Source: Oceanispirochaeta crateris (GTDB lineage Bacteria; Spirochaetota; Spirochaetia; DSM-2461). From it: 64,000 nt of DNA. Shown here piece after piece: positions 1 through 64,000 of the stretch. Every line of letters begins with the position of its first letter. Within the stretch, counting starts at the first letter, position 1. The translations under genes were made by a program, and so were the position numbers. Location: the NCBI RefSeq assembly GCF_008329965.1, contig NZ_CP036150.1:1302001-1366000 (forward strand), in the 5' to 3' direction. The notes beneath the pieces were generated by a model. It did not search any database. It was not told where the DNA came from and saw only the letters and a list, made by a program, of their open reading frames with translations.

Positions 1-400
1 GATGGAAAATATCAGACCATAATGTAATGATATCCACCTCTGGATATACAATTCCTACATCCTTCTTTTTGACCATCTCATGGTAATAGCTGATGCGATG
101 GAACAACATGGATTTTAGTTTATTATATCCAATTTCTTTTTGACCTTCTGTAGTTTCGATCTGAATGAGATGATCTTCTCCCTGATCCAGTGCGCTTAAA
201 CCGATGTCTCCGGCTTCTGAGATGAGAAGAGTCCCGTATATATCAAACAAAACCGCTTTGATTGAATTGTCGGCCTGAAAAAAGGGAATCATATCTGTCT
301 TCACAACAGACAATGGAACAAAATCATCACTCCGGCTCTCCAAATAGGATAGGGCCTGATTCAACGGGATCATTGAGCTGTTATAAAACTTCTGATTCAT
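1..400 (-). CDS. HAD-superfamily hydrolase, N-terminal part (runs off the left edge)
   Basis: Reading the minus strand from ATG at 400 gives 133 open codons to the window edge. After an N-terminal extension of about 47 residues comes the HAD nucleophile loop FDIYGTLL (Asp53). The residue two after the nucleophile is Tyr, where HAD phosphatases usually have the acid/base Asp; L-2-haloacid dehalogenase-type members carry a similar DxYGT loop. The substrate therefore cannot be named. The helical cap region follows and the remaining motifs lie outside the window. No Shine-Dalgarno precedes the ATG, but a good promoter ends 7 nt before it. Divergent from the membrane-protein gene at 496. Confidence 0.8.
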   Translation of the reverse strand, partial: MNQKFYNSSMIPLNQALSYLESRSDDFVPLSVVKTDMIPFFQADNSIKAVLFDIYGTLLISEAGDIGLSALDQGEDHLIQIETTEGQKEIGYNKLKSMLFHRISYYHEMVKKKDVGIVYPEVDIITLWSDIFH

Positions 401-407
401 AGTTTTG

Positions 408-436
408 ATTTTAAGGTTAAATATTTCTTCTGGCAA
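408..436 (-). promoter_or_regulatory. Sigma70-type promoter placed for a leaderless HAD transcript
   Basis: On the minus strand, TTGCCA (436-431), 17 nt, TAAAAT (413-408), then only 7 nt to the ATG at 400. The expected start of transcription coincides with the start codon, and no Shine-Dalgarno is present. Confidence 0.55.
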
Positions 437-447
437 CACTGATCTGT

Positions 448-484
448 CTGACAGTGTTCAAAAACAGAGAAGCTATGATAAAAT
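448..484 (+). promoter_or_regulatory. Candidate promoter for the 496 gene
   Basis: Two overlapping readings are possible: CTGACA (448-453) with TATGAT (474-479, 20-nt spacer), or TGTTCA (455-460) with TAAAAT (479-484, 18-nt spacer). Either would give a very short leader before the ATG at 496, which has no clear Shine-Dalgarno. Confidence 0.3.
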
Positions 485-495
485 AGACTCCAATT

Positions 496-840
496 ATGAA
501 AAGGTTTTACAAGGGACAAAAGCTGTGGCTTCCACCATTACTATCACGGATTACTCTTTATTTTTTCTTCATGTCCCTCATCATATTTGTCCTGTACATC
601 CTTGGAAACTTCCAAGGATTTTCGGATAGAACTATAAGAGTTATCTTTGACTTAATGGATTTGTTTTTTTATACATTTATAGTCCTATCCCTCGGGAATA
701 CCCTCGTCTATACACTGTGGGGGTGGAATAATGGTCTAAAAGGAATTCTATTTTATGTATTAACCTCCTTAAAAACCCTTTTGATTCTTTTTCTCTATAT
801 TCTCATGAAATTTCTAATGACTCTATTTAATGGATTTTAA
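496..840 (+). CDS. Small integral membrane protein, unknown function
   Basis: A 114-residue protein, basic at the N-terminus (MKRFYKGQK) and then strongly hydrophobic. Three to four membrane segments are visible at about residues 20-42, 50-72 and 80-110. I do not recognise a family. Base composition matches its neighbours. It lies 22 nt before the chorismate mutase gene on the same strand and may be cotranscribed with it, but nothing in the protein links it to aromatic metabolism. No Shine-Dalgarno is visible before the ATG. Confidence 0.6.
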   Translation: MKRFYKGQKLWLPPLLSRITLYFFFMSLIIFVLYILGNFQGFSDRTIRVIFDLMDLFFYTFIVLSLGNTLVYTLWGWNNGLKGILFYVLTSLKTLLILFLYILMKFLMTLFNGF

Positions 841-862
841 AATAACTTAAGAGGTATGAATT

Positions 863-1234
863 ATGGTAAAAGCTGTCAGGGGAGCAATATCCCTGGATTC
901 AAACAGTGAACGAGAGCTGACTTTGTGCGTAGATAAACTCTACAAAGACTTAATGAGATTAAATAGGCTAAAAGCAACAGACCTTGTGAGTATTATTTTT
1001 TCACAAACTCAAGACATAACCTTTAATCCAGCTAAGGCATTGCGTTTATCCAATAATTTAAATGATACGCCCCTTTTCTGCACTCAAGAAGCTGTTTGTG
1101 AAGACTTTACTCAACCAAGGATGCTTCGGATACTCATGACTTATAATTCAGAAAATGACACAAAGCCTATTCCAGTTTATCTCGGAGATGCACGATTACT
1201 GAGAACCGATATTTCTTCAGATTCAAATGTTTAA
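863..1234 (+). CDS. aroH: Monofunctional chorismate mutase, AroH type
   Basis: Converts chorismate to prephenate, the first step toward phenylalanine and tyrosine. The 123-residue length fits the trimeric AroH fold. The active-site residues of Bacillus subtilis AroH have visible counterparts: Arg6 in the VRGAIS start, Glu76 in CTQEA, Arg89 in MLRIL and Tyr106 in VYLGDA. The ATG at 863 follows AGAGG at 850-854. The stop codon directly abuts the ATG of the methionine aminopeptidase gene, so the two are probably translationally coupled. No other aromatic-pathway gene is present in the window. Confidence 0.9.
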   Translation: MVKAVRGAISLDSNSERELTLCVDKLYKDLMRLNRLKATDLVSIIFSQTQDITFNPAKALRLSNNLNDTPLFCTQEAVCEDFTQPRMLRILMTYNSENDTKPIPVYLGDARLLRTDISSDSNV

Positions 1235-1993
1235 ATGCTGACACACGCAGAAATCCAAAGCATAGCCGATCTTTCATTGTACCTTCATGAATGTCTTCTC
1301 CTATTGGGGAAAGAAATAGTTCCTGGTAATAACGGCTTGTCCCTGCAAAATAAGTTGGATGAAATCCTGCAGAGTCATCGTACAATGTGTCATTCAGCCT
1401 CATTCGATATTAATGTGAATCAGCGGGTTTGCCATTCGCATCCCGATGAAAGTGTGTTCTCCTCCGAAGATATTGTGACCCTAGACCTCGTTCTTCAGAA
1501 AAACGGTTTGTTTGCCGATTCCGCCTGGACCTTCATTTGTGGTTACAAGAGTCCTGAAAATAGGGCTCTTTTACAAAAGTCCTGGGATGTTTCAAAATCT
1601 GCGTTCTCTTCAATAAGATTAAATGAAAATAGTTTTGAAATGAAAAAAGTCGTACACAGGGAATTAACGGGATCTCCCTATGCCCTGATTGAAGAGGCCT
1701 GCGGACATGGAATTGGAAAATCCATCCATACAGCTCCGGATATAAGTTATTCAATTTTGAATAAAAATGATGTTAAATGGAATGCCGGTATGGTATTGAC
1801 CATTGAACCCGTGATTGCTCAAAAAGGCACTAAACTGATATACAGCAAGGAAAAAGGTTATACAACAAACAATGGTTCACCAAGCTCTTATTTTGAACAC
1901 ATGGTTGCAATTGATGAAAATGGACCACGTTGTTTGAATATACCTCAAATAAAAGATATCAACTCTATTGACATTTTTTCAGAGATTATTTAA
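1235..1993 (+). CDS. map: Methionine aminopeptidase (M24A), divergent
   Basis: Removes N-terminal methionine from nascent proteins using a dinuclear metal centre. All ligands of the pita-bread fold can be placed: Asp84 (TLDLV), Asp95 (FADSA), His158 (CGHGIGK), Glu191 (LTIEPV) and Glu221 (FEHMV), with substrate histidines His67 (VCHSHP) and His165 (SIHTAP). The 252 residues match type I enzymes without an N-terminal zinc or SH3 extension. Several usually invariant surroundings differ (VCHSHP for VCHGIP, FEHMV for YEHT), so it could be a secondary paralogue. The ATG immediately follows the aroH stop and has no Shine-Dalgarno, suggesting coupling. Confidence 0.9.
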   Translation: MLTHAEIQSIADLSLYLHECLLLLGKEIVPGNNGLSLQNKLDEILQSHRTMCHSASFDINVNQRVCHSHPDESVFSSEDIVTLDLVLQKNGLFADSAWTFICGYKSPENRALLQKSWDVSKSAFSSIRLNENSFEMKKVVHRELTGSPYALIEEACGHGIGKSIHTAPDISYSILNKNDVKWNAGMVLTIEPVIAQKGTKLIYSKEKGYTTNNGSPSSYFEHMVAIDENGPRCLNIPQIKDINSIDIFSEII

Positions 1994-2051
1994 ATTACCG
2001 ATCGTCGGGAAGCACATTATGGCAAACCGTCATTAGTTGTATAGGAAACCT

Positions 2052-2132
2052 GGGGAGGTTCCCGAGTGGTCAAAGGGGGCAGACTGTAAATCTGTTGCTT
2101 CGGCTTCGAAGGTTCAAATCCTTCTCTCCCCA
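2052..2132 (+). tRNA. tRNA-Tyr (GTA), copy 1
   Basis: A class II tRNA of 81 nt with a 7-bp acceptor stem (GGGGAGG / TCTCCCC, last pair G-U), anticodon loop CTGTAAA between CAGA and TCTG, a long variable arm (TGCTTCGGCTTCG region) and T-loop TTCAAAT. Discriminator A. CCA is not encoded. It is identical to the copy at 2237-2317. Confidence 0.95.
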
Positions 2133-2140
2133 TAATTTAT

Positions 2141-2214
2141 GCCTTCTTAGCTCAGCTGGCCAGAGCACGTGACTTGTAATCTCGGGGTCGTCAGTTCGAA
2201 TCTGACAGAAGGCT
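2141..2214 (+). tRNA. tRNA-Thr (TGT)
   Basis: A 74-nt class I tRNA: acceptor GCCTTCT/AGAAGGC, D-arm GCTC...GAGC, anticodon loop CTTGTAA giving TGT, T-arm GTCAG/CTGAC with loop TTCGAAT, discriminator T. The anticodon stem CGTGA/TCTCG has a U-U mismatch at positions 29-41. A run of nine T follows the gene end. Confidence 0.93.
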
Positions 2215-2236
2215 TTTTTTTCTATATAACTGATCC

Positions 2237-2317
2237 GGGGAGGTTCCCGAGTGGTCAAAGGGGGCAGACTGTAAATCTGTTGCTTCGGCTTCGAAGGTTC
2301 AAATCCTTCTCTCCCCA
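2237..2317 (+). tRNA. tRNA-Tyr (GTA), copy 2
   Basis: Base-for-base identical to the tRNA-Tyr at 2052-2132, including the variable arm. The three tRNAs are probably one transcript ending at the terminator at 2325-2356. Confidence 0.95.
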
Positions 2318-2324
2318 TCATCCC

Positions 2325-2356
2325 AAAAGCCTTCTCATTTGAGAAGGCTTTTTTTT
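2325..2356 (+). terminator. Rho-independent terminator of the tRNA cluster
   Basis: Perfect stem AAAAGCCTTCTC / GAGAAGGCTTTT with an ATTT loop, continuing into a run of T. Confidence 0.9.
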
Positions 2357-2373
2357 ATTTATAGGAGGTTTAG

Positions 2374-2820
2374 ATGGGTAAAGAATTCTACAGTAAGGGC
2401 CTCCAGTTTGAATGCACACAGTGTGGGCATTGTTGCCGACACGAACCGGGTTATGTTTTCCTATCCGAAAAAGATGTAATTAATCTTTTATCATATTTAT
2501 CTATATCTCAGGATGAATTTATCAAAAAATACTGTAGAATAGTAGATGTAGGATTTTTCAGAAGGGTCAGTCTCATTGAGAAACCCAATAATGATTGTAT
2601 ATTCTGGCAAAACGGTTTGGGATGCAGTGTTTATGAGGCGAGACCTTTGCAATGCCGCAGTTATCCGTTCTGGTCTGCCATTGTTGATTCTAAAGAGTCA
2701 TGGCAGGAAGAATCACAATCCTGTCCGGGTATGAATCATGGAAAACTCTACAAAGAAGAAGAAATACAGGACTGGTTGAAGGGAAGAGAATTAGACCCAC
2801 CTTTTGACATTGACTCCTGA
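2374..2820 (+). CDS. YkgJ-family cysteine-cluster protein
   Basis: A 148-residue cytoplasmic protein of the YkgJ/UPF0153 type. The N-terminal CTQCGHCC cluster, a middle CSVYEARPLQCRSYPF block and a C-terminal SCPG cysteine form the conserved metal-binding pattern, thought to hold zinc or an Fe-S cluster. Its biochemical role is not established in the family. Start chosen at ATG 2374 because AGGAGG (2363-2368) lies 5 nt before it. It opens a plus-strand run that reaches the mre genes; only 24 nt separate it from the next gene. Confidence 0.85.
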   Translation: MGKEFYSKGLQFECTQCGHCCRHEPGYVFLSEKDVINLLSYLSISQDEFIKKYCRIVDVGFFRRVSLIEKPNNDCIFWQNGLGCSVYEARPLQCRSYPFWSAIVDSKESWQEESQSCPGMNHGKLYKEEEIQDWLKGRELDPPFDIDS

Positions 2821-2844
2821 TAGTGAATCTCCTCCGGAGGCGGA

Positions 2845-3789
2845 ATGAATATACGGTTGAGAGGGGTGAGGGGATCTTCACCGACTCCTTTGACGCCAGA
2901 GGCTGTACAATCAAAAATTGCAGCTGCTATACAACGAGTAAAACCATCCGACCTTGTCAGTCCTGAGAGCCGAGAGCTCTTTTTGTCCCGGTTACCCGAA
3001 TATATCTTCGGAACAACCGGAGGTAATACGGCCTGTATTGAGGTTAGACTTTGCGAAGAGTCCTTAGTCATACTTGATTGCGGGACAGGATTAAGAGAGC
3101 TTGAAAGATCCCTGCGTAAAAGAAAGGACAAGGTTAAGACCTTTCATATATTCTTCAGTCATTTTCACTATGATCACATTCTGGGACTACCTTATTTTGG
3201 CATGATGTATGATCCGGAAGTAACAGTCCATTTTTACAGTCCCTATCCTAAGATGGAAGAGATTCTGCGAAATTTCATGGTTGCTCCCTATCATCCTGTG
3301 ACTTTTGATTCTTTCAATGCAAAATGCAACTTTCACCTTCTGAAGGGTAATAGACTGGACCTTCCTGGAGGCAAAATCTTCTGGATAAAGCGAAATCATC
3401 CCAATGGATCATTTGCCTATAAGATTGAACAGAATGACAGGAGTTTCATATATTCTTCCGATACAGAACTTAGACAGGAGGATTTCAACAGGTCCAAAAA
3501 AAACATTAAGTTTTTTGAGAGGGCAGACGCCCTTGTTCTGGATGCTCAATATACCCTGGGTGAAGCATTTGAAAAATATGACTGGGGTCATTCGTCTTAT
3601 AGCATGGCCGTAGATTTTGCCATCGAATTTGGTATATCCGAGTTATACCTCTTTCATCATGAGCCTCTTTATGATGATAAAAAGATGTCATCGATTCAGC
3701 GGTCTGCCCGCTGGTATACCCATAGATCTAAGGGAAAACCCGAAGTAAATGTTCAACTGGCGGTAGAAGGTTTAAATATAGAACTTTGA
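2845..3789 (+). CDS. Metallo-beta-lactamase-fold hydrolase
   Basis: A 314-residue MBL-fold hydrolase. The zinc motif HxHxDH is at residues 106-111 (HFHYDH), preceded by GTTGGNTACIEV and LDCGTG, followed by SSDTE (bridging Asp) and GHSSYSMAVDFA (later His). This pattern resembles ribonuclease-Z-like/phosphodiesterase MBL proteins with an insertion after the first strand; the substrate cannot be read from the sequence. GGAGG at 2836-2840 supports the ATG. Not secreted. It sits between the YkgJ protein and mltG, and I see no functional link to either. Confidence 0.85.
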   Translation: MNIRLRGVRGSSPTPLTPEAVQSKIAAAIQRVKPSDLVSPESRELFLSRLPEYIFGTTGGNTACIEVRLCEESLVILDCGTGLRELERSLRKRKDKVKTFHIFFSHFHYDHILGLPYFGMMYDPEVTVHFYSPYPKMEEILRNFMVAPYHPVTFDSFNAKCNFHLLKGNRLDLPGGKIFWIKRNHPNGSFAYKIEQNDRSFIYSSDTELRQEDFNRSKKNIKFFERADALVLDAQYTLGEAFEKYDWGHSSYSMAVDFAIEFGISELYLFHHEPLYDDKKMSSIQRSARWYTHRSKGKPEVNVQLAVEGLNIEL

Positions 3790-3802
3790 AGTTGTCTAAC
3801 TT

Positions 3803-3988
3803 ATGGAAATGACTATTACTATGACTGAGGAAGAGATGGTTCGGCTTTATCAGTATCTGTCTTCCGAGTATGAGAAACTGGATACGCCTATGAAAGAACT
3901 CCTCCATAAAATTGAAAAAAAATTATTCAACTCGCTCACAGTGTCCCAAATTCAATCTCTTCAGAATATGACTACAGGAGAGTCTTAA
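3803..3988 (+). CDS. Small hypothetical protein (61 aa)
   Basis: A short acidic, probably helical protein (TEEEMVRLYQYLSSEYEKL) with no membrane segment and no family I recognise. The next gene's TTG start follows its TAA directly, and that gene's Shine-Dalgarno lies inside this gene's end, so it looks like a real coupled gene. Met1 and Met3 are both possible starts; upstream GAAG at 3788-3791 is a weak Shine-Dalgarno. Confidence 0.6.
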   Translation: MEMTITMTEEEMVRLYQYLSSEYEKLDTPMKELLHKIEKKLFNSLTVSQIQSLQNMTTGES

Positions 3989-5020
3989 TTGTTTAAAAAA
4001 ATATTAATCATACTATTACTTATTCTGGTAATATCAACAGCCGGAATTACATTCTACATATACAAGAGTTTTCAGCCCGTCTCAGATGGCCATGATCCAA
4101 CGGAAATGATACAGATAACCATCCCAAAAGGCGAATCTCTGTATTCCACACTGGACTTGCTTCAAGAGCGAAACTTAATCCATGATAAATGGCTATACAA
4201 GGTCTATAGCCGCCTTATACATCCGTTCTCAGTCAAGAGCGGCTTGTACAACTTTTCGCCGAATTTAAGCGGCTTGGAGATTCTGCGCCTCCTTGAGGAG
4301 GGAAAACAAGAGTTGGTGAAAGTGACGATTCCAGAGGGTCTGACATCTTCTGAAATTGCAATCATCCTGGAGTCTAAAGGAATTGTTAACCAGGAGGCTT
4401 TTCTTGATTCATTAAAATCCAAGGAATTGTTAAACCGTCTGGGTATACCCGGAAATTCTGCCGAAGGGTACCTCTTTCCCGATACCTACTTTTTTCAGCT
4501 AGATTTTCCACCAGAACAGGTTCTGGAACATATGGTGCAAACATATTTTAATAACCTTGAAGATATATTTCCATTTTATAAAGAATTGTCAAATGCCAAG
4601 TTGCAGGAGAAAGTGATCCTGGCTTCAATTGTTGAAAAAGAGTATCGAGTCGCTGTAGAGGCCCCCCTCATAGCCTCAGTCTTTTATAATCGGATGAAGA
4701 TTGGTATGCCGCTTCAATCCTGTGCCACTGTCATATATGTGATTACAGAAGAGCAGGGCAAACCCCACCCGGACAGGGTTTTTTTCAGAGACCTTGAAAT
4801 CCAGTCTGAATTCAATACCTATTTGAATAAGACTCTTCCGCCGGCCCCGATTTCCAATCCTGGAAAAACAGCTCTGAAAGCTGCCTTCAATCCGGCTCAA
4901 ACAGACTATCTCTTTTTTGTAGTGAAAGATGCCGCTGCGGGGACTCATAATTTTACAAGCACCCTGGCAGATCATAACAATGCCCGTGAATCCTACATCC
5001 AGGGTTTTAGGAGCAAATAG
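3989..5020 (+). CDS. mltG: Endolytic murein transglycosylase MltG
   Basis: Cleaves nascent peptidoglycan glycan strands in the membrane and so sets strand length. Residues about 3-23 form a membrane anchor (LIILLLILVISTAGITFYI), followed by a LysM-like segment (residues about 40-110) and the YceG catalytic domain. ASIVEKEYR carries the catalytic Glu218, with FYNRM, LQSCATVIY and the C-terminal NPGKTALKAAFNP and HNFTSTLADHN motifs. 343 residues is normal. The start is TTG at 3989: AGGAGAG (3976-3982) is 6 nt upstream and no in-frame ATG precedes the membrane anchor. It fits the elongasome genes downstream. Confidence 0.92.
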   Translation: MFKKILIILLLILVISTAGITFYIYKSFQPVSDGHDPTEMIQITIPKGESLYSTLDLLQERNLIHDKWLYKVYSRLIHPFSVKSGLYNFSPNLSGLEILRLLEEGKQELVKVTIPEGLTSSEIAIILESKGIVNQEAFLDSLKSKELLNRLGIPGNSAEGYLFPDTYFFQLDFPPEQVLEHMVQTYFNNLEDIFPFYKELSNAKLQEKVILASIVEKEYRVAVEAPLIASVFYNRMKIGMPLQSCATVIYVITEEQGKPHPDRVFFRDLEIQSEFNTYLNKTLPPAPISNPGKTALKAAFNPAQTDYLFFVVKDAAAGTHNFTSTLADHNNARESYIQGFRSK

Positions 5021-5025
5021 ACTGA

Positions 5026-6798
5026 ATGCGAATACCTGAAGCCCTAGTTGAAGAGATAAAGGAAAAAAGCGACATACTGAGTATCATTGGTGAATACTCT
5101 ACTCTAAAGCGAAAAGGTGACCGCTATTGGGGCTGTTGCCCATTTCATAATGAAAAAACTCCTTCATTTTCAGTCAGGCCAGAGCAGGGGATGTACTACT
5201 GTTTTGGATGCCATAAAGGAGGAAGTCTTTTTAACTTCATTATGGAAATAGAAGGTCTTAGTTTCATTGAGGCTATCCGCTTCGCGGCCGACAAGGCAGG
5301 TGTCATACTACCGGAACAGTCTGACGAATCCGAAGAAGATGTGATCCAAAGGAACTCACTCAAAGATCTTTATAAGAGAGTCTGTGGAAGTTTTCATTAC
5401 ATCCTCATGAATAACGACCAGGCCGCGGCTACAAGACAGTATTTAACCCGCAGAGGCATACATGAAGAAACAATCCTGAAATTCCAACTGGGTTACGCCC
5501 CATCAGACCCCAATTGGCTCTATGGGTTTTTAAAAGACAGAAATTATTCAGAAGATTTTCTAGCCTCATCCGGATTATTTTCAAAAAAAAATTCCCGTTG
5601 GCCTCTATTTTATGACAGACTCATGTTTCCAATCTATTCCAACCAGGGAGAAGTCATAGCTTTCAGTGGCAGGACAATGAACAACGATCCAAAATCTCCT
5701 AAATATATAAACTCTCCGGAAACAGCCCTATACAATAAGAGCAGGCTCCTTTATGGCCTATGGCAGAGTCGTGAAGAATTGAGAAAGACCAAGGAATTTT
5801 ATTTGTGTGAAGGCAATGTCGATGTTGTGGCTCTTCATCAGGCGGGAATCAAAACTGCTGTGGCTCCCCTTGGCACGGCTTTCACGCAAGAACAGTCGAG
5901 GCTGCTCAAACGGTATAGTGAAAGAGGGTATATTTTATTTGACGGAGATGCTGCCGGAAGAGCGGCAACCTACAAAGCAGGTATTGTTTTTGAGCAGCAG
6001 GAATTGCCAGTAAAAGTAATAAAACTGCCAGAGAATTCTGATCCTGCGGAAATTCTTGAAAAAGAAGGGGGTGAAACATTAAAAAAAGTGTTGAAAACCT
6101 CTGTAAATCTATTCGAATACCTGTTACATTTTGCAATGGTGTCTTATGATATTTCAACACCGGAGGGTAAGGAACAGGTAGTAAAGGAATTATTTCCATA
6201 TATTGAGTCGATTGAGTCTGAAATAAAAAGGGATTTATGTCTTGGTACACTAGCGGAAAATTTAGGAATAGAAAGCAAATCATTGCTTTTTGAACTAAAC
6301 CGCCAGACGAAAAAATTATCCAGGAACGATATTAAAACAAAACAGCCCCCAATTCAGGATCAGAAAATGACGGATGAGCTATTCTTAATTTTAGCTGTGG
6401 CTCAGCATCGGGAATTCTTATCGAAAATCAAACAATATCTAAGTGAATTTGACTTTCAGGACCAGAGGGCCATAATTTTATACAACGCCCTTATTGAATG
6501 TGAAAAAAACAATGAAAGCAACACTGAAAGTTTGATGTCTAGAATAGAAGATGAGTCCGTGAAAAGGATAATGATGGAAAAGATTTCTACCGGCGAGCTT
6601 GATGAAAATGCGTCAGAGTTGATCAATACAACGCTCCTTCTTATCAGGAGGAGATATCTGCAGAAGAGAAGCAGAGAAATCAACCGTATTATGAGTCAAG
6701 CCACAAAGGACAACCATTCCTGGGAATTGGTGAATGAACTGATTATAGAAAAACAGACCCTTGACAAGGAAATTGAAGATTTGAAGGTGAGGGAATAA
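5026..6798 (+). CDS. dnaG: DNA primase
   Basis: Synthesises RNA primers at the replication fork. The CHC2 zinc finger is at residues 38-62 (CPFH then CFGC). The catalytic core follows, with TOPRIM motifs [12 protein letters not shown] and LFDGDAAG. The C-terminal helicase-binding part is divergent. 590 residues is typical. AGGAG at 5009-5013 is 12 nt before the ATG. The stop overlaps the rpoD start (TAATG), giving the dnaG-rpoD pairing known from the macromolecular-synthesis operon; rpsU is absent here. Confidence 0.97.
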
Positions 6799-8729
6799 TG
6801 TCAGAAATTGAAACTGACCCCGCGATAAGTAAATTATTAGAGTATGTAAAAACAAAAAAAAGTCTCACATATAGCGAGATGAATGAATTGCTTCCCGATG
6901 ATATTGTGAACTCAGAAAAGATTGAAGCTGTCATTTCATTATTAGAAGAAATGAATGTGAATATTATCGAGGATGAACCTGCTCTTGACGGTGTCGACCC
7001 TGAAGAAGATCTGGTAGACGATCTTGAAGATGATGATATAGATGATGGAGTGGCCTCTATCATTTCAGATCCGGTGGTTGTCGTTGCCAGTGATGATACT
7101 GATGGAGAACCCGATACTGATGGCATCATAGATGAAGATGAACTGGAACTCGATGATGATCTTGAAGAAGATGATGACGAAAGTAGCAAGAGTGACGAGG
7201 AAGAGGAACCTGAAAGAGGAGACACAAGAAAACTCGTTTTTAACGAGAAAGACTCCTCTATAGATGATCCCATAAGGCTCTACCTCAGAGAAATAGGAAA
7301 AGAAAATCTTCTCACAGCCTTACAGGAAGTAGAACTTTCTAAACAGATGGAAGAAGGCGAGGAGATTATAAAAAATATCCTCAAAACCTCGGGAATGATT
7401 ATTCCAGAATTCTTTCATCTGGCCCAGAAAGCTTTTTCAAAAGCCGATCCACGAGAAATGAATTTTTCCAAGAAAGAGATATCGGATTATCTGGCTGAAA
7501 AACGAAGGCTGAATCAGTATTACAGAGAACCCTTAAAGTCAATTTTTCCATCTTTGAAAGCCTATATGGATCAAAAAGAGAAAATTGCAGCGACAGACGG
7601 GGATGTTATTTTCGATAAAAAACTGACTGCTAAAAGAGTGGAACTACTGGAAGCAATCATCAGTATAGACATACATCAGGAAGAGATTTTTTATCTTTCT
7701 GAGAAGTATATTGATGCTGCCAGGAAAATTAAACAGAATCGAAGAAAACAGGACAAGATTGAGCGGACTTTAAGAGTCAGCAACATGAAAGAACTGAGAA
7801 ATCTTGGAAGGGGACTGGCCAGCAAAGTCAAAAGACATGAAATTGAAGATTCTTTGGGGCTTACCAGTGATGAAATCAAAGAACTCATCCGTCAGGTACA
7901 AGTGGCAGAAAAGAATCTCCATGATCTTGAAGTTGAATTTGAAAATACCTCCGAAGATCTTCTTATCAAGGCTCAGGACATAAATCATGGAAGAACCATG
8001 ATGAAGAATGCCAAAGACCGCTTGATTAAAGCCAACCTTAGATTGGTTGTTAGTATAGCCAAAAAATATACAAACAGAGGTCTTCACTTTTTTGATCTTG
8101 TCCAGGAAGGAAATATCGGACTCATTAAAGCTGTTGAGAAGTTCGAATATCGTAAGGGGTATAAATTCTCAACTTATGCGACATGGTGGATCCGACAGGC
8201 CATTACCAGATCTATTTCAGATCAGGCAAGAACAATCCGTGTTCCTGTACATATGATTGAACAGATCAATAAGGTTGTTCGTGAATCCAGACAGTTGATG
8301 CAGATAAAAGGAAGAGAACCAACTGATGAAGAAATTGCAGAAAGACTGGGCTGGACTGTTGCCAGGGTCAAATCTGTAAAAAATGTAGCCAGAGAGCCCA
8401 TATCTCTTGAAACTCCCATTGGAGAGGAAGAAGATTCGCTTCTGGGAGACTTCATTGAAGACAAAGATGTTGAGAATCCGGCAAATCAGACGGCTTTCAA
8501 GATCCTTCAGGAACAACTTCAGGAAGTTTTGGAAACACTGCCGCCAAGAGAACAGGAAGTGCTTAAAATGAGATTTGGCCTGGAAGACGGCTACTCATTG
8601 ACTCTTGAGGAAGTAGGGTTGTATTTTAATGTCACTAGGGAAAGAATACGACAGATTGAGGCTAAGGCGCTCCGCAGGCTCAGGCATCCAAAGAGAAGCC
8701 GCCGATTAAAAGACTATCTGGAAAATTAA
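6798..8729 (+). CDS. rpoD: RNA polymerase primary sigma factor (sigma70)
   Basis: Directs RNA polymerase to housekeeping promoters. Region 1.1 is at residues about 8-60, then a very acidic linker (about 60-145), region 1.2 ([12 protein letters not shown]), a non-conserved insert, region 2 from about residue 405 ([29 protein letters not shown]), region 3, and region 4 from about 581 ([15 protein letters not shown], then [17 protein letters not shown]). 643 residues is close to the E. coli length. The invariant regions 2.4 and 4.2 agree with the TTGACA/TATAAT-like promoters seen elsewhere in the window. The ATG shares one base with the dnaG stop. Confidence 0.97.
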
Positions 8730-8757
8730 TATCAGGGGATGAGAGGAAAATATAATC

Positions 8758-9549
8758 ATGCAGGGAACATTTGATAAATTACAGAAACTACAGGAGATCC
8801 TGTCTCAAAAGTTTGAGATTGAAAAGGAAATCGAAGGAATTCCAAAAAACCTCGCTACCAAAACTGAGCTTCTGAACCGCCTTAAAAAATCATACATTGA
8901 AAAAAACCAGGAATATGAAAATACCAAGGATAGAATCAAGGTATTAAAACATGAAATGGGTGAAGCGGAACGTCAGCGAGAAGAGTTTGAAAAACGCATG
9001 GATGTCATTTCAACTCAGAGGGAATATGAAGCCCTTGAGAAAGAAATCAAGGATGCGACCGAAAAAGAACAAAAACTGCGAAGAGATATCCAGAGGGAAG
9101 AAAGAGCGCTGGAAGACATGCTGAACAGCCTGCAGAGAGAAGAACAGATGATTTCTCAGCAGGAAGAAGAACTGAAGGTTGAACAGGAAAAAAATGATGC
9201 TGAAAAACAGAGCAAGGAAGAGTTGCTCAAGAGCCTCAAATCTGAAGAAGCCGATGTAGTTCCTGGAATGAATGAAGAAATACTCTTCAAATTTGAAAGA
9301 ATTATCAGAAACAAATCTGGTTTAGGTATTGTCCCTGTATTGGGTGGAATCTGTACCGGTTGTCATATGATTCTACCAGGTCAATTCGTAAATGACGTGC
9401 GTAAGGGTGAAGAAATTCTTTTCTGCCCCTACTGCAGCCGTATCCTCTTCCACAGTGAAGAAGGTGACGATCAACAGTCTGAAGAAGTTTTTACAGCTCA
9501 GGAAATGGGTGGACTTGCAGACCTTGTTGATGATTTTGATTTGGACTAA
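8758..9549 (+). CDS. Coiled-coil protein with C-terminal C4 zinc ribbon (COG1579 type)
   Basis: Residues about 1-175 are a long charged coiled coil. The end holds a zinc ribbon with CTGC (199-202) and CPYC (222-225) around a GQFVNDVRKG loop, then an acidic tail. This is the COG1579/zf-RING_7 arrangement, a nucleic-acid-binding family of uncertain role. It lies 28 nt after rpoD and directly before rnpB, so it is probably in the same transcript. GAGG at 8741-8744 lies 13 nt upstream of the ATG. Confidence 0.88.
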   Translation: MQGTFDKLQKLQEILSQKFEIEKEIEGIPKNLATKTELLNRLKKSYIEKNQEYENTKDRIKVLKHEMGEAERQREEFEKRMDVISTQREYEALEKEIKDATEKEQKLRRDIQREERALEDMLNSLQREEQMISQQEEELKVEQEKNDAEKQSKEELLKSLKSEEADVVPGMNEEILFKFERIIRNKSGLGIVPVLGGICTGCHMILPGQFVNDVRKGEEILFCPYCSRILFHSEEGDDQQSEEVFTAQEMGGLADLVDDFDLD

Positions 9550-9564
9550 ATAATGTTAATTTAA

Positions 9565-9906
9565 CAGGTCTGACTGCCGCCGGAAGGCTTGTTCTTCCGG
9601 AGGAAAGTCCGGGCTCCATAGAGAATGATGCCGGGTAATTCCCGGGCGTTCCCTTATTGGGAACGACAGAAAGTGTCACAGAAAACAAACCGCCTTCTGC
9701 AAGTCAGAAGGTAAGGGTGAAAAGGCGGGGTAAGAGCCCACCGCTCCATCGGCAACGAGGGAGGCACGATAAACCTCATCAGGAGCAAAATCAAGCAGCA
9801 GACCGGGTTTCTCGCCTAAAGTCTGCGGGTAGATTGCTAAAGTTCAGGGGCAACCCTGGAATAAGATAGATGGCAGTCCTAAGACAGAACCCGGCTTACA
9901 GACCTG
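9565..9906 (+). ncRNA. rnpB: RNase P RNA (bacterial type A)
   Basis: The catalytic RNA that matures tRNA 5' ends. CAGGTCTG (9565-9572) pairs perfectly with CAGACCTG (9899-9906) as helix P1. The conserved 5' block GAGGAAAGTCCGGGCTCC, the internal motif AAGGGTGAAAAGGCGG, and the 3' block ACAGAACCCGGCTTACAG form the universally conserved core. About 342 nt, normal for type A. A T-rich run (TTTTTATT) follows P1. TTGATG (9527-9532), 18 nt, TAATGT (9551-9556) is a possible promoter inside the preceding gene. Confidence 0.96.
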
Positions 9907-9929
9907 TTTTTATTCTAATTGAGGCAAGA

Positions 9930-10850
9930 GTGTATAAGAAGAGTCAACAATCCCGGAAAGGTATAATCCTACCCTTGATCCTGACAGTGATGCTGCTTGT
10001 ACTTGCATTCTGGGGAGTATTCAGAGGCTCACTATTTTTCAACAGGCAGCTCAAGGCACAGCCGACAGATCTTAATCTTATCCGTTTATGGAACTTGCAG
10101 GATTATGATTCCATTCTGACATTGACTGAAACCAATCTCATTAATAATCCAATGGATCCTTACAGTCTTATATTTTCAGGATTTGCGAGCTACCATAAGG
10201 CCATATCACAAATATCTGCGGATGAAGTAAACCTTTATTTAAATAAGGCTGTCTTAGATCTCAGAAAGGCCCTGATCCTTAAAGATCTGCCACAGGTTGA
10301 ACTGGTCTATTATATACTGGGAAAATCCTACCTATATAAAGGTAAATATTATGCCGATTTATCCATTAAATACCTTTATAAAGCGATAGAAGCCGGATAT
10401 GAGAATCTAGATAGCTATGAGTTTCTAGGTGAAGCCTACTCCTATCTGGGAGAGTATGATAAGAGTATTGAATCCTATGAAATAGCTCTGAAGAAATTCC
10501 AATCAGACCGCTTGTATCTGAAAATTGCTGAAGATTCTTTTAAATTCAGGGAATATGAAAAAGCCGCCGAATACTATAAGATATTAATTGATCACACAAC
10601 AGATGAATCTTTACAGAAAGAGGGGCTTTTTCAACTTGGAAAACTTTATTATGATATAAAAAATTTGAAGAGTGCTGAAGAGACCTTCACAACTCTTACA
10701 GATTTGGATCCAACTGTGGCAGAAGCCTTTTTTTTACTGGGTGAGATAAATTATCTGAATCAGGATAATCAATCGGCAAGAGCCTATTGGCATCAGACAT
10801 TAAGAATTGATCCGGAGCACCGTGGTGCACGGCTCAGATTATATAACTGA
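9930..10850 (+). CDS. Membrane-anchored TPR protein upstream of mreB
   Basis: A 306-residue protein: a basic cytoplasmic start, one membrane segment ([19 protein letters not shown], about residues 13-31), then mostly tetratricopeptide repeats ([49 protein letters not shown]). TPR domains mediate protein binding, presumably outside the membrane here. The GTG at 9930 is preferred over the ATG at 9870, because 9870 lies inside the rnpB core and GAGG (9921-9924) sits 5 nt before the GTG. Position before mreB suggests a cell-envelope role, but that is inference. Confidence 0.85.
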
Positions 10851-10908
10851 GGGGATAGTATCACATCCCTTCAAAATACAACTTTGTTTACTATTCCTGG
10901 GAGGAATT

Positions 10909-11955
10909 ATGGCTCGTTCAAAGAAGTTATTCGACGGATTCTCAACTGATATCGGTATTGATCTGGGAACCTGTAACACACTTATATATGTCAGAGGAAA
11001 AGGAATTGTCAGCAGTGAACCCTCTGTAGTGGCTGTTGAACGTGGCACAAAAAAGGTTGTAGCCGTAGGAACAGAAGCCAAGGCAATGCTCTGGAAAACT
11101 CCAGGTGATATTATAGCCATCCGCCCTCTAAGAGACGGCGTTATAGCAGACCTTGAAACGACAGAAAAAATGATCCGCTACTTTATTGCTAAAGTTCTCC
11201 CAAAGAGATGGCTCATCAAACCCCGCATGGTTATTGGAGTTCCTTCCTGTATTACAGAGGTTGAAAGAAGAGCTGTGGAAGAGAGTGCTTTCAAGGCCGG
11301 AGCACGGGAAGTCAAGATTATTGAAGAATCATTGGCTGCTGCCATTGGTGCTAATATACCAATTTTTGAGCCTGCCGGACACATGGTTGTTGATATCGGT
11401 GGTGGTACAACTGAAATATCGGTCATATCATTGGGTGGTATGGTTGTTACCAATGCGATAAGACTGGCTGGTGATGGTTTTGATGTGGCCATCATAAAAC
11501 ATGTTCGATCTGTTCATAACCTGATTATTGGTGAGCAATCCGCAGAAAGATTAAAAATCAGTATAGGAAATGCCTCTCCCGATAACAAAATTGAAAAAAT
11601 GGAAATCAAGGGAACGGATGCCATCACAGGCCTTCCCAGACGCCTGGAAATCGATTCGGTTGAAGTGAGAGAAGCCTTACAGGAACCTATCAATGCCATT
11701 GTGGAAGAAGTGAAGAGAACTCTTGGTCAGACTCCTCCCGAGCTGGCAGCTGATATAGTGGAAAGAGGGATTGTGATGACAGGAGGAGGATCTGCGTTGA
11801 AAGGCCTGCCAAAACTCCTATCAAAAGAAACGGGTGTTCCCGTTATACTCGCTGAAAATCCGCTGCTTTGTGTGGCATTGGGCGCTGGTATGTATTTTGA
11901 ATATGCCAAGGGTGCCAACAGAAGCCGTAGTATTTATGACAACTTGAACTCATAG
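10909..11955 (+). CDS. mreB: Rod-shape-determining protein MreB
   Basis: The bacterial actin that organises lateral wall synthesis beneath the inner membrane. Actin-family motifs: phosphate-1 [14 protein letters not shown] near the start, phosphate-2 [18 protein letters not shown], and adenosine loop [16 protein letters not shown]. The ATG at 10909 is chosen over an upstream start at 10807, because GGGAGG (10899-10904) precedes it and the resulting 348 residues match the family. First of mreB-mreC-mreD-mrdA-rodA. Confidence 0.97.
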
Positions 11956-11967
11956 TAGCGGTCAGAA

Positions 11968-12822
11968 ATGGCGAAAAATCAGCAAATCAGTAGATTCTGG
12001 GGAGTTCCGTCCTTTCTGATTCTCATTGTTATTAATATAGTAATACTCATATTCTCAACCAATATGATGCTCCTTACCCCTAAATCAATGGGTATGAGTG
12101 TATTGTCTTTATTTCAGCAAGGAATTCATGGGACCATGACCTGGTTTACAGATACTGTAAACTCGATTAATGAACTGAAGAATTTAAAGAATCAGTATGA
12201 TCTAACTCTTCAAAAACTCAACGAATTTCAGGAAATGAATAGAAATTTTGAAGAAATCATTCAAGAAAACATCCTCTTAAGGGAGCAGTTGGGATTTTCA
12301 AAATCTCTGGATCTGGATCATATACCCGCTAAAATCATAGGAAAAGATCCTGTCAATCTGTTCTCTTCTTTTATCATAGATAAGGGAAGTATGGACGGAA
12401 TTACCAAAGATATGCCTGTAACGGCCTATCAAAATGGCGTGTTAGGACTCGTGGGAAAGGTAATTCAAACAGGATTTAACTCTTCACAGGTCATACCAAT
12501 CTATAATAGTACAAATTTTGTTGCATCCAGATTCCAAAAGTCTCGTTTTGAAGGGCTGGTCAGTGGCCAGGGCGATACTGAAAACCATCTGATCATGAAC
12601 TATGTTAAAAAAACAGCCTTAAATCAGATCAATGTGGATGACATGGTTATCACATCGGGAATGCAGTCTCTCTATCCTGGAGGTATATACATCGGAAAAG
12701 TAGAAAGCATTACTTCGAAGGAATACAACACATCCCTTGAAATTGAGATCACTCCTACCATTGATTTTGGACAACTTGAATTTGTGTTTATCCTCACAGG
12801 TTTAGAGGAGCAGATGAAATGA
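11968..12822 (+). CDS. mreC: Rod-shape-determining protein MreC
   Basis: Periplasmic scaffold of the elongasome that binds and activates PBP2. One N-terminal membrane segment (residues about 13-33), a coiled coil (about 65-105, LKNQYDLTLQKLNEFQEMN), then the two beta-barrel domains with IIGKDPVNLFSSFIIDKG, GVLGLVGKV and SGMQSLYPGGIYIGKV. 284 residues is typical. It ends in an ATGA overlap with mreD. Confidence 0.95.
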   Translation: MAKNQQISRFWGVPSFLILIVINIVILIFSTNMMLLTPKSMGMSVLSLFQQGIHGTMTWFTDTVNSINELKNLKNQYDLTLQKLNEFQEMNRNFEEIIQENILLREQLGFSKSLDLDHIPAKIIGKDPVNLFSSFIIDKGSMDGITKDMPVTAYQNGVLGLVGKVIQTGFNSSQVIPIYNSTNFVASRFQKSRFEGLVSGQGDTENHLIMNYVKKTALNQINVDDMVITSGMQSLYPGGIYIGKVESITSKEYNTSLEIEITPTIDFGQLEFVFILTGLEEQMK

Positions 12823-13322
12823 AGAAGTCTCTGACAATTTTATTTCTAATGATCTTCTCAATATTGATCAAAACAACCTTATCCAGGTATTTGTCCTTAA
12901 GTTTTGGAACTCCCGATATTACGCTGATTATTCTTGTTTGTATTTCAATTCGTTACGGCAGTGTGACAGGTCAGCTTACGGGATTTACCACGGGGCTTAT
13001 GGAAGATTTTCTCAGCCTGTCTCCCCTCGGTTTTAACAGTTTGATCCGTACAATCATTGGTTTCCTCACGGGTCTATTCCATGACAGACTGATCATGGAT
13101 CCTGTCTTATTCCCCATACTTTCGGTGTCGTTGACGACATTGCTCAAAGGAGCATTATCCTACCTTATTCTAGAAATATTCAAAGTGGAATATTCAGGTA
13201 GTATTTTTATAACTACTTCATTTGGCTTTGAACTCTTGATGAATGCTCTTTTAGCTCCTTTTTTATTCCAAATGATTAAAGTGTTATTTGATGTAATTCT
13301 TAAGGAAAGGAAAACCCTTTAA
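12819..13322 (+). CDS. mreD: Rod-shape-determining protein MreD
   Basis: A 167-residue inner-membrane protein with about five membrane segments, as in the MreD family, including the typical start (LTILFLMIFSILIKTTLS) and the GFTTGLMEDFLSLSPLGFNSL block. Assigned on these plus its place between mreC and mrdA. The start overlaps the mreC stop by 4 nt (ATGA), indicating coupling. Confidence 0.92.
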   Translation: MKKSLTILFLMIFSILIKTTLSRYLSLSFGTPDITLIILVCISIRYGSVTGQLTGFTTGLMEDFLSLSPLGFNSLIRTIIGFLTGLFHDRLIMDPVLFPILSVSLTTLLKGALSYLILEIFKVEYSGSIFITTSFGFELLMNALLAPFLFQMIKVLFDVILKERKTL

Positions 13323-13325
13323 TTT

Positions 13326-15194
13326 ATGAAATCTATGGAAAAAATCAGCAGAGGAAGAATCCTCGTTCTGGGTTCATTTTTTGTGATCGTAGTTCTCTTT
13401 TACATATATAAATTATTCAATTTACAAATTGTCGATAACCTAATCTATGAAAGAAAGGCAAAAGCGGTATCACAACGGTCCAATATAATTCCGGCTCAGA
13501 GAGGACGAATATTTGATAGGAATATGGATGCTCCTCTTGCCATGAACATTGACTCATTTGCGGTGAATTATATCTCCGCTGATGGAGATAGAGACAGTTT
13601 CCCGCAAATGATGGAAAATCTCTCGGAAATATTAAATATTTCATACAATGAACTTATGTCAAAATTTCCGGATAATCGATTCTCATCCTATATTCCCATT
13701 GAAATTGCCGACGGAGTTTCTTTTGATAAGATTACCAAGATTGCAGAACATATAGAAGCATTTCCGGGTATATCATGGAGCAGCAAACCCAAACGTTTTT
13801 ATAATATGACAGGTTCTATTGCCCATATCCTGGGATATGTTGGAAATATTACCAATGAAGAACTCCAGGTTCTTTATAACAGAGGATACAATACTAGTTC
13901 TGTTCTAGGAAAAAATGGCATAGAAAAACAGTATGATCATATTTTGCGCGGTAAGAACGGCAGGATTTTTAATACTGTGGATGTAAAAGGCCAACAGATG
14001 AACAAGGAAGGCAACCTACAGCCTCCTGAGAACGGTTATGACCTTGTACTTACGATTGACAGACACATCCAGGAACTGGCTGAAAAGGCTCTTGGCCCAA
14101 GAAAGGGTTCTGTCGTAGTTTTAAACCCTGATAATGGTGAAATCCTAGCCTTGGTTTCATACCCGGGATTCAATCCCAATCTGTTTAATCAACCCGGTCC
14201 TGAAAGTTTTGGCTCCTTGTCTCTTAATCCTGATTTTCCTTTTTTAAATAGAGCCATCCAGTCGTCTTATGCCCCTGCATCCACATTTAAAATTTTGATG
14301 ACATCGGCTCTTCTGGAAGAAGAGGCTGTCAGTGAAAATAGACTTGTTGATTGTACAGGTAGTATGACACTGGGAAACAGAACCTTTTATTGTCATAAAA
14401 AAACAGGACACGGTAAGCTCAATTTGAAAGAAGCCCTGGCCGAATCCTGCAATATCTATTTTGGTACCATAGGTGTTGAAAACCTGGGAATTGATAAAAT
14501 TTCTGAATATGCCAGGTCTTTCGGTTTGGGAGCCGCAACTGGAATTGATCTTCAGGGTGAAGTCATGGGAAATGTTCCCACACCAGCCTGGAAACAACAG
14601 AATTATAACAGCCCTTGGACATTGGGAGATACTCTCAATGTCACCATAGGTCAGGGATTTGTTTCTGTGACTCCCTTGCAAATGGCTAATGTGGTAGCGG
14701 CCATTGCCAATGATGGCGAAATCTATAGGCCCCATCTTCTGAAAAAAGTCGTCAATACATCAAACAGATCTGTTGTTGAAGAGATTGCTCCAGAAGTTTT
14801 AAGAAAAACAAATATGAGCCTTGAAAATCTACACAAAATGAGGGAATACCTTAGATCAGTCATATCCCAGGGAACCGCAGAGGTGGTGATTCTCAATGAT
14901 CAGGTACCTGTGGCTGGAAAAACTGGAACTGGAGAGGTAGGACTCAAGGAAAACTGGCATTCCTGGTTTGCCTCATATGCCCCTTGGACCGAAGAAAATG
15001 ATGGCCAGAAAATTGTGGTCATCACCATGGTGGAAGCATCCAATGAATGGGAATGGTGGGCTCCGAAGGCCGCAGACATCATCTATCAGGGTGTTTACGG
15101 GAATATGAACTACGAGGAAACAATTAAATATATGAAATCCCGGGGAGTCTGGTATGTAAGAGAAATTGAATTGGAGGAAGAAAATGAAGATTAA
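13326..15194 (+). CDS. mrdA: Penicillin-binding protein 2, elongasome transpeptidase
   Basis: Cross-links peptidoglycan during side-wall growth, working with RodA. N-terminal membrane anchor (about residues 11-30), pedestal domain with PAQRGRIFDRN, then the transpeptidase domain: active-site SxxK Ser319-Lys322 (STFK), SxN Ser374-Asn376 (SCN) and KTG from Lys532. 622 residues fits PBP2. The sequence around the serine reads APASTFK rather than the common PGSTFK. It overlaps the rodA start by 11 nt. Confidence 0.96.
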   Translation: MKSMEKISRGRILVLGSFFVIVVLFYIYKLFNLQIVDNLIYERKAKAVSQRSNIIPAQRGRIFDRNMDAPLAMNIDSFAVNYISADGDRDSFPQMMENLSEILNISYNELMSKFPDNRFSSYIPIEIADGVSFDKITKIAEHIEAFPGISWSSKPKRFYNMTGSIAHILGYVGNITNEELQVLYNRGYNTSSVLGKNGIEKQYDHILRGKNGRIFNTVDVKGQQMNKEGNLQPPENGYDLVLTIDRHIQELAEKALGPRKGSVVVLNPDNGEILALVSYPGFNPNLFNQPGPESFGSLSLNPDFPFLNRAIQSSYAPASTFKILMTSALLEEEAVSENRLVDCTGSMTLGNRTFYCHKKTGHGKLNLKEALAESCNIYFGTIGVENLGIDKISEYARSFGLGAATGIDLQGEVMGNVPTPAWKQQNYNSPWTLGDTLNVTIGQGFVSVTPLQMANVVAAIANDGEIYRPHLLKKVVNTSNRSVVEEIAPEVLRKTNMSLENLHKMREYLRSVISQGTAEVVILNDQVPVAGKTGTGEVGLKENWHSWFASYAPWTEENDGQKIVVITMVEASNEWEWWAPKAADIIYQGVYGNMNYEETIKYMKSRGVWYVREIELEEENED

Positions 15195-16512
15195 AATAAA
15201 TCTCTCTTCCATCTTCGGATTTGATTTCTTTCTGTTTGTATCTGTACAGATTCTGATGATTATTGGAATTTTTTTCATCTATTCCAGTGGGGTGAACTCT
15301 AATGGTGTCGTGGTGAGCACTGAGTATATAAAGCAGATTGTGTGGGTCATCAGCGGAGATATTCTTCTTTTAATTGTTTCATTTCTGGATTACAAGATCT
15401 TTAAGGCCATATCTCCCTGGTTATATTTCATAGCGCTCATACTCCTGGCACTAACCGCAACTTTTGGTCAGGTAGTCAATGGCTCCAGATCATGGATAGG
15501 AATTGGATCTTTGGGAATTCAGCCATCTGAAATATCTAAGTTGACAACAATATTGTTTCTTAGCTCCTACCTCGAAGACAACCGGAATTCGATTCAATCA
15601 ATCCGCACATTCATTGTCGCTTTCATTATTATTTTTCTCCCCATGGGCCTTGTGCTGATTCAGCCGGACCTGGGAACTGCCATGGTTTTCATACCCATAT
15701 TTATCATAATGATGTTTATGGCCGGGGGAAAAAGCAGAAATTTAATTTTTTTAATTTCCACTGGGATTCTAACAATACTCTTTTCTATGTACCCCTACTA
15801 TTCGATGTTTATTTCCAAAACAGAGAGTAACTCCATCATATTGTTCACAGACCAGAAGATCATGACGATTATCAGTTTGGCCATGGCTGCCATAGTGATT
15901 ATTTCCCTATTGGGCTATTTTTTAACAAGGAAGGGATATTTCTATCTAATCTCTTCTTTTTTGACAATTACAGGGATTTCTTATGTGCTCTCTTTCTTTG
16001 CCAGAAAGGTATTAAAAGAGTACCAGGTCATGAGACTTATCGTGTTTCTTGACCCTCAGGTAGATCCTCGGGGATCGGGGTGGAATATTATTCAATCTGT
16101 AACGGCTGTTGGCTCAGGAGGAGCCTTTGGCAAAGGATACCTTAAGGGAACACAATCTCACTATCGTTACCTACCAGAACAAAGTACTGACTTTATTTTT
16201 TCCATTATTTCTGAAGAAATCGGATTCATGGGGAACCTCCTCATCATCCTACTTTTTTCAATAATATTTTGGAGATGCATCAATATAATCTTGAAATCAC
16301 GAGATCTGTTTGGATCCCTGATTGCCTCAGGCTTGGTAGGAATGATATTCTTTCACTTCATGATAAATATTGGAATGGCAATTGGAATCATGCCTATAAC
16401 TGGTATTCCTCTTGTCTTTCTTTCCTATGGAGGATCATCGTTGTGGACCATACTCTTCGGGATAGGCATCCTGTTAAGTGTATATCACAGACGATATAAA
16501 AACGTAAATTAA
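15184..16512 (+). CDS. rodA: Rod-shape peptidoglycan glycosyltransferase RodA (SEDS)
   Basis: Polymerises lipid II into glycan strands with PBP2. About ten membrane segments over 442 residues, and SEDS motifs WIGIGSLGIQPSEISKL, LVLIQPDLGTAMVF, GSGGAFGKGYLKGTQS, LPEQSTDFIFSIISEEIGF and GIPLVFLSYGGSSL. The catalytic Asp falls in the STDFIF block. The ATG at 15184 has GGAGG (15173-15177) 6 nt upstream; the TTG at 15166 is an in-frame but less likely start. The stop overlaps the next start (TAATG). Confidence 0.96.
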   Translation: MKIKINLSSIFGFDFFLFVSVQILMIIGIFFIYSSGVNSNGVVVSTEYIKQIVWVISGDILLLIVSFLDYKIFKAISPWLYFIALILLALTATFGQVVNGSRSWIGIGSLGIQPSEISKLTTILFLSSYLEDNRNSIQSIRTFIVAFIIIFLPMGLVLIQPDLGTAMVFIPIFIIMMFMAGGKSRNLIFLISTGILTILFSMYPYYSMFISKTESNSIILFTDQKIMTIISLAMAAIVIISLLGYFLTRKGYFYLISSFLTITGISYVLSFFARKVLKEYQVMRLIVFLDPQVDPRGSGWNIIQSVTAVGSGGAFGKGYLKGTQSHYRYLPEQSTDFIFSIISEEIGFMGNLLIILLFSIIFWRCINIILKSRDLFGSLIASGLVGMIFFHFMINIGMAIGIMPITGIPLVFLSYGGSSLWTILFGIGILLSVYHRRYKNVN

Positions 16513-19019
16513 TGACAAATATCACAGTGCATAAAGATCTCTCAAGAGAACTTCTCAAAGTGAGTAAGCCCGCCAGATATACTGGTGGAGAGTTGGGTTG
16601 CATCTATAAAAAAGATGAACCATTGAAAATGGCCATATCCTTCCCGGATATGTATGAAATTGGCATGTCCAATCAGGCAATTCGAATTCTTTATAACCGT
16701 TACAATGCGGTCAAAGGGATACAGTGTGAGCGAGTATTTGCACCGGCCCAGGATTTTGAGGAAGTTCTCAGAAATAAGAATATCCCTCTATTTACCCTTG
16801 AAACGGGAATCCCATTGAATGAACTGGATATATTGGCCTTCTCCATTGGTTATGAACTGACCCTTACAAACCTTTTGAACATAATGGATTTAGGTCAAAT
16901 TCCAATTAGGAGAGCCGATAGAGGACCAAATGATCCCCTCATTATAGCCGGAGGACCAGCCGCCACGAATCCGGAAGCATTCAGCGATTTTGTTGACTAT
17001 GTCTATATTGGCGAGGGTGAGGTCTTTATCAATGAGTATGCCGCTTCATTAACGGCTTCCGCGGGAGAAGGAAAAGAAGCTCTAGCCGAAATACTCAGAC
17101 AAGATCCGGCATACTGGTGGCCGGGGAAAGAAACAAAAACAGTGAGAGCGATCTATACTGATTTTGGGAAGGGTAGTGTCCTGAGGAGCAATCTTCCCAT
17201 TGCTTCTCTCACCACAGTACAGGAACATGGTGTTATAGAAATTATGCGGGGCTGTCCCAATGGCTGCCGATTTTGTCATGCCGGATACTTCTACAGACCT
17301 TTCAGGCAAAAAGATGTTCATGATATCCTTGATGAAGCAGAACATCTAGTTTCAAACTGCGGTTTTCGTAATATCACCTTATCATCCCTTTCTTCAGGGG
17401 ATTACAAGGGTCTATTGCCCTTGGTAGAACACCTCAACAAGGTCTATAATTCCAGACATATTTCATTCCAGCTGCCCTCCCTCAGGGTGAACTCCCTGAA
17501 CCTCAGTCTCTTATCTGAAATATCCTCTGTTAGAAGAAGCGGCTTAACCTTTGCCGTTGAAACCCCAGATTCTGCTGGCCAGAGGGGTCTCAATAAGGAT
17601 GTTTCCAGGGATAAGATCCTTCAACTCCTCAAGGAAGCCCGTGAAAAGGGTTGGAAACTGGCAAAATTTTATTTTATGCTGGGACTCCCTGTGGAAAGCG
17701 GTGATACAACTGAAAGCGAAGCCATTGTTAATTTCCTGCAGGAACTTCAAATGGGATCTGGAATCAAATTCAATGTCAATGCGGGAGTCTTCATTCCCAA
17801 GCCTCATACCCCTTTTGAAAGGGTACGACAGCTCAATGATCAGGAAGGAATGAAAGAGATCATGACCCTCAAGGATGGTCTCAAAAGTAAAAATTTCAAG
17901 TTTGGATTTCATTCTCCCTATTCTTCTTTTATTGAAGGGATTATCAGCAGAGGCGATAAGAGAGCAGGGGATATCATAGAAAAAGCTTTTCGTAGGGGTG
18001 CACGCTTTGACGCCTGGGATGAGTATCATGACCGATCCATATGGAAAGAGGTCATCAATGAGTGTGACTGGGATGTGGAAAAAGAAATCTGCAGGGAACG
18101 AGGGGCAGAGGAATCCTTACCTTGGGACTCAATTTCTCTACGAGTCAATTCATCCTATTTCAAAGAAGAAAAGTGCAAATCCTCTGAATCCGTCCTTTCG
18201 GCTCCTTGTGAAGAGGACTGCAGAAAACCTTGTGGGGTTTGTAATAAGGACATTCACGTTAAAAATCCTGATGAATACACCTTTCCCGATCTTCCTCCCG
18301 TCAAGGAAGTAGAGCAAACTGAGACTCACGATCTTGGAGAAGAATCTGTAAAGGCAGTATTTGGATTTTCAAAAAAAGATCAGGCGATTTATCTTGGTCA
18401 CCTGGATACGGCTCATGTATTTGAACGGGCCTTCCAATGCAGTGGAATAACCCTCTCGTTCACACAAGGATTTAATCCTAAACCCAAAATTGAATTTGCC
18501 CATCCCTTGAGCCTGGGAGTTTTGGGACGTCAGGAGATCATGGGGGTTGAAATGCCTTACAAACCAGCAATGACAAATGATGACCTCATCGGTAAAATCA
18601 ATGAGTTTCTACCGACAGGGTTCTCCGTTAATACCGTAAAATTTTACCCCCTTCAGAAAGATAAAACCCGTAAAAAGAAGACTCTCATGGGATCATATGC
18701 AGGTTCAGAGTATATTCTCACGCCATATTCAGATGAGCAGACAGCCATTCTCGTAAATGACTCAATGCTTGACTATTTCCAGGAGAAGGCTGAAGAACTG
18801 GGTGTAAAAGGGGACTATACATTCAAGATTGATGAGGGAAAACTCTTTATTCAAGCCAGGTTTCATAATAAGAAAATGAACAATATTATCAAATTCCTGA
18901 GAGAAATTAGAGAAGCGGACCCTATGGATGAATGGATCATAGAAAGGACAAAACTCCTGGCCCTCAATGAAAAGGGTAGGAGTTCAGACTATTTCAATTT
19001 GGACTCATCCCAGAGCTGA
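16512..19019 (+). CDS. B12-binding radical SAM protein fused to a DUF2344 domain (TIGR03960 + TIGR03936)
   Basis: An 835-residue protein in three parts. Residues about 1-200 are a B12-binding-like domain (DMYEIGMSNQAIRILY). A radical SAM core follows, with the 4Fe-4S motif Cys248-x3-Cys252-x2-Cys255 (GCPNGCRFC). The C-terminal portion from about residue 615 is DUF2344 (GHLDTAHVFERAFQ, SFTQGFNPKPKIEFAHPLSLG). Between them is a cysteine-rich linker (CEEDCRKPCGVCNKD). In other bacteria the parts are often separate genes near RNase G and rplU; the reaction is not established as far as I know. It overlaps rodA by one base. Its 3' end overlaps the convergent mazG by 31 bp. Confidence 0.92.
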   Translation: MTNITVHKDLSRELLKVSKPARYTGGELGCIYKKDEPLKMAISFPDMYEIGMSNQAIRILYNRYNAVKGIQCERVFAPAQDFEEVLRNKNIPLFTLETGIPLNELDILAFSIGYELTLTNLLNIMDLGQIPIRRADRGPNDPLIIAGGPAATNPEAFSDFVDYVYIGEGEVFINEYAASLTASAGEGKEALAEILRQDPAYWWPGKETKTVRAIYTDFGKGSVLRSNLPIASLTTVQEHGVIEIMRGCPNGCRFCHAGYFYRPFRQKDVHDILDEAEHLVSNCGFRNITLSSLSSGDYKGLLPLVEHLNKVYNSRHISFQLPSLRVNSLNLSLLSEISSVRRSGLTFAVETPDSAGQRGLNKDVSRDKILQLLKEAREKGWKLAKFYFMLGLPVESGDTTESEAIVNFLQELQMGSGIKFNVNAGVFIPKPHTPFERVRQLNDQEGMKEIMTLKDGLKSKNFKFGFHSPYSSFIEGIISRGDKRAGDIIEKAFRRGARFDAWDEYHDRSIWKEVINECDWDVEKEICRERGAEESLPWDSISLRVNSSYFKEEKCKSSESVLSAPCEEDCRKPCGVCNKDIHVKNPDEYTFPDLPPVKEVEQTETHDLGEESVKAVFGFSKKDQAIYLGHLDTAHVFERAFQCSGITLSFTQGFNPKPKIEFAHPLSLGVLGRQEIMGVEMPYKPAMTNDDLIGKINEFLPTGFSVNTVKFYPLQKDKTRKKKTLMGSYAGSEYILTPYSDEQTAILVNDSMLDYFQEKAEELGVKGDYTFKIDEGKLFIQARFHNKKMNNIIKFLREIREADPMDEWIIERTKLLALNEKGRSSDYFNLDSSQS

Positions 19020-19774
19020 TCCATTTTTTCAAAATTATCAGAATTCATGTCAAGATTTTCATCTTTCATTTTATTTTCAACATAGGAAAATCTTGTCATG
19101 AATTTATGATTACAGTGATGCATGGCCTCGGCAGGATCAATATTCAGGTACCTGGCTATATTAACTACTGAGAATAGAAGATCTCCCACTTCTTCCAGAA
19201 GGTGGTCTTTATTCTCTGGTTCCACAGATCTTACTTCATCAATTTCTTCATGGACCTTGTCCCATACGGCATTGACATCTGGCCAGTCAAAACCAACTTT
19301 TGCAGCTTTTTTCTGAAGCTTATAAGCCCGTTCCAGTGGAGGAAGTCCTTTACTGACCTTATCAAGGATTGATTTTTTGGGAGACCGTCCTTCAACATGA
19401 ACCTTAATATCTTCCCATTGTTTAAGAACGTCATCCGGGCTATCTGCCGTTGAATCACCAAACACATGAGGATGACGCCTGATGAGTTTCTCTCTGATTC
19501 CGTCAAGAACATCAGCAATATTAAATTGACCTTCCTGCTGTTTCATATAAGCGATCATTGTGACTAGAAGATAAACATCACCGAGCTCTTCCTTTAAATG
19601 TTCATCATCTTTTTCTTTGATAGCATCGACGGCCTCATAAACCTCTTCGATAAAATCACTGCTCAAAGATTCAGGCGTTTGTTCTCTATCCCATGGGCAA
19701 CCACCTGGAGCTCTTAAGGCCTCAATAGTGAGGCATAAATCTTCAAAGCTGTTCTTTCTATTTTTTTGGTTCAT
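18989..19774 (-). CDS. mazG: Nucleoside triphosphate pyrophosphohydrolase MazG
   Basis: Hydrolyses (d)NTPs to NMP and pyrophosphate, a housecleaning and stringent-response-related activity. Two tandem MazG domains: LRAPGGCPWDREQTPESL with the metal motif EExxE-like FIEEVYEAVDAI and EELGDVYLL in the first, and EIDEVRS with LLEEVGDLLFSVVN in the second. 261 residues matches E. coli MazG. GGAG lies 5 nt before the ATG at 19774. A TATAAT-like box lies at 19801-19796, but no good -35 goes with it. Confidence 0.95.
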   Translation of the reverse strand: MNQKNRKNSFEDLCLTIEALRAPGGCPWDREQTPESLSSDFIEEVYEAVDAIKEKDDEHLKEELGDVYLLVTMIAYMKQQEGQFNIADVLDGIREKLIRRHPHVFGDSTADSPDDVLKQWEDIKVHVEGRSPKKSILDKVSKGLPPLERAYKLQKKAAKVGFDWPDVNAVWDKVHEEIDEVRSVEPENKDHLLEEVGDLLFSVVNIARYLNIDPAEAMHHCNHKFMTRFSYVENKMKDENLDMNSDNFEKMDQLWDESKLK

Positions 19775-19849
19775 AAGTTCTCCACTGGATATTGAATTAT
19801 ACCGTATTATAAGTAGACAGAATATATATTATCAGAAGTTGGATTTCAA

Positions 19850-20122
19850 TTAATCACTGTGATAACGACTGGCTTTTCCATAGATAAATAAGAATACAAA
19901 GGCCAATATAACAGATGATCCAATATTCAGGAGGTCCATACTGCTGCCGATGAAAATAGAACTCAGAAGAGCTCCCGAAAATGCACCCAACACTGAAATG
20001 ACAATGGCTCCCCATATGCCACCCAAATATTGTCGTTTCAGAACATAGACGCCCAAATAAGCGATTGTGAAGCCGCAGATGATATGAAGTAATATAAAAT
20101 TTAATTGAAATGATCCCAACAT
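19850..20122 (-). CDS. Small membrane protein (90 aa), unknown
   Basis: Three predicted membrane segments, with glycine-rich GGIWGAIVISVLGAFSGALL in the middle, somewhat like transglycosylase-associated (GlsB/YeaQ) proteins, though I cannot assign it there. The ATG at 20122 is chosen because AAGGAG lies 6 nt upstream; a longer reading would run into the preceding gene. It is the last gene of the cyclase-lipoprotein group, 10 nt after the lipoprotein stop. Confidence 0.7.
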   Translation of the reverse strand: MLGSFQLNFILLHIICGFTIAYLGVYVLKRQYLGGIWGAIVISVLGAFSGALLSSIFIGSSMDLLNIGSSVILAFVFLFIYGKASRYHSD

Positions 20123-20132
20123 CGTTTTCTCC

Positions 20133-20879
20133 TTAGTCCAGTACCGGATCTTCCTGTGCATCTTCCATAGACTGTATCTCCACAGTTCCCAAATATACGG
20201 GGACACTCATCAATGGTTGTAGATTTGTATCACTGATACCATAACTCATGGCGACAAAGGCAATCTCAATTGTTGGAGTGATATATCCCTCCCGATCCAA
20301 TACATCATTGATATCATCATCTTCAGAATACCTGTAGTTTTTTATAAATCGCTTAAAAGTTCCACTCACCGATCCTGAGATATATTTTGCATACCTAGCG
20401 GGTGTTCCATATTCATCAGTCATCGTCACATCATTCACTAGAATTGTGGGATCAGAGATCTGGTTCAATGCATCCGTAAAATCAATCTGTATAACATCAC
20501 CCTCACCTGTCCAGGCAATATTAGGGTATTGAATTGTACTATTTCCAACAAAGCCTATCTGATAAAAATCCAAATTTTCAGGAAGAGTCTCTCCCGATGG
20601 AAGGTCACTCAGGGTATAGCTGTAGTAGTAGTCAGGATCAAACATATCTTCATCTTCTGTGATTAATTCTTCCCCATCGTTGTAAATTTTGTAATACAGA
20701 ACATAGCCGTCAATCGTTTCAGAATCGGGCGTCTTGAAACCCACAACATAGGTTTCAGTTTGGTAAGCAATGGGTGGTTCCAGTGCTTCATAAACGGGTA
20801 AACCACAAGCAATGAGAATAAAGAACAGCGAAATACTGAAAATAACTATAAAATAAATATGGATATCAGTTGACTTCAA
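20133..20879 (-). CDS. Putative lipoprotein downstream of the adenylate cyclase
   Basis: A signal peptide with a hydrophobic core (YFIVIFSISLFFILIACG) ends in lipobox LIAC, so a lipid-anchored envelope protein is expected. The mature part is acidic and probably beta-rich; no family recognised. TTG at 20879 is preferred, because GAGG (20889-20886) is 6 nt upstream; an in-frame TTG at 20891 is the alternative. Either way the start overlaps the cyclase stop at 20866, suggesting coupled expression and perhaps a shared signalling role (inference). Confidence 0.75.
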   Translation of the reverse strand: MKSTDIHIYFIVIFSISLFFILIACGLPVYEALEPPIAYQTETYVVGFKTPDSETIDGYVLYYKIYNDGEELITEDEDMFDPDYYYSYTLSDLPSGETLPENLDFYQIGFVGNSTIQYPNIAWTGEGDVIQIDFTDALNQISDPTILVNDVTMTDEYGTPARYAKYISGSVSGTFKRFIKNYRYSEDDDINDVLDREGYITPTIEIAFVAMSYGISDTNLQPLMSVPVYLGTVEIQSMEDAQEDPVLD

Positions 20880-23262
20880 GTCCTTCCTCAAATCCCACTA
20901 GCTCATAGATTCTTACGGGTTTTTTCTTACCCTTAACTCTGATATCATCGAGTTCACGGCAGATTGCCCCTCGATCTTTCACTTGATTATAGGTGGATTC
21001 GCTAATGACAATGCTTGTATAATACTGCTTATTGATTCCTTCCAGTCTGGATGCAAGATTTACATTATCTCCCATTACCGTATAGTTCATACGCCCTTCA
21101 CTACCCATATTACCAACCGTTGAGACTCCTGAATTCAAACCGATACCAATATGGATTTGTTTTTCGGGTGGCCACTTACTATTGAGTTCATTCAAGATTT
21201 CAAGTTGTTTCAGCGAACACTTGCAAGATAAAAGTGCATGATCTTCTTGTGGAATGGGGGCTCCCCAAAAACACATGATGGCATCACCTATGTACTTATC
21301 CAGGGTCCCGCGGTATTCCATAACACAATCTGTCATGGCTGTCAGATACTCATTTAAAAGCTGGACAAGTTCTTGTGGAGACATAGTCTCCGAAAGAGTT
21401 GTAAAACTTCTTATATCCGAGAAAAATATTGTTGTGTCATTGTCTTCTCCACCCAGCTCAGGTGGCTTATCCATCATTTTTTCCACAACTACAGGGCTGA
21501 CATACTTACCAAACATCATCTTGATGCGTTTTTTATCAGATTCTTCGGTGATAACACGGTATAGAACAACAGCAATATAGATAAAGAAACTACCAATGCC
21601 CGGAGCAGAAAAATCAATCATTAGATTCTTAAACTCAAAAAGGATGGATATAACAATAAACTGTGCAAAAATCAAAAAGACCGTTAGCACAAGAGACCAA
21701 CCAGGACCGATACGGGATGTAAAAAAAGCAATAATCATGATAGAAAGGAAGAGAATCAATACATTCACCCAATAGGGTATATTGATAAGAAAATTATCCA
21801 TTAAAATAGTATTTAAAGCATTGGCATGGATTTCAACACCATACATCAGGCCGTAAGGAGTCGTTTTTTCATCATCGGCAATACCCTGGGCAAAGGCTCC
21901 GACCATAAGGATTTTGTTTCCCACAGCCTTGGTTCTCGGCCAGCTGGTCGGATCCATACCGGGGACTCTGGAGGCATAACCGGAATAAGAGCGCACAGGG
22001 AAGGTCTGATATCCTCCACGGGATGAATTGGACCTGGTACCCATATAGTTGATAAGCATCTGACCACGGTCATCTATGGGAATTGTAATATCTCTCACAA
22101 TCCTTGATTTGCCTTCGGAAATAATGTTTCCTTCTGCATCAATTTCTGGAAACTCATCGGTAATGACATAGGGTTCCCACTGAGCACTGTCTGAATTAAA
22201 GTATTCAACATCATGTATTGTAATATGATCACCAATGACAACTTCCAGATCTGACAGGCTCTTATTGAAGTAATGAACCGCCAAAGACAGTGTGATTGAT
22301 GGAATAAAATGATCTTCCAGGTGATAAACCACATAATATGATTTATCTGGATTACCATCATTATCGCTGTCTTCTATCCGTGGTGCTGAATTTTCCTGAA
22401 CATCTTTCTTCAGCTGATTTAAGATCTTATCCGTTAGAGGATATTCAATAGTTTGAAATTGACCGTCTTTATCAACCCAGGCAAGACGTTCCTGATTTTC
22501 AAGATCGATCGAATAGGAGCTGCTTAATTCATCAACATCCAAGGTCTTTAGTACGACACTGGACTTAGCGATGAGCTGCTGACGCCTGTATTTTTTATCA
22601 TAGTCATCATAAAAATTGGCATGTCCATAACCGTAAGCGGCTCTTCCATAGGGTTTTAAGGGAGATTGTAGACCATAATACTCAATGACGCGGGATGTAT
22701 CACCCTGAATATTATGGATTTCACCATATTTATCATACAGAATCTGCTGCCTTGCAAAAAACTCTTCTGCTTCGTTTTCTGACATTGGGGTCCGCTTCAA
22801 GACGGTTTCTATGAAGACTCTTCCATTTTCTTGAATAGCTTCAGTTAGAATAACATCATCATAGGCGTTATTATCTGGTTCTATAAAAAAAATATCCAAA
22901 AATAAAGCGGATTCTCTCTGACTTTGATCCTGGATTCTGGAAAAGGCATCCAGGAGATTAGCGTGTCGATAGCGTTCAAACGGCCATCTACCAAAAGCAT
23001 TCAGACTATTAAAATCAATACCTAGTATAAGGATATCAGGTGAAATCTGAGGATTCCGTTTTTCAATGGTCACCCCTTCCTGAATTCTCGTTTGCTCAAA
23101 AACTGTTTTTAAATTGAAATGAAGATCAAGGAGTTTGTGTTCCATATGATCAAATATGGATGTTGAAGCGGTTAAGCCCCAGAAAAGGAGGAAGAAAAGA
23201 AACCCGAGAACTAGGCTGAAATACTTCACATTCAGAATCTTACCACGGTTCTTCCCTTCCAT
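20866..23262 (-). CDS. CHASE2-domain class III adenylate/guanylate cyclase
   Basis: Membrane sensor cyclase making cAMP (or cGMP). One N-terminal membrane segment (about residues 12-32), a large extracytoplasmic CHASE2 region (about 35-465; ILILGIDFNSLNAFGRWPFER, NILMVGAFAQGI), three membrane segments (about 475-560), and a C-terminal cyclase domain (from about 600). Metal Asp residues are in IFFSDIRSF and KYIGDAIM; the Lys of DKYIGD favours adenine; transition-state Asn/Arg are in NLASRLEG. AAGGGAG precedes the ATG. It follows a YfgM-like gene by 33 nt and overlaps the lipoprotein. Confidence 0.93.
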   Translation of the reverse strand: MEGKNRGKILNVKYFSLVLGFLFFLLFWGLTASTSIFDHMEHKLLDLHFNLKTVFEQTRIQEGVTIEKRNPQISPDILILGIDFNSLNAFGRWPFERYRHANLLDAFSRIQDQSQRESALFLDIFFIEPDNNAYDDVILTEAIQENGRVFIETVLKRTPMSENEAEEFFARQQILYDKYGEIHNIQGDTSRVIEYYGLQSPLKPYGRAAYGYGHANFYDDYDKKYRRQQLIAKSSVVLKTLDVDELSSSYSIDLENQERLAWVDKDGQFQTIEYPLTDKILNQLKKDVQENSAPRIEDSDNDGNPDKSYYVVYHLEDHFIPSITLSLAVHYFNKSLSDLEVVIGDHITIHDVEYFNSDSAQWEPYVITDEFPEIDAEGNIISEGKSRIVRDITIPIDDRGQMLINYMGTRSNSSRGGYQTFPVRSYSGYASRVPGMDPTSWPRTKAVGNKILMVGAFAQGIADDEKTTPYGLMYGVEIHANALNTILMDNFLINIPYWVNVLILFLSIMIIAFFTSRIGPGWSLVLTVFLIFAQFIVISILFEFKNLMIDFSAPGIGSFFIYIAVVLYRVITEESDKKRIKMMFGKYVSPVVVEKMMDKPPELGGEDNDTTIFFSDIRSFTTLSETMSPQELVQLLNEYLTAMTDCVMEYRGTLDKYIGDAIMCFWGAPIPQEDHALLSCKCSLKQLEILNELNSKWPPEKQIHIGIGLNSGVSTVGNMGSEGRMNYTVMGDNVNLASRLEGINKQYYTSIVISESTYNQVKDRGAICRELDDIRVKGKKKPVRIYELVGFEEGLEVN

Positions 23263-23295
23263 TATATACTCCCTTTCTATACGGCTTTATATCAA

Positions 23296-23976
23296 TCAGC
23301 TACCATATTTTATAGCAATTATACGGCTTTTAGCCAGGTTATTCCAATTGGAAGACCCATATTCCTCACTGATGCGGTTATAGTATTCCTCAGCTTTACT
23401 GCCGTCTCCGAGGCCTTCACTCAGGCGTCCCAGATTAAAAAGAACCTCAGGAATAGCTGCAGAAACATCTTTGTAATCTGCTATCGTTCTTTCCAGAAGT
23501 GAAATGGCTTCTTCTATGTCGCCGGCTTCCTCTTCCATGGCAGCCGCATTTATAAGAGCGACAGGAGCTATATAACTTGTTGCAAAATTATCGGCAAGAG
23601 CTTTGTAAGCTGCTGCGGAACCGGCCCAGTCTTCAGAGTCAGCAAGGATCTGAGCTTCTGCATATAAACCTCTCATGTGGGCATAAAGGTTTTTATAGTT
23701 TGTTTTTGAATCGGCTATCAAAGCAGTTAACTCATCTTTGAGTTCTGCTTTATCCTCTTCCGCCGCGCCCAGATAGTCCTGAAGAACAGATTCAATCTGC
23801 TCGGCTGCTTGAACTGATTTTTCTGCTTTTTTATTGGACCTATATTCAACGGCACCGATGGCTACCAAAATAAGCACAAAAAACACCGAAGCGATAATCA
23901 AATATTTCCTGTGATCACGAATAAGGATAGATACCTTTTCAGTCAGGGTGGATTCAGTATTACTTTTAACGTTCAA
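23296..23976 (-). CDS. YfgM-like membrane-anchored TPR protein
   Basis: A 226-residue protein: cytoplasmic basic N-terminus, one membrane segment (YLIIASVFFVLILVAIGAV, about residues 25-43), then alanine-rich helical TPR repeats (AALINAAAMEEEAGDIEEAI, PEVLFNLGRLSEGLGDGSKAEEYY). This is the YfgM/TPR_21 layout, an accessory of periplasmic chaperone networks in E. coli. The start is TTG at 23976, with AGGAG 9 nt upstream. Between the sigma54 activator and the cyclase in a long minus-strand operon. Confidence 0.8.
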   Translation of the reverse strand: MNVKSNTESTLTEKVSILIRDHRKYLIIASVFFVLILVAIGAVEYRSNKKAEKSVQAAEQIESVLQDYLGAAEEDKAELKDELTALIADSKTNYKNLYAHMRGLYAEAQILADSEDWAGSAAAYKALADNFATSYIAPVALINAAAMEEEAGDIEEAISLLERTIADYKDVSAAIPEVLFNLGRLSEGLGDGSKAEEYYNRISEEYGSSNWNNLAKSRIIAIKYGS

Positions 23977-24022
23977 TTATTAACTCTCCTTCTTAAAGAC
24001 CCGGTGTGATCCGGAAAAATTC

Positions 24023-25531
24023 CTATACTTTAATCTCCAGATCCTTCATTAGTCTGGACAAGTAAGTTCTCTGTATACCCAACTTCGCAGCTGTCTCGGT
24101 CTGATTATTATTACAGTTACCGAGTACTCTTTTTATATAATTTTTTTTAAATATATTCACTGCCTCTTTCAGGCTTTTTCCTTTATATCCCGGCATAGAA
24201 CGCTCTTTTTCTCTTGATAGGAGAAGATCCTCCGTATCAATAAGGGATACCTTAGAGACAATGACCGCTCTTTCAATTACATTTTCAAGTTCTCTCACAT
24301 TGCCGGGCCAACTGTAGGAAAATAGCAACTCTCTTGCTTCCGGCGAAATACCTTTGATATCCTTCCTGTTCCTGGCCGAATACTTACTCAGAAAATAATC
24401 GCTAAGGACTTCAATATCATCCGCCCGGTCTCTTAGAGCCGGTATATTCACAGGTAGCACATTGAGTCTGTAGTAAAGGTCTTCTCTAAAAGAGCCCTTG
24501 TCTACCATGCTTTCAAGATTTCTGTTGGTAGCAGCGATAATCCTGACATCAACCATGATGGTGTCAGATGACCCCAGGGGTTCAAATTGTTTATTCTGGA
24601 GAACTCTCAACAGTTTAGCCTGAACATTCAGACTAATTTCCCCAATCTCATCCAGAAAAATTGTCCCACCATCTGCCAGTGAAAAACGACCTAATCGTTC
24701 ATTGGAAGCATCTGTAAATGCACCCTTAACATGACCGAATAGCTCACTTTCAAGCAATTCTTCTGGAATGGCTGCACAATTGAGCCTAACAAATGTTTCT
24801 TTACTCCGGGGACTCCTCAAATGGACCTGTTCGGCAAAAAGTTCTTTACCTACACCACTCTCTCCTGTTATTAAAACAGGCGAGTCTGATTTTGAAATCT
24901 TATCCGTAATTCCTAAAAGTTGCTCTATCTCACTACTTTTAAAAATCATCTTATGAAACCCGCTATCAGACTCTACACGATCCTGAAGGCGAAACAGTTC
25001 ATCTTTGACCTTTTTAAATGATTGGGCATTCTGATATGCTAAAGATGCCTGATTGGTAAATATTTCCAACCATTCAAGATCCTCTTCTGTAAAGTTGCTT
25101 CCATTCTCTTTGTTGATGACTTCTATGACTCCAACGCACTGATCTTTCATCCTTAAAGGGACAGCAAGAATTGAGGTTGTTTTATAACCAACATCTTTAT
25201 CAATTTCGGAAAAAAAACGAGGATCATTTTCAACATCATTCACAATGAGGGATGTATTATTCTGGGCGACCCATCCGGCTATGCCCTCCCCCATTTTTAC
25301 AGTGAATTTCCGAACTTCCTCACTCTTTGTTCCCAGAGCTATTTCAAAATATAGAAGGTCTGTTTCTGTATCAAGTAAAAGAAGAGAAGAAGACTCGCCC
25401 CCGGTGAGGCGAGTCGACGATTCAAGGATATGAGTCATAAGAACGCGGACATCTGTATAATTTGAGTTAATAAGATTATTAATCTCAATCAGTGTATCCA
25501 GTCTTTTTCGATCAACTTTGTCAGCAACCAT
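24023..25531 (-). CDS. GAF-domain sigma54-dependent transcription activator
   Basis: A 502-residue enhancer-binding protein: N-terminal GAF sensor (about residues 25-165), AAA+ domain (about 190-425) with Walker A GESGVGKE and Walker B GGTIFLDEIGE, and C-terminal Fis-type helix-turn-helix (NQTETAAKLGIQRTYLSRLM). The sigma54-contacting loop reads GAFTDA rather than GAFTGA. There is no receiver domain, so a small ligand in the GAF domain is the likely input. The gene starts 12 nt after the rpsA stop with no Shine-Dalgarno, so it is probably cotranscribed with rpsA. Target promoters are not evident in the window. Confidence 0.93.
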   Translation of the reverse strand: MVADKVDRKRLDTLIEINNLINSNYTDVRVLMTHILESSTRLTGGESSSLLLLDTETDLLYFEIALGTKSEEVRKFTVKMGEGIAGWVAQNNTSLIVNDVENDPRFFSEIDKDVGYKTTSILAVPLRMKDQCVGVIEVINKENGSNFTEEDLEWLEIFTNQASLAYQNAQSFKKVKDELFRLQDRVESDSGFHKMIFKSSEIEQLLGITDKISKSDSPVLITGESGVGKELFAEQVHLRSPRSKETFVRLNCAAIPEELLESELFGHVKGAFTDASNERLGRFSLADGGTIFLDEIGEISLNVQAKLLRVLQNKQFEPLGSSDTIMVDVRIIAATNRNLESMVDKGSFREDLYYRLNVLPVNIPALRDRADDIEVLSDYFLSKYSARNRKDIKGISPEARELLFSYSWPGNVRELENVIERAVIVSKVSLIDTEDLLLSREKERSMPGYKGKSLKEAVNIFKKNYIKRVLGNCNNNQTETAAKLGIQRTYLSRLMKDLEIKV

Positions 25532-25543
25532 AGTACTGAAAGA

Positions 25544-27244
25544 TCAGCTTTCTTTATCCTTGAGCATATCCGCGAGTGTGAAGGTAGAATCACCACCATC
25601 ATCTTCATGAATATACTTGGATATTTCCTTTTTCTGTTCTCTTAGTTTCATCTCTTTAACAGAGAGGGAAAGCTTCTGCTTTCCTGGCTGAAGTTCAATA
25701 ACAGAGGCTGAAATCTTTTCCCCAACCTTATACTTGCCCAGCATCTCATCCGGATCGGCATCACGATCTTCACTGAGGTTGTTTTTATGTACTAATCCCT
25801 CGATATCACCCTGAACTTTAACAAAGAGTCCAAAATCTGTGATATTGGAGACTTCACCTTCTATGACACTTCCCTTGGGATAAATTCTTAGCAGTTCTGC
25901 CCATGGATCTTCGGAAAGCTGTTTTACTCCAAGACGTATGCGATGAGCTTCAACGTCAACATTAGTAACGGTGACATCGATTTCTTCCCCTTCGGTCAAC
26001 ATAGAAGAAGGATTCTTAATTTTTTTGGTCCATGATAAATCATCGACATGGAGAAACCCGTCAATCCCTTCTTCAAGTTCAATAAAAGCACCGGCATTGG
26101 TCACTTTTTTGATTTCTCTTTTCAGCTTCATTCCCACTGGATACTTTGCTTCCATTTCATCCCAGGGGTTAGGAAGGACCTGTTTCATTCCGAGAGAAAT
26201 ACGACCATCATGTATATCGTAACCAAGAATCATGGCTTCGACTTCATCTCCGATATTCATGAGTTCTTTAGGATGCTTGATCCGTTTTACCCAAGATAAT
26301 TCAGAAATATGAGCCAGTCCCTCAATGCCCTCTTCAATTTCAATGAAAGCACCAAATTCGGTTAACTTTGTGACTTTTCCTTTGACGACATCTTCTACCT
26401 GGTAACGATCTTCAAAACTGGACCAAGGATCTTCTGTGAAATGTTTAAGTGAAAGATTGATTTTTTCATCTTCCGGTTCAAGACGAATCACTTTCAGCTT
26501 GATTCCCTGGCCTTTCTTCACATAATCTTTGGGTCTGTTCACATGGCCCCAACTCATATCATTGATATGCAGAAGACCATCAAATCCGCCCAAATCTATA
26601 AAAGCACCAAAGGATGTAAAACTCTTTACAACACCTGTTACTTCATCATTAATGGATGTTTTTTCAAAAAATTCTTTCTTAGCAGCAGAAAGTCTTTCTT
26701 CAAGAAGCTCTCTTCTAGAAAGAACAATGTTTACTTTCTTATCGTTATACAATCTTTCAATGTAGAAATCGGATTCTAGACCCACATACTCTTCGGGTTC
26801 TTCGATTCTATGCAGGTCCATCTTTGAAATGGGAATAAAAGCTCTCACTTCGATTCCGAGATCAACCTCAAAACCACCCTTTATAGATTTTACAACTTTA
26901 CCTTTAATTGTCTTGTGATCCTGAAAGGCATCGCGGAGTTCTTTCCACATGACCTTTGCATCAGCTTTCTTCTTGGAAACGACAATTTCGCCGTGTTTCC
27001 CTTCTCTTTTAACGAGGACTACAGAAACAATTTCACCAATAACAGGAGCTTCTTTGAACTCGGCAAGTGGTATTTTTCCTTCAGATTTATAGCCAATATC
27101 AATAAATACAAATTCACTGTCTACCTGAATGACATGGCCATCTACCAGCTGTCCTTCCTCAAGCTGGTCCATAGCCTTCAGGTATTCTTCCTGAAGTTGT
27201 GTCTGGCTGTTGTTCTCTGCTGCAGCAGCATCCGTCTTTCCCAT
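25544..27244 (-). CDS. rpsA: 30S ribosomal protein S1
   Basis: Binds mRNA and helps it onto the 30S subunit. Six S1 repeats in 566 residues, e.g. VVKSFTSFGAFIDLGGFDGL, KVTKLTEFGAFIEIEEGIEG and EVSNITDFGLFVKVQGDIEG, the length and repeat number of E. coli S1. AGGAG lies 7 nt before the ATG at 27244. It follows cmk by 20 nt, the conserved cmk-rpsA order. S1 helps load weakly led mRNAs, so it is relevant to the leaderless promoters noted here. Confidence 0.97.
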   Translation of the reverse strand: MGKTDAAAAENNSQTQLQEEYLKAMDQLEEGQLVDGHVIQVDSEFVFIDIGYKSEGKIPLAEFKEAPVIGEIVSVVLVKREGKHGEIVVSKKKADAKVMWKELRDAFQDHKTIKGKVVKSIKGGFEVDLGIEVRAFIPISKMDLHRIEEPEEYVGLESDFYIERLYNDKKVNIVLSRRELLEERLSAAKKEFFEKTSINDEVTGVVKSFTSFGAFIDLGGFDGLLHINDMSWGHVNRPKDYVKKGQGIKLKVIRLEPEDEKINLSLKHFTEDPWSSFEDRYQVEDVVKGKVTKLTEFGAFIEIEEGIEGLAHISELSWVKRIKHPKELMNIGDEVEAMILGYDIHDGRISLGMKQVLPNPWDEMEAKYPVGMKLKREIKKVTNAGAFIELEEGIDGFLHVDDLSWTKKIKNPSSMLTEGEEIDVTVTNVDVEAHRIRLGVKQLSEDPWAELLRIYPKGSVIEGEVSNITDFGLFVKVQGDIEGLVHKNNLSEDRDADPDEMLGKYKVGEKISASVIELQPGKQKLSLSVKEMKLREQKKEISKYIHEDDGGDSTFTLADMLKDKES

Positions 27245-27264
27245 AACCGTTCCGTTCTCCTGAA

Positions 27265-27903
27265 TTAGTTTAATTCTTTAATTTTACCTGTTACTTTCTC
27301 ACATACTTGCTCTAACGTCAAGGCGGATGTATCTAAATATAAGGCGTCCTCAGAGATGATAAGGCTGCCCTCTTCTTTGTTTCTGTCAATGACATCCCGC
27401 TGTCGGATTCCTTCTAAAATATCCTCATAATCCAGATCGCTAACACCCTGCTTAAATCGTCTTTCAGCACGGATTTCGGGGGAAGCATCTAAAAAGACCT
27501 TTACCTCCGCTTGAGGGAAAACAACAGTTGTCATATCTCGTCCTTCGGCAACGAGATCCAGTGTATGGCTAATGTTTCTCAGTTTATCATTTACAATATG
27601 CCTTATAGGCACGATTGCCGAAACCTGAGCTACAATTTTATCCACGGCGTCGCTGTGAAGTTCGTCTTCTACATCTTCACCGTTCATATACAATCGGTTT
27701 TCCCGAATTTCCATTTCAGTTTGTTTCGCTAATTCAACCGCTTTTTTTTCATCCTGAAAACTCAGATTGCTCCTCAATAACAGGAGGGAGACAGCTCTGT
27801 AAAAATTTCCAGAATTGAGGTTAAAATAGTTCATTTCCCTGGCAATGGCCGAGGCGATACTGCTTTTTCCAACCCCCGCGGGTCCGTCAATGGCAACGAT
27901 CAT
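27265..27903 (-). CDS. cmk: Cytidylate kinase
   Basis: Phosphorylates CMP and dCMP with ATP. P-loop DGPAGVGKSSIA at residues about 6-17, NMP-binding LNSGNFYRA, AEGRDMTTVVFP and the lid LDASPEIRAERRFKQ. 212 residues is typical. The ATG overlaps the stop of the upstream pseudouridine synthase gene by 4 nt (ATGA). The substrate links it loosely to the nucleoside genes at 48-57 kb. Confidence 0.95.
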   Translation of the reverse strand: MIVAIDGPAGVGKSSIASAIAREMNYFNLNSGNFYRAVSLLLLRSNLSFQDEKKAVELAKQTEMEIRENRLYMNGEDVEDELHSDAVDKIVAQVSAIVPIRHIVNDKLRNISHTLDLVAEGRDMTTVVFPQAEVKVFLDASPEIRAERRFKQGVSDLDYEDILEGIRQRDVIDRNKEEGSLIISEDALYLDTSALTLEQVCEKVTGKIKELN

Positions 27904-28658
27904 CTTTTAGGCTTCCCCCGGTTATTTTTTTTATTCTCCAAGGCCTGATTTTTAAGTTGTTCCACCTCTCGGGGGGTCAACTTTCTAAAACGTCCGGAGG
28001 CAAGACCGGTGAGCTTTATATTTCCGACTCTGATCCTGTGAATACTTTTCAACGTGATGTTTCGGGATAGAAAGACCTTGCGAAGTTCCTTGTTTTTTCC
28101 TTCTTCAAGGACAATATGTACAGTTCTGGTCCCTTTGAAAGTATAATTTTTCAAGCGAAAGAATTCTCCCTGGACGGAGATACCTTTTTTGAACTGTTCC
28201 ATCAGTTCTCCGGGGATTTCCTTCTTTGTTGTTACAACATACTCTTTTTCCACATGGGAAGAGGGATGAGTCATCAGCTTTGAAAAATCACCATCGTTTG
28301 TAAAGAAAAGAAGTCCGGATGTCATATAATCCAGACGGCCAACATTGAAAAGTCGGCGATGTGTAGCATCAGAAAGCAGATCTATAGCCAGAGGCCTTCC
28401 GTCACGATCCTGATTTGAGCATATAAAACCTGATGGTTTATGCAAAGCAATATAAACATGTTCTTTTTCAGGATGCACCGGGCGTCCATTATAACAGACC
28501 TCATCTCCATCGCTGACTTTTGTTCCTGGGGTCAGAACGGACTTTCCGTTTACCGAAACCCGGCCTTCACTGATATACTCTTCACATTTTCTCCGACTGC
28601 CGACTCCGCAGCGCGCCAGATAAACCTGTAATCTCAGCTGTTCTTCAATCTTATCCAT
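27900..28658 (-). CDS. RluB/RsuA-family rRNA pseudouridine synthase
   Basis: Isomerises a specific uridine in rRNA. N-terminal S4 RNA-binding domain (RLQVYLARCGVGSRRKCEEYI, VSVNGK) and the RsuA-type catalytic domain with GRLDYMTSGLLFFTNDG containing the catalytic Asp, and ITLKSIHRIRVGNIKL near the end. 252 residues. Position after scpB is the usual place for rluB, so a 23S rRNA target is likely but not proven. It overlaps scpB by 8 nt and cmk by 4 nt. Confidence 0.92.
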   Translation of the reverse strand: MDKIEEQLRLQVYLARCGVGSRRKCEEYISEGRVSVNGKSVLTPGTKVSDGDEVCYNGRPVHPEKEHVYIALHKPSGFICSNQDRDGRPLAIDLLSDATHRRLFNVGRLDYMTSGLLFFTNDGDFSKLMTHPSSHVEKEYVVTTKKEIPGELMEQFKKGISVQGEFFRLKNYTFKGTRTVHIVLEEGKNKELRKVFLSRNITLKSIHRIRVGNIKLTGLASGRFRKLTPREVEQLKNQALENKKNNRGKPKR

Positions 28659-29199
28659 TTAACTCAAACCTCTTCTGCTCCACCTCATCCAACTTGGGTA
28701 GATCAGCAATACTTTTTAGCCTGAAAAGCTTCAGGAATTCCTTAGATGTCCCATACTGAATTGGTTTACCCGGGACATCTTTTTTACCAACCTCTCTGAT
28801 GAGAGACCGTTTCAACAAGAGACGGATCATTCCGTCGGAACTGACTCCCCTGAGATTTTCAATCTCGGCCTTGGTCAGCGGTTGAGAATAGGCGATTATG
28901 GATAATGTTTCCATAGCAGCTCGGGATAATTTCTCTTCGTTTTTCTTTCCGTAATAGTCTTTTAGATTATCCCAAAGTTCTTCTTTGGCCGCGAGAACAT
29001 AACCGTCATGAACTTCATTGAGAGAAATCCCATGTTCATCACCTGAATAATGCTTTTGTAACTCTTCAAGAACGTCCTTGACTACATCTCGGGAAAGTCC
29101 GGAGACTTTAGACAGATGCATTATGCTAACGGGTTCACTTTCCAAGAAAAGCGCTGCTTCAATTATCGATCTTTCCTGATTGAGATTCATTTCTTCCAC
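28651..29199 (-). CDS. scpB: Segregation and condensation protein B
   Basis: Winged-helix subunit of the SMC-ScpAB condensin complex. Typical ScpB pattern: IIEAALFLESEPVS at the start, EELQKHYSG, then AAMETLSIIAYSQPLTKAEIENLRGVSSDGMIRLLL and GKPIQYGTSKEFLKLFRL. 182 residues. Start is either GTG 29199 or ATG 29190; both have purine-rich upstream sequence and both lie inside scpA (overlap 41 or 32 nt). Confidence 0.94.
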   Translation of the reverse strand: MEEMNLNQERSIIEAALFLESEPVSIMHLSKVSGLSRDVVKDVLEELQKHYSGDEHGISLNEVHDGYVLAAKEELWDNLKDYYGKKNEEKLSRAAMETLSIIAYSQPLTKAEIENLRGVSSDGMIRLLLKRSLIREVGKKDVPGKPIQYGTSKEFLKLFRLKSIADLPKLDEVEQKRFELNG

Positions 29200-29923
29200 C
29201 CACTTCTTCCGGTTTTCTGGCCTTTATCATAATATCCCCAAAAAGACGGTTCTGAAAGACCATTATCAGCCTCATTTTAACAGATTCAAGGACCGCAAGA
29301 AAAGCGCAAACGATCTCCATGATAGATTCGGGATTGATCAGAATATCTGTGAAACCGAATTCTCCCTTTTCTTCCAAGAGTTCCTGTATGAGAGTAATTT
29401 TTTCATTGACAGTCACCTCTTCATATAAGTTGACAATGGCTTCCTGGGTCAATGAGCCCATGACATCTGCAAAACTTTGAAGAAGTTCCCAAACATCAAC
29501 CTCTTCCCAAAGATCTTTCTCATCCTCAAAGGGGAGCATTCTCTGTTTTTTCTTTCTTTCAATCACCCATTCTGTTGATTTTTCCTGTTCAGTCATGAGC
29601 TCGGAGAGCTTTTTATATTTTTGATAATCAATCAGCTTAGCAACTAACTCTTCACGGGGATCTTCAATTTCATCTGAAAAATCGATTTCAACAGGAAGAA
29701 GCATTCTGGATTTAATATAAAGGAGAGTGGCTGCCAACAGATAAAATTCGGTGACATTTTCAAGATTAACAGCAGTAGCATACTTCATATAAGACAGATA
29801 CTGTTCTGTAATGGAGGCGATGGGGATATCATAGATGTTCACTTCATTCTTTCTGATCAGAAACAAAAGAAGGTCAAGAGGACCCTCAAATTGCTCTAAT
29901 TGAAATGTAACATTTTCACTCAT
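29159..29923 (-). CDS. scpA: Segregation and condensation protein A
   Basis: Kleisin subunit bridging the SMC heads. FQLEQFEGPLDLLLFLIRKNEVNIYDIPIA-type N-terminus (residues about 5-35), central helices with YLLAATLLYIKSRMLLP, and a C-terminal winged helix. 254 residues is normal. The ATG overlaps the folK stop by 8 nt. smc itself is not in the window. Confidence 0.95.
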   Translation of the reverse strand: MSENVTFQLEQFEGPLDLLLFLIRKNEVNIYDIPIASITEQYLSYMKYATAVNLENVTEFYLLAATLLYIKSRMLLPVEIDFSDEIEDPREELVAKLIDYQKYKKLSELMTEQEKSTEWVIERKKKQRMLPFEDEKDLWEEVDVWELLQSFADVMGSLTQEAIVNLYEEVTVNEKITLIQELLEEKGEFGFTDILINPESIMEIVCAFLAVLESVKMRLIMVFQNRLFGDIMIKARKPEEVGGRNESQSGKIDN

Positions 29924-30461
29924 TTACGGTTTCCTCAGAGATCCAGAACCGACTGGAATCAGTCGTTTTCTTTTTAATACATTCTATTCCCTGATCCCTA
30001 TTTTTTTCCAGAGATTCAGTCAGCACACTGTATTGGGGATGGTCTTCTGGTAACAACTCCAAAAGAGGATAAAGTACAAAGGCTCGCTCTCTAATCCCGG
30101 GGTGCGGAAGAGTTAGAACATCCTCCTGACGAACCTCGCTCCCAAAAAAAAGAAGATCCAGGTCCAGAGTACGGGGTCCTTTTGAAATTTCGAGGCTTCG
30201 ATTTCTTCCCCTTAAGGCTTCTATACGATGCAGCTCTGAAAGCAGCTGAAAAGAACTTCCTCTAAAGATACCGGAATATACAATATTATAAAATGAAGGC
30301 TGATCGGTAAACATGAGGGGCATGGTTTCCCAAAGTGATGAAAAGTCCGGTTCTTCCAGAATTTCACTCAAAGCAAGCCATGCTGACATCAGGTTTTCAA
30401 AACGGTTCCCCACATTAGAACCGCCGCCTATATATACTTTGTTTTCAACAACCCCAGTAAT
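29916..30461 (-). CDS. folK: HPPK (folate biosynthesis), start at a rare codon
   Basis: Transfers pyrophosphate from ATP to 6-hydroxymethyl-dihydropterin. Core motifs are RNRSLEISKGPRTLDLDLLF and LPHPGIRERAFVLYPLLEL. The first canonical start is GTG at 30413, but the in-frame sequence upstream reads KVYIGGGSN directly before VGNRFENL, the classic N-terminal strand and glycine motif of HPPK. The only starts that include it are ATT (30461-30459) or CTG (30464-30462), both overlapping the recA stop, with AAGGAAGGA just upstream. Coordinates use ATT (181 residues). Not fused to FolP or FolB. Confidence 0.85.
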   Translation of the reverse strand: MTGVVENKVYIGGGSNVGNRFENLMSAWLALSEILEEPDFSSLWETMPLMFTDQPSFYNIVYSGIFRGSSFQLLSELHRIEALRGRNRSLEISKGPRTLDLDLLFFGSEVRQEDVLTLPHPGIRERAFVLYPLLELLPEDHPQYSVLTESLEKNRDQGIECIKKKTTDSSRFWISEETVNE

Positions 30462-31561
30462 CAGAAAAGTCCTTCCTTGTCTTCTTTAGCACTACTCTTT
30501 TTGGCAGTTTTACCGGCGGGTTTTTCTTCCTTCGCCTCTTCTTTCTTAGGAGCTATTTTCTTAGGGAACATGATCTGTCGGAGTTGAACCAGTAGGCTGT
30601 CTGCGACCAGTTCATTTTCTTCAAGATATTTTTTGACATTATCCCGGCCTTGACCGATCCGTTCTTCTCCCATGGAATACCAGCTGCCGCTTTTCTGTAT
30701 CAGTTCATATTTTACTGCAGCATCCATCAAACTGGCACTGGCAGAGATGCCCTTACCAAAGATAATTTCCAATTCAGCTTTTCGAAAAGGAGGAGCAACT
30801 TTGTTTTTGACAACCTTGACGCGGACCCTGTTTCCGATAGCATCCTCCTGCCCTTTAGCCATTGTTTCAATTTTTCTGACTTCTAAACGGACAGAGGCAT
30901 AAAACTTCAAGGCGTTCCCACCGGTCGTTGTTTCGGGATTCCCAAACATAACACCGATCTTCATCCTGATTTGATTAATAAAAACTAGACAGGTATTTGA
31001 CTTGGAGATAATTCCAGTCAATTTTCTTAAGGCCTGACTCATCAATCTGGCCTGGAGGCCGACATGAGAATCACCCATATCCCCTTCAATTTCTGCACGG
31101 GGAGTCAATGCTGCCACAGAGTCGACAACAATGATATCAACGGCTCCGGATCGCACCAGGGATTCTGTAATTTCAAGTGACTGTTCACCCGTATCAGGCT
31201 GAGAAACCCACAGCTCTTCAACATTAACCCCCAATCCTCTTGCGTATACGGGGTCTAGAGCATGCTCAGCGTCGATAAAAGCAGCAATGCCACCTTTCTT
31301 CTGTGCTTCAGCAATAGCATGCAAGGCCAGAGTCGTTTTTCCCGAAGATTCCGGACCGTAAACCTCAATAATTCTGCCCTTGGGGTAACCTCCGACACCC
31401 AGGGCTTCATCCAGCAGGATTGATCCTGAAGAGATTGTATCTATTTCCAACATGGGCTGATCACCCATTTTCATGAGAGACCCTTTTCCATACTGTTTTT
31501 CTATCTGGAGACGTGCGGCTTCAATCGCCTTTTTTTTATCTTCCGTATTTTTATCTGCCAT
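30461..31561 (-). CDS. recA: Recombinase RecA
   Basis: Forms the strand-exchange filament on ssDNA and triggers SOS cleavage. Walker [26 protein letters not shown], Walker [13 protein letters not shown], loop L1 [12 protein letters not shown] and L2 region [14 protein letters not shown]. The C-terminus is lysine/alanine-rich ([17 protein letters not shown]). 366 residues. GGGAGG precedes the ATG by about 7 nt. It has its own 159-nt leader region, and folK begins at its stop codon. Confidence 0.98.
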
Positions 31562-31720
31562 GATTTCCCTCCCTGAACATAATACTGCACACAGGAGCTC
31601 TTTTGAGAGCTTCCGGTAATAATACAGTAAATCCTGCCTTCATGCTTCATACATTTTGCATTATTTATTCAAATGACAAAACACTATACATTTGTTTGCA
31701 TAAATATAACAGATACAGAA
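31562..31720. promoter_or_regulatory. recA upstream region
   Basis: 159 nt between recA and the next gene upstream. It holds a hairpin (31594-31614, GGAGCTCT / AGAGCTTCC with a one-base bulge) in the recA 5' leader, and an inverted repeat CAAATG-N13-CATTTG (31670-31694) overlapping a TATAGT-like -10 on the minus strand. I see no E. coli (CTGT-N8-ACAG) or Bacillus-type LexA box. The exact promoter is uncertain. Confidence 0.35.
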
Positions 31721-32815
31721 TCAAGGATCAACAATATTCCTGAGTGAAGTGACTTTGATACGAAAGCGGTTTTTATCCAGAACCTCAATTTGACCCAGAA
31801 CTTCCAGTGGGAGGGCACTGTCTAATCTGACCTGAAAGTCCGTATAAGAGGGAACAATTCCTTCTAAAACCTGCGCCGTTTCATAGCCGACAAGAAAATC
31901 GAAAGCCATGCCCGGATCCTTCATTTCCAGGTTTGACATCCTTCCTTTCCAGCGCACAAAACATTTGTTATAAAGATAGGGATTTTCCTGTACTGACTTA
32001 AATTCATAAATATTTGTAAAAGAGGTCATGTCGGGAGATTTCAAATAACCTTCTAAAATTCTTGCCCGCTGTTTTGCCGATTCAGATGCATTGGAATATA
32101 AGATTCTGTTAATCTCAGATTGAGCCCGGTTATCATTGAAATCATCAAAATATGTTTGGGCAGTTTTCAAACTGGTCAATATCTGGTCTTCACTGAGGTT
32201 AAAGATGAACCCAAGAGGGTTCTCTTCGGTCAATTTCTCTTTTTTAAGATCTTTGAACAGATAGGAGAGATTCTCACGAGAAGGCAGGTCCTGACGATCC
32301 AGCAATGACCCGACAGCCTCTCTATTGACAAAAACAGTGAAAAATAGAGCAGCCAAGAGCACCAACCCCAAGATCCATAAGGGAAGGGGTTTTCTTAATT
32401 TAGGAAGAAATGGTTTGAAATTACTCCTCAGTAAAAACTGATCCATTGCTTCTGAGTCAGAAATTTTACGAATTTTATCGAGACCTTTCTTGGCTTCACG
32501 GCAAGAGGAATCAATATCGAGGATACCCAACCATAACCTGACCGCTTCAGTGGTGTCTTTTTTACGCAGGGCCAAAGTGGCTAGAAACAAACGGGGTTCT
32601 ACTGCTTTGCGGTTGACCTGGACGGCCCTTTTTAAATATGTATCAGCCCCACCGTTATCGCCATTGCGGAGGCAAGCGACTCCTAAAATGTAGTAAAATT
32701 GATAATTTTCAAGAAAAAGAGGAACCTTGGGCTCAAGAGTACTCACGACCTTACCGTACTGGCCCGCCCTGAGAAGTTTATATGCTTTTTTAAGTGTTTT
32801 ATTGTAAATTTTCAT
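31721..32815 (-). CDS. TPR protein with a central membrane segment
   Basis: A 364-residue protein. The N-terminal ~115 residues carry TPR-like repeats (FYYILGVACLRNGDNGGADTYLKRAV), cytoplasmic because they precede a single membrane segment at about 148-168 (LPLWILGLVLLAALFFTVFV). The ~190-residue C-terminal part would be periplasmic and has no recognised domain; its last part looks beta-rich. Overlaps the upstream gene by 17 nt. Probably one unit with the two preceding envelope genes and rpe. Confidence 0.7.
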   Translation of the reverse strand: MKIYNKTLKKAYKLLRAGQYGKVVSTLEPKVPLFLENYQFYYILGVACLRNGDNGGADTYLKRAVQVNRKAVEPRLFLATLALRKKDTTEAVRLWLGILDIDSSCREAKKGLDKIRKISDSEAMDQFLLRSNFKPFLPKLRKPLPLWILGLVLLAALFFTVFVNREAVGSLLDRQDLPSRENLSYLFKDLKKEKLTEENPLGFIFNLSEDQILTSLKTAQTYFDDFNDNRAQSEINRILYSNASESAKQRARILEGYLKSPDMTSFTNIYEFKSVQENPYLYNKCFVRWKGRMSNLEMKDPGMAFDFLVGYETAQVLEGIVPSYTDFQVRLDSALPLEVLGQIEVLDKNRFRIKVTSLRNIVDP

Positions 32816-33824
32816 AGTGAAACAATTTCTGCTTTAATTTCTCCAGTTCTTCTTCAAAGTATTCTGTTTGAGAATTATAGACCGGATCATCCGACAATAA
32901 TAGAAGATTCAGTTCATCAACGAGTTTGTCAATCAGGTCCAGGTCATACTGAAGAGCATAATTGAGAATCATTTCTTTTCCATTCTGGGGCAACTGCGCA
33001 GCGTGATCAGCCGAGAGGGTTGAATCGGATTGCAACACGTCTCTCACAGGCCCTCCAGCAGTAAGAGCATACTGTACTGAAAGTTCTGTACCAGGAGGGA
33101 TTGAAACTGGATTGTAGTAGATGGCCGCAGCGGAATCGTTAATTGAATAAGGAAGAAGCGAAAAATCACGGCCTTCTCTCAAATTAAAATCCCAATCACT
33201 GTCATTCAGTCTTTTCCAGTTTGCAAATATGAGTTGATCAGGCTTTCTGTCACCCAAAGCAGTATAAGTCATCCGACTCCCTGTATCATTGGCAGGAAAT
33301 GTTCCCCAATATGCAGGAATCGCTGCAGCAATCCATCTTTTCTCCGAATCAACAGGCTGATTTCCTTCTACCATAAAGTCGGGGCCCTCAGTATTATTAT
33401 GAGTATCCAAGAGCTCCTTGAGTCCAACAGAAATATAATTTTTGGAAAGATTTCTCACAGTGATTGTGATTTTAAATCCCTTAATGCCATGGTCAACCTG
33501 AACCGATTGCGTAACATGAAGGATATTATTGCTCCAATGGGCGACAATGAACCCGGAATGCTCTTCTATGTGCTGATTAAAAAATGAGTTTTTCTGCAAT
33601 CTGTAAACTCTGTTGTCCAACACAAGATCGGTATAGGAGGTTCTATTGTCCCTGTCCTCAAAAAAAGATCTCAGTCTTCCATCCTGATTATAAAAAAGGC
33701 TCCATACACCATCTTTTTCATTGAAAATAATTTTTGAAGAATGATCCTTTACTTCCAAGGCGGAAAGGGAAATGGAAATACAGAAAAAGAAGACCATCAA
33801 AACAATTGATTTTAACTTAGTCAT
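32799..33824 (-). CDS. Secreted protein of unknown function
   Basis: A 341-residue protein with a cleavable signal peptide (KSIVLMVFFFCISISLSA, then LEV). The mature part is mostly beta-strand-like (GFKITITVRNLSKNYISVGLKELLD) and ends in a helical, acidic stretch from about residue 300. No family recognised. It is sandwiched with short overlaps (8 and 17 nt) between two TPR proteins, so the three products may form one envelope assembly (inference). Confidence 0.7.
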   Translation of the reverse strand: MTKLKSIVLMVFFFCISISLSALEVKDHSSKIIFNEKDGVWSLFYNQDGRLRSFFEDRDNRTSYTDLVLDNRVYRLQKNSFFNQHIEEHSGFIVAHWSNNILHVTQSVQVDHGIKGFKITITVRNLSKNYISVGLKELLDTHNNTEGPDFMVEGNQPVDSEKRWIAAAIPAYWGTFPANDTGSRMTYTALGDRKPDQLIFANWKRLNDSDWDFNLREGRDFSLLPYSINDSAAAIYYNPVSIPPGTELSVQYALTAGGPVRDVLQSDSTLSADHAAQLPQNGKEMILNYALQYDLDLIDKLVDELNLLLLSDDPVYNSQTEYFEEELEKLKQKLFHYENLQ

Positions 33825-34632
33825 TTTGATCTCCTCCGTTATTGTCCTTCATGAGAGTCTCTTTTAATTGAAGCAATGATTCCTTCAGTTGTAGAAGATT
33901 CAATCGGTTTTCATACAGCTCTCTAGTTTTGGTCAGCTCAATCAACTTTTCCTGATATACAGAGAGGGCCTGGTTGAACTCTTTTTCTTTTAGTTCATAT
34001 TCGCTGGAACTCTTTAAAAATTCCTCATGACTCCACTGCAGGAGTTTTAACAATTCCTCTTCCCTGTAGCAGTATTCTATGAGGGATAATCTATATCTGG
34101 CAGCCTCGACTTTAACACTCCGGGGATAATTTTTAAGCAGATTGTTGTATATTTCTTCTGCTTCTTCAAAGCGTCCCAAATAGTATAGGGATTCACCAAT
34201 CCAGAAAAGGCTGTTTGAACCATAGGAACTCAGAGGGAACGTCGTCAAAAAGGAAGAGTAAAAATGGATGGTGTTCTCATATTCTTCCTGTAAAAAAAGG
34301 ATTCGACCCTTATAGTAGCGAGCATCCGTGTTGTATTTATGACTGGGGTACTGAATCAGAAAGTCTTCAAGGATCTCAGTTGCCTCTGTGAGGTCATTAT
34401 TTTCAAAATAACACCTAAAAAGCCAATATTCTGATTCTCCATGGATTTCAAGAGAATCAGGATCATCCAAAATCGTCTGAAACAGCCGGGAAGACTGTTC
34501 ATACCGGGCTTCCCTAAATAAATCCAGGGCATAAAGAAATTCATCCTCAAGAGGAGCGGCGGATGCAGTAGCTTGCATAGCCATAAATAAACTGAAGACC
34601 AACAACTTGAACCGAAGAGCGTTCCTTTCCAT
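33817..34632 (-). CDS. Periplasmic TPR protein, YbgF/BamD-like layout
   Basis: A 271-residue protein with a signal peptide (LLVFSLFMAMQATASA), then TPR repeats (SEYWLFRCYFENNDLTEATEIL, DARYYKGRILFLQEEYENTI, SLFWIGESLYYLGRFEEAEEIYNNLLKNYP), and a C-terminal coiled coil (about 205-265). No lipobox cysteine, so soluble. ATG 34632 is chosen because GAGG lies 9 nt upstream; a GTG at 34647 is possible. It overlaps the next gene by 8 nt. Confidence 0.75.
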   Translation of the reverse strand: MERNALRFKLLVFSLFMAMQATASAAPLEDEFLYALDLFREARYEQSSRLFQTILDDPDSLEIHGESEYWLFRCYFENNDLTEATEILEDFLIQYPSHKYNTDARYYKGRILFLQEEYENTIHFYSSFLTTFPLSSYGSNSLFWIGESLYYLGRFEEAEEIYNNLLKNYPRSVKVEAARYRLSLIEYCYREEELLKLLQWSHEEFLKSSSEYELKEKEFNQALSVYQEKLIELTKTRELYENRLNLLQLKESLLQLKETLMKDNNGGDQND

Positions 34633-34697
34633 CAGACAATACCTCACATCTCAACCATCGGTATCAGGGTCCTTAAAGTAAAACCCCAATATTCAAG

Positions 34698-35354
34698 TTA
34701 ACAGTTTTTCATATAGGAAAGTTCGGCACCTGGATCATCGGCCCCGAAAAAGGCAGAACCGGCCACAAAAACATCAATTCCTGAATCCTTGGCTTTCTGA
34801 ATTGATGATCGATTAATACCACCGTCTACGGATATATCAAATACAAAACCCTTATCTTCTTTGATTTGTGCCAATTTATTTACTTTATCAAGGCACTCGG
34901 GAATCATACTCTGCCCGCCATAACCGGGGTTGACGGTCATAATAAGAACGAGATCTACAAATGGAAGCAGTTCTACAATCTGGGAAACTGGAGTCGAGGG
35001 GACTATTGAGATTCCTGCTTTAGCACCGCCTGCTTTGATGATCTGTATCGTTCTATGAGAATGAACAGAGGCCTCTGTATGAAAGGTAATAAAATCAGAA
35101 CCGGCTTTTAAAAATGCGGAAATATGATTTTCGGGCTTCTCTATCATGAGATGAACATCCAAGGGCAGTTTCGTCAAAGAACGTACTGCACGAACCATTT
35201 GAGCACCAAAACTGATTTCAGGTACAAAAGAACCATCCATAACATCCAGATGGACCCAGTCTCCTCCACTCGTTTCGATCAATTGAATTCCTTCATGGAT
35301 TCTTGAAAAATCTGCAGCTAAAACCGATGGAGCGCATTTCGTTAATTTCTTCAT
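34698..35354 (-). CDS. rpe: Ribulose-phosphate 3-epimerase
   Basis: Interconverts ribulose 5-phosphate and xylulose 5-phosphate in the pentose phosphate pathway. Start APSVLAADFSRI, metal-site VHLDVMDGSFVPEISFG, DVHLMIEKPENHI, MTVNPGYGGQSM and VDGGINRSS are the standard TIM-barrel motifs. 218 residues. No Shine-Dalgarno precedes the ATG at 35354, and the promoter's -10 box ends only 6 nt before it, predicting a leaderless mRNA. First gene of the minus-strand run. Confidence 0.96.
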   Translation of the reverse strand: MKKLTKCAPSVLAADFSRIHEGIQLIETSGGDWVHLDVMDGSFVPEISFGAQMVRAVRSLTKLPLDVHLMIEKPENHISAFLKAGSDFITFHTEASVHSHRTIQIIKAGGAKAGISIVPSTPVSQIVELLPFVDLVLIMTVNPGYGGQSMIPECLDKVNKLAQIKEDKGFVFDISVDGGINRSSIQKAKDSGIDVFVAGSAFFGADDPGAELSYMKNC

Positions 35355-35360
35355 ATATAT

Positions 35361-35388
35361 ATTATACTCATATCCGTTTTTTTGTAAA
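35361..35388 (-). promoter_or_regulatory. rpe promoter with leaderless spacing
   Basis: Minus strand TTTACA (35388-35383), 16 nt, TATAAT (35366-35361), then ATATAT and the ATG. Both boxes are near consensus. The predicted +1 falls on or beside the A of the start codon. Confidence 0.7.
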
Positions 35389-35453
35389 ACTGGATATGAA
35401 ACTTTAAATTTAAGGATTTGAATAATTTAGTTATATCAGAAAGACCAGTTTTA

Positions 35454-35481
35454 TTGACTAAAGTGAAGGGACAAGTATAAT
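35454..35481 (+). promoter_or_regulatory. Sigma70-type promoter of the TPR-greA operon
   Basis: TTGACT (35454-35459), 16-nt spacer, TATAAT (35476-35481). Expected leader of about 60 nt, containing an inverted repeat TAAAGCAT (35495-35502) / ATGCTTTTA (35512-35520). Back to back with the rpe promoter. Confidence 0.75.
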
Positions 35482-35548
35482 AAGAAAGATGCAGTAAAGC
35501 ATTTACCTAGGATGCTTTTATGTATTTTGCAGAATCAGAAAAACAGGT

Positions 35549-36490
35549 ATGAGTGAAACCAAGCTTGAAAAGAACATAGATGAGCACCTCGAAGACGTCT
35601 ATCGTTCTGTTTCTGCACGAGATATTGAAAAAGCTTTGTCCCAATTGGACGAGGCTTATTCCATAGACTTTGACCGTATTGAACTGGCTGGTCTTCTCAG
35701 AATTCTCAAGTTCTGGAAAGAACGCTGGTTCAGAATGGCAGATTTTTCAGGCCTATACGAAAAAGGTGATTATCTGCTGAACCAGTGGGATCAATTTATG
35801 AATTGGTATCCCACTATTAACAGCGACGCATGTGAGAGAGGGATTCAATCCCTCAAATACATGGTTCATTCAGAAGCGCTGGACTGTTATGAACAGCTTC
35901 ATCTGGATGACAACAATGATTTGGAACTGCTCCTGGGTATCGGAAGATGCAACAAGGTGCTGGGGAACTATGAAAGAGCGGTCAGCATCCTGGAAAAGGG
36001 AGTAAAAATCAGCAGAGAGAATCCAGTGATTCTTGCCGAACTGGCTGATACATATGCCCTGGTTGATGAAATGCAGGGTGCAAAAATATTTTTTCGTGAA
36101 GCTTTTTACCTTGATCCTGATCTGGTTGATCTAAACCGTTTGGAATCAGGTTTGATAATAAAGTTGATTGAGAAAGTTTCAAAAACCGGTATTGATATGA
36201 AATACATTAAAGATTGGATTCCAGTTTATGGAGTGATCTATGGTGTGTTCAATATCAAGAGAGAAATGAGACCAATTGAGTACGGTAAACTCAAGCAGTC
36301 CATATTTTCTCTTCAGAACGAAATCCGGCAGAACAACGAGAACGGGAAGCTGGTACCCCGTTTAATAAATAGGTATTTTTGGCTTATTGACCACTATATA
36401 AGCATAAAAGAAGATAGAAAAACGATTGACGAGGTCCTGATGAATATCAAACTGCTAAACCCGTCAATATACCGGCAATATATCAATTGA
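35549..36490 (+). CDS. TPR-like protein cotranscribed with greA
   Basis: A 313-residue cytoplasmic helical protein with no signal or membrane segment. Residues about 115-200 contain TPR-like repeats ([52 protein letters not shown]). Otherwise unrecognised. It lies 21 nt before the GreA fusion, whose N-terminal half is also helical-repeat-like, so a direct partnership with GreA is plausible (inference). Weak CAGG precedes the ATG. Confidence 0.75.
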   Translation: MSETKLEKNIDEHLEDVYRSVSARDIEKALSQLDEAYSIDFDRIELAGLLRILKFWKERWFRMADFSGLYEKGDYLLNQWDQFMNWYPTINSDACERGIQSLKYMVHSEALDCYEQLHLDDNNDLELLLGIGRCNKVLGNYERAVSILEKGVKISRENPVILAELADTYALVDEMQGAKIFFREAFYLDPDLVDLNRLESGLIIKLIEKVSKTGIDMKYIKDWIPVYGVIYGVFNIKREMRPIEYGKLKQSIFSLQNEIRQNNENGKLVPRLINRYFWLIDHYISIKEDRKTIDEVLMNIKLLNPSIYRQYIN

Positions 36491-36511
36491 CTGTAGGAGT
36501 ATATAAAAATT

Positions 36512-39205
36512 ATGTCAGACGAAATGATCAGCAAAATTAGTGATTTATTAAATGAGGAAAAGTGGACGAGGGCCGCACTCAGTAACTATACAATCAAAAA
36601 TTTTGAAGAGCTGGATGAGTCAGTTGAAGAAATCTTGTCTTCCAATGCACAGGATGAAATCAGAGATCTGTGTGAACAGCATCTGGATCATTCAAAAAAC
36701 AGCATTATCGCTCTTTATATTTCAGGAATCATATCACTGCACAAACAGCAGATTGATGACTCCCACCTGGTAGAGCTCATCAACATTTTCTCAGGAAATC
36801 ATAAATGGAATATTGTTGAATTTCTGTGTGAGAGGATTCTCAAATTCGGTGAAAATAAAATGGCTCTTAAGGTGCTGGCAGATTGTTATGCCAACGAAGA
36901 CCGCCTAGAAGATGTCCACGAAATCTGGGAAAGACTGATAAAGATCGACTATGTAGAAGCAGATATAGTCAAGAAGTTGGCAGAAAAAAAAGAAGCCGAT
37001 GGGAAAATGGATCAAGCCATTGCTTATTATAAGAAAGCAATTCACAGATATATCAATAAAAACTTGTTCACCAACGTGCGGGACATTTGGGGAAAGCTGA
37101 TTGAATTGAATCTGGAAGATCTTGAATTTTTTCTCCTTGTTGAAAAAAAGATAGCCAAAACAATGTCTCCGGAAAAATCAATGATCCTTCTGGAAGACCT
37201 CTACCCCGCCATCCAGTCCAAGGAAGAATGGCAAACAGCAATTGATGTTCTCAAACTGATTCTTCAGTATGATTCAAAAAATCCCTGGGCTCGAAAAGAG
37301 ATCGTAAACTGTTACAGAAGCCGATTTGATGGACACAGTCAGCTGGAAGAATATATCAAATTATCCAATCTCAATCAGAGTTGGAGGAATATTACCGAAG
37401 CGATTTCTGATTTTGAAAAGCACATCTCCTTCGATGCAGGCAACTTTGTATTCCACAAGACATGGGGTGTGGGAGTTATCAGAGAAATCAAGGGTGATCA
37501 AATAACCATAGACTTTTCTACGAATCGCGGACATACGATGTCATTGAAAATGGCAGTAAATGCCCTCATCAGTCTGACAAAGAACCACATATGGGTTCTT
37601 AAAAGTATTCTGCCAAAGCAAAAACTTCATGATAAAGTCAAAAAAGATATTCCCTGGACTCTTAAAACTGTAATTAGAAGTTTTGACAATGCAGCGGATA
37701 TGAAACGCATGAAAGCTGAGCTAGTTCCCGCGGTTCTAACCCAGGGAGAGTGGTCCAGCTGGAGTACAGAAGCCAGAAGAATTTTGAAAACAGATGCTAA
37801 TTTTGGTAATATGCCCGAGAAACTAGATCTGTTCATGGTCAGGGATAAACCCATCACCTTCGAAGAAAAGACCTTTAATAGGTTCAAAGCTGAAACAAAT
37901 TTCTTTGATAGATATCAGACCATTCTTGAGTTCATGAGAGAGTCAGATCCCGATTCTGATTATTTTTCTGAAATGTTCAACTACTTTACAGCCTTCCTCA
38001 AGGCCGCCAACGTCAACGAACATGTAGTTTGTTCTTATCTGTTTATCACTGAAATAATTAAGGATTATCCATTCCTCAATCCCGGCATTAACTATACATT
38101 CAAAGAAGTTTTTGATGATATTGAAGATTTAGAATTCATGTTTAATTCTATTCAATATCCGGATTTGAAGAGAGATTTCCTCACTGAATTAAAAGCCAAT
38201 ATTGAAGATTGGCATAATTACTATATCCAGTTGTTTCCTTATTATCTGAACAAATCCGTAGTTGAAGATCTATTAAGCAGTGGTTTTGATTCTTTAGTGA
38301 AAGAGAAACTCCAAGATATTATGACTCATTTCCGAGAATTCAGAGAAGCCTTTCTCTGGATAGCCCGTTCGGCTGTGGATGAGCCTTGGTTCCAGTCTCT
38401 AGGCATTCCCTATGAGAAGATTCTGATCAATATGATTCACCTTCTGGATATCACTTACAGAGATATCAGCAACAAGAGAAATGTGACTGAAAATAAGAAG
38501 CTAAACAGAGCGATTCAGACCTATTTATTTAAAGAAAGCAGATTAGAAAACTTCATCCTTAGTGGAGACGAAGACACCGTAAGCCGACTGTTCACTCTCC
38601 TCCAAGATGTGAAAGAAATGGACGTCACCGTAAAACTGGGTATCAAACAAAAAATCAAAGAAAAATATCCAAATATTAAATTCCTGGGCGAAGTGGAAGA
38701 GACTCCCACAACCGTTGCCTCCAGAGCCCTCATCGTTCTGGAAAACAGCCTGAGAGAAAAGCAGAAAGAGCTGAAGCATATCCTCGATGTAGAGGTTCCT
38801 AAGAACTCGAAAGAAATTGGAATTGCCATTGAAATGGGAGACCTTAAGGAAAATGCCGAATATAAAGCAGGCAAGGAAAAGCAGGAATCTCTTAATATTC
38901 AGGTTGGTAAGCTGAAAGAAGGAATTGAAAAAGCAAAGGTTTTTGATCCTTCCACACTTGATCTTAAGAAAGTTTCTTTCGGTACGAAAATTACTCTCTT
39001 GAACCTCAATGATGAAAGTGAGGAAATCTTTACCATACTCGGTCCCTGGGAATCCGATCCATCCAATAACGTGATATCCTACATTTCACCCTTTGGTAGC
39101 GCCGTCATGGGAACACCTTTGAACAAAGAATCAAAATTTACAATCAATGATAAAGATTACTCCTACAAAGTCACCAAAATTGAAAAAGCTGATTTATTAA
39201 ATTAA
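36512..39205 (+). CDS. greA: Giant GreA: helical-repeat N-terminus fused to transcription elongation factor GreA
   Basis: 897 residues, against about 158 for ordinary GreA. The last ~160 residues are GreA: coiled-coil tip GDLKENAEYKAGKEKQ with the acidic pair Asp777 and Glu780 (equivalents of E. coli Asp41/Glu44) that lets RNA polymerase cleave its backtracked transcript, then the FKBP-like domain (VSFGTKITLLN, ISYISPFGSAVMG). The first ~310 residues are TPR-like helices. Residues about 313-360 (FHKTWGVGVIREIKGDQITIDF) resemble a Tudor/CarD-like barrel, and more helices follow. I recall similar long GreA proteins in Borrelia and Treponema. AGGAG lies 12 nt before the ATG. Confidence 0.93.
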   Translation: MSDEMISKISDLLNEEKWTRAALSNYTIKNFEELDESVEEILSSNAQDEIRDLCEQHLDHSKNSIIALYISGIISLHKQQIDDSHLVELINIFSGNHKWNIVEFLCERILKFGENKMALKVLADCYANEDRLEDVHEIWERLIKIDYVEADIVKKLAEKKEADGKMDQAIAYYKKAIHRYINKNLFTNVRDIWGKLIELNLEDLEFFLLVEKKIAKTMSPEKSMILLEDLYPAIQSKEEWQTAIDVLKLILQYDSKNPWARKEIVNCYRSRFDGHSQLEEYIKLSNLNQSWRNITEAISDFEKHISFDAGNFVFHKTWGVGVIREIKGDQITIDFSTNRGHTMSLKMAVNALISLTKNHIWVLKSILPKQKLHDKVKKDIPWTLKTVIRSFDNAADMKRMKAELVPAVLTQGEWSSWSTEARRILKTDANFGNMPEKLDLFMVRDKPITFEEKTFNRFKAETNFFDRYQTILEFMRESDPDSDYFSEMFNYFTAFLKAANVNEHVVCSYLFITEIIKDYPFLNPGINYTFKEVFDDIEDLEFMFNSIQYPDLKRDFLTELKANIEDWHNYYIQLFPYYLNKSVVEDLLSSGFDSLVKEKLQDIMTHFREFREAFLWIARSAVDEPWFQSLGIPYEKILINMIHLLDITYRDISNKRNVTENKKLNRAIQTYLFKESRLENFILSGDEDTVSRLFTLLQDVKEMDVTVKLGIKQKIKEKYPNIKFLGEVEETPTTVASRALIVLENSLREKQKELKHILDVEVPKNSKEIGIAIEMGDLKENAEYKAGKEKQESLNIQVGKLKEGIEKAKVFDPSTLDLKKVSFGTKITLLNLNDESEEIFTILGPWESDPSNNVISYISPFGSAVMGTPLNKESKFTINDKDYSYKVTKIEKADLLN

Positions 39206-39220
39206 GAAGTTGTAACCCTA

Positions 39221-39251
39221 AAAAAGGCTGCCCAGTGGCAGCCTTTTTTTT
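39221..39251 (+). terminator. Rho-independent terminator after greA
   Basis: Stem GGCTGCC (39226-39232) / GGCAGCC (39237-39243), loop CAGT, flanked by A-run and eight T. Confidence 0.92.
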
Positions 39252-39276
39252 GCTATAATAGCAACTTAAGAAAGTC

Positions 39277-40050
39277 TCAATCTTTCCATGGAAAGATTGT
39301 GCCTCTTAGAGTTCTCGTACCGACCTTTTCCCGTTCCTCACGGATTAAAGCATTCCAGGGAATCTTCTTTCTGTCTGCATCAGGATTTTCTTCCAGATAA
39401 TCGTACTTCATCAGCATCAATTTCATACAGCTCTCTTGAAGAATCATGATCCCCGCGATTCCAGGAAGAATAAATGCCAGAGCTAGAGAGACAACTGCAT
39501 TGACTATGATTCCTATAAAAAGCATCACTGCCGCAGCGGTATTATCAAAAAAAAGTATGAAACATTTTTTTAAAATCTTCACAGGATTTTTATCCAGATT
39601 ATTCATAATGGGAAAGAAAAACATCATTGAAATGCTGACAATGACGCAAACCCAGAATAGAAATGCCAACCCAACCAGACCGAGAACACTTCCGAGAGTT
39701 CCATAAAACTGAAATCCTGTGATACAGACAAAATAGAAAAAGAGGGAAAAGATTCCAAAAATGAGACTATTTTTCCAATTTTCCTTCAAATGTTTGAGGA
39801 TGTCTTTCAATTCTGGAGACTTATAATGGACAAGATCCCGAATATAGCTAGAGACCGCACCAGTGTAGATAAATATAACAAGGACACTGAGGACCAAGGA
39901 TAAAACACTCAAAACAGGTACACCAATCAATACCTTAGGTATAAAAACTGGTACAGCTAAGAGCAAAATCATCACAAAATTGATCAAAAGGAGGCGGCCC
40001 ATATTATCCCAGGCATCCCAAAAGGCTTTTTTAAGCATAAATAGTATCAT
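39277..40050 (-). CDS. Polytopic membrane protein, DUF624-like
   Basis: A 257-residue protein with about six membrane segments (e.g. LLLINFVMILLLAVPVFI, VLSVLSLVLSVLVIFIY, IMNNLDKNPVKILKKCFILFF). The layout, a start AFWDAWDNMGRLLLINF and an even spacing of helices resemble DUF624/YesL-type proteins of unknown role, but I am not certain. The C-terminal 50 residues are charged and cytoplasmic. AGGAG lies 5 nt before the ATG and just after a hairpin. Confidence 0.7.
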   Translation of the reverse strand: MILFMLKKAFWDAWDNMGRLLLINFVMILLLAVPVFIPKVLIGVPVLSVLSLVLSVLVIFIYTGAVSSYIRDLVHYKSPELKDILKHLKENWKNSLIFGIFSLFFYFVCITGFQFYGTLGSVLGLVGLAFLFWVCVIVSISMMFFFPIMNNLDKNPVKILKKCFILFFDNTAAAVMLFIGIIVNAVVSLALAFILPGIAGIMILQESCMKLMLMKYDYLEENPDADRKKIPWNALIREEREKVGTRTLRGTIFPWKD

Positions 40051-40060
40051 AAAAACTCCT

Positions 40061-40089
40061 AATCCTCCTCTTACTTATAAAGGAGGATT
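40061..40089 (-). other. Hairpin between tex and the membrane protein gene
   Basis: AATCCTCCT (40061-40069) pairs perfectly with AGGAGGATT (40081-40089). On the minus strand the hairpin's 3' arm has AGGAGG followed 3 nt later by the real Shine-Dalgarno AGGAG. It may terminate tex transcription (TTTTT follows 5 nt further) or regulate translation of the next gene. Confidence 0.6.
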
Positions 40090-40110
40090 TTTATTTTATA
40101 TTTGCGGGAC

Positions 40111-42243
40111 TCAGTCCCTATTAATACCTTTGATTGAACAGGATATCCGTTTTCTATCAAGGTCCACTTCAAGAATGCGAACCATCAATTTCTGAGAAAC
40201 TTTTACCACTTCAGATGGATTTGAAATATAGTGATCTGCCATCTGACTGATATGGATCAGACCATCCTGATGCACCCCAAGATCAACAAAAGCACCGAAG
40301 GCTGTGACATTAGTTATGACACCAGGAAGGATCATCTCTTCTTTCAAATCATCAATGGTGTGAACATCTTCGGAAAATTCAAAGTTCTTGAAATCTTCCC
40401 TGGGATCACGTCCCGGCTGCTCCAGCTCCTTTATAATATCCCTGATGGTTTCTACACCACGATTTTCTGATGTCAGCTCGCCCAATGAGAGTGATTTTAA
40501 TATTTTAGGATCTGCAATCAATTCAGAAAGACTCTTATTCACTCGGGAACAAAGCGAATCTACAAAAGCGTACTGCTCTGGATGGATGGCCGTATTATCC
40601 AGAGGATTCTTTGAATCCTTGATTCTTAAGAACCCGGAGGCCTGTTCAAAACATTTCTGACCGACACCCTTCACTTTCTTAATTTCTTCCCTTGATTTAA
40701 AGGGACCATGTTCATCTCTATATGCCACAATGGCAGCGGCTGTTTTTGATGTCAAACCTGAAACATAGGACAGCAATTTTTCACTGGCCGTATTCAACTC
40801 GATTCCTACAGAGTTCACACAGTGCATAACCACTTCATCCAGGGCCGTAGACAATGACTTTTGATTGACATCGTGCTGATATTGGCCGACTCCAATGGAA
40901 GAAGGGTCAAGTTTGACAAGCTCAGCCAATGGATCCATGAGACGACGACCTATAGAAACGGCTCCCCGGACGGTAAGATCATAATCTGGGAATTCTTTTC
41001 GGGCAATCTCCGAAGCAGAATATATGGAGGCCCCGCTCTCGTTTACAAGTACAACAGGAATGGATTTGAGACAGCTCAGACTATTGCAGAATTTCTGAGC
41101 TTCCCTGCCTCCCGTTCCGTTCCCGACGGCCACAGCCTCAATATTGTATTTTTTTACGAGTTTGCTGATCGTCTCTTCAGCCTGTACTGTTTTATTATGT
41201 GGGGCCAGGGGGTAAATGACTCCATCAGAGAGGAGTTGTCCTTGAGGACTGAGGCAGACGATTTTACATCCTGTTCTGAGTCCCGGATCAAGGGCAAGGG
41301 TTGCCTTCTGCCCCAAGGGAGACTCCATCAAAAGCACCTTCAGATTTTCGGCAAAGACTCTGATGGCTTCATTGTCGGCCGCCTCTTTCAGTCTTTTTCG
41401 ATTCTCCGATTCCAATGAAGGGGCTAAAAGCCTCTTATAGCAGTCTTTTTCCACGGCCTGAACAAAATCTGTCCAGTATGTACTTTTTACAGGACTAATC
41501 TCATCTAAGGCCTTCAGAGCTTTTTCCGGATCGGGACGGACCTTCAGTTTTAAAAAGCCCTCATCAGCAGCTCTGTACATGGCCAAAATACGATGAGAAG
41601 GAGCATGAGCAGAGGGTTCCTCACGATCAAAATAGTCTCTATATTTTTGTCCTTCCTCTTCTTTACCTTTGACTGGTTTTGTTTGAAGAATAGATGAGAC
41701 AGTGAAAACGGTTCGTAGCTTTTTTCTTACAAGCAGATCTTCGTTTAGTCTATCCGCTAAAATATCAGAGGCTCCCTGCAAAGCCTCTTCCCAGCTTTGA
41801 ACTTGCCCCTCTTTTCCATAAAAATCTTCCTGCTTAATATCACTAGGTGAACAATTTTTGAGGATCATTTCTGCTAAGGGCTCCAGGCCTCGCTCCTGAG
41901 CAATCATTCCCCTAGTTTTTTTTCTGGGTTTGAATGGAAGATACAAGTCTTCCAGGATGGATATCTCAGTGGTTCTTTCAATGGACTGACGCAGAACATC
42001 AGTGAGCTTTCCCTGAGAATCAATGGATTTTAAGACTGCTATTTTTCTCTTCTCAAGTTCTTTGAGAGATTCAGCTGATTTTAATATGGAGGAAATTTGG
42101 ACCTCATCGAGGTTCCCCGTCCTTTCCTTTCTATACCGTGCCATAAAAGGTACGGTTGCCCCTTCTTCTGCCATAGTCAGAACATTATTTATAATTCCTT
42201 CGGGCAAAGAATACTTCCGTGCGATTTCTTTTGTTATAGTCAT
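40111..42243 (-). CDS. tex: Tex-family RNA-binding transcription accessory protein
   Basis: A 710-residue cytoplasmic nucleic-acid-binding protein. Tex N-terminal helical domain (YSLPEGIINNVLTMAEEGATVPF, ARYRKERTGNLDEVQI), YqgF/RNase-H-like domain (LALDPGLRTGCKIV), tandem helix-hairpin-helix (LLSYVSGLTSKTAAAIVAYR, FKSREEIKKVKGVGQKCFEQ) and a C-terminal S1 domain (VTAFGAFVDLGVHQDGLIHIS). Tex influences transcript turnover and toxin expression in other bacteria. No Shine-Dalgarno; the promoter predicts a leaderless mRNA. Confidence 0.95.
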   Translation of the reverse strand: MTITKEIARKYSLPEGIINNVLTMAEEGATVPFMARYRKERTGNLDEVQISSILKSAESLKELEKRKIAVLKSIDSQGKLTDVLRQSIERTTEISILEDLYLPFKPRKKTRGMIAQERGLEPLAEMILKNCSPSDIKQEDFYGKEGQVQSWEEALQGASDILADRLNEDLLVRKKLRTVFTVSSILQTKPVKGKEEEGQKYRDYFDREEPSAHAPSHRILAMYRAADEGFLKLKVRPDPEKALKALDEISPVKSTYWTDFVQAVEKDCYKRLLAPSLESENRKRLKEAADNEAIRVFAENLKVLLMESPLGQKATLALDPGLRTGCKIVCLSPQGQLLSDGVIYPLAPHNKTVQAEETISKLVKKYNIEAVAVGNGTGGREAQKFCNSLSCLKSIPVVLVNESGASIYSASEIARKEFPDYDLTVRGAVSIGRRLMDPLAELVKLDPSSIGVGQYQHDVNQKSLSTALDEVVMHCVNSVGIELNTASEKLLSYVSGLTSKTAAAIVAYRDEHGPFKSREEIKKVKGVGQKCFEQASGFLRIKDSKNPLDNTAIHPEQYAFVDSLCSRVNKSLSELIADPKILKSLSLGELTSENRGVETIRDIIKELEQPGRDPREDFKNFEFSEDVHTIDDLKEEMILPGVITNVTAFGAFVDLGVHQDGLIHISQMADHYISNPSEVVKVSQKLMVRILEVDLDRKRISCSIKGINRD

Positions 42244-42249
42244 GTTGAC

Positions 42250-42277
42250 AGTATAAATGGATATAAGAAAAGATCAA
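42250..42277 (-). promoter_or_regulatory. tex promoter with leaderless spacing
   Basis: Minus strand TTGATC (42277-42272), 16 nt, TATACT (42255-42250), GTCAAC, ATG. Same geometry as the rpe promoter: 16-nt spacer and 6 nt from the -10 box to the start codon. Confidence 0.6.
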
Positions 42278-42308
42278 TGTTTATGCTTCACAAGACACAA
42301 GAATGGGA

Positions 42309-42737
42309 TTAGTCCCGGACTCTTGTGATTCTAAGCTCATCACTCTCTAGGCTCAGTTTTACAATTTCGCTCCAGCGGCTTGTATCACTATCGAAATGAG
42401 ATCTAATTCTTATATAAACTACATCTGATTTAAGTTCAAACAGAGTTAAAAATGTTTCTTTTGTTGTCCAGTTTTGACGGGAGTCTGTAAACTGAAGATC
42501 AAAAGCAGACTGAATCTCATAAGATCGTACCGATCGACTCCCTTCCCACTTTAAAATATAGGGAAGTTTCGCCATGGGAGAATCAATAATTATTTTAGGA
42601 CGGCTCATGTAAAATTCATCTTCAAAGAGGATATTCTGATCTTCTGACGTATCAGTTGAACGACAATTTGACAGACTGATACAAGCTAAAATGAGAAGAA
42701 TCAATTTATTGTTTTTATATACATATTTCATCATGTT
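42309..42737 (-). CDS. Small putative lipoprotein
   Basis: A basic N-terminus (MMKYVYKNNK), a hydrophobic core (LILLILACIS) and a cysteine at residue 24 in LSNC. Asn at -1 is unusual for Proteobacteria but accepted in spirochaetal lipoboxes. The mature ~118 residues look beta-rich (VVYIRIRSHFDSDTSRWSEIVKLSLE), reminiscent of a fibronectin-III-like fold, but no family is recognised. ATG at 42737 (or 42734) is chosen from the signal peptide; an upstream ATG at 42797 would add a non-signal extension. No Shine-Dalgarno. Ends 65 nt upstream of tex on the same strand. Confidence 0.7.
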   Translation of the reverse strand, partial: NMMKYVYKNNKLILLILACISLSNCRSTDTSEDQNILFEDEFYMSRPKIIIDSPMAKLPYILKWEGSRSVRSYEIQSAFDLQFTDSRQNWTTKETFLTLFELKSDVVYIRIRSHFDSDTSRWSEIVKLSLESDELRITRVRD

Positions 42738-42863
42738 GTTTATTAAAAAGTGCTTCCAAAAACTAATTTTGAACAAATATAAAGAATGTGAAGACAACTG
42801 TAAAGGGATGTCTATACATTCCTGTATGAAAGGAGCAAATCAAGGGCGTTTTAGGAAATAAAC

Positions 42864-42892
42864 TTGACACTTAACCGTTTGAAAAGTAACCT
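42864..42892 (+). promoter_or_regulatory. Promoter of the BMP/nucleoside transporter operon
   Basis: Perfect -35 TTGACA (42864-42869), 17-nt spacer, weak -10 TAACCT (42887-42892). The weak -10 box next to a palindrome suggests a regulated promoter. Confidence 0.6.
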
Positions 42893-42908
42893 TGAATTAA
42901 GAATTCAA
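42892..42908. promoter_or_regulatory. 17-bp palindrome at the transporter transcription start (candidate operator)
   Basis: TTGAATT-AAG-AATTCAA, perfect arms of 7 bp around a 3-bp centre. It covers the predicted +1 (about 42899) just downstream of the -10 box, a classic repressor position. Confidence 0.5.
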
Positions 42909-42929
42909 TGATGTTCTTAAGGAGAATGT

Positions 42930-43976
42930 ATGAAAAAAATTACGATTCTTTCAGCAGTTATTTTTTCACTATTATTAGTGGGATGTAATAAGCAGAAAGC
43001 TGAAACAGCAGCTGCCCCTATGGAAGAAAAAGCCGCAGAAAAAGTAGCCGTTACCATGGTAACAGATGTCGGTGGTGTCAACGATCAGTCATTTAACCAG
43101 TCTGCATGGGAAGGATTGCAGAGAGCAGAAAAAGAACTTGGCTTGAAAGTATCTTATAAGGAATCAAAACAGAATGCAGACTATATGCCCAATATGGAAA
43201 GTGCTCTTGATGATGATAACGACCTAATCTGGGCTATCGGATTTATGATGGCTGATGCCATTCTGGAAGCAGCACAAAATAATCCAGATCAGAAATACGC
43301 CATCATCGATAGCGCCTTTGAAGATTCCCCTTCCAATCTTGTTGGAGTTGTTTTTAAAGCATACGAAGCTTCTTACCTCGTAGGTTATATTGCCGGAAGA
43401 ATGACAGAAACAGGAAAAGTCGGATTCATCGGTGGTATCAAGTTTTTCCTCATTGAAGAGTTTGAATACGGTTTTAAAGCCGGTGTAAAACAGGCTGGTG
43501 CCGATATTGAAGTATTAACACAATATGCAGAGTCTTTTACAGACGCTGCTAAGGGTAAGAGCATTGCCAACAGCATGTATCAGCAGGGTGCAGATATTAT
43601 CTTCCACGCGGCAGGTGGCGTTGGTAACGGTTTAATAGAAGCAGCCAAAGAACAGGGAAAATGGGCAATTGGCGTCGATAGAGATCAGAATGATCTGGCT
43701 CCTGATAATGTCCTGACTTCTGCTATGAAAAGAGTCGATAACGGAATGTACAATCTATCTAAAGAACTTGCTGAAGGTAATTTCCCCGGCGGATCAACCG
43801 TTGCATACGGATTGGCCGAAGGCGGTGTAGGCATTGCCCCCACCAGCTCTAAGCATGTTCCTGCTGAGATCCTTGAAGAAGTAAAACAGCTGGAAGATAT
43901 GATTATTGCAGGTGATTTTGTAGTACCCAATACTGCAGATACTGTAGCCGCTTATTCTGTTGTTAATTTAAAATAA
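42930..43976 (+). CDS. BMP-family substrate-binding lipoprotein (nucleoside ABC importer)
   Basis: Lipoprotein that captures nucleosides (BmpA/PnrA/TmpC type). Signal peptide with lipobox LVGC (Cys19), then VTMVTDVGGVNDQSFNQSAWEGL, the hallmark start of the BMP domain, and IDSAFEDSPSNLVGVVFKAYEASYLVG, IFHAAGGVGNGLIEAA, GVDRDQND. 348 residues. AAGGAG at 42919-42924. Followed by its ATPase and two permeases; a stem-loop after the stop probably raises its transcript level relative to them. Confidence 0.95.
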   Translation: MKKITILSAVIFSLLLVGCNKQKAETAAAPMEEKAAEKVAVTMVTDVGGVNDQSFNQSAWEGLQRAEKELGLKVSYKESKQNADYMPNMESALDDDNDLIWAIGFMMADAILEAAQNNPDQKYAIIDSAFEDSPSNLVGVVFKAYEASYLVGYIAGRMTETGKVGFIGGIKFFLIEEFEYGFKAGVKQAGADIEVLTQYAESFTDAAKGKSIANSMYQQGADIIFHAAGGVGNGLIEAAKEQGKWAIGVDRDQNDLAPDNVLTSAMKRVDNGMYNLSKELAEGNFPGGSTVAYGLAEGGVGIAPTSSKHVPAEILEEVKQLEDMIIAGDFVVPNTADTVAAYSVVNLK

Positions 43977-43998
43977 TCAGTTTAAAATAAATCATAAT

Positions 43999-44019
43999 GG
44001 CCCTGCTTCTGGCAGGGTC
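43999..44019 (+). other. Intercistronic stem-loop after the BMP gene
   Basis: GGCCCTGC / GCAGGGTC, eight pairs (one G-U) with loop TTCTG and no T-run. Likely an mRNA-stabilising or attenuating hairpin that lets the binding protein be made in excess, as in many ABC operons. Confidence 0.6.
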
Positions 44020-44042
44020 AAGTTCTTTCTGGAGGGAAGTCT

Positions 44043-45572
44043 TTGAATAATTTTGATTTCGACCAGATAGCCGTTGAGATGAGAGGGATCACACAAAAAT
44101 TTGGATCTCTTGTTGCCAATGATAATATAGATCTGACTGTTCACAAGGGAGAGGTACATGCCTTGCTTGGTGAAAATGGTGCAGGCAAGACAACCTTGGT
44201 GAATTCTTTATACGGTCTCTATCATCCCACATCAGGTGAAATATTCATAAATGGCAAGAAAGTCGTTATGGATAATCCCAATATTGCCATCCAGAATGGT
44301 ATAGGCATGGTTCATCAGCACTTTATGCTGATCAAACCATTTTCAGTTGTTGAGAATATCATTCTTGGAAAAGAAACACACAAACATGGAATTCTGGATA
44401 TGGCAAAGGCGACAAAGGATGTCATTGCCCTATCTGAAAAATACGGATTGACTGTTGATCCCCATGCAGCAATCCAGGATATAACAGTGGGCATGCAGCA
44501 GCGTGTTGAAATTCTGAAGACGCTCTACAGAGGTGCTGATATCCTGATTCTTGATGAACCCACCGCTGTTTTGACACCCCATGAAATCATCGATTTGATA
44601 CAGATAATTGACAATCTCACAGAACAGGGAAAAACAGTTATTATCATTACACATAAGCTTAAAGAGATCAAAGAAGTTGCCGATTTCTGCACCATCATCA
44701 GACGGGGCAAGAAAGTGGATACAGTCAAGGTAGAAGATGTGAGCGAAAGCGACCTGGCTTCCATGATGGTAGGACGCGAAGTCTCTTTCAAGGTCAGTAA
44801 AATCGACTCGACTCCCAGGGATACAGTTTTAGACGTCAAGAATCTTCATGTATTAGATAATAGAAAGATACCCTCTGTTCGAGGTTTAAATCTCAAGGTA
44901 AGAAAAGGCGAAATCCTTGGTATTGCCGGTGTGGATGGAAACGGCCAGAATGAACTGGTAGAAGCATTAACTGGTATTCGTAAGTCCGAATCTGGGGAAA
45001 TCCTTGTAAACGGGATCAACACCATTGGACTCTCTCCCAGAGAGATACTGAATCATAAAGTGTCTACAATTCCCCAGGACAGACAAAAACGCGGACTTAT
45101 TTTGGAGTATTCAGTTGCGGAGAATATCATAATTGAAAACTATAAAAAATCTCCATTTTCATCCCGTGGATGGCTTGATTTCAAGTCCATCAATGAATAT
45201 GCACGCAAACTTGTGAAGAATTTTGATATTCGCCCTGATGACGAAACCTATAAAGCAGGAGATCTTTCAGGGGGCAATCAGCAGAAAGTCATCATTGCCC
45301 GGGAGATATCCAACAATCCCGATCTCCTTATAGCAGTTCAACCTACGAGAGGACTGGATGTCGGAGCCATTGAATATGTTCATAAGGCTCTTGTAGCTCA
45401 AAGAGACAATGGTAAGGCTGTTCTTCTCATCTCATTGGAACTGGATGAAGTCATCAATGTGTCTGACAGAATTGCTGTCATTTATGAAGGAGAGATTGTA
45501 GGTGAAATGGATTCCAAGGGTGCCGATGAAAATGAAATTAGTCTGTTGATGGCGGGAGGAAAAAAATCATGA
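44043..45572 (+). CDS. Nucleoside ABC transporter, duplicated ATP-binding protein
   Basis: Two fused nucleotide-binding domains in 509 residues (YufO/RbsA type). Domain 1: Walker A GENGAGKTT, signature ITVGMQQRVEI, Walker B DILILDEPTAVLTP. Domain 2: degenerate Walker A GVDGNGQNE, signature LSGGNQQKVIIARE, Walker B-like LLIAVQPTRGLDVG. The start is TTG at 44043, with GGAGG at 44031-44035. It overlaps the next gene by 4 nt (ATGA). Confidence 0.95.
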   Translation: MNNFDFDQIAVEMRGITQKFGSLVANDNIDLTVHKGEVHALLGENGAGKTTLVNSLYGLYHPTSGEIFINGKKVVMDNPNIAIQNGIGMVHQHFMLIKPFSVVENIILGKETHKHGILDMAKATKDVIALSEKYGLTVDPHAAIQDITVGMQQRVEILKTLYRGADILILDEPTAVLTPHEIIDLIQIIDNLTEQGKTVIIITHKLKEIKEVADFCTIIRRGKKVDTVKVEDVSESDLASMMVGREVSFKVSKIDSTPRDTVLDVKNLHVLDNRKIPSVRGLNLKVRKGEILGIAGVDGNGQNELVEALTGIRKSESGEILVNGINTIGLSPREILNHKVSTIPQDRQKRGLILEYSVAENIIIENYKKSPFSSRGWLDFKSINEYARKLVKNFDIRPDDETYKAGDLSGGNQQKVIIAREISNNPDLLIAVQPTRGLDVGAIEYVHKALVAQRDNGKAVLLISLELDEVINVSDRIAVIYEGEIVGEMDSKGADENEISLLMAGGKKS

Positions 45573-46672
45573 AGAAAAAAATGACAGACTCCCCCCTGGG
45601 ACTCACTCTGATTTCGGTATTTTTAGGACTCTTGGTGGGAGCCCTGATCCTCTTGATCATTGGATATAACCCCATTGAGGCCTATAAAGTAATCCTGATG
45701 GGAATATTCAGCTCCCCCCGCTATATTTCCTGGACAGTCATTTATGCCACCCCCATCATTTTAACGGGTCTTTCTGTTGCCTTTGCCTTTAAAACCGGCT
45801 TATTCAACATTGGTGCAGAAGGTCAGTTTATCATCGGGGCTCTCACAGCGGCTCTGGCAGGATATTACGTCCCCATGCCGGCTCTATTACACATTCCATT
45901 TGTTCTCCTATGTTCACTCACGGCAGGCGCCCTCTGGGGAGGTATAGCCGGATATCTTAAGGCTAGATATGGAGTCAATGAAGTCATATCCACCATCATG
46001 CTCAATTGGATAGCCCTGTATCTGAATAATTATATTGTCCTCAATGACAAGATCAAAAGACCAGGATCTGAAGCCACCAATAAGATTTTAGATTCAGCTA
46101 AGATCATATTTTTTGACACATGGAAAAAGAGTTCTGAAGGCATTGAATTCAGAAAAGCCCACCCCTTCTGGGGTGATATTTTCAGGACACCTGCCAATGC
46201 GGGATTTTTGATAGCCATTCTTGCGGCATTGATCATATGGATTATTCTAAAAAAGACAACCCTGGGGTACAGCCTTAAAGCCGTTGGATTCAACAAGGAT
46301 GCAGCTGAGTTCGGTGGCATCAATATCAAGGCCAGTATGATCAATTCTATGGCCATTGCCGGAGCCCTCTCAGGTCTGGCCGGAGCCGTCCAGATCATGG
46401 GATTCACAAGAGAAGCATCGGCTCTCTCTGCCATGGAAGGATTTGGTTTCGAAGGCATTTCAGTCTCCCTTATCGGGGCTGTCCATCCCATAGGCTGCGT
46501 GCTCTCGGGCCTTCTCTATGGTGCTCTCAAATATGGCGGTTCAAAGATTCAGCCGGCCATTGGAGCTCCTTATGAAATAATCAATATCATCATGGGTACA
46601 ATTGTGCTGTTTATTTCCATGCCCAAACTGATACGGATGATGAAACTCAAAAAACAAAAGGAGAGGATCTGA
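45569..46672 (+). CDS. Nucleoside ABC transporter permease 1
   Basis: A 367-residue permease of the BPD_transp_2/YufP type with eight to ten membrane segments. Family blocks: TPIILTGLSVAFAFKTGLFNIGAEGQFIIGAL, YGVNEVISTIMLNWIALYL, GLAGAVQIMG and GFGFEGISVSLIGAVHPIG. GGGAGG precedes the ATG. Pairs with permease 2, which starts on the last base of this stop codon. Confidence 0.95.
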   Translation: MKKKMTDSPLGLTLISVFLGLLVGALILLIIGYNPIEAYKVILMGIFSSPRYISWTVIYATPIILTGLSVAFAFKTGLFNIGAEGQFIIGALTAALAGYYVPMPALLHIPFVLLCSLTAGALWGGIAGYLKARYGVNEVISTIMLNWIALYLNNYIVLNDKIKRPGSEATNKILDSAKIIFFDTWKKSSEGIEFRKAHPFWGDIFRTPANAGFLIAILAALIIWIILKKTTLGYSLKAVGFNKDAAEFGGINIKASMINSMAIAGALSGLAGAVQIMGFTREASALSAMEGFGFEGISVSLIGAVHPIGCVLSGLLYGALKYGGSKIQPAIGAPYEIINIIMGTIVLFISMPKLIRMMKLKKQKERI

Positions 46673-47601
46673 TGATATTGGAAAGTATTGCTTTTCTTTT
46701 GGGAACGACCTTGATGTATGCCACTCCCCTGATCTACACATCTCTCGGGGGAACAATCTCAGAAAATTCCGGAGTGATTAACATCGGTTTAGAGGGCATC
46801 ATGTTTATGGGAGCCTTTATCGGTGCTGGAATAGGTTACTATACTCATAGCGGATGGATAGGCTTTTTGGCTGCCGGTATTGTCGGAGGATTATTCGGCC
46901 TCATTCACGCCATAGCCTGTATCAGCTTCACAGCCGACCAGGTTGTTTCGGGTATTGCCATCAATTTTCTTGGGCCAGGATTTGCCCTTCTTCTCAGCCG
47001 GCTGATGTTTGATGGAGCGGCTATGACCCTTCCCCTGCCTCTGGATGAAAAGATATCCCGTCCTTTAAATGGTTTATTCCAGCAAAATTCATTCTTTGAT
47101 ATGATTTTAAATCGCTACTCCACCGTTTACCTCGCCTTTTTACTGGTTTTAGTAGTCTGGTTTGTACTCTATAAAACTCGTTTGGGACTGCGCATTCGTT
47201 CCGTGGGTGAACATCCGGAAGCAGCGGCGACATTGGGTATTAATGTCTATAAAATTAGATACATGTCTGTCATTGCCTCCGGTGTATTTGCCGGTTTCGG
47301 CGGTGCTGCCGTCAGTGTAGCCATAGTGTCCCAGTTTAGAATTACCCTGATCTCAGGACAGGGGTTTATCGCCTTAGCCGCCATGATCTTTGGTAAATGG
47401 AAACCTCAGGGTGCTATGTGGGCCTGTCTTCTATTTGGGCTGGCTCAGGCAATTGTCGTTTTTATGCCCAGAACGGGATTGGATGTCTCCTCCCAGTTGT
47501 TGAGCATGCTCCCCTATATTCTCACAATGGTTCTATTAGTTTTATTTGTTGGAAAATCTGTAGCACCTACAGCAGACGGTAAGATTTACGAGAAACTCTG
47601 A
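46672..47601 (+). CDS. Nucleoside ABC transporter permease 2
   Basis: A 309-residue permease of the YufQ type. Typical start TPLIYTSLGGTISENSGVINIGLEGIMFMGAF, then ADQVVSGIAINFLGPGFALLL, GLRIRSVGEHPEAAATLGINV and SGQGFIALAAMIFGKWKPQG. It starts one base inside the permease 1 stop (TGATG), preceded by GGAGAGG. The operon ends at the terminator at 47617-47646. Confidence 0.95.
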   Translation: MILESIAFLLGTTLMYATPLIYTSLGGTISENSGVINIGLEGIMFMGAFIGAGIGYYTHSGWIGFLAAGIVGGLFGLIHAIACISFTADQVVSGIAINFLGPGFALLLSRLMFDGAAMTLPLPLDEKISRPLNGLFQQNSFFDMILNRYSTVYLAFLLVLVVWFVLYKTRLGLRIRSVGEHPEAAATLGINVYKIRYMSVIASGVFAGFGGAAVSVAIVSQFRITLISGQGFIALAAMIFGKWKPQGAMWACLLFGLAQAIVVFMPRTGLDVSSQLLSMLPYILTMVLLVLFVGKSVAPTADGKIYEKL

Positions 47602-47616
47602 TAAGATCTATTTCCT

Positions 47617-47646
47617 AAAAAAACCCCTCTATAAGGGGTTTTTTTA
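47617..47646. terminator. Terminator between the transporter operon and the PPOX gene
   Basis: AACCCCT (47622-47628) / AGGGGTT (47634-47640), loop CTATA, flanked by A-run and T-run, so it can act on both convergent operons. Confidence 0.92.
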
Positions 47647-47663
47647 TTACCAAATTATTGATT

Positions 47664-48050
47664 TCAGGCCAGTTTTTCGGCACCAGCATAAACTTCCTGT
47701 ACCGAGACATAGAAAGCGGCTTTTGGTGTCATCTGAGGATGCTGTATATGAACCCATTCCACGACATCATCATATTTCTTACCCTTTGTAACACATTCAA
47801 CCTTTCCTTTGATCTGGTAGGCCTTATTGGTATCTTTATCCAGGACAGTAAAGGAGATAAAAGGATTGGAATTTAGATTTTTCCTTGTCTTATCAAACTT
47901 ATTGTCTGCAATGACGACGGTTTCATCATCAAGGATTTTCAAATATGTAATATAGATCAAATTGGGAACACCATCTGCACTGGCTGTGGCAATATTGTAA
48001 GGCAATGTTTTTTTGATTGCCTCCTGAACTTCTGAGGATAACTTGGCCAT
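47664..48050 (-). CDS. Pyridoxamine-5'-phosphate-oxidase-family flavoprotein
   Basis: A 128-residue split-barrel protein of the PPOX/FMN-binding class (NIATASADGVPNLIYITYLKILDDETVVIADN, then KNLNSNPFISFTVLD and YQIKGKVECV). Small members of this type bind FMN, F420 or haem; which one cannot be told. AAGGAG lies 6 nt before the ATG. It has its own promoter with a palindrome just upstream. Confidence 0.88.
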   Translation of the reverse strand: MAKLSSEVQEAIKKTLPYNIATASADGVPNLIYITYLKILDDETVVIADNKFDKTRKNLNSNPFISFTVLDKDTNKAYQIKGKVECVTKGKKYDDVVEWVHIQHPQMTPKAAFYVSVQEVYAGAEKLA

Positions 48051-48079
48051 ATCTTACTCCTTTTTATCTTATATGACAC

Positions 48080-48109
48080 ATATTAAACCTCATTTAGGAA
48101 TATTGACAA
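48080..48109 (-). promoter_or_regulatory. Promoter of the PPOX gene
   Basis: Minus strand TTGTCA (48109-48104), 18-nt spacer, TAATAT (48085-48080). It abuts the palindrome at 48110-48121. Confidence 0.6.
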
Positions 48110-48121
48110 GTGCATATGCAC
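48110..48121. promoter_or_regulatory. 12-bp perfect palindrome upstream of the PPOX promoter
   Basis: GTGCATATGCAC touches the -35 box of the PPOX promoter. It is a plausible binding site for a dimeric regulator or activator. Confidence 0.4.
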
Positions 48122-48135
48122 ATTTAGTTTTCAGA

Positions 48136-49293
48136 TTAATGACAACTCCGTGAGGCTGAAAAAAAGGAAAGTATATTTCTTAAAGGGATATCAGCCTGCA
48201 TATAATGAGCGGAAGTACAGATATACCCACCGCCGGTTCCCAAGGTTCTACACAAAGATTTAACTTCTTCCTTCACCTCATCCACACTGCCATAGGGTAG
48301 AGTTTTCTGAAGGTCTCCCCCCCCGTGAAAAGCGAGAGTATCCCCAAAGGTTTTCTTAATATAGGCCATATCCATTCCCTTCGCAGCTGGTTGAAGAGGA
48401 TTGAGTACATCAATATGCATCTCATCTCTCAAGGCTTCTACAAGGGGCAGGATGGCACCACAGGAGTGGTAAATCAGCTTCACATCGTACTCTTTAATAA
48501 CCTTGTTCAGCTTTTGATGAAAGGGAAGTATATACTGTCTCCACATATCAGGAGACATAAGAAGTCCATCCTGGGTGGCCACATCATCATAGGTATAAAC
48601 CATGTCTATGAGACCTTCATTTTTGGACATAAGATTTTTGAAATTAGATATAAATATTTCGGTATAACAGTCCATGATGGCACAGACGACTTCGGGCTTT
48701 TCATATAGGGCAATCAAAAAATTATCCAGTCCAAAAACCCCCCAGGCAGTTTCAAATATACCGCCAATATCATAGCGGATATGCCTAGGTTCCTGGCTAT
48801 TAGCCTCTTTGACTTCTTTCCCAATACTGTTCCAGTCCCAGTACTCACTCCTGGGCCATTTGTCCCATTGTTCTACCTGTGCTACGGAACTGACCTCTGC
48901 CAAAGGAAAGCCAGCATATTCTTCATACTGTGAATACTCGTTAGTCACAATCTTGCGTAGACTACCCCATACATTATAAAACCGGCCGTCCTCTAGAACT
49001 TCCAGTTCAGGTCCGCAATACTGGGGAGACACAATCCGGCAATCAACACCGAGAAGATCCAGAACATCGTTTTTTTTCGTGAAAGAGAAAAACTCAAACA
49101 ATTTATCCCAGGTTTCAGGAACACCCCAGAAATCAAAGGGAACACGATCTGGCTCCTGATGATTTAGAGAAAGAGAGACACGCTGATGAGAATTCATTCC
49201 TGATGAATTCTCATCCATATATTTCTTACTAAAAAACTCTTTCACAGCCTGAGGGTTTAATTCTGTTTCTTTCAGTAAATTTTCTATATTCAT
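48136..49293 (-). CDS. URO-D-superfamily protein with an HxC methyltransferase-like zinc motif
   Basis: A 385-residue TIM-barrel protein of the uroporphyrinogen-decarboxylase/MtaA superfamily (DRVPFDFWGVPETWDKL, YDIGGIFETAWGVFGLDNFLI, VYTYDDVATQDGLLMSPDMW). His276-Ser-Cys278 (YHSCGA) and Cys359 (YICTSAH) match the HxC...C zinc site of MtaA/CmuA-like corrinoid methyltransferases rather than haem-pathway HemE. No other haem or corrinoid gene is near. The ATG at 49293 overlaps the deoB stop by 4 nt; an ATG at 49305 is also possible. Last gene of the minus-strand deo operon. Confidence 0.82.
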   Translation of the reverse strand: MNIENLLKETELNPQAVKEFFSKKYMDENSSGMNSHQRVSLSLNHQEPDRVPFDFWGVPETWDKLFEFFSFTKKNDVLDLLGVDCRIVSPQYCGPELEVLEDGRFYNVWGSLRKIVTNEYSQYEEYAGFPLAEVSSVAQVEQWDKWPRSEYWDWNSIGKEVKEANSQEPRHIRYDIGGIFETAWGVFGLDNFLIALYEKPEVVCAIMDCYTEIFISNFKNLMSKNEGLIDMVYTYDDVATQDGLLMSPDMWRQYILPFHQKLNKVIKEYDVKLIYHSCGAILPLVEALRDEMHIDVLNPLQPAAKGMDMAYIKKTFGDTLAFHGGGDLQKTLPYGSVDEVKEEVKSLCRTLGTGGGYICTSAHYMQADIPLRNILSFFSASRSCH

Positions 49294-50468
49294 TTGAATG
49301 AACATCCTTTTCTCATGGGCGGTACAGAAAAATAAGAACATAGAGATGCAGAGAGGTCTGCAAAACTCTCTCTTATCCCTAGAGAATACACCTCCCCTCC
49401 CTTTTCATACCAGAGAACAGGAACATGTTCACGAGTATGATCGGTCCCTTGAAAAGAAGGATCACATCCGTGATCTCCTGTGATTATAAGAACATCTCCC
49501 TTAGCCATAAGGTCTATAAAACGGGGGATTCTGGCATCTATGGAAGAAACCGCATCGGCGTATCCTTTTATGTCTCGTCTGTGCCCAAAAATCATATCTG
49601 TATCAACGAGATTAACAAATACAAATTCATTCTTTTCGGCAGCTACGCCTAATATTTCTTCTGTTCTTTTGAGGCAGGCAGGATTTCCTGCATCATGAAA
49701 GCTTTCATCAATGCCGGACTCGTTGAATATGGAACCGATTTTACCGACAGCCACGGTTTTTACTGAATTCTTCTGAAGATGATCGAGGAGAGAATCCTCT
49801 GGCAGTGCAATGGAGTAATCATGGCGTTCTTTTGTTCTGAAAAACCCACCGACAGGGCCATCAAAAGGGCGGGCAATGACACGACCTACCGCGAGAGGAT
49901 CGCAGAGTTCTCTCCCAATCTCGCACATCTTATACAACTCTTCTATGGTATATTTTTCCATATGACAGGCTATCTGAAACACTGAATCTGCAGAAGTATA
50001 GCAGATGGGAAATCCTGTTTTCAGGTGTTCTTCTCCCAACTCTTCAATGATCTCTGTCCCGCTGGCGGCCTTATTCCCAAGGATACCCCCACAGCCTGTT
50101 CTGGATACAAATTCTTTCACCAGGGAGTCAGGAAAAGAGGGAAAGTCCTTAGGGAATTGACTGAATGCCTTATCCAAAACGATACCAGCCATCTCCCAAT
50201 GACCCGTCGTTGTATCCTTTCCTGGGGACGTCTCTTTCATGACACCGAAGGAAGCCTCTGGAGAGGGAACAGATTCACATCCGGGGAGAGGATTCCCCAA
50301 GAGTTCTGATGCATTTCCCAATCCCATGGCTTTCATGGTTGGCCAGAGAGGTTGATTCATATGCTCACAGATATGTAGTGCCGTATTTGATCCAACATCT
50401 CCATAGGCTCGGGCGTCCGGAAGCTCACCCATACCAAAACTGTCAATAACCAGTACTGTTGCCCGCAT
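49290..50468 (-). CDS. deoB: Phosphopentomutase
   Basis: Interconverts (deoxy)ribose 1-phosphate and 5-phosphate. Alkaline-phosphatase-like metal motifs: [23 protein letters not shown] at the N-terminus, DTTTGHWEM (Thr phosphorylated in the family), [16 protein letters not shown] and ITGDHGCDP...DHTREHVP. 392 residues. The ATG at 50468 has AAGGAG 7 nt upstream; earlier in-frame codons lie inside deoC. Overlaps deoC by 26 nt. Confidence 0.95.
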
Positions 50469-51117
50469 CTGACTCTCCTTCAATGATTGCAATTCCAGCG
50501 CTCGCTCCCAACCGGTCTGCTCCGGCACTGATCATGGCCAATGCTGTTGCTCTGTCTCTGATACCTCCTGCCGCCTTCACCTGAAGATTCGGCACAGTCT
50601 TCTTCATAAGGGCAACATCGTCGACAGTCGCACCTCCAGATCCAAACCCAGTGGAGGTCTTAACAAAATCTGCCCCGGCTTCTTCACACAGAAGGCAAGC
50701 CTGGCGTATTTCATCCTTTGTGAGATAACAATTTTCCAGAATAACCTTAACTAAAGCCTCTCCCGATGCATCCACAACGGCCTTTATATCTGATCGGACA
50801 TAATCCAGATTCCCCGTTTTCATCTGTCCTATATTGAGAACCATATCGATCTCAAGGGCTCCGTCTTTGACGGCCTGGGCGCATTCTGCCGCTTTGATCG
50901 ATGTCTGACAGGCTCCCAGAGGAAAGCCAACCACGACACAGGGTGCCACAGTGCTCCCCTTGAGCTGCTGGGCAACCAGCGCAGTATGACAACTATTAAC
51001 GCAAACCGAGGCAAAATCGTATTTCAAAGCCTCTTTACAAATTTTTATGACATCTTGGGGCGTGGCGGCGGCCTTCAAGATGGTGTGATCAATGTATTTC
51101 GACAGTTTCTTTTCCAT
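50443..51117 (-). CDS. deoC: Deoxyribose-phosphate aldolase
   Basis: Splits deoxyribose 5-phosphate to acetaldehyde and glyceraldehyde 3-phosphate. [13 protein letters not shown] start, Asp-containing EIDMVLNIG, and Schiff-base lysine in [14 protein letters not shown], with VKAAGGIRD. 224 residues fits the short bacterial type. GAGG lies 7 nt before the ATG. With deoB it completes deoxynucleoside catabolism from deoxyribose 1-phosphate; no nucleoside phosphorylase is present in the window. Confidence 0.96.
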
Positions 51118-51166
51118 GCTATGTCCTCTTTGTTTCTATAGTTTTATTTTAAGTTGAAATCAGACT

Positions 51167-52375
51167 TCATTCCATCTTATTTTCATCATAGATGGTGGCC
51201 AGTCCTCCCAATGAAGTTTCTCTATAACTGCTCATCAAGTCTCTACCTGTCTGGGTCATTGTCGTGATGGCTTCATCAAAAGTAACCTTATGGGAACCAT
51301 CACTGATTATAGCATATTCGGCATTGGCAATGGCTCTGCTCGCTCCCATGACATTTCGTTCGATACAGGGTATTTGTACGAGTCCCTTAATGGGATCACA
51401 GGTGAGTCCCAAATGGTGCTCCAGTGCCATTTCGGCTGCATACTCAATCTGACGTGGAGTACCTCCCATAAGCTGCGCCGCCGCACCGGCTGCCATGGAG
51501 CAGGCGACTCCGACCTCCCCCTGGCACCCCACCTCGGCTCCAGAGATAGATCCGTTGGTTCTAACAACATTACCGAGAATACCCGCAGTAGCCAGGGCTC
51601 TAATCAAATCTGTTTCACTCAGACCAAAAGATTCTTTCATGGATCTAAGCACCGCAGGGAGCACACCGCTGGCTCCACAAGTAGGAGCAGTCACAACCAC
51701 ACCGCCACTGGCATTGGTTTCCGAAACAGCCAAAGCATAGGAAAACAGTCTGGCAGAAGTGGAGAGAGGCTCTGCCAGCATGGCAGCTCTCTTACGGTAG
51801 GTGCAGGATTTGCGGCTGAGATAAAGACCTCCGGGAAGGACCCCTTCATCGGATAATCCTTCATCGATAGACCGCATCATATCCTTAAGAACCTCGCTCA
51901 GAAACTCACGGATACCTTTGCCTTCATTCATAAAAACATATTCCCAAAGGGTTAGTCCATGTTTATTGACATGCTTTAGAATCTTAGACATGGAACTATG
52001 GGTATAAACCTCTGTAGCTTCTTCATTACCTATGCCGGAGGTCCTAATGATACCACCACCAATGCTGTACCCTTCCCATTGCCCCAAAAGCTCTTTGTCC
52101 TTAAAGGCTTCCATCTTCATTCCATTGGGATGTTCGGGCATTAGGTTGTCAGGGAACCAAAGGATTTCAACATTATGAGGAGCCAGGGTATCCTGAATAA
52201 TCTGATCGGTGAGATGTCCTCTGCCGGTGGCTGCAAGACTACCAAAAAGGCTCACTCGATAGAGATCTGCACCGGGATAGTTGATCAAAAAAGCCGCAGC
52301 AGCCTTCTGAGGGCCCATGGTATGACTGCTGGAGGGACCGTTTCCGGTCTTAAACAATGTCCTTATAGAATCCAT
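51167..52375 (-). CDS. sdaA: L-serine dehydratase (iron-sulfur, single chain)
   Basis: Deaminates L-serine to pyruvate and ammonia. N-terminal beta domain (NGPSSSHTMGPQKAAAAFL) and alpha domain with APTCGASGVLPAVLRS, GSISGAEVGCQGEVGVACS and HHLGLTCDPIKGLVQIPCIERN; the last holds cysteines expected to ligate the 4Fe-4S cluster. 402 residues is shorter than E. coli SdaA (454). It starts 1 nt after the thymidine-kinase-like gene, with AAGGTGG upstream. Its place with deo genes suggests a shared catabolic regulon. Confidence 0.93.
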   Translation of the reverse strand: MDSIRTLFKTGNGPSSSHTMGPQKAAAAFLINYPGADLYRVSLFGSLAATGRGHLTDQIIQDTLAPHNVEILWFPDNLMPEHPNGMKMEAFKDKELLGQWEGYSIGGGIIRTSGIGNEEATEVYTHSSMSKILKHVNKHGLTLWEYVFMNEGKGIREFLSEVLKDMMRSIDEGLSDEGVLPGGLYLSRKSCTYRKRAAMLAEPLSTSARLFSYALAVSETNASGGVVVTAPTCGASGVLPAVLRSMKESFGLSETDLIRALATAGILGNVVRTNGSISGAEVGCQGEVGVACSMAAGAAAQLMGGTPRQIEYAAEMALEHHLGLTCDPIKGLVQIPCIERNVMGASRAIANAEYAIISDGSHKVTFDEAITTMTQTGRDLMSSYRETSLGGLATIYDENKME

Positions 52376-52376
52376 A

Positions 52377-53501
52377 CTACCACCTTATAGTGCGGCCATT
52401 GTCGCTCAGCCTATTCATTAAATACTCCCTATCCAGATTCAATTCCATGACAAAGGTTCTAAAAAGATCACTGCTGATTAGATTTTCTTCCACAAACAGA
52501 TAAAGGAGGGCTTTCTCAGCCAAACAAGGGACTTTTAGGGCATTCATAATCACCTGTGAATGACTAAAACCGTCCTCCTGTTCTGCCAGGACACTCTTGT
52601 ATAATTCTGATTCCCTTATATCATTTGTCAAGAGCTTCAACTCTTTCATTAGTGGGTCCGTATTCCCCTTGGCCGCTTCTTCACCTAGGGGTTTGAGAGT
52701 AAAATATGTGTACACCTTTCCGGGAAGGAAATGATGGTGATCACAGCGGGTACAATAATTGGGCTCTCTGGGATCTTCTTTTTTCATATCTCCTCCGATA
52801 ATGATCAGAGGGTCAAAGTAGAGAGCTGGACACTCCTGACCAGCCACTGAATAATATCTATAGGTGTAAAAGCTGTCTTGAATACAGTCGGCATGTTCGC
52901 AGTAGGCCGTCAGAGGATAAACATCCGTGGCGGTTTCAATCAAAAGCCGGGCAGTGGAATTAAAGATGTCTCTTCTGAAATTGAGGATAAGCGTAGGGTA
53001 AACAAAGACCAGTCCCTTTGATTCAGATGCGTATTTGATCACATAGGCCATTCGTTCATCGAAGAAGGACGCTTCATCTATGATCCAGGTTCCCATCTGG
53101 GGGAAATCTGCCAACAACTGCTCCAGATCAAAGGAATTACTGATTTTGGCAATATTATTTCCCAAACGTTCATAACCGCCCCGGTAAGCCAGTGCATCTT
53201 CGGGATACTCTTCAAAACGTTTTTCATCTAGAGCAGACCGGACAAAAAACACATTGCGTCTGTCTGCTACACCAGTTCTGGTCAATTCAGCCACAATATC
53301 AGACTTCTCGAGGGTCACTCTGGCATCCCGCCAGATTTTAGCCGAATATTCGGTTTTTCCCGAACCCATGGGACCAATGACGAGGATGCGTCTTCCCGAT
53401 TTTGTAAAGTCAAAATGTCCATTGGATTGATGTACCCTGATTTCAGGAAATCCAAGGCTTTTTAAGAAATCTCCCGAATCATATCCCATTTTAGCACTCA
53501 T
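52377..53501 (-). CDS. Thymidine-kinase-like P-loop protein, enlarged
   Basis: A 374-residue protein, about twice the length of type II thymidine kinase. Walker A GPMGSGKT (residues 43-50), Walker B WIIDEASFFDER, and VYPTLILNFRRDIF follow the TK1 pattern, and paired cysteines (CEHADC ... CTRC) match its zinc ribbon. About 100 extra C-terminal residues are helical and unrecognised. Probably phosphorylates thymidine or a related nucleoside, but the substrate loop differs from canonical TK. First gene of the deo operon. GGGG lies 8 nt before the ATG. Confidence 0.78.
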   Translation of the reverse strand: MSAKMGYDSGDFLKSLGFPEIRVHQSNGHFDFTKSGRRILVIGPMGSGKTEYSAKIWRDARVTLEKSDIVAELTRTGVADRRNVFFVRSALDEKRFEEYPEDALAYRGGYERLGNNIAKISNSFDLEQLLADFPQMGTWIIDEASFFDERMAYVIKYASESKGLVFVYPTLILNFRRDIFNSTARLLIETATDVYPLTAYCEHADCIQDSFYTYRYYSVAGQECPALYFDPLIIIGGDMKKEDPREPNYCTRCDHHHFLPGKVYTYFTLKPLGEEAAKGNTDPLMKELKLLTNDIRESELYKSVLAEQEDGFSHSQVIMNALKVPCLAEKALLYLFVEENLISSDLFRTFVMELNLDREYLMNRLSDNGRTIRW

Positions 53502-53605
53502 AGATTTTGCCCCATTTCGATACCAATCATCCGCCTAAAAGGCCTCTTTTAATGAATATACCATGTATTAAAACTGTCCTGTGAAGTGAAAACAGGAGCA
53601 GGGAG

Positions 53606-53725
53606 ATGAATATTACCACTCTCCCTCCTCACAATGCAATCATTTCATCAAGAATCATGGCTAAAACTGAAAAAACAGTTGATCAGCTCTTAAATTCGAT
53701 TTCACAACAGCCGATCATACTATAA
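53606..53725 (+). CDS. Candidate small protein (39 aa) coupled to the ankyrin lipoprotein
   Basis: ATG at 53606 has AGGAG (53594-53598) exactly 7 nt upstream and an open frame of 39 codons (start MNITTLPPHN, then MAKTEKTVDQLLNS). Its TAA (53723-53725) overlaps the Shine-Dalgarno AAGGA of the ankyrin gene, which starts 8 nt later. No family is recognised. The ribosome-binding site and tight junction support it; a chance frame is possible. Confidence 0.5.
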   Translation: MNITTLPPHNAIISSRIMAKTEKTVDQLLNSISQQPIIL

Positions 53726-53733
53726 GGACAAAT

Positions 53734-56268
53734 ATGAAACTAAGAAGGAAGACAATGAATAAGAGATATGGATTTTTCGGATTATCCCTGATTTTGAGCC
53801 TGCTTATTTCCTCCTGTGGGACAATGCCTCAGGAAGAAATAAATAAACCGAATACCGATGAAGAGTTGGTGAAAACTGAAGACAGTCTTCATTCTCTTGT
53901 CCAAAATAGCAACACAGTAGGATTAGAAGAACTCTTTAAGATAAACGTTGATGTGAATGAAAGAGATGATAAGGGTCGCACAGCCCTTCATATTGCTGCC
54001 TCTGCAGGAAATACGAAAATAGTACAACTTCTTCTCCTTCAAAAAGCCGATCCCGACAGCCGTGATAACAATGGAAAAACTCCGCTTCACCTAGCCGTGG
54101 CAGCTGGACACATAGAGACGGCGTCCGTCCTCGTAGATGGAAAAGCCAATATTTTTGTAGAAGACCAGCAGCAAATCACTGCTGTTGAAGCCGGTTTTGA
54201 TCAATTGCCAATGTTAAAAGCTCTCACACGAGAGAGTAACGTGAATCAGGGAATGGTTAAAATAGGGACTCTTCTTCATCTGGCGGCATCCAAGGGCAAC
54301 ACAGAGGCTGCCAGACACTTGATCAACCTGAAAACAGATCCGAATGTGAAGAATACGGCTGGGAAACTGGCTCTGGATATTGCATTGGAGGATAGAAACA
54401 GCCTCGAAAGAGCACGGATTGCTTCACTCCTGATAAAATCCGGCTCCTTCAGAGCCCAGGATGAAATCTATGATTATTTTTATACATTAAATACTCAGAA
54501 GGACATTAATTTACGCTTTGATTTTGGACAGACAGCCCTCCATATGGCCGCTGAAAAAGGCCATGAAGGGATTGTAAGATTTCTGTTGGCAGAAGGAGCT
54601 GATCTGAACAGTCGTGACAAACCCGGCAATACCCCACTACACAGTGCTGTGAGAGGAGGATATAAGAACATCGTTTCTCTCATCCTCTCATCAGGAGCCG
54701 ATGTGAATGCTAGCGATTATAATAGCAACATTCCTCTTCATATGGCTCTGACTCTTGATTCAAATATTGAAATTCTAAAAATGCTCCTGTCTGCCGGAGC
54801 TGATTACAATGCTAAAAACAGCTTTGGAAACACACCCCTTCACCTGACGGTGACATTGAATAGAAATAAAATTGCCGCAGAGACCCTTCTCCAATACGGG
54901 GCTGAACTTGAAAACAGAAATAAGAATGGTAACACAGCACTTATGGAGGCTGTGGATAGAAATAATTCCGAGATAGCTCTGCTCCTCCTGCAAAGGGGAT
55001 CAGACATTTTTGCCAGAAACAGACAAAATCAGACTCCCTTGAGCCTGAGTCTGACAAAGGGAGTCTCCACACTAAGCTGGTTTATAAACCAAAGTAATAT
55101 CAATGCTCAGGATAACGAGGGGAATTCTCCTCTTCACATGGCTGTCATGATCAATGTAAGTGATGATGTGATCCGCTTTCTCCTCGAGAATGGTGCGGCT
55201 ATAGACAGCCGTAATTTTTCAGGTGAAACACCCTTGCATCTGGCTGTAGAAAAAGAGATGCTCACCCTCACTGAGGCTTTTCTGATAAAGGGTGGAGATT
55301 TCTACATTGAGAATAACAATGGTGAAACAGCTCTATCTCTGGCTTTTGAAAAAGGACCGGATTTTGTCGATCAGTTCCTCATTGATGCGGTTCTTGAAAA
55401 AGAGGATAGTCTCAAATACACCCCCTTGTTTCATGCGGTTCTCTGGGAAAAACCCTCCATTGTTTCAGTACTCTTAGACAAGGGAGCTGATATCAATAAA
55501 AAGAGTTTGATTGGATCCACAGCTCTCCATGAGGCTGTAAAAACCGGATCTTTGGAAATTTCGAGGATTCTGTTACGTTCCAATGCGGATGTAAATGCTA
55601 CAGACAATATTGGGAATACACCCTTACATGAAATAGTGAACTGGAACTCCTTGAGTCTTGCAGAGCTATTGATCTCGTCAGGGGCGGAAATCGACAAAAA
55701 GAATCTTGAAGGCCGGACTCCGTTCTATGAAGCCGTAGTCAAGGGTGACTTTGAAATGTGCAGTTTTCTGATCAAAAACGGGGCCGATAAGGACAGCCGT
55801 GACAACAGTGGAAAAACGGCCTTATTTGAAACAATTATAAACAAAAATAGGTCTCTTATGGAGCTATTAATCAGCCAGGGATGCTCAATCCAAAAAAGAG
55901 ACAATCAGGGAAATACAGCTCTACATGCCGCGGTCATTGTCGACAATACTCCAGCCATTGAGTATTTGTTTAGTTTAAATGCAGATATTTTTGCAACGAA
56001 TAAACAGAATGCTTCCCCATTGTCTCTTGTTTTGAGAAAGGGCAATGAAGCCGTTAAGTCTTTTATGACTACCGAGAATATCAATTCCATGGACAATAAC
56101 GGAAATACCCCTCTCCATATAGGAGCCTCCATTAAAGTCCCTGTGAGCACTTTGCAGGTTCTAATTGATAAGGGAGCCGATTTAGAGGCAAGGAATAACC
56201 TGGGACAACGCCCCTATGACAAGGCCGTTGAAGTCAAATATGATGCGGCTCTCGATATTTTAAACTAA
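53734..56268 (+). CDS. Ankyrin-repeat lipoprotein
   Basis: 844 residues. Signal peptide with lipobox ISSC (in LLISSCGTM), then roughly twenty or more tandem ankyrin repeats to the end (GRTALHIAASAGNTKIVQLLL, GNTPLHSAVRGGYKNIVSLIL, GQRPYDKAVEVKYDAALDIL). Ankyrin arrays bind other proteins; lipidation places this one at a membrane facing the periplasm or the cell surface. Some repeats are degenerate (SPLSLVLRKGNEAVKSF), and a block near residues 415-470 resembles one near 755-815 (duplication). ATG 53734 has AAGGA upstream; ATG 53755 with GAAGGA is an alternative. Confidence 0.9.
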   Translation: MKLRRKTMNKRYGFFGLSLILSLLISSCGTMPQEEINKPNTDEELVKTEDSLHSLVQNSNTVGLEELFKINVDVNERDDKGRTALHIAASAGNTKIVQLLLLQKADPDSRDNNGKTPLHLAVAAGHIETASVLVDGKANIFVEDQQQITAVEAGFDQLPMLKALTRESNVNQGMVKIGTLLHLAASKGNTEAARHLINLKTDPNVKNTAGKLALDIALEDRNSLERARIASLLIKSGSFRAQDEIYDYFYTLNTQKDINLRFDFGQTALHMAAEKGHEGIVRFLLAEGADLNSRDKPGNTPLHSAVRGGYKNIVSLILSSGADVNASDYNSNIPLHMALTLDSNIEILKMLLSAGADYNAKNSFGNTPLHLTVTLNRNKIAAETLLQYGAELENRNKNGNTALMEAVDRNNSEIALLLLQRGSDIFARNRQNQTPLSLSLTKGVSTLSWFINQSNINAQDNEGNSPLHMAVMINVSDDVIRFLLENGAAIDSRNFSGETPLHLAVEKEMLTLTEAFLIKGGDFYIENNNGETALSLAFEKGPDFVDQFLIDAVLEKEDSLKYTPLFHAVLWEKPSIVSVLLDKGADINKKSLIGSTALHEAVKTGSLEISRILLRSNADVNATDNIGNTPLHEIVNWNSLSLAELLISSGAEIDKKNLEGRTPFYEAVVKGDFEMCSFLIKNGADKDSRDNSGKTALFETIINKNRSLMELLISQGCSIQKRDNQGNTALHAAVIVDNTPAIEYLFSLNADIFATNKQNASPLSLVLRKGNEAVKSFMTTENINSMDNNGNTPLHIGASIKVPVSTLQVLIDKGADLEARNNLGQRPYDKAVEVKYDAALDILN

Positions 56269-56281
56269 TCCTATTTCATAT

Positions 56282-56313
56282 AAAAAAATCCCCGGTGTTC
56301 CGGGGATTTTTTT
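56282..56313. terminator. Bidirectional terminator between the ankyrin gene and udk
   Basis: AAAAAAATCCCCGG / CCGGGGATTTTTTT with a TGTT loop, symmetrical A and T runs. Confidence 0.93.
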
Positions 56314-56322
56314 ATATGGAAG

Positions 56323-56937
56323 TCAATTTCCCACAATATCTTTCATAAAGGCCGCTAGAACCTGGAGAGCATTCATATTCATTCCTCCCTCGGGGATAAT
56401 GATGTCGGCATAGCTCTTGGTAGGTTCAATGAACTCAAAATGTCCGGGACGGACAACGTCCATATACTGTTTGATAACCGATTCCTGCGTCCTACCCCGT
56501 TCATTTACATCCCGCTGAAGCCTCCTGATAAAACGAATGTCATCGGGGGTGTCTACAAAGATTTTTAAATCCATCAAATTACGAATTGTCTGTTCATAAA
56601 AGACCATGATCCCTTCGAAAATAATGACCTTCTTAGGATGCACCTCAATGGTTTCTTCCAGTCTGCAGTGATGCACAAAGTCATATTGAGGCATCTGAAT
56701 AGTCCTTCCCGCTTTAAGATCGGACAGATGTTTTGTCATCAGGTCACGATCGAAGGCATTTGGATGATCAAAGTTAAATTCGGTGATATTGCTGTTATTG
56801 ATAAACTCAGCAGATTTGTAATAATTGTCCTGAGGAATAAATACAAAGTCTTGAATAGACTCTGAGATTTTCCGGACGATTGTCGTCTTTCCAGAACCGG
56901 ATCCTCCGGAAATACCAATAATTTTTGGTGTATCCAT
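56323..56937 (-). CDS. udk: Uridine kinase
   Basis: Phosphorylates uridine and cytidine with ATP or GTP. P-loop GGSGSGKT near residues 11-18, [39 protein letters not shown] and [20 protein letters not shown] are uridine-kinase motifs. The ATG at 56937 has GGGAGG 7 nt upstream and gives a normal 204 residues. It follows the HExxH-protein gene by 19 nt. Confidence 0.93.
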
Positions 56938-56956
56938 TTTATTCCTCCCGGGAAAA

Positions 56957-57763
56957 TTATTCCTGACTATCTTGTTTGACTTCGTCAATTTTCATCTCAA
57001 GATCTGCCAGTTTCACCTGCATAGCCTGAATGCTCTTTTCAATCCTTTTCTTTTGAGACTCAAGACGTTTGACAGTCATCACAGGTTCGGGCTTCTCCTT
57101 CCTGATCGTTTGTTTGACCATATCCTGACTCTGTCCTTCTATAAAGGCTTTTTCTAGTTCTTTCCGTTTTTGTGGTTCCTTCACTCCGGCTATGATCTTC
57201 ATATTTTCAAATCCGATTTCAGGATTCACATCCATGGCATATACTTTCATGATAGATTTGGCTGAGTTCCTATTCATTCCGAGGGCTCTATCCACATAAT
57301 CTTCAAAAATAGCATGATTCTGCTGGCAAAGATCGAGAGCCTGAATTAGAAGCTTCCCAAAGTCTTTCATGACTTTTCCATTCACAGAGAGAAACTTCTC
57401 TTTAATTTCTGTAGTCAAATTCATAAACCGGGAGTCCTCTTCAAAGACGTTAATGTAAATTCCCAACTCTTCGGCTTTTTTAAGGAGTCTATGAAAAATA
57501 TCCCAGAAAAGGACTGTATGGGACCTCATGGTGACTTCACCTTCATGCTGGGTAAACTGCACATGGTGAGCGAACTCATGAATGGCCGTATATACAAGAG
57601 CATTATCATCAGTGAAATTCTTGTTGTGAATAATAATCTCTTTTTTTTCAGGATGATATAAACCATCCACTTTTTTGCTTTCCTTACCTGAAAAGATTAA
57701 ATCAAAGTCTGCAACTTCACTGTCAATCTGAAGCAGTTTTTCTTTTACCTGTTCCTGATTCAT
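56957..57763 (-). CDS. HExxH-motif protein with C-terminal coiled coil
   Basis: 268 residues, no signal peptide. The zincin motif His62-Glu63-x2-His66 ([12 protein letters not shown]) sits in the N-terminal third, after a strand-rich stretch ([10 protein letters not shown]), as in IrrE/SprT-type cytoplasmic metalloproteases. The middle (residues about 155-215; [16 protein letters not shown]) could be a helix-turn-helix, and the last ~50 residues are a coiled coil ([20 protein letters not shown]). I do not recognise the exact family. Weak Shine-Dalgarno (GGCAGG). Upstream of udk on the same strand. Confidence 0.7.
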
Positions 57764-57900
57764 CTATTATGGCCTGCCTGTTCAAAGTGTTTTGTTAAGT
57801 TTGTCAATTTAATTTCAAGAGCGCATCATCCTTGATTAAAATGACAAGAGGTATAGTGATTTCAACTGTAATGCCTAGCCGAAGATTTGTCCATATGCCT

Positions 57901-57929
57901 ATGACTTTTCAGACACTCTATGCTAAGAT
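57901..57929 (+). promoter_or_regulatory. Candidate promoter of the ABC-F gene, near-leaderless
   Basis: ATGACT (57901-57906), 17 nt, TAAGAT (57924-57929), then 9 nt to the ATG. The expected leader is 2-3 nt, and no Shine-Dalgarno is visible. Confidence 0.4.
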
Positions 57930-57938
57930 CCTCACTGT

Positions 57939-59819
57939 ATGAACCTAATATCCATTGATAAAATAGTAATCAGCAAGGGTGGAAAAACCCTCTTAAACGG
58001 ATGCTCATTCGGAATCGATTCTGATGACAGAATAGCATTGATAGGTACCAACGGCTGTGGAAAGTCTTCACTTATACGTGTACTGACTGGAGAGGAAACA
58101 CCCGATGAGGGGACTGTTTCCAGAAACAATATCCTTTATATCAGTCAAGTTGATCAGCAACCAGATTTCCTCCCTGATGAAAGGGTCCTTGATTTTGTTT
58201 TCAGAGATCCCACTATGCAGATGAAGCTTATTCGTGAATATGAAGAATGCAGCCAATTACTCGAATCCGGAAGCAGTGACGAGGCCCTTCTAAACCGTTT
58301 TCATACTCTCACAGAAGAGATGGGGAAATGGTCCTGCTGGGAATTGGAAAGCAGGGTAAAATCCCTTCTTTCCGAACTTAAGATTGATGATTTCCATGCC
58401 CCCATGAGCTCACTCTCTGGAGGGATGGTCAAGAAAACCGCATTGGTGAGAGCCCTCTGTCAGGATTTTTCTCTCCTGATACTGGATGAACCTACAAACC
58501 ACCTGGATATACCCACCATAGAATGGCTACAGGAGTATCTCAAAAAGCTGGATAAAGCCTTCCTTTTGGTCACTCATGACCGATACTTCATGGAAAATAT
58601 ATGCAACAGGATTCTAGAAATTGATGATCAGAATGTTTTTCAATACAAGGGAAATTATTCCAGGTATTTAGATCAGAAGGCCTTACGTCAAAATATTGAA
58701 AACAGAAGTCAGGCCCGTATTGAGTCGATACTGAGACAGGAACTTAAATGGATCAGCCGCGGTCCTAGGGCAAGAGCCGGCAAGGATAAGAAAAGAACAG
58801 CCAACTACTACAATCTTATGGAGCAGAAGAACAATGATGAACTGTCTTCTGCGGAGTTCAGCTCATCCTTCAGACGTCTGGGTAAAAAGATTTTGCACCT
58901 AAAACAGATTGCCTTTTCCTATGGTGATAAAGAGATCATAAAACCCTTTACATACCAGTTTCGAAGAGGAGAAAGGATTGGTTTAATAGGACCGAACGGC
59001 TCTGGTAAAACAACTCTGCTGAACCTGATAAGCGGCGTTCTTCAACCCGATTCCGGGAGTGTGGACAAAGGCATCAACACGCATATCGGATATTTTGATC
59101 AAACTGGAAGTGTCTTGAAGAGCGAGATGAAAGTCATGGACTATCTCAATGAATTTGCCGAAAAAGTGACCCTCTCAGATGGAAGCACATTGACTCCATC
59201 TCAATTATTAGACCGATTTCTTTTTCCAAAGTCTCTATATTATACGGCTCTTGGTGATATATCAGGGGGAGAACGGAGGAGACTGTACCTTATTCGTATA
59301 CTACTGAGTAACCCTAACTTCCTGCTCTTTGATGAGCCGACCAACGACCTGGATTTACAAACTCTCACTCTGCTCGAAGATTATTTAATGGATTTTCCAG
59401 GTTGTCTGATGCTTGTATCCCATGACAGATACTTTCTGGACAGAGTGACAGATTTTCAGTTTGTCTTTGACAGAAAAGGCAATATTCATGGCTTTACAGG
59501 AAATTACAGCGAGTATAAATCACTGATTGAAGAAGAAGTAAAACAATCAGAAAAAGCATCCAATCATAAGGAAAAAGAATCTCAGGTTAATCATAGAACC
59601 AAAAAACTCAGCTTCAAGGAAAAACAGGAATTTGAATCTATGGAGGACAAGATTCTGGAACTGGAATCAAAAATAGCCGATCAGGAACTCCTTTTTGCCG
59701 CTCCAGATTTTAATCCGGAAGAATCGGCCCAGCTGACCCGTGTCTATGAATCCTTAAAATCAGAATTAGAGACCCTATACAGTCGTTGGGAAGAGCTATC
59801 ATCCCTGGCCGAAGCTTAG
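57939..59819 (+). CDS. uup: ABC-F family ATPase (Uup-like)
   Basis: Soluble ribosome-associated ATPase with two ABC domains in 626 residues. Domain 1: Walker A GTNGCGKSS, signature LSGGMVKK, Walker B LLILDEPTNHLD. The P-site tRNA-interaction linker region follows (LKWISRGPRARAGKDKKR). Domain 2: Walker A GPNGSGKTT, signature ISGGERRRL, Walker B FLLFDEPTNDLD. A C-terminal coiled coil (about residues 540-625) is the Uup-type extension. No membrane segment. It converges on dacA across 21 nt. Confidence 0.92.
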   Translation: MNLISIDKIVISKGGKTLLNGCSFGIDSDDRIALIGTNGCGKSSLIRVLTGEETPDEGTVSRNNILYISQVDQQPDFLPDERVLDFVFRDPTMQMKLIREYEECSQLLESGSSDEALLNRFHTLTEEMGKWSCWELESRVKSLLSELKIDDFHAPMSSLSGGMVKKTALVRALCQDFSLLILDEPTNHLDIPTIEWLQEYLKKLDKAFLLVTHDRYFMENICNRILEIDDQNVFQYKGNYSRYLDQKALRQNIENRSQARIESILRQELKWISRGPRARAGKDKKRTANYYNLMEQKNNDELSSAEFSSSFRRLGKKILHLKQIAFSYGDKEIIKPFTYQFRRGERIGLIGPNGSGKTTLLNLISGVLQPDSGSVDKGINTHIGYFDQTGSVLKSEMKVMDYLNEFAEKVTLSDGSTLTPSQLLDRFLFPKSLYYTALGDISGGERRRLYLIRILLSNPNFLLFDEPTNDLDLQTLTLLEDYLMDFPGCLMLVSHDRYFLDRVTDFQFVFDRKGNIHGFTGNYSEYKSLIEEEVKQSEKASNHKEKESQVNHRTKKLSFKEKQEFESMEDKILELESKIADQELLFAAPDFNPEESAQLTRVYESLKSELETLYSRWEELSSLAEA

Positions 59820-59840
59820 TAGGGATTTAGGCCATCATCC

Positions 59841-61073
59841 TCAGGATGAACGCTTCTCCCACCATCTGATTAAAGAGTCTCTCACCCGTTGATATATGGA
59901 CCCTTCTTCCACATCATGAGATATCTGAACATCAGAAGACCCCAAAAAGGTACCTTCTAAATAGTAATCGACCCTCCCAATGCCTGTTCCGGCAGAGATG
60001 GGTGCCTTAAGATCATCATTGATGTGTATCTGAGAGTACACAGAATTCATTTCATCCTTTCTCATCATGACAGCAGGGCCCTCGCTAACCTGTGGCTGGA
60101 TATATTCGTCACGGCTGAACCAGACTCTCAGATTCTGAAGTTCTGGGGCTTTGGGAAATTGAGGATAGAACTCGTTGAAACCGTAGTCCAAAAGGAGTTC
60201 AGTTTCGTCCGCTCTTCTTCTGATTCCCTGGTAATAACTCTCACTATGTATCCCCATGATAACGGCAATAAGACGCTGCCCTCCCCGGAAGGCTGTCCCC
60301 GTGAAATTAAAACCCGACTCATCGATATAACCGGTTTTTAAACCATCAAGACCTTCATATTTTCCAAGAAGAATATTTGTATTCAACTTTTTACGGGGCA
60401 CCTGGATACGGAAATCGACATTATCAGGCAAATTTTCAGGAAGGGGGTAGACTATAAACTGGAGGGAATGGAGCTCTACAAGGGCTTCGGGATATTCTTG
60501 TATATAGGCACGGCCCAGGCTAGCAAAATCCAACGGACTGACAGCATCAAATTCACTCCATCCATCGGGATCGACAAATCTCGTATTTTTGAGTCCCAGC
60601 TCTCTAGCTTTAGCATTCATTTTATCAACAAAGGCCTCTTTTCCAGGTCCAAGAATATGAGCCAGGGCGTAGGCTGCATCATTGCCCGAAGCCACAGCCA
60701 ACCCTTTCATTAAGTCCAGAACTGTAACTTGTTGTCCCTCTTCCAGGAGCATGAGAGATGAAAAGGGTGGTCTAGAAAAGGATGATCCTGCTTCATCAAT
60801 TGTAATTAGATCCTCTTTATGTATTCGTCCTTCCTCTAGGGCCTCATAGGTTAAAAAGAGAGTCATAACCTTTGTCATGGAAGCCGGGGGTATGACTTGA
60901 TTCCCATTCTTTTCAAAAAGAATCCGTCCCGTATTGAAGTCCATCAAAACCGCGGCTTGAGCAGTTAATTCCTGTTCTAAGTCCTCTTGAGCCTTCGAGT
61001 CTGCAAAGAGCATAGATGTCATAAAGGAAAACCCGATAATGAACAGATAAATGCTTATTTTCTTAAAAATCAT
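59841..61073 (-). CDS. dacA: D-alanyl-D-alanine carboxypeptidase (PBP5/6 type)
   Basis: Trims the terminal D-Ala of peptidoglycan pentapeptides. Signal peptide (IYLFIIGFSFMTSMLFA), catalytic Ser65-x2-Lys68 (SMTK), SGN Ser129-Asn131, and KTG in GLKTGYIDESGFN, then the beta-rich C-terminal domain and an amphipathic basic tail (YQRVRDSLIRWWEKRSS) that would bind the membrane. 410 residues. GGGAG precedes the ATG. Third gene of the BI-1/apeB/dacA operon. Confidence 0.95.
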   Translation of the reverse strand: MIFKKISIYLFIIGFSFMTSMLFADSKAQEDLEQELTAQAAVLMDFNTGRILFEKNGNQVIPPASMTKVMTLFLTYEALEEGRIHKEDLITIDEAGSSFSRPPFSSLMLLEEGQQVTVLDLMKGLAVASGNDAAYALAHILGPGKEAFVDKMNAKARELGLKNTRFVDPDGWSEFDAVSPLDFASLGRAYIQEYPEALVELHSLQFIVYPLPENLPDNVDFRIQVPRKKLNTNILLGKYEGLDGLKTGYIDESGFNFTGTAFRGGQRLIAVIMGIHSESYYQGIRRRADETELLLDYGFNEFYPQFPKAPELQNLRVWFSRDEYIQPQVSEGPAVMMRKDEMNSVYSQIHINDDLKAPISAGTGIGRVDYYLEGTFLGSSDVQISHDVEEGSIYQRVRDSLIRWWEKRSS

Positions 61074-61091
61074 GATTCTCCCTATGCATAT

Positions 61092-62384
61092 TTAAGTTTC
61101 GGAATAATGTGTTTCAAATGCACGAATCATATAGCAGTGATCATTTACTCCGGCCGTCTCACGGATACTGTGCATACTCCATAGGGGATTCCCCACATCA
61201 ACGGCGGGGATACCCAGACGGGCAGCGGTCAATGGTCCCAGAGTTTTTCCGGTGGGACGATCTGATCTGTTAATGTACATTTGATAGGGAACATCTGCTT
61301 TTTCGCAAATCATTTTAAAAATAGATGATGTTTCCCCCGTAGAGGCATAATTCCAGCCTGCATTTTTCTTAATAGCCGGTCCCCCGTTTATCTGTGGTGT
61401 AAAATCTTCATCATATAGATCTGAAAAATTGGGATGAACGCCATGAGCTGCATCTGCAGAAATGATAAAGGAGGAAGAACACAGGACCATGAACTGTTCT
61501 CGATTCCCACCAGCGGCTAGGACAATACGTTCCAGGACTTGCTCCAGAAATGAAGAATCCGCTCCATGGGGTGTTTTACTACCAGTTTCTTCATTATCAA
61601 AAAGAGCCGCAACTGCTATGCCCTTCTGACCTTTTGTACTTATAAGTGCCTCAACAGAGGCATGGCACATAGCCAGATTGTCAATCCTTCCCGAGGAGAA
61701 AAACTCCTGTTTCCAGGATGTGAGAGACGCTTCTTGCGTGTCATAGAGAACCAAATCGGTATCAAGGATATCCTTGACATTGAGATTTAAATCCTGAGCA
61801 ATCAAATCATAGAAAGACTCCACCTTATGAGCACCATTCTCTCTCCTGCTACTTTGTATAATGCAGTTTAAATGATTTTGTGCATTATAGACAAAGCCTT
61901 TGTTGGCTGTCTTATTCAGGTGGATGGGTGGATTGGGAATCAGAACCTTCCGTTCCGGATTTCTATACAAGAGAGAGCCAACACTCCCCTCTTTTTTAAA
62001 GAGGACTCTTCCGGCAATAGCCAGATCCCGATCCAGCCATGTCGAAAAAATTGGCCCCCCCATCACTTCGACCCCCATGGTTAGCATTCCGGATTTATCA
62101 TTCAAAACACCTTCCTTCAATCTGAAGGTAGGACTGTCTGTATGGGCTGTGACAATTCTGAAACAGCCCCCTGTCAAATCTAGATCCCCTGTGTGAAAAG
62201 CAATGAGAGAACTGCTGTTTCGCACTATATAATAGCCACGTTGCGGCTTCAGTTCCCAATTGGTCGACTCATCCAGCGAGGTAAAACCGGCTTCTTCAAG
62301 TTTTTTTACCGTCTCTGCCGTACCATGATAGGCTGTGGGAGATGAATTCAGAAAATCCAGGAGAGATTTGACAGTCTGATCCAT
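61092..62384 (-). CDS. apeB: M18-family aminopeptidase
   Basis: Cytoplasmic zinc aminopeptidase removing acidic or other N-terminal residues. Motifs: SSPTAYHGTAETVKKLEEAGF at the start, metal ligand TAHTDSPTFRLK, RIDNLAMCHASVEAL, FDNEETGSKTPHGADS, SADAAHGVHPNFSD and VGNPLWSMHSIRET. 430 residues. The ATG is 3 nt after the BI-1 stop, so the genes are cotranscribed. Confidence 0.94.
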   Translation of the reverse strand: MDQTVKSLLDFLNSSPTAYHGTAETVKKLEEAGFTSLDESTNWELKPQRGYYIVRNSSSLIAFHTGDLDLTGGCFRIVTAHTDSPTFRLKEGVLNDKSGMLTMGVEVMGGPIFSTWLDRDLAIAGRVLFKKEGSVGSLLYRNPERKVLIPNPPIHLNKTANKGFVYNAQNHLNCIIQSSRRENGAHKVESFYDLIAQDLNLNVKDILDTDLVLYDTQEASLTSWKQEFFSSGRIDNLAMCHASVEALISTKGQKGIAVAALFDNEETGSKTPHGADSSFLEQVLERIVLAAGGNREQFMVLCSSSFIISADAAHGVHPNFSDLYDEDFTPQINGGPAIKKNAGWNYASTGETSSIFKMICEKADVPYQMYINRSDRPTGKTLGPLTAARLGIPAVDVGNPLWSMHSIRETAGVNDHCYMIRAFETHYSET

Positions 62385-62387
62385 TTA

Positions 62388-63089
62388 TTAGTCCCTTCTT
62401 CCCATGAGTCTGAGAATAAAGAGAAACATATTTATAAAATCCAGATAGAGGATGAGAGCTCCCAATATGGAGAGTTTGACAAATTGTCCTTCATCTACGG
62501 AATAAGACATACTGCGGCTCATATTCTTAATTTTTTGAGTATCATAGGCCGTCAATCCTGTAAAAAGAAGAACACCCACATAGGAGATAAGATAGGACAT
62601 ACCGCTGCTTCTAAGAAACATATTAATCAGCGAAGCAATAATCAATCCTACGAGTCCCATCATCAAATAATGTCCCCAGCCGGAAAGATCTTTTTTTGTA
62701 GTGACTGCCCAGATACTCATTGCCCCAAAAAGAGCCGCCGTGGAAACAAAGGCATTTGTGATGGTTCCCAGGTTATACATCAGAAAAATCGAAGACATGT
62801 TGATGCCGTTCAAACTGGCATAGACCCCAAAGGTCGTAATGGCTGCGCCAACGGTCATGGTATTGATCTTGCTTGAGAGCCTAAACACGAGGACAAGTTG
62901 TGCAATAATGAGGCCGAACATGAGGATCGGGTTAGTAAACACGATTCTGTAAAGACCGGTCACGAGGAAAGCCCTGGCGACAATAGCTGTAAGAAAAAGG
63001 CCTGCAGTCATCCATAGATAAACATTTTTTAATATTGTTCGATCCTGAGCTGTCTGTCGGCTGCCGGCACCGGTAAAAGTCTGGTTCAT
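62388..63089 (-). CDS. Bax-inhibitor-1 / YccA-family membrane protein
   Basis: 233 residues with seven membrane segments and family motifs: LKNVYLWMTAGLFLTAIVA, FGAMSIWAVTTKKDLSGWGHYLMMGLVG and GLTAYDTQKIK, with C-terminal LGALILYLDFINMFLFILRLMGRRD. Bacterial members are pH-sensitive calcium leak channels or FtsH modulators. The ATG at 63089 is chosen, because AGGAG lies 8 nt upstream; an upstream start would add an unrelated tail. Confidence 0.93.
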   Translation of the reverse strand: MNQTFTGAGSRQTAQDRTILKNVYLWMTAGLFLTAIVARAFLVTGLYRIVFTNPILMFGLIIAQLVLVFRLSSKINTMTVGAAITTFGVYASLNGINMSSIFLMYNLGTITNAFVSTAALFGAMSIWAVTTKKDLSGWGHYLMMGLVGLIIASLINMFLRSSGMSYLISYVGVLLFTGLTAYDTQKIKNMSRSMSYSVDEGQFVKLSILGALILYLDFINMFLFILRLMGRRD

Positions 63090-63134
63090 ATTGATCTCCT
63101 GTATCTTTAATAATGCTTTTGTAATTCTAAATAC

Positions 63135-63162
63135 AATATAATAAAAGAAACACAATTACCAA
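63135..63162 (-). promoter_or_regulatory. Candidate promoter of the BI-1/apeB/dacA operon
   Basis: Minus strand TTGGTA (63162-63157), 16 nt, TATATT (63140-63135). Leader of about 40 nt to the ATG at 63089. Confidence 0.45.
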
Positions 63163-63198
63163 AGGAAAGCAACAAATTGAATTGAATTTTCTGAAGTA

Positions 63199-63227
63199 TT
63201 GACAGAGTATTCAAAAAAGAGAATAAT
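63199..63227 (+). promoter_or_regulatory. Promoter of the substrate-binding protein gene
   Basis: TTGACA (63199-63204), 17 nt, AATAAT (63222-63227). Leader of about 35 nt with AGGAG (63257-63261). Confidence 0.65.
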
Positions 63228-63268
63228 GGTCAAGTGTTTCTATCTATAAGAACATCAGGAGAAAAGAA

Positions 63269-64000
63269 ATGAAAAAAATTATGATGCTGTTCCTTTGCGT
63301 TTTCAGTCTATCCACATTTACATTTGCCTCTGGCCAGACCGAATCCGTCACATCATCTCAAGACGAGATGGCAAAACCAATTAAAATCGGAATCACAAAG
63401 ATTGTCGCTCATCCAGCACTAGATGCACTGGAACAAGGGGCCATGGAAGTCATTCTTGAAAGCTATCCAGATGCTCAGTTTGACCTGCAGAATGCCAACG
63501 GAGATATGAATACAGCCTCTTCTATAGCCCAGAAGTTTAAGGCCGACAAGGTAGATCTGGCCATTGGGATTGCAACACCAACGGCTCAGGCCCTGGCAAA
63601 TACTCTTAAAACAACACCGGTTCTTTACAGTGCGGTCACAGATCCTGTTGATGCAGGCCTGGTCGACAGCTATGACAAGGGAGGAGCCTATATTACAGGG
63701 ATTTCCGACATGACTCCTGTAAAAGATCAGATTGCCCTTCTAGCCTCTCTGACAGAAATAAAAACACTGGGGCATATCTACACCAGCAGCGAAGCCAATG
63801 CGGTGAGACTGGCAGAAATGGCTAAAGAGGCCTGTGAAGAACTGGGAATAGAGTTTGTTGAAACGACAGTAACCAATTCTGCCGAAGTCAAGCAGGCTGT
63901 TCTGTCAATTATAGGAAAAGTAGACGGGATCTATATCAGTACGGATAACACAGTTGTTTCTGCCCTGTCCGCAGTATCAGATGTGACAACAAGAGCCGGA
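63269..64000 (+). CDS. ABC transporter substrate-binding protein (ABC_sub_bind/TrpX type), cut by the right edge
   Basis: Open for 244 codons to the window end. Signal peptide (KIMMLFLCVFSLSTFTFAS), then IKIGITKIVAHPALDALEQG, DLAIGIATPTAQALANT, LYSAVTDPVDAGLV, LGHIYTSSEANAV and DGIYISTDNTVVSALSAV, the pattern of PF04392-type binding proteins found beside a permease and ATPase. TrpX-like members bind tryptophan or related amino acids, but the ligand is not readable. ATG 63269 has AGGAG 7 nt upstream. The C-terminus and partner genes lie outside. Confidence 0.9.
   Translation, partial: MKKIMMLFLCVFSLSTFTFASGQTESVTSSQDEMAKPIKIGITKIVAHPALDALEQGAMEVILESYPDAQFDLQNANGDMNTASSIAQKFKADKVDLAIGIATPTAQALANTLKTTPVLYSAVTDPVDAGLVDSYDKGGAYITGISDMTPVKDQIALLASLTEIKTLGHIYTSSEANAVRLAEMAKEACEELGIEFVETTVTNSAEVKQAVLSIIGKVDGIYISTDNTVVSALSAVSDVTTRAG

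Follow-up and report, generated by a model that had tools for sequence, protein, structure and literature searches.

The locus described here raises the question of what a transcript cleavage factor does with a large additional front half. The window, a stretch of 64,000 nucleotides from Oceanispirochaeta crateris (NZ_CP036150.1, positions 1,302,001 to 1,366,000), encodes a giant GreA. Named families of giant GreAs exist for spirochaetes (NF011309) and for chlamydiae (NF004969), and the gene itself is not new. The model NF011309/PRK14720, which matches the giant over its full length, is named just 'transcription elongation factor GreA'. The points we consider new lie outside its description: the barrel in the front half and its probable Tudor identity, the origin shared with the PVC groups, the front half that stands free of GreA, and a linked TPR gene. 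In the open-access literature that we searched, we found no work addressing what the spirochaete giant does. The question has some reach, since the giant is usually the sole protein with a GreA coiled coil in the spirochaete genomes checked and the chlamydial form is present in nearly all genomes sampled.

The features of the locus are as follows (positions in the window, strand, description):
35549..36490, +, TPR protein of 313 aa, a likely partner; 21 bases separate its stop codon from the start codon of the giant
36495..36499, +, AGGAG, likely ribosome-binding site of the giant (sequence)
36512..39205, +, giant GreA, 897 aa, NF011309/PRK14720 family (NCBIfam and AlphaFold2)
36512..37426, +, N-terminal TPR-like superhelix, residues 1-305 (all-helical model; structural matches)
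37445..37576, +, predicted Tudor/SH3-like barrel, residues 312-355, the most conserved piece of the front half (model, profiles)
37577..38689, +, second helical region, residues 356-726 (AlphaFold2 model)
38690..38722, +, low-confidence linker, residues 727-737 (pLDDT below 50; split forms end here)
38729..39187, +, GreA domain, residues 740-892, with a coiled-coil hairpin (744-807) and a C-terminal domain (Pfam; 1grj)
38837..38854, +, catalytic tip GDLKEN, residues 776-781 with D777 and E780 (sequence; the same as the E. coli GreA tip)
39226..39251, +, hairpin resembling an intrinsic terminator, GGCTGCC CAGT GGCAGCC followed by eight T (sequence)

The giant and its GreA module

The open reading frame at 36512-39205 (+) starts with ATG and encodes 897 aa. 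Its match to NF011309/PRK14720 reaches 1052.4 bits, where the cut-off is 714, and covers residues 2-895 of 897. Judged from the sequence, a full-length family score of 1052 bits together with the invariant columns is far beyond chance. Alignment A1 has 20 invariant or near-invariant columns, nine of them within residues 301-352; GreA columns could not qualify in this alignment, because A1 includes the split forms described below. The AlphaFold2 model, built with 51 relatives, has a pLDDT of 86.8 over the whole protein and a pTM of 0.53, so that the relative placement of the parts of the giant is not trustworthy.

An earlier note on this DNA, made from the letters alone, had claimed an intact GreA tip at the end of the 897-residue protein, and this is borne out. 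GDLKEN is found at residues 776-781, and in the model D777 and E780 sit where the helical hairpin has its tip. Pfam places GreA_GreB_N at residues 745-810 (E 1.2e-14, 54.7 bits, cut-off 24.5) and GreA_GreB at residues 819-891 (E 2.6e-18, 66.2 bits, cut-off 26.9), and the fold of the GreA part is close to that of 1grj (Z 15.8, rmsd 2.7 over 150). With both Pfam domains and the acidic GDLxEN tip, the protein has the sequence features of the GreA/GreB transcript cleavage factors. It has the coiled coil, the C-terminal domain and the acidic tip in common with E. coli GreA and GreB, which, however, lack the front half and fall into a separate clan.

A genome profile search detected the GreA coiled coil (PF03449) once in the window's genome, in the giant. 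Most spirochaete genomes have a single PF03449 match, while a count by hand gave two matches in about 42 of the 247 and no match in 17; that the single match is the giant was read directly among the matches listed. A second GreA-family gene of the window's genome (L002:1477-1935, minus strand; G000:C1 about 2941800-2942100) is Rnk-like: it encodes a GreA_GreB C-terminal domain and a near-cut-off Rnk_N, and the tip is absent.

A predicted small barrel between two helical regions

The front half is predicted to be helical both before and after the barrel, in line with the helical repeats of the earlier note. Residues 1-303 resemble TPR superhelices in the PDB with Z of 10-12, values that helical repeats can reach through their arrangement alone, and the Pfam TPR models stay under their cut-offs in the giant (best TPR_19, 21.9 against 25 bits). 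For residues 356-726, no Pfam family emerged consistently when the core alignment was scanned. Kinship to Ski3, Ctr9/Paf1 and similar proteins was rejected, as Foldseek with the full model gave TM values of about 0.1-0.2; these matches were treated as generic helical repeats.

Between these regions, AlphaFold2 predicts strands at residues 312-315, 319-327, 330-335, 341-344 and 353-355 and a short helix at 345-351, with a pLDDT of about 88-91 for the block. The small barrel that had been suspected at residues of about 313-360 is thus predicted with five strands at 312-355. Three Pfam models match residues 307-340 below their cut-offs, namely PcrA_UvrD_tudor, CarD_TRCF_RID and DUF3553; the first two describe small barrels, and DUF3553 is a model of unknown function in Pfam. 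The window barrel scores 17.7 bits with PcrA_UvrD_tudor (PF21196; gathering score 23.9) and 16.5 bits with CarD_TRCF_RID (PF02559; gathering score 23), and a planctomycete relative (L241) reaches the PcrA_UvrD_tudor cut-off with 23.9 bits. When 55 family barrels were scanned singly at E up to 1, CarD_TRCF_RID matched 37, PcrA_UvrD_tudor 30 and DUF3553 29. A profile of the 55 barrels searched against the PDB found Thermus UvrD (7egt) as its best match at E 0.00098, and every other hit down to E 10 was likewise a chain of UvrD/PcrA.

For the fold searches, the barrel was folded alone. UvrD/PcrA Tudor domains occupy Foldseek ranks 1-6, with no match at E 0.001 or below. In the VIA comparison, the barrel matches 7egt with Z 6.8 (rmsd 1.3 over 47 residues) and 7egs, a UvrD Tudor bound to the RNA polymerase lobe, with Z 6.4, ahead of Mfd (6ac8, Z 5.9), CarD (4l5g, Z 5.7) and RapA (Z 5.3); all these values are below 8, a range also reached by common small folds. 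With such modest Z values and unrelated small barrels close below, a fold of the small-barrel class is firmly predicted, and its Tudor identity is a best guess. That best guess, from sequence profiles and the predicted model, places the barrel nearest to the Tudor domains of UvrD/PcrA, with CarD, Mfd and RapA behind. The earlier note had called for a profile or structure search among CarD_CdnL and Tudor folds and had spoken of a CarD, Mfd or UvrD-like barrel. Of these, UvrD is favoured; CarD and Mfd match more weakly, and every Pfam score of the window barrel is below its cut-off. A CarD identity was set aside, as UvrD/PcrA matches come first by both sequence and fold. The giant also differs from these proteins in its architecture. 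It has neither the helicase of UvrD/PcrA, where the Tudor domain is C-terminal, nor the C-terminal domain of CarD, nor the motor of Mfd, and its barrel is embedded in a helical scaffold that is fused to GreA. CarD/CdnL and the RNA polymerase-interacting domain of Mfd are small barrels of the same kind, and the window's genome has separate CarD-sized (176 aa) and Mfd-sized (1125 aa) genes with real RID domains.

What the barrel binds can be approached through these relatives. PcrA binds both UvrB and the RNA polymerase beta subunit with its Tudor domain (PMC8318588). Solved UvrD/PcrA Tudors bind RNA polymerase (7egs; PMC8318588), and therefore a second polymerase contact of the giant is a reasonable expectation. 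We consider it unlikely that the barrel instead holds nucleic acid, either upstream DNA or nascent RNA, and gives the protein a grip on the transcript or template. DNA binding is possible for SH3-like barrels including the CarD and Tudor types (PMC5906684), and in the Pfam scan the KOW, RimP and Rad52 models weakly match the barrels of some family members; the nearest relatives, however, are UvrD/PcrA Tudors, whose described role is protein binding (PMC8318588).

The double use of the PcrA Tudor domain also bears on repair. The front half could be a repair or coupling factor, with the Tudor barrel on UvrB or on a hairpin of the helicase-interaction type, while GreA clears the stalled polymerase. 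In 7egt, the closest structural match, the UvrD Tudor is in complex with UvrB, and PcrA uses the same domain for both partners. However, the genomic neighbourhood showed no link to repair genes and the fusion to GreA points first to transcription, so that we regard a repair role as improbable.

A further possibility is that the barrel is a structural joint packed between two helical arms that make all outside contacts. The invariant barrel residues include V313, H315, G321, F335, A348 and L352 (alignment A1); most look like core or turn positions and are also kept in UvrD Tudors, so that conservation alone marks no binding face. This fits a joint. However, minimal forms from Verrucomicrobiota start near the barrel, without a preceding arm, and a purely structural role is in our opinion rather unlikely. 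A polymerase contact is the role that we prefer for the barrel.

Distribution and origin of the fusion

Of 247 genomes of Spirochaetota, 137 exceed the cut-off of NF011309; matches at E 0.001 or better occur in 242, some of them to GreA alone. In Chlamydiota, NF004969 is above its cut-off in 49 of 50 genomes. This model (NF004969/PRK06330, 'transcript cleavage factor/unknown domain fusion protein') describes a form of about 720 aa with a shorter N-terminal arm, homologous over residues 203-891 of the giant, which itself scores 147.6 bits against a cut-off of 697. In the other direction, the spirochaete front-half HMM gives 148-214 bits on single-frame chlamydial proteins. Long matches of the core profile A4 were found in roughly half of 79 genomes of Planctomycetota and in about two thirds of 79 genomes of the Verrucomicrobiota group, a few of those counted in either being TPR-only. 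Genomes of other phyla were reached with a 16S primer pattern. In 35 genomes outside these groups, A4 gave nothing beyond two weak TPR-range matches.

The barrel, the second helical region and GreA occur together in 34 of 35 PVC loci from four groups. This first batch comprised nine intact loci of non-chlamydial or mixed origin (L197, L198, L199, L201, L202, L203, L205, L206 and L207), the exception L204, and 25 chlamydial loci including the interrupted L234. A second batch comprised 24 loci of Planctomycetota and Verrucomicrobiota, where L239 repeats the gene of L197. Taken together, the intact PVC proteins represent 56 distinct genes (33, and 23 new), all of them fused to GreA; every intact ORF has the GreA profile in its C-terminal part and a GD[LI]xEN tip. 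In L204 the giant is split over two frames by a frameshift. L200 and L234, which are one gene, show an in-frame TAA interruption on a complete chromosome of chlamydial type, with front-half and GreA matches of L234 in one of two frames. Both interruptions may reflect sequencing error or decay.

Two quick trees, with SH-aLRT support only and in the case of GreA from a short alignment, address the history of the fusion. In the core tree, Spirochaetota lie apart from the PVC groups (support 99) and the free-standing forms are nested among spirochaetes; these require two state changes, where one would be possible. In the GreA-domain tree, the fused domains of spirochaetes and PVC bacteria form one clan (98), and 13 stand-alone spirochaete GreAs fall into the other, together with E. 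coli GreA and GreB. As all fused GreA domains belong to one clan, the data fit a single old fusion. On these sequences, the simplest reading is that one fusion, or its transfer, took place before Spirochaetota and the PVC groups parted.

This bears on the chlamydial protein. A 2024 review suggested that the 715-aa chlamydial GreA is not functionally comparable to E. coli GreA, taking its large size as the sign (PMC10995303). All chlamydial proteins that we examined keep the GreA catalytic tip and have the front half in common with spirochaetes, and comparability with E. coli GreA is therefore directly testable. As a side observation, one genome has a second long NF011309 match (G037:C100:35938-38193) besides L006, which may be a duplication or a mixed assembly.

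Front half without GreA

Nine spirochaete loci encode the front half alone, as proteins of 729-757 aa that end at the linker, at about residues 700-729 in the numbering of the giant. They come from six genome families: f27 (L078), f36 (L079), f61 (L081, L082), f33 (L083, L084), f35 (L085) and f44 (L086, L087). A separate GreA is present in the genomes of seven of the nine: G042 (f27), G185 (f61), G048 and G090 (f33), G050 (f35), and G063 and G074 (f44). The genome profile search did not detect the GreA coiled-coil domain in the remaining two, G051 (f36) and G200 (f61). Two further stand-alone GreAs were compared, from G156 and G161 (f33), where the front-half loci lie outside our sample. Simple gene fission was considered as the origin of these stand-alone GreAs and rejected, since eight of the nine group with E. 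coli GreA/GreB and not with the fused clan; the ninth (L271, f27) lies on the same side as E. coli GreA/GreB, on a long, weakly placed branch.

Another spirochaete, G091 (f51), shows a different state. Its protein L075 keeps the front half together with the C-terminal domain of GreA and has lost the coiled-coil tip, and PF03449 was found neither in this genome nor in four other f51 genomes. In G064 and G075 (f45), the matches are limited to a stand-alone GreA and weak TPR hits; the front half may have been lost there or may be missing from incomplete assemblies.

Several deep-branching families of spirochaetes have the front part on its own, and L075 has lost its tip, so that the front part would appear to serve a function independent of GreA. 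It would be very surprising if the giant were a conventional GreA whose lineage-specific extension is inert. The known activity does reside in the GreA domain alone, but the extension is conserved across phyla, stands free without GreA, and is kept where the tip was lost.

The linked TPR gene and a proposed mechanism

Of 85 spirochaete loci, 66 have a homologue of the TPR gene as the next gene upstream, in the same orientation; in the other 19 it is not adjacent. The 66 include all nine split loci and the tip-less L075. These counts were obtained with an HMM built from the same upstream ORFs that were later counted, seeded by the window protein at E 1e-10, so that weak TPR members were counted because stronger ones admitted them. 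Downstream neighbours are common only within the genus, and general synteny therefore does not explain the linkage. Beside the PVC giant genes, no TPR-gene homologue was found apart from a weak TPR-range match. On this conserved gene order, the upstream TPR protein is a likely partner of the giant, and its position makes it a concrete candidate to bind the protein-binding arm that the earlier note had suggested.

We propose, at about even chances, that the protein is a transcript-cleavage GreA mounted on a large platform, in which the Tudor barrel makes a second contact to RNA polymerase and the helical arms recruit the upstream TPR protein. The GreA module would enter the secondary channel of backtracked RNA polymerase, where D777 and E780 would stimulate RNA cleavage. 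The barrel (residues 312-355) would provide the second contact, probably on the beta subunit by analogy with the UvrD/PcrA, CarD and Mfd barrels. The arms might keep the giant on the polymerase and recruit proteins, first the upstream TPR protein. For this proposal we draw on the computed folds, the intact tip, the origin shared by Spirochaetota and PVC, the separable halves and the linked TPR gene; from these we infer the binding events, the cleavage activity and the GreA-independent function of the front half. If true, such a factor, with its two polymerase contacts and an arm for recruitment, would be a bacterial counterpart of eukaryotic elongation scaffolds in style, not by descent, and the linked TPR gene offers a concrete candidate for its partner.

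Since lineages without the fused GreA or without its tip keep both the front half and the TPR gene, a bolder version may be considered, which we put forward tentatively and at somewhat less than even chances. The front half and the adjacent TPR protein might form an independent, so far undescribed complex associated with RNA polymerase in Spirochaetota and their PVC relatives, with GreA as a detachable effector.

On the side of the polymerase, we inspected RpoB of the window's genome (L274). The classical TGE of the helicase-interaction motif was not seen in the SI1 region within the first 700 residues. The sole TGE in these 700 residues sits in the N-terminal region (STGEIRQKEIYMGDIP), and a stretch containing AGE (IYRAGEKIHPHDTDEL) is found where SI1 would be expected.

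Other genes of the window were noted in passing. A Tex gene (Spt6-like, with an S1 domain) lies at 40111-42243 on the minus strand, two genes downstream of the giant and opposite to it, an adjacency common to members of the genus only. The window further holds a class A RNase P RNA gene at 9561-9914 (+) and three tRNA genes at 2052-2317 (+).
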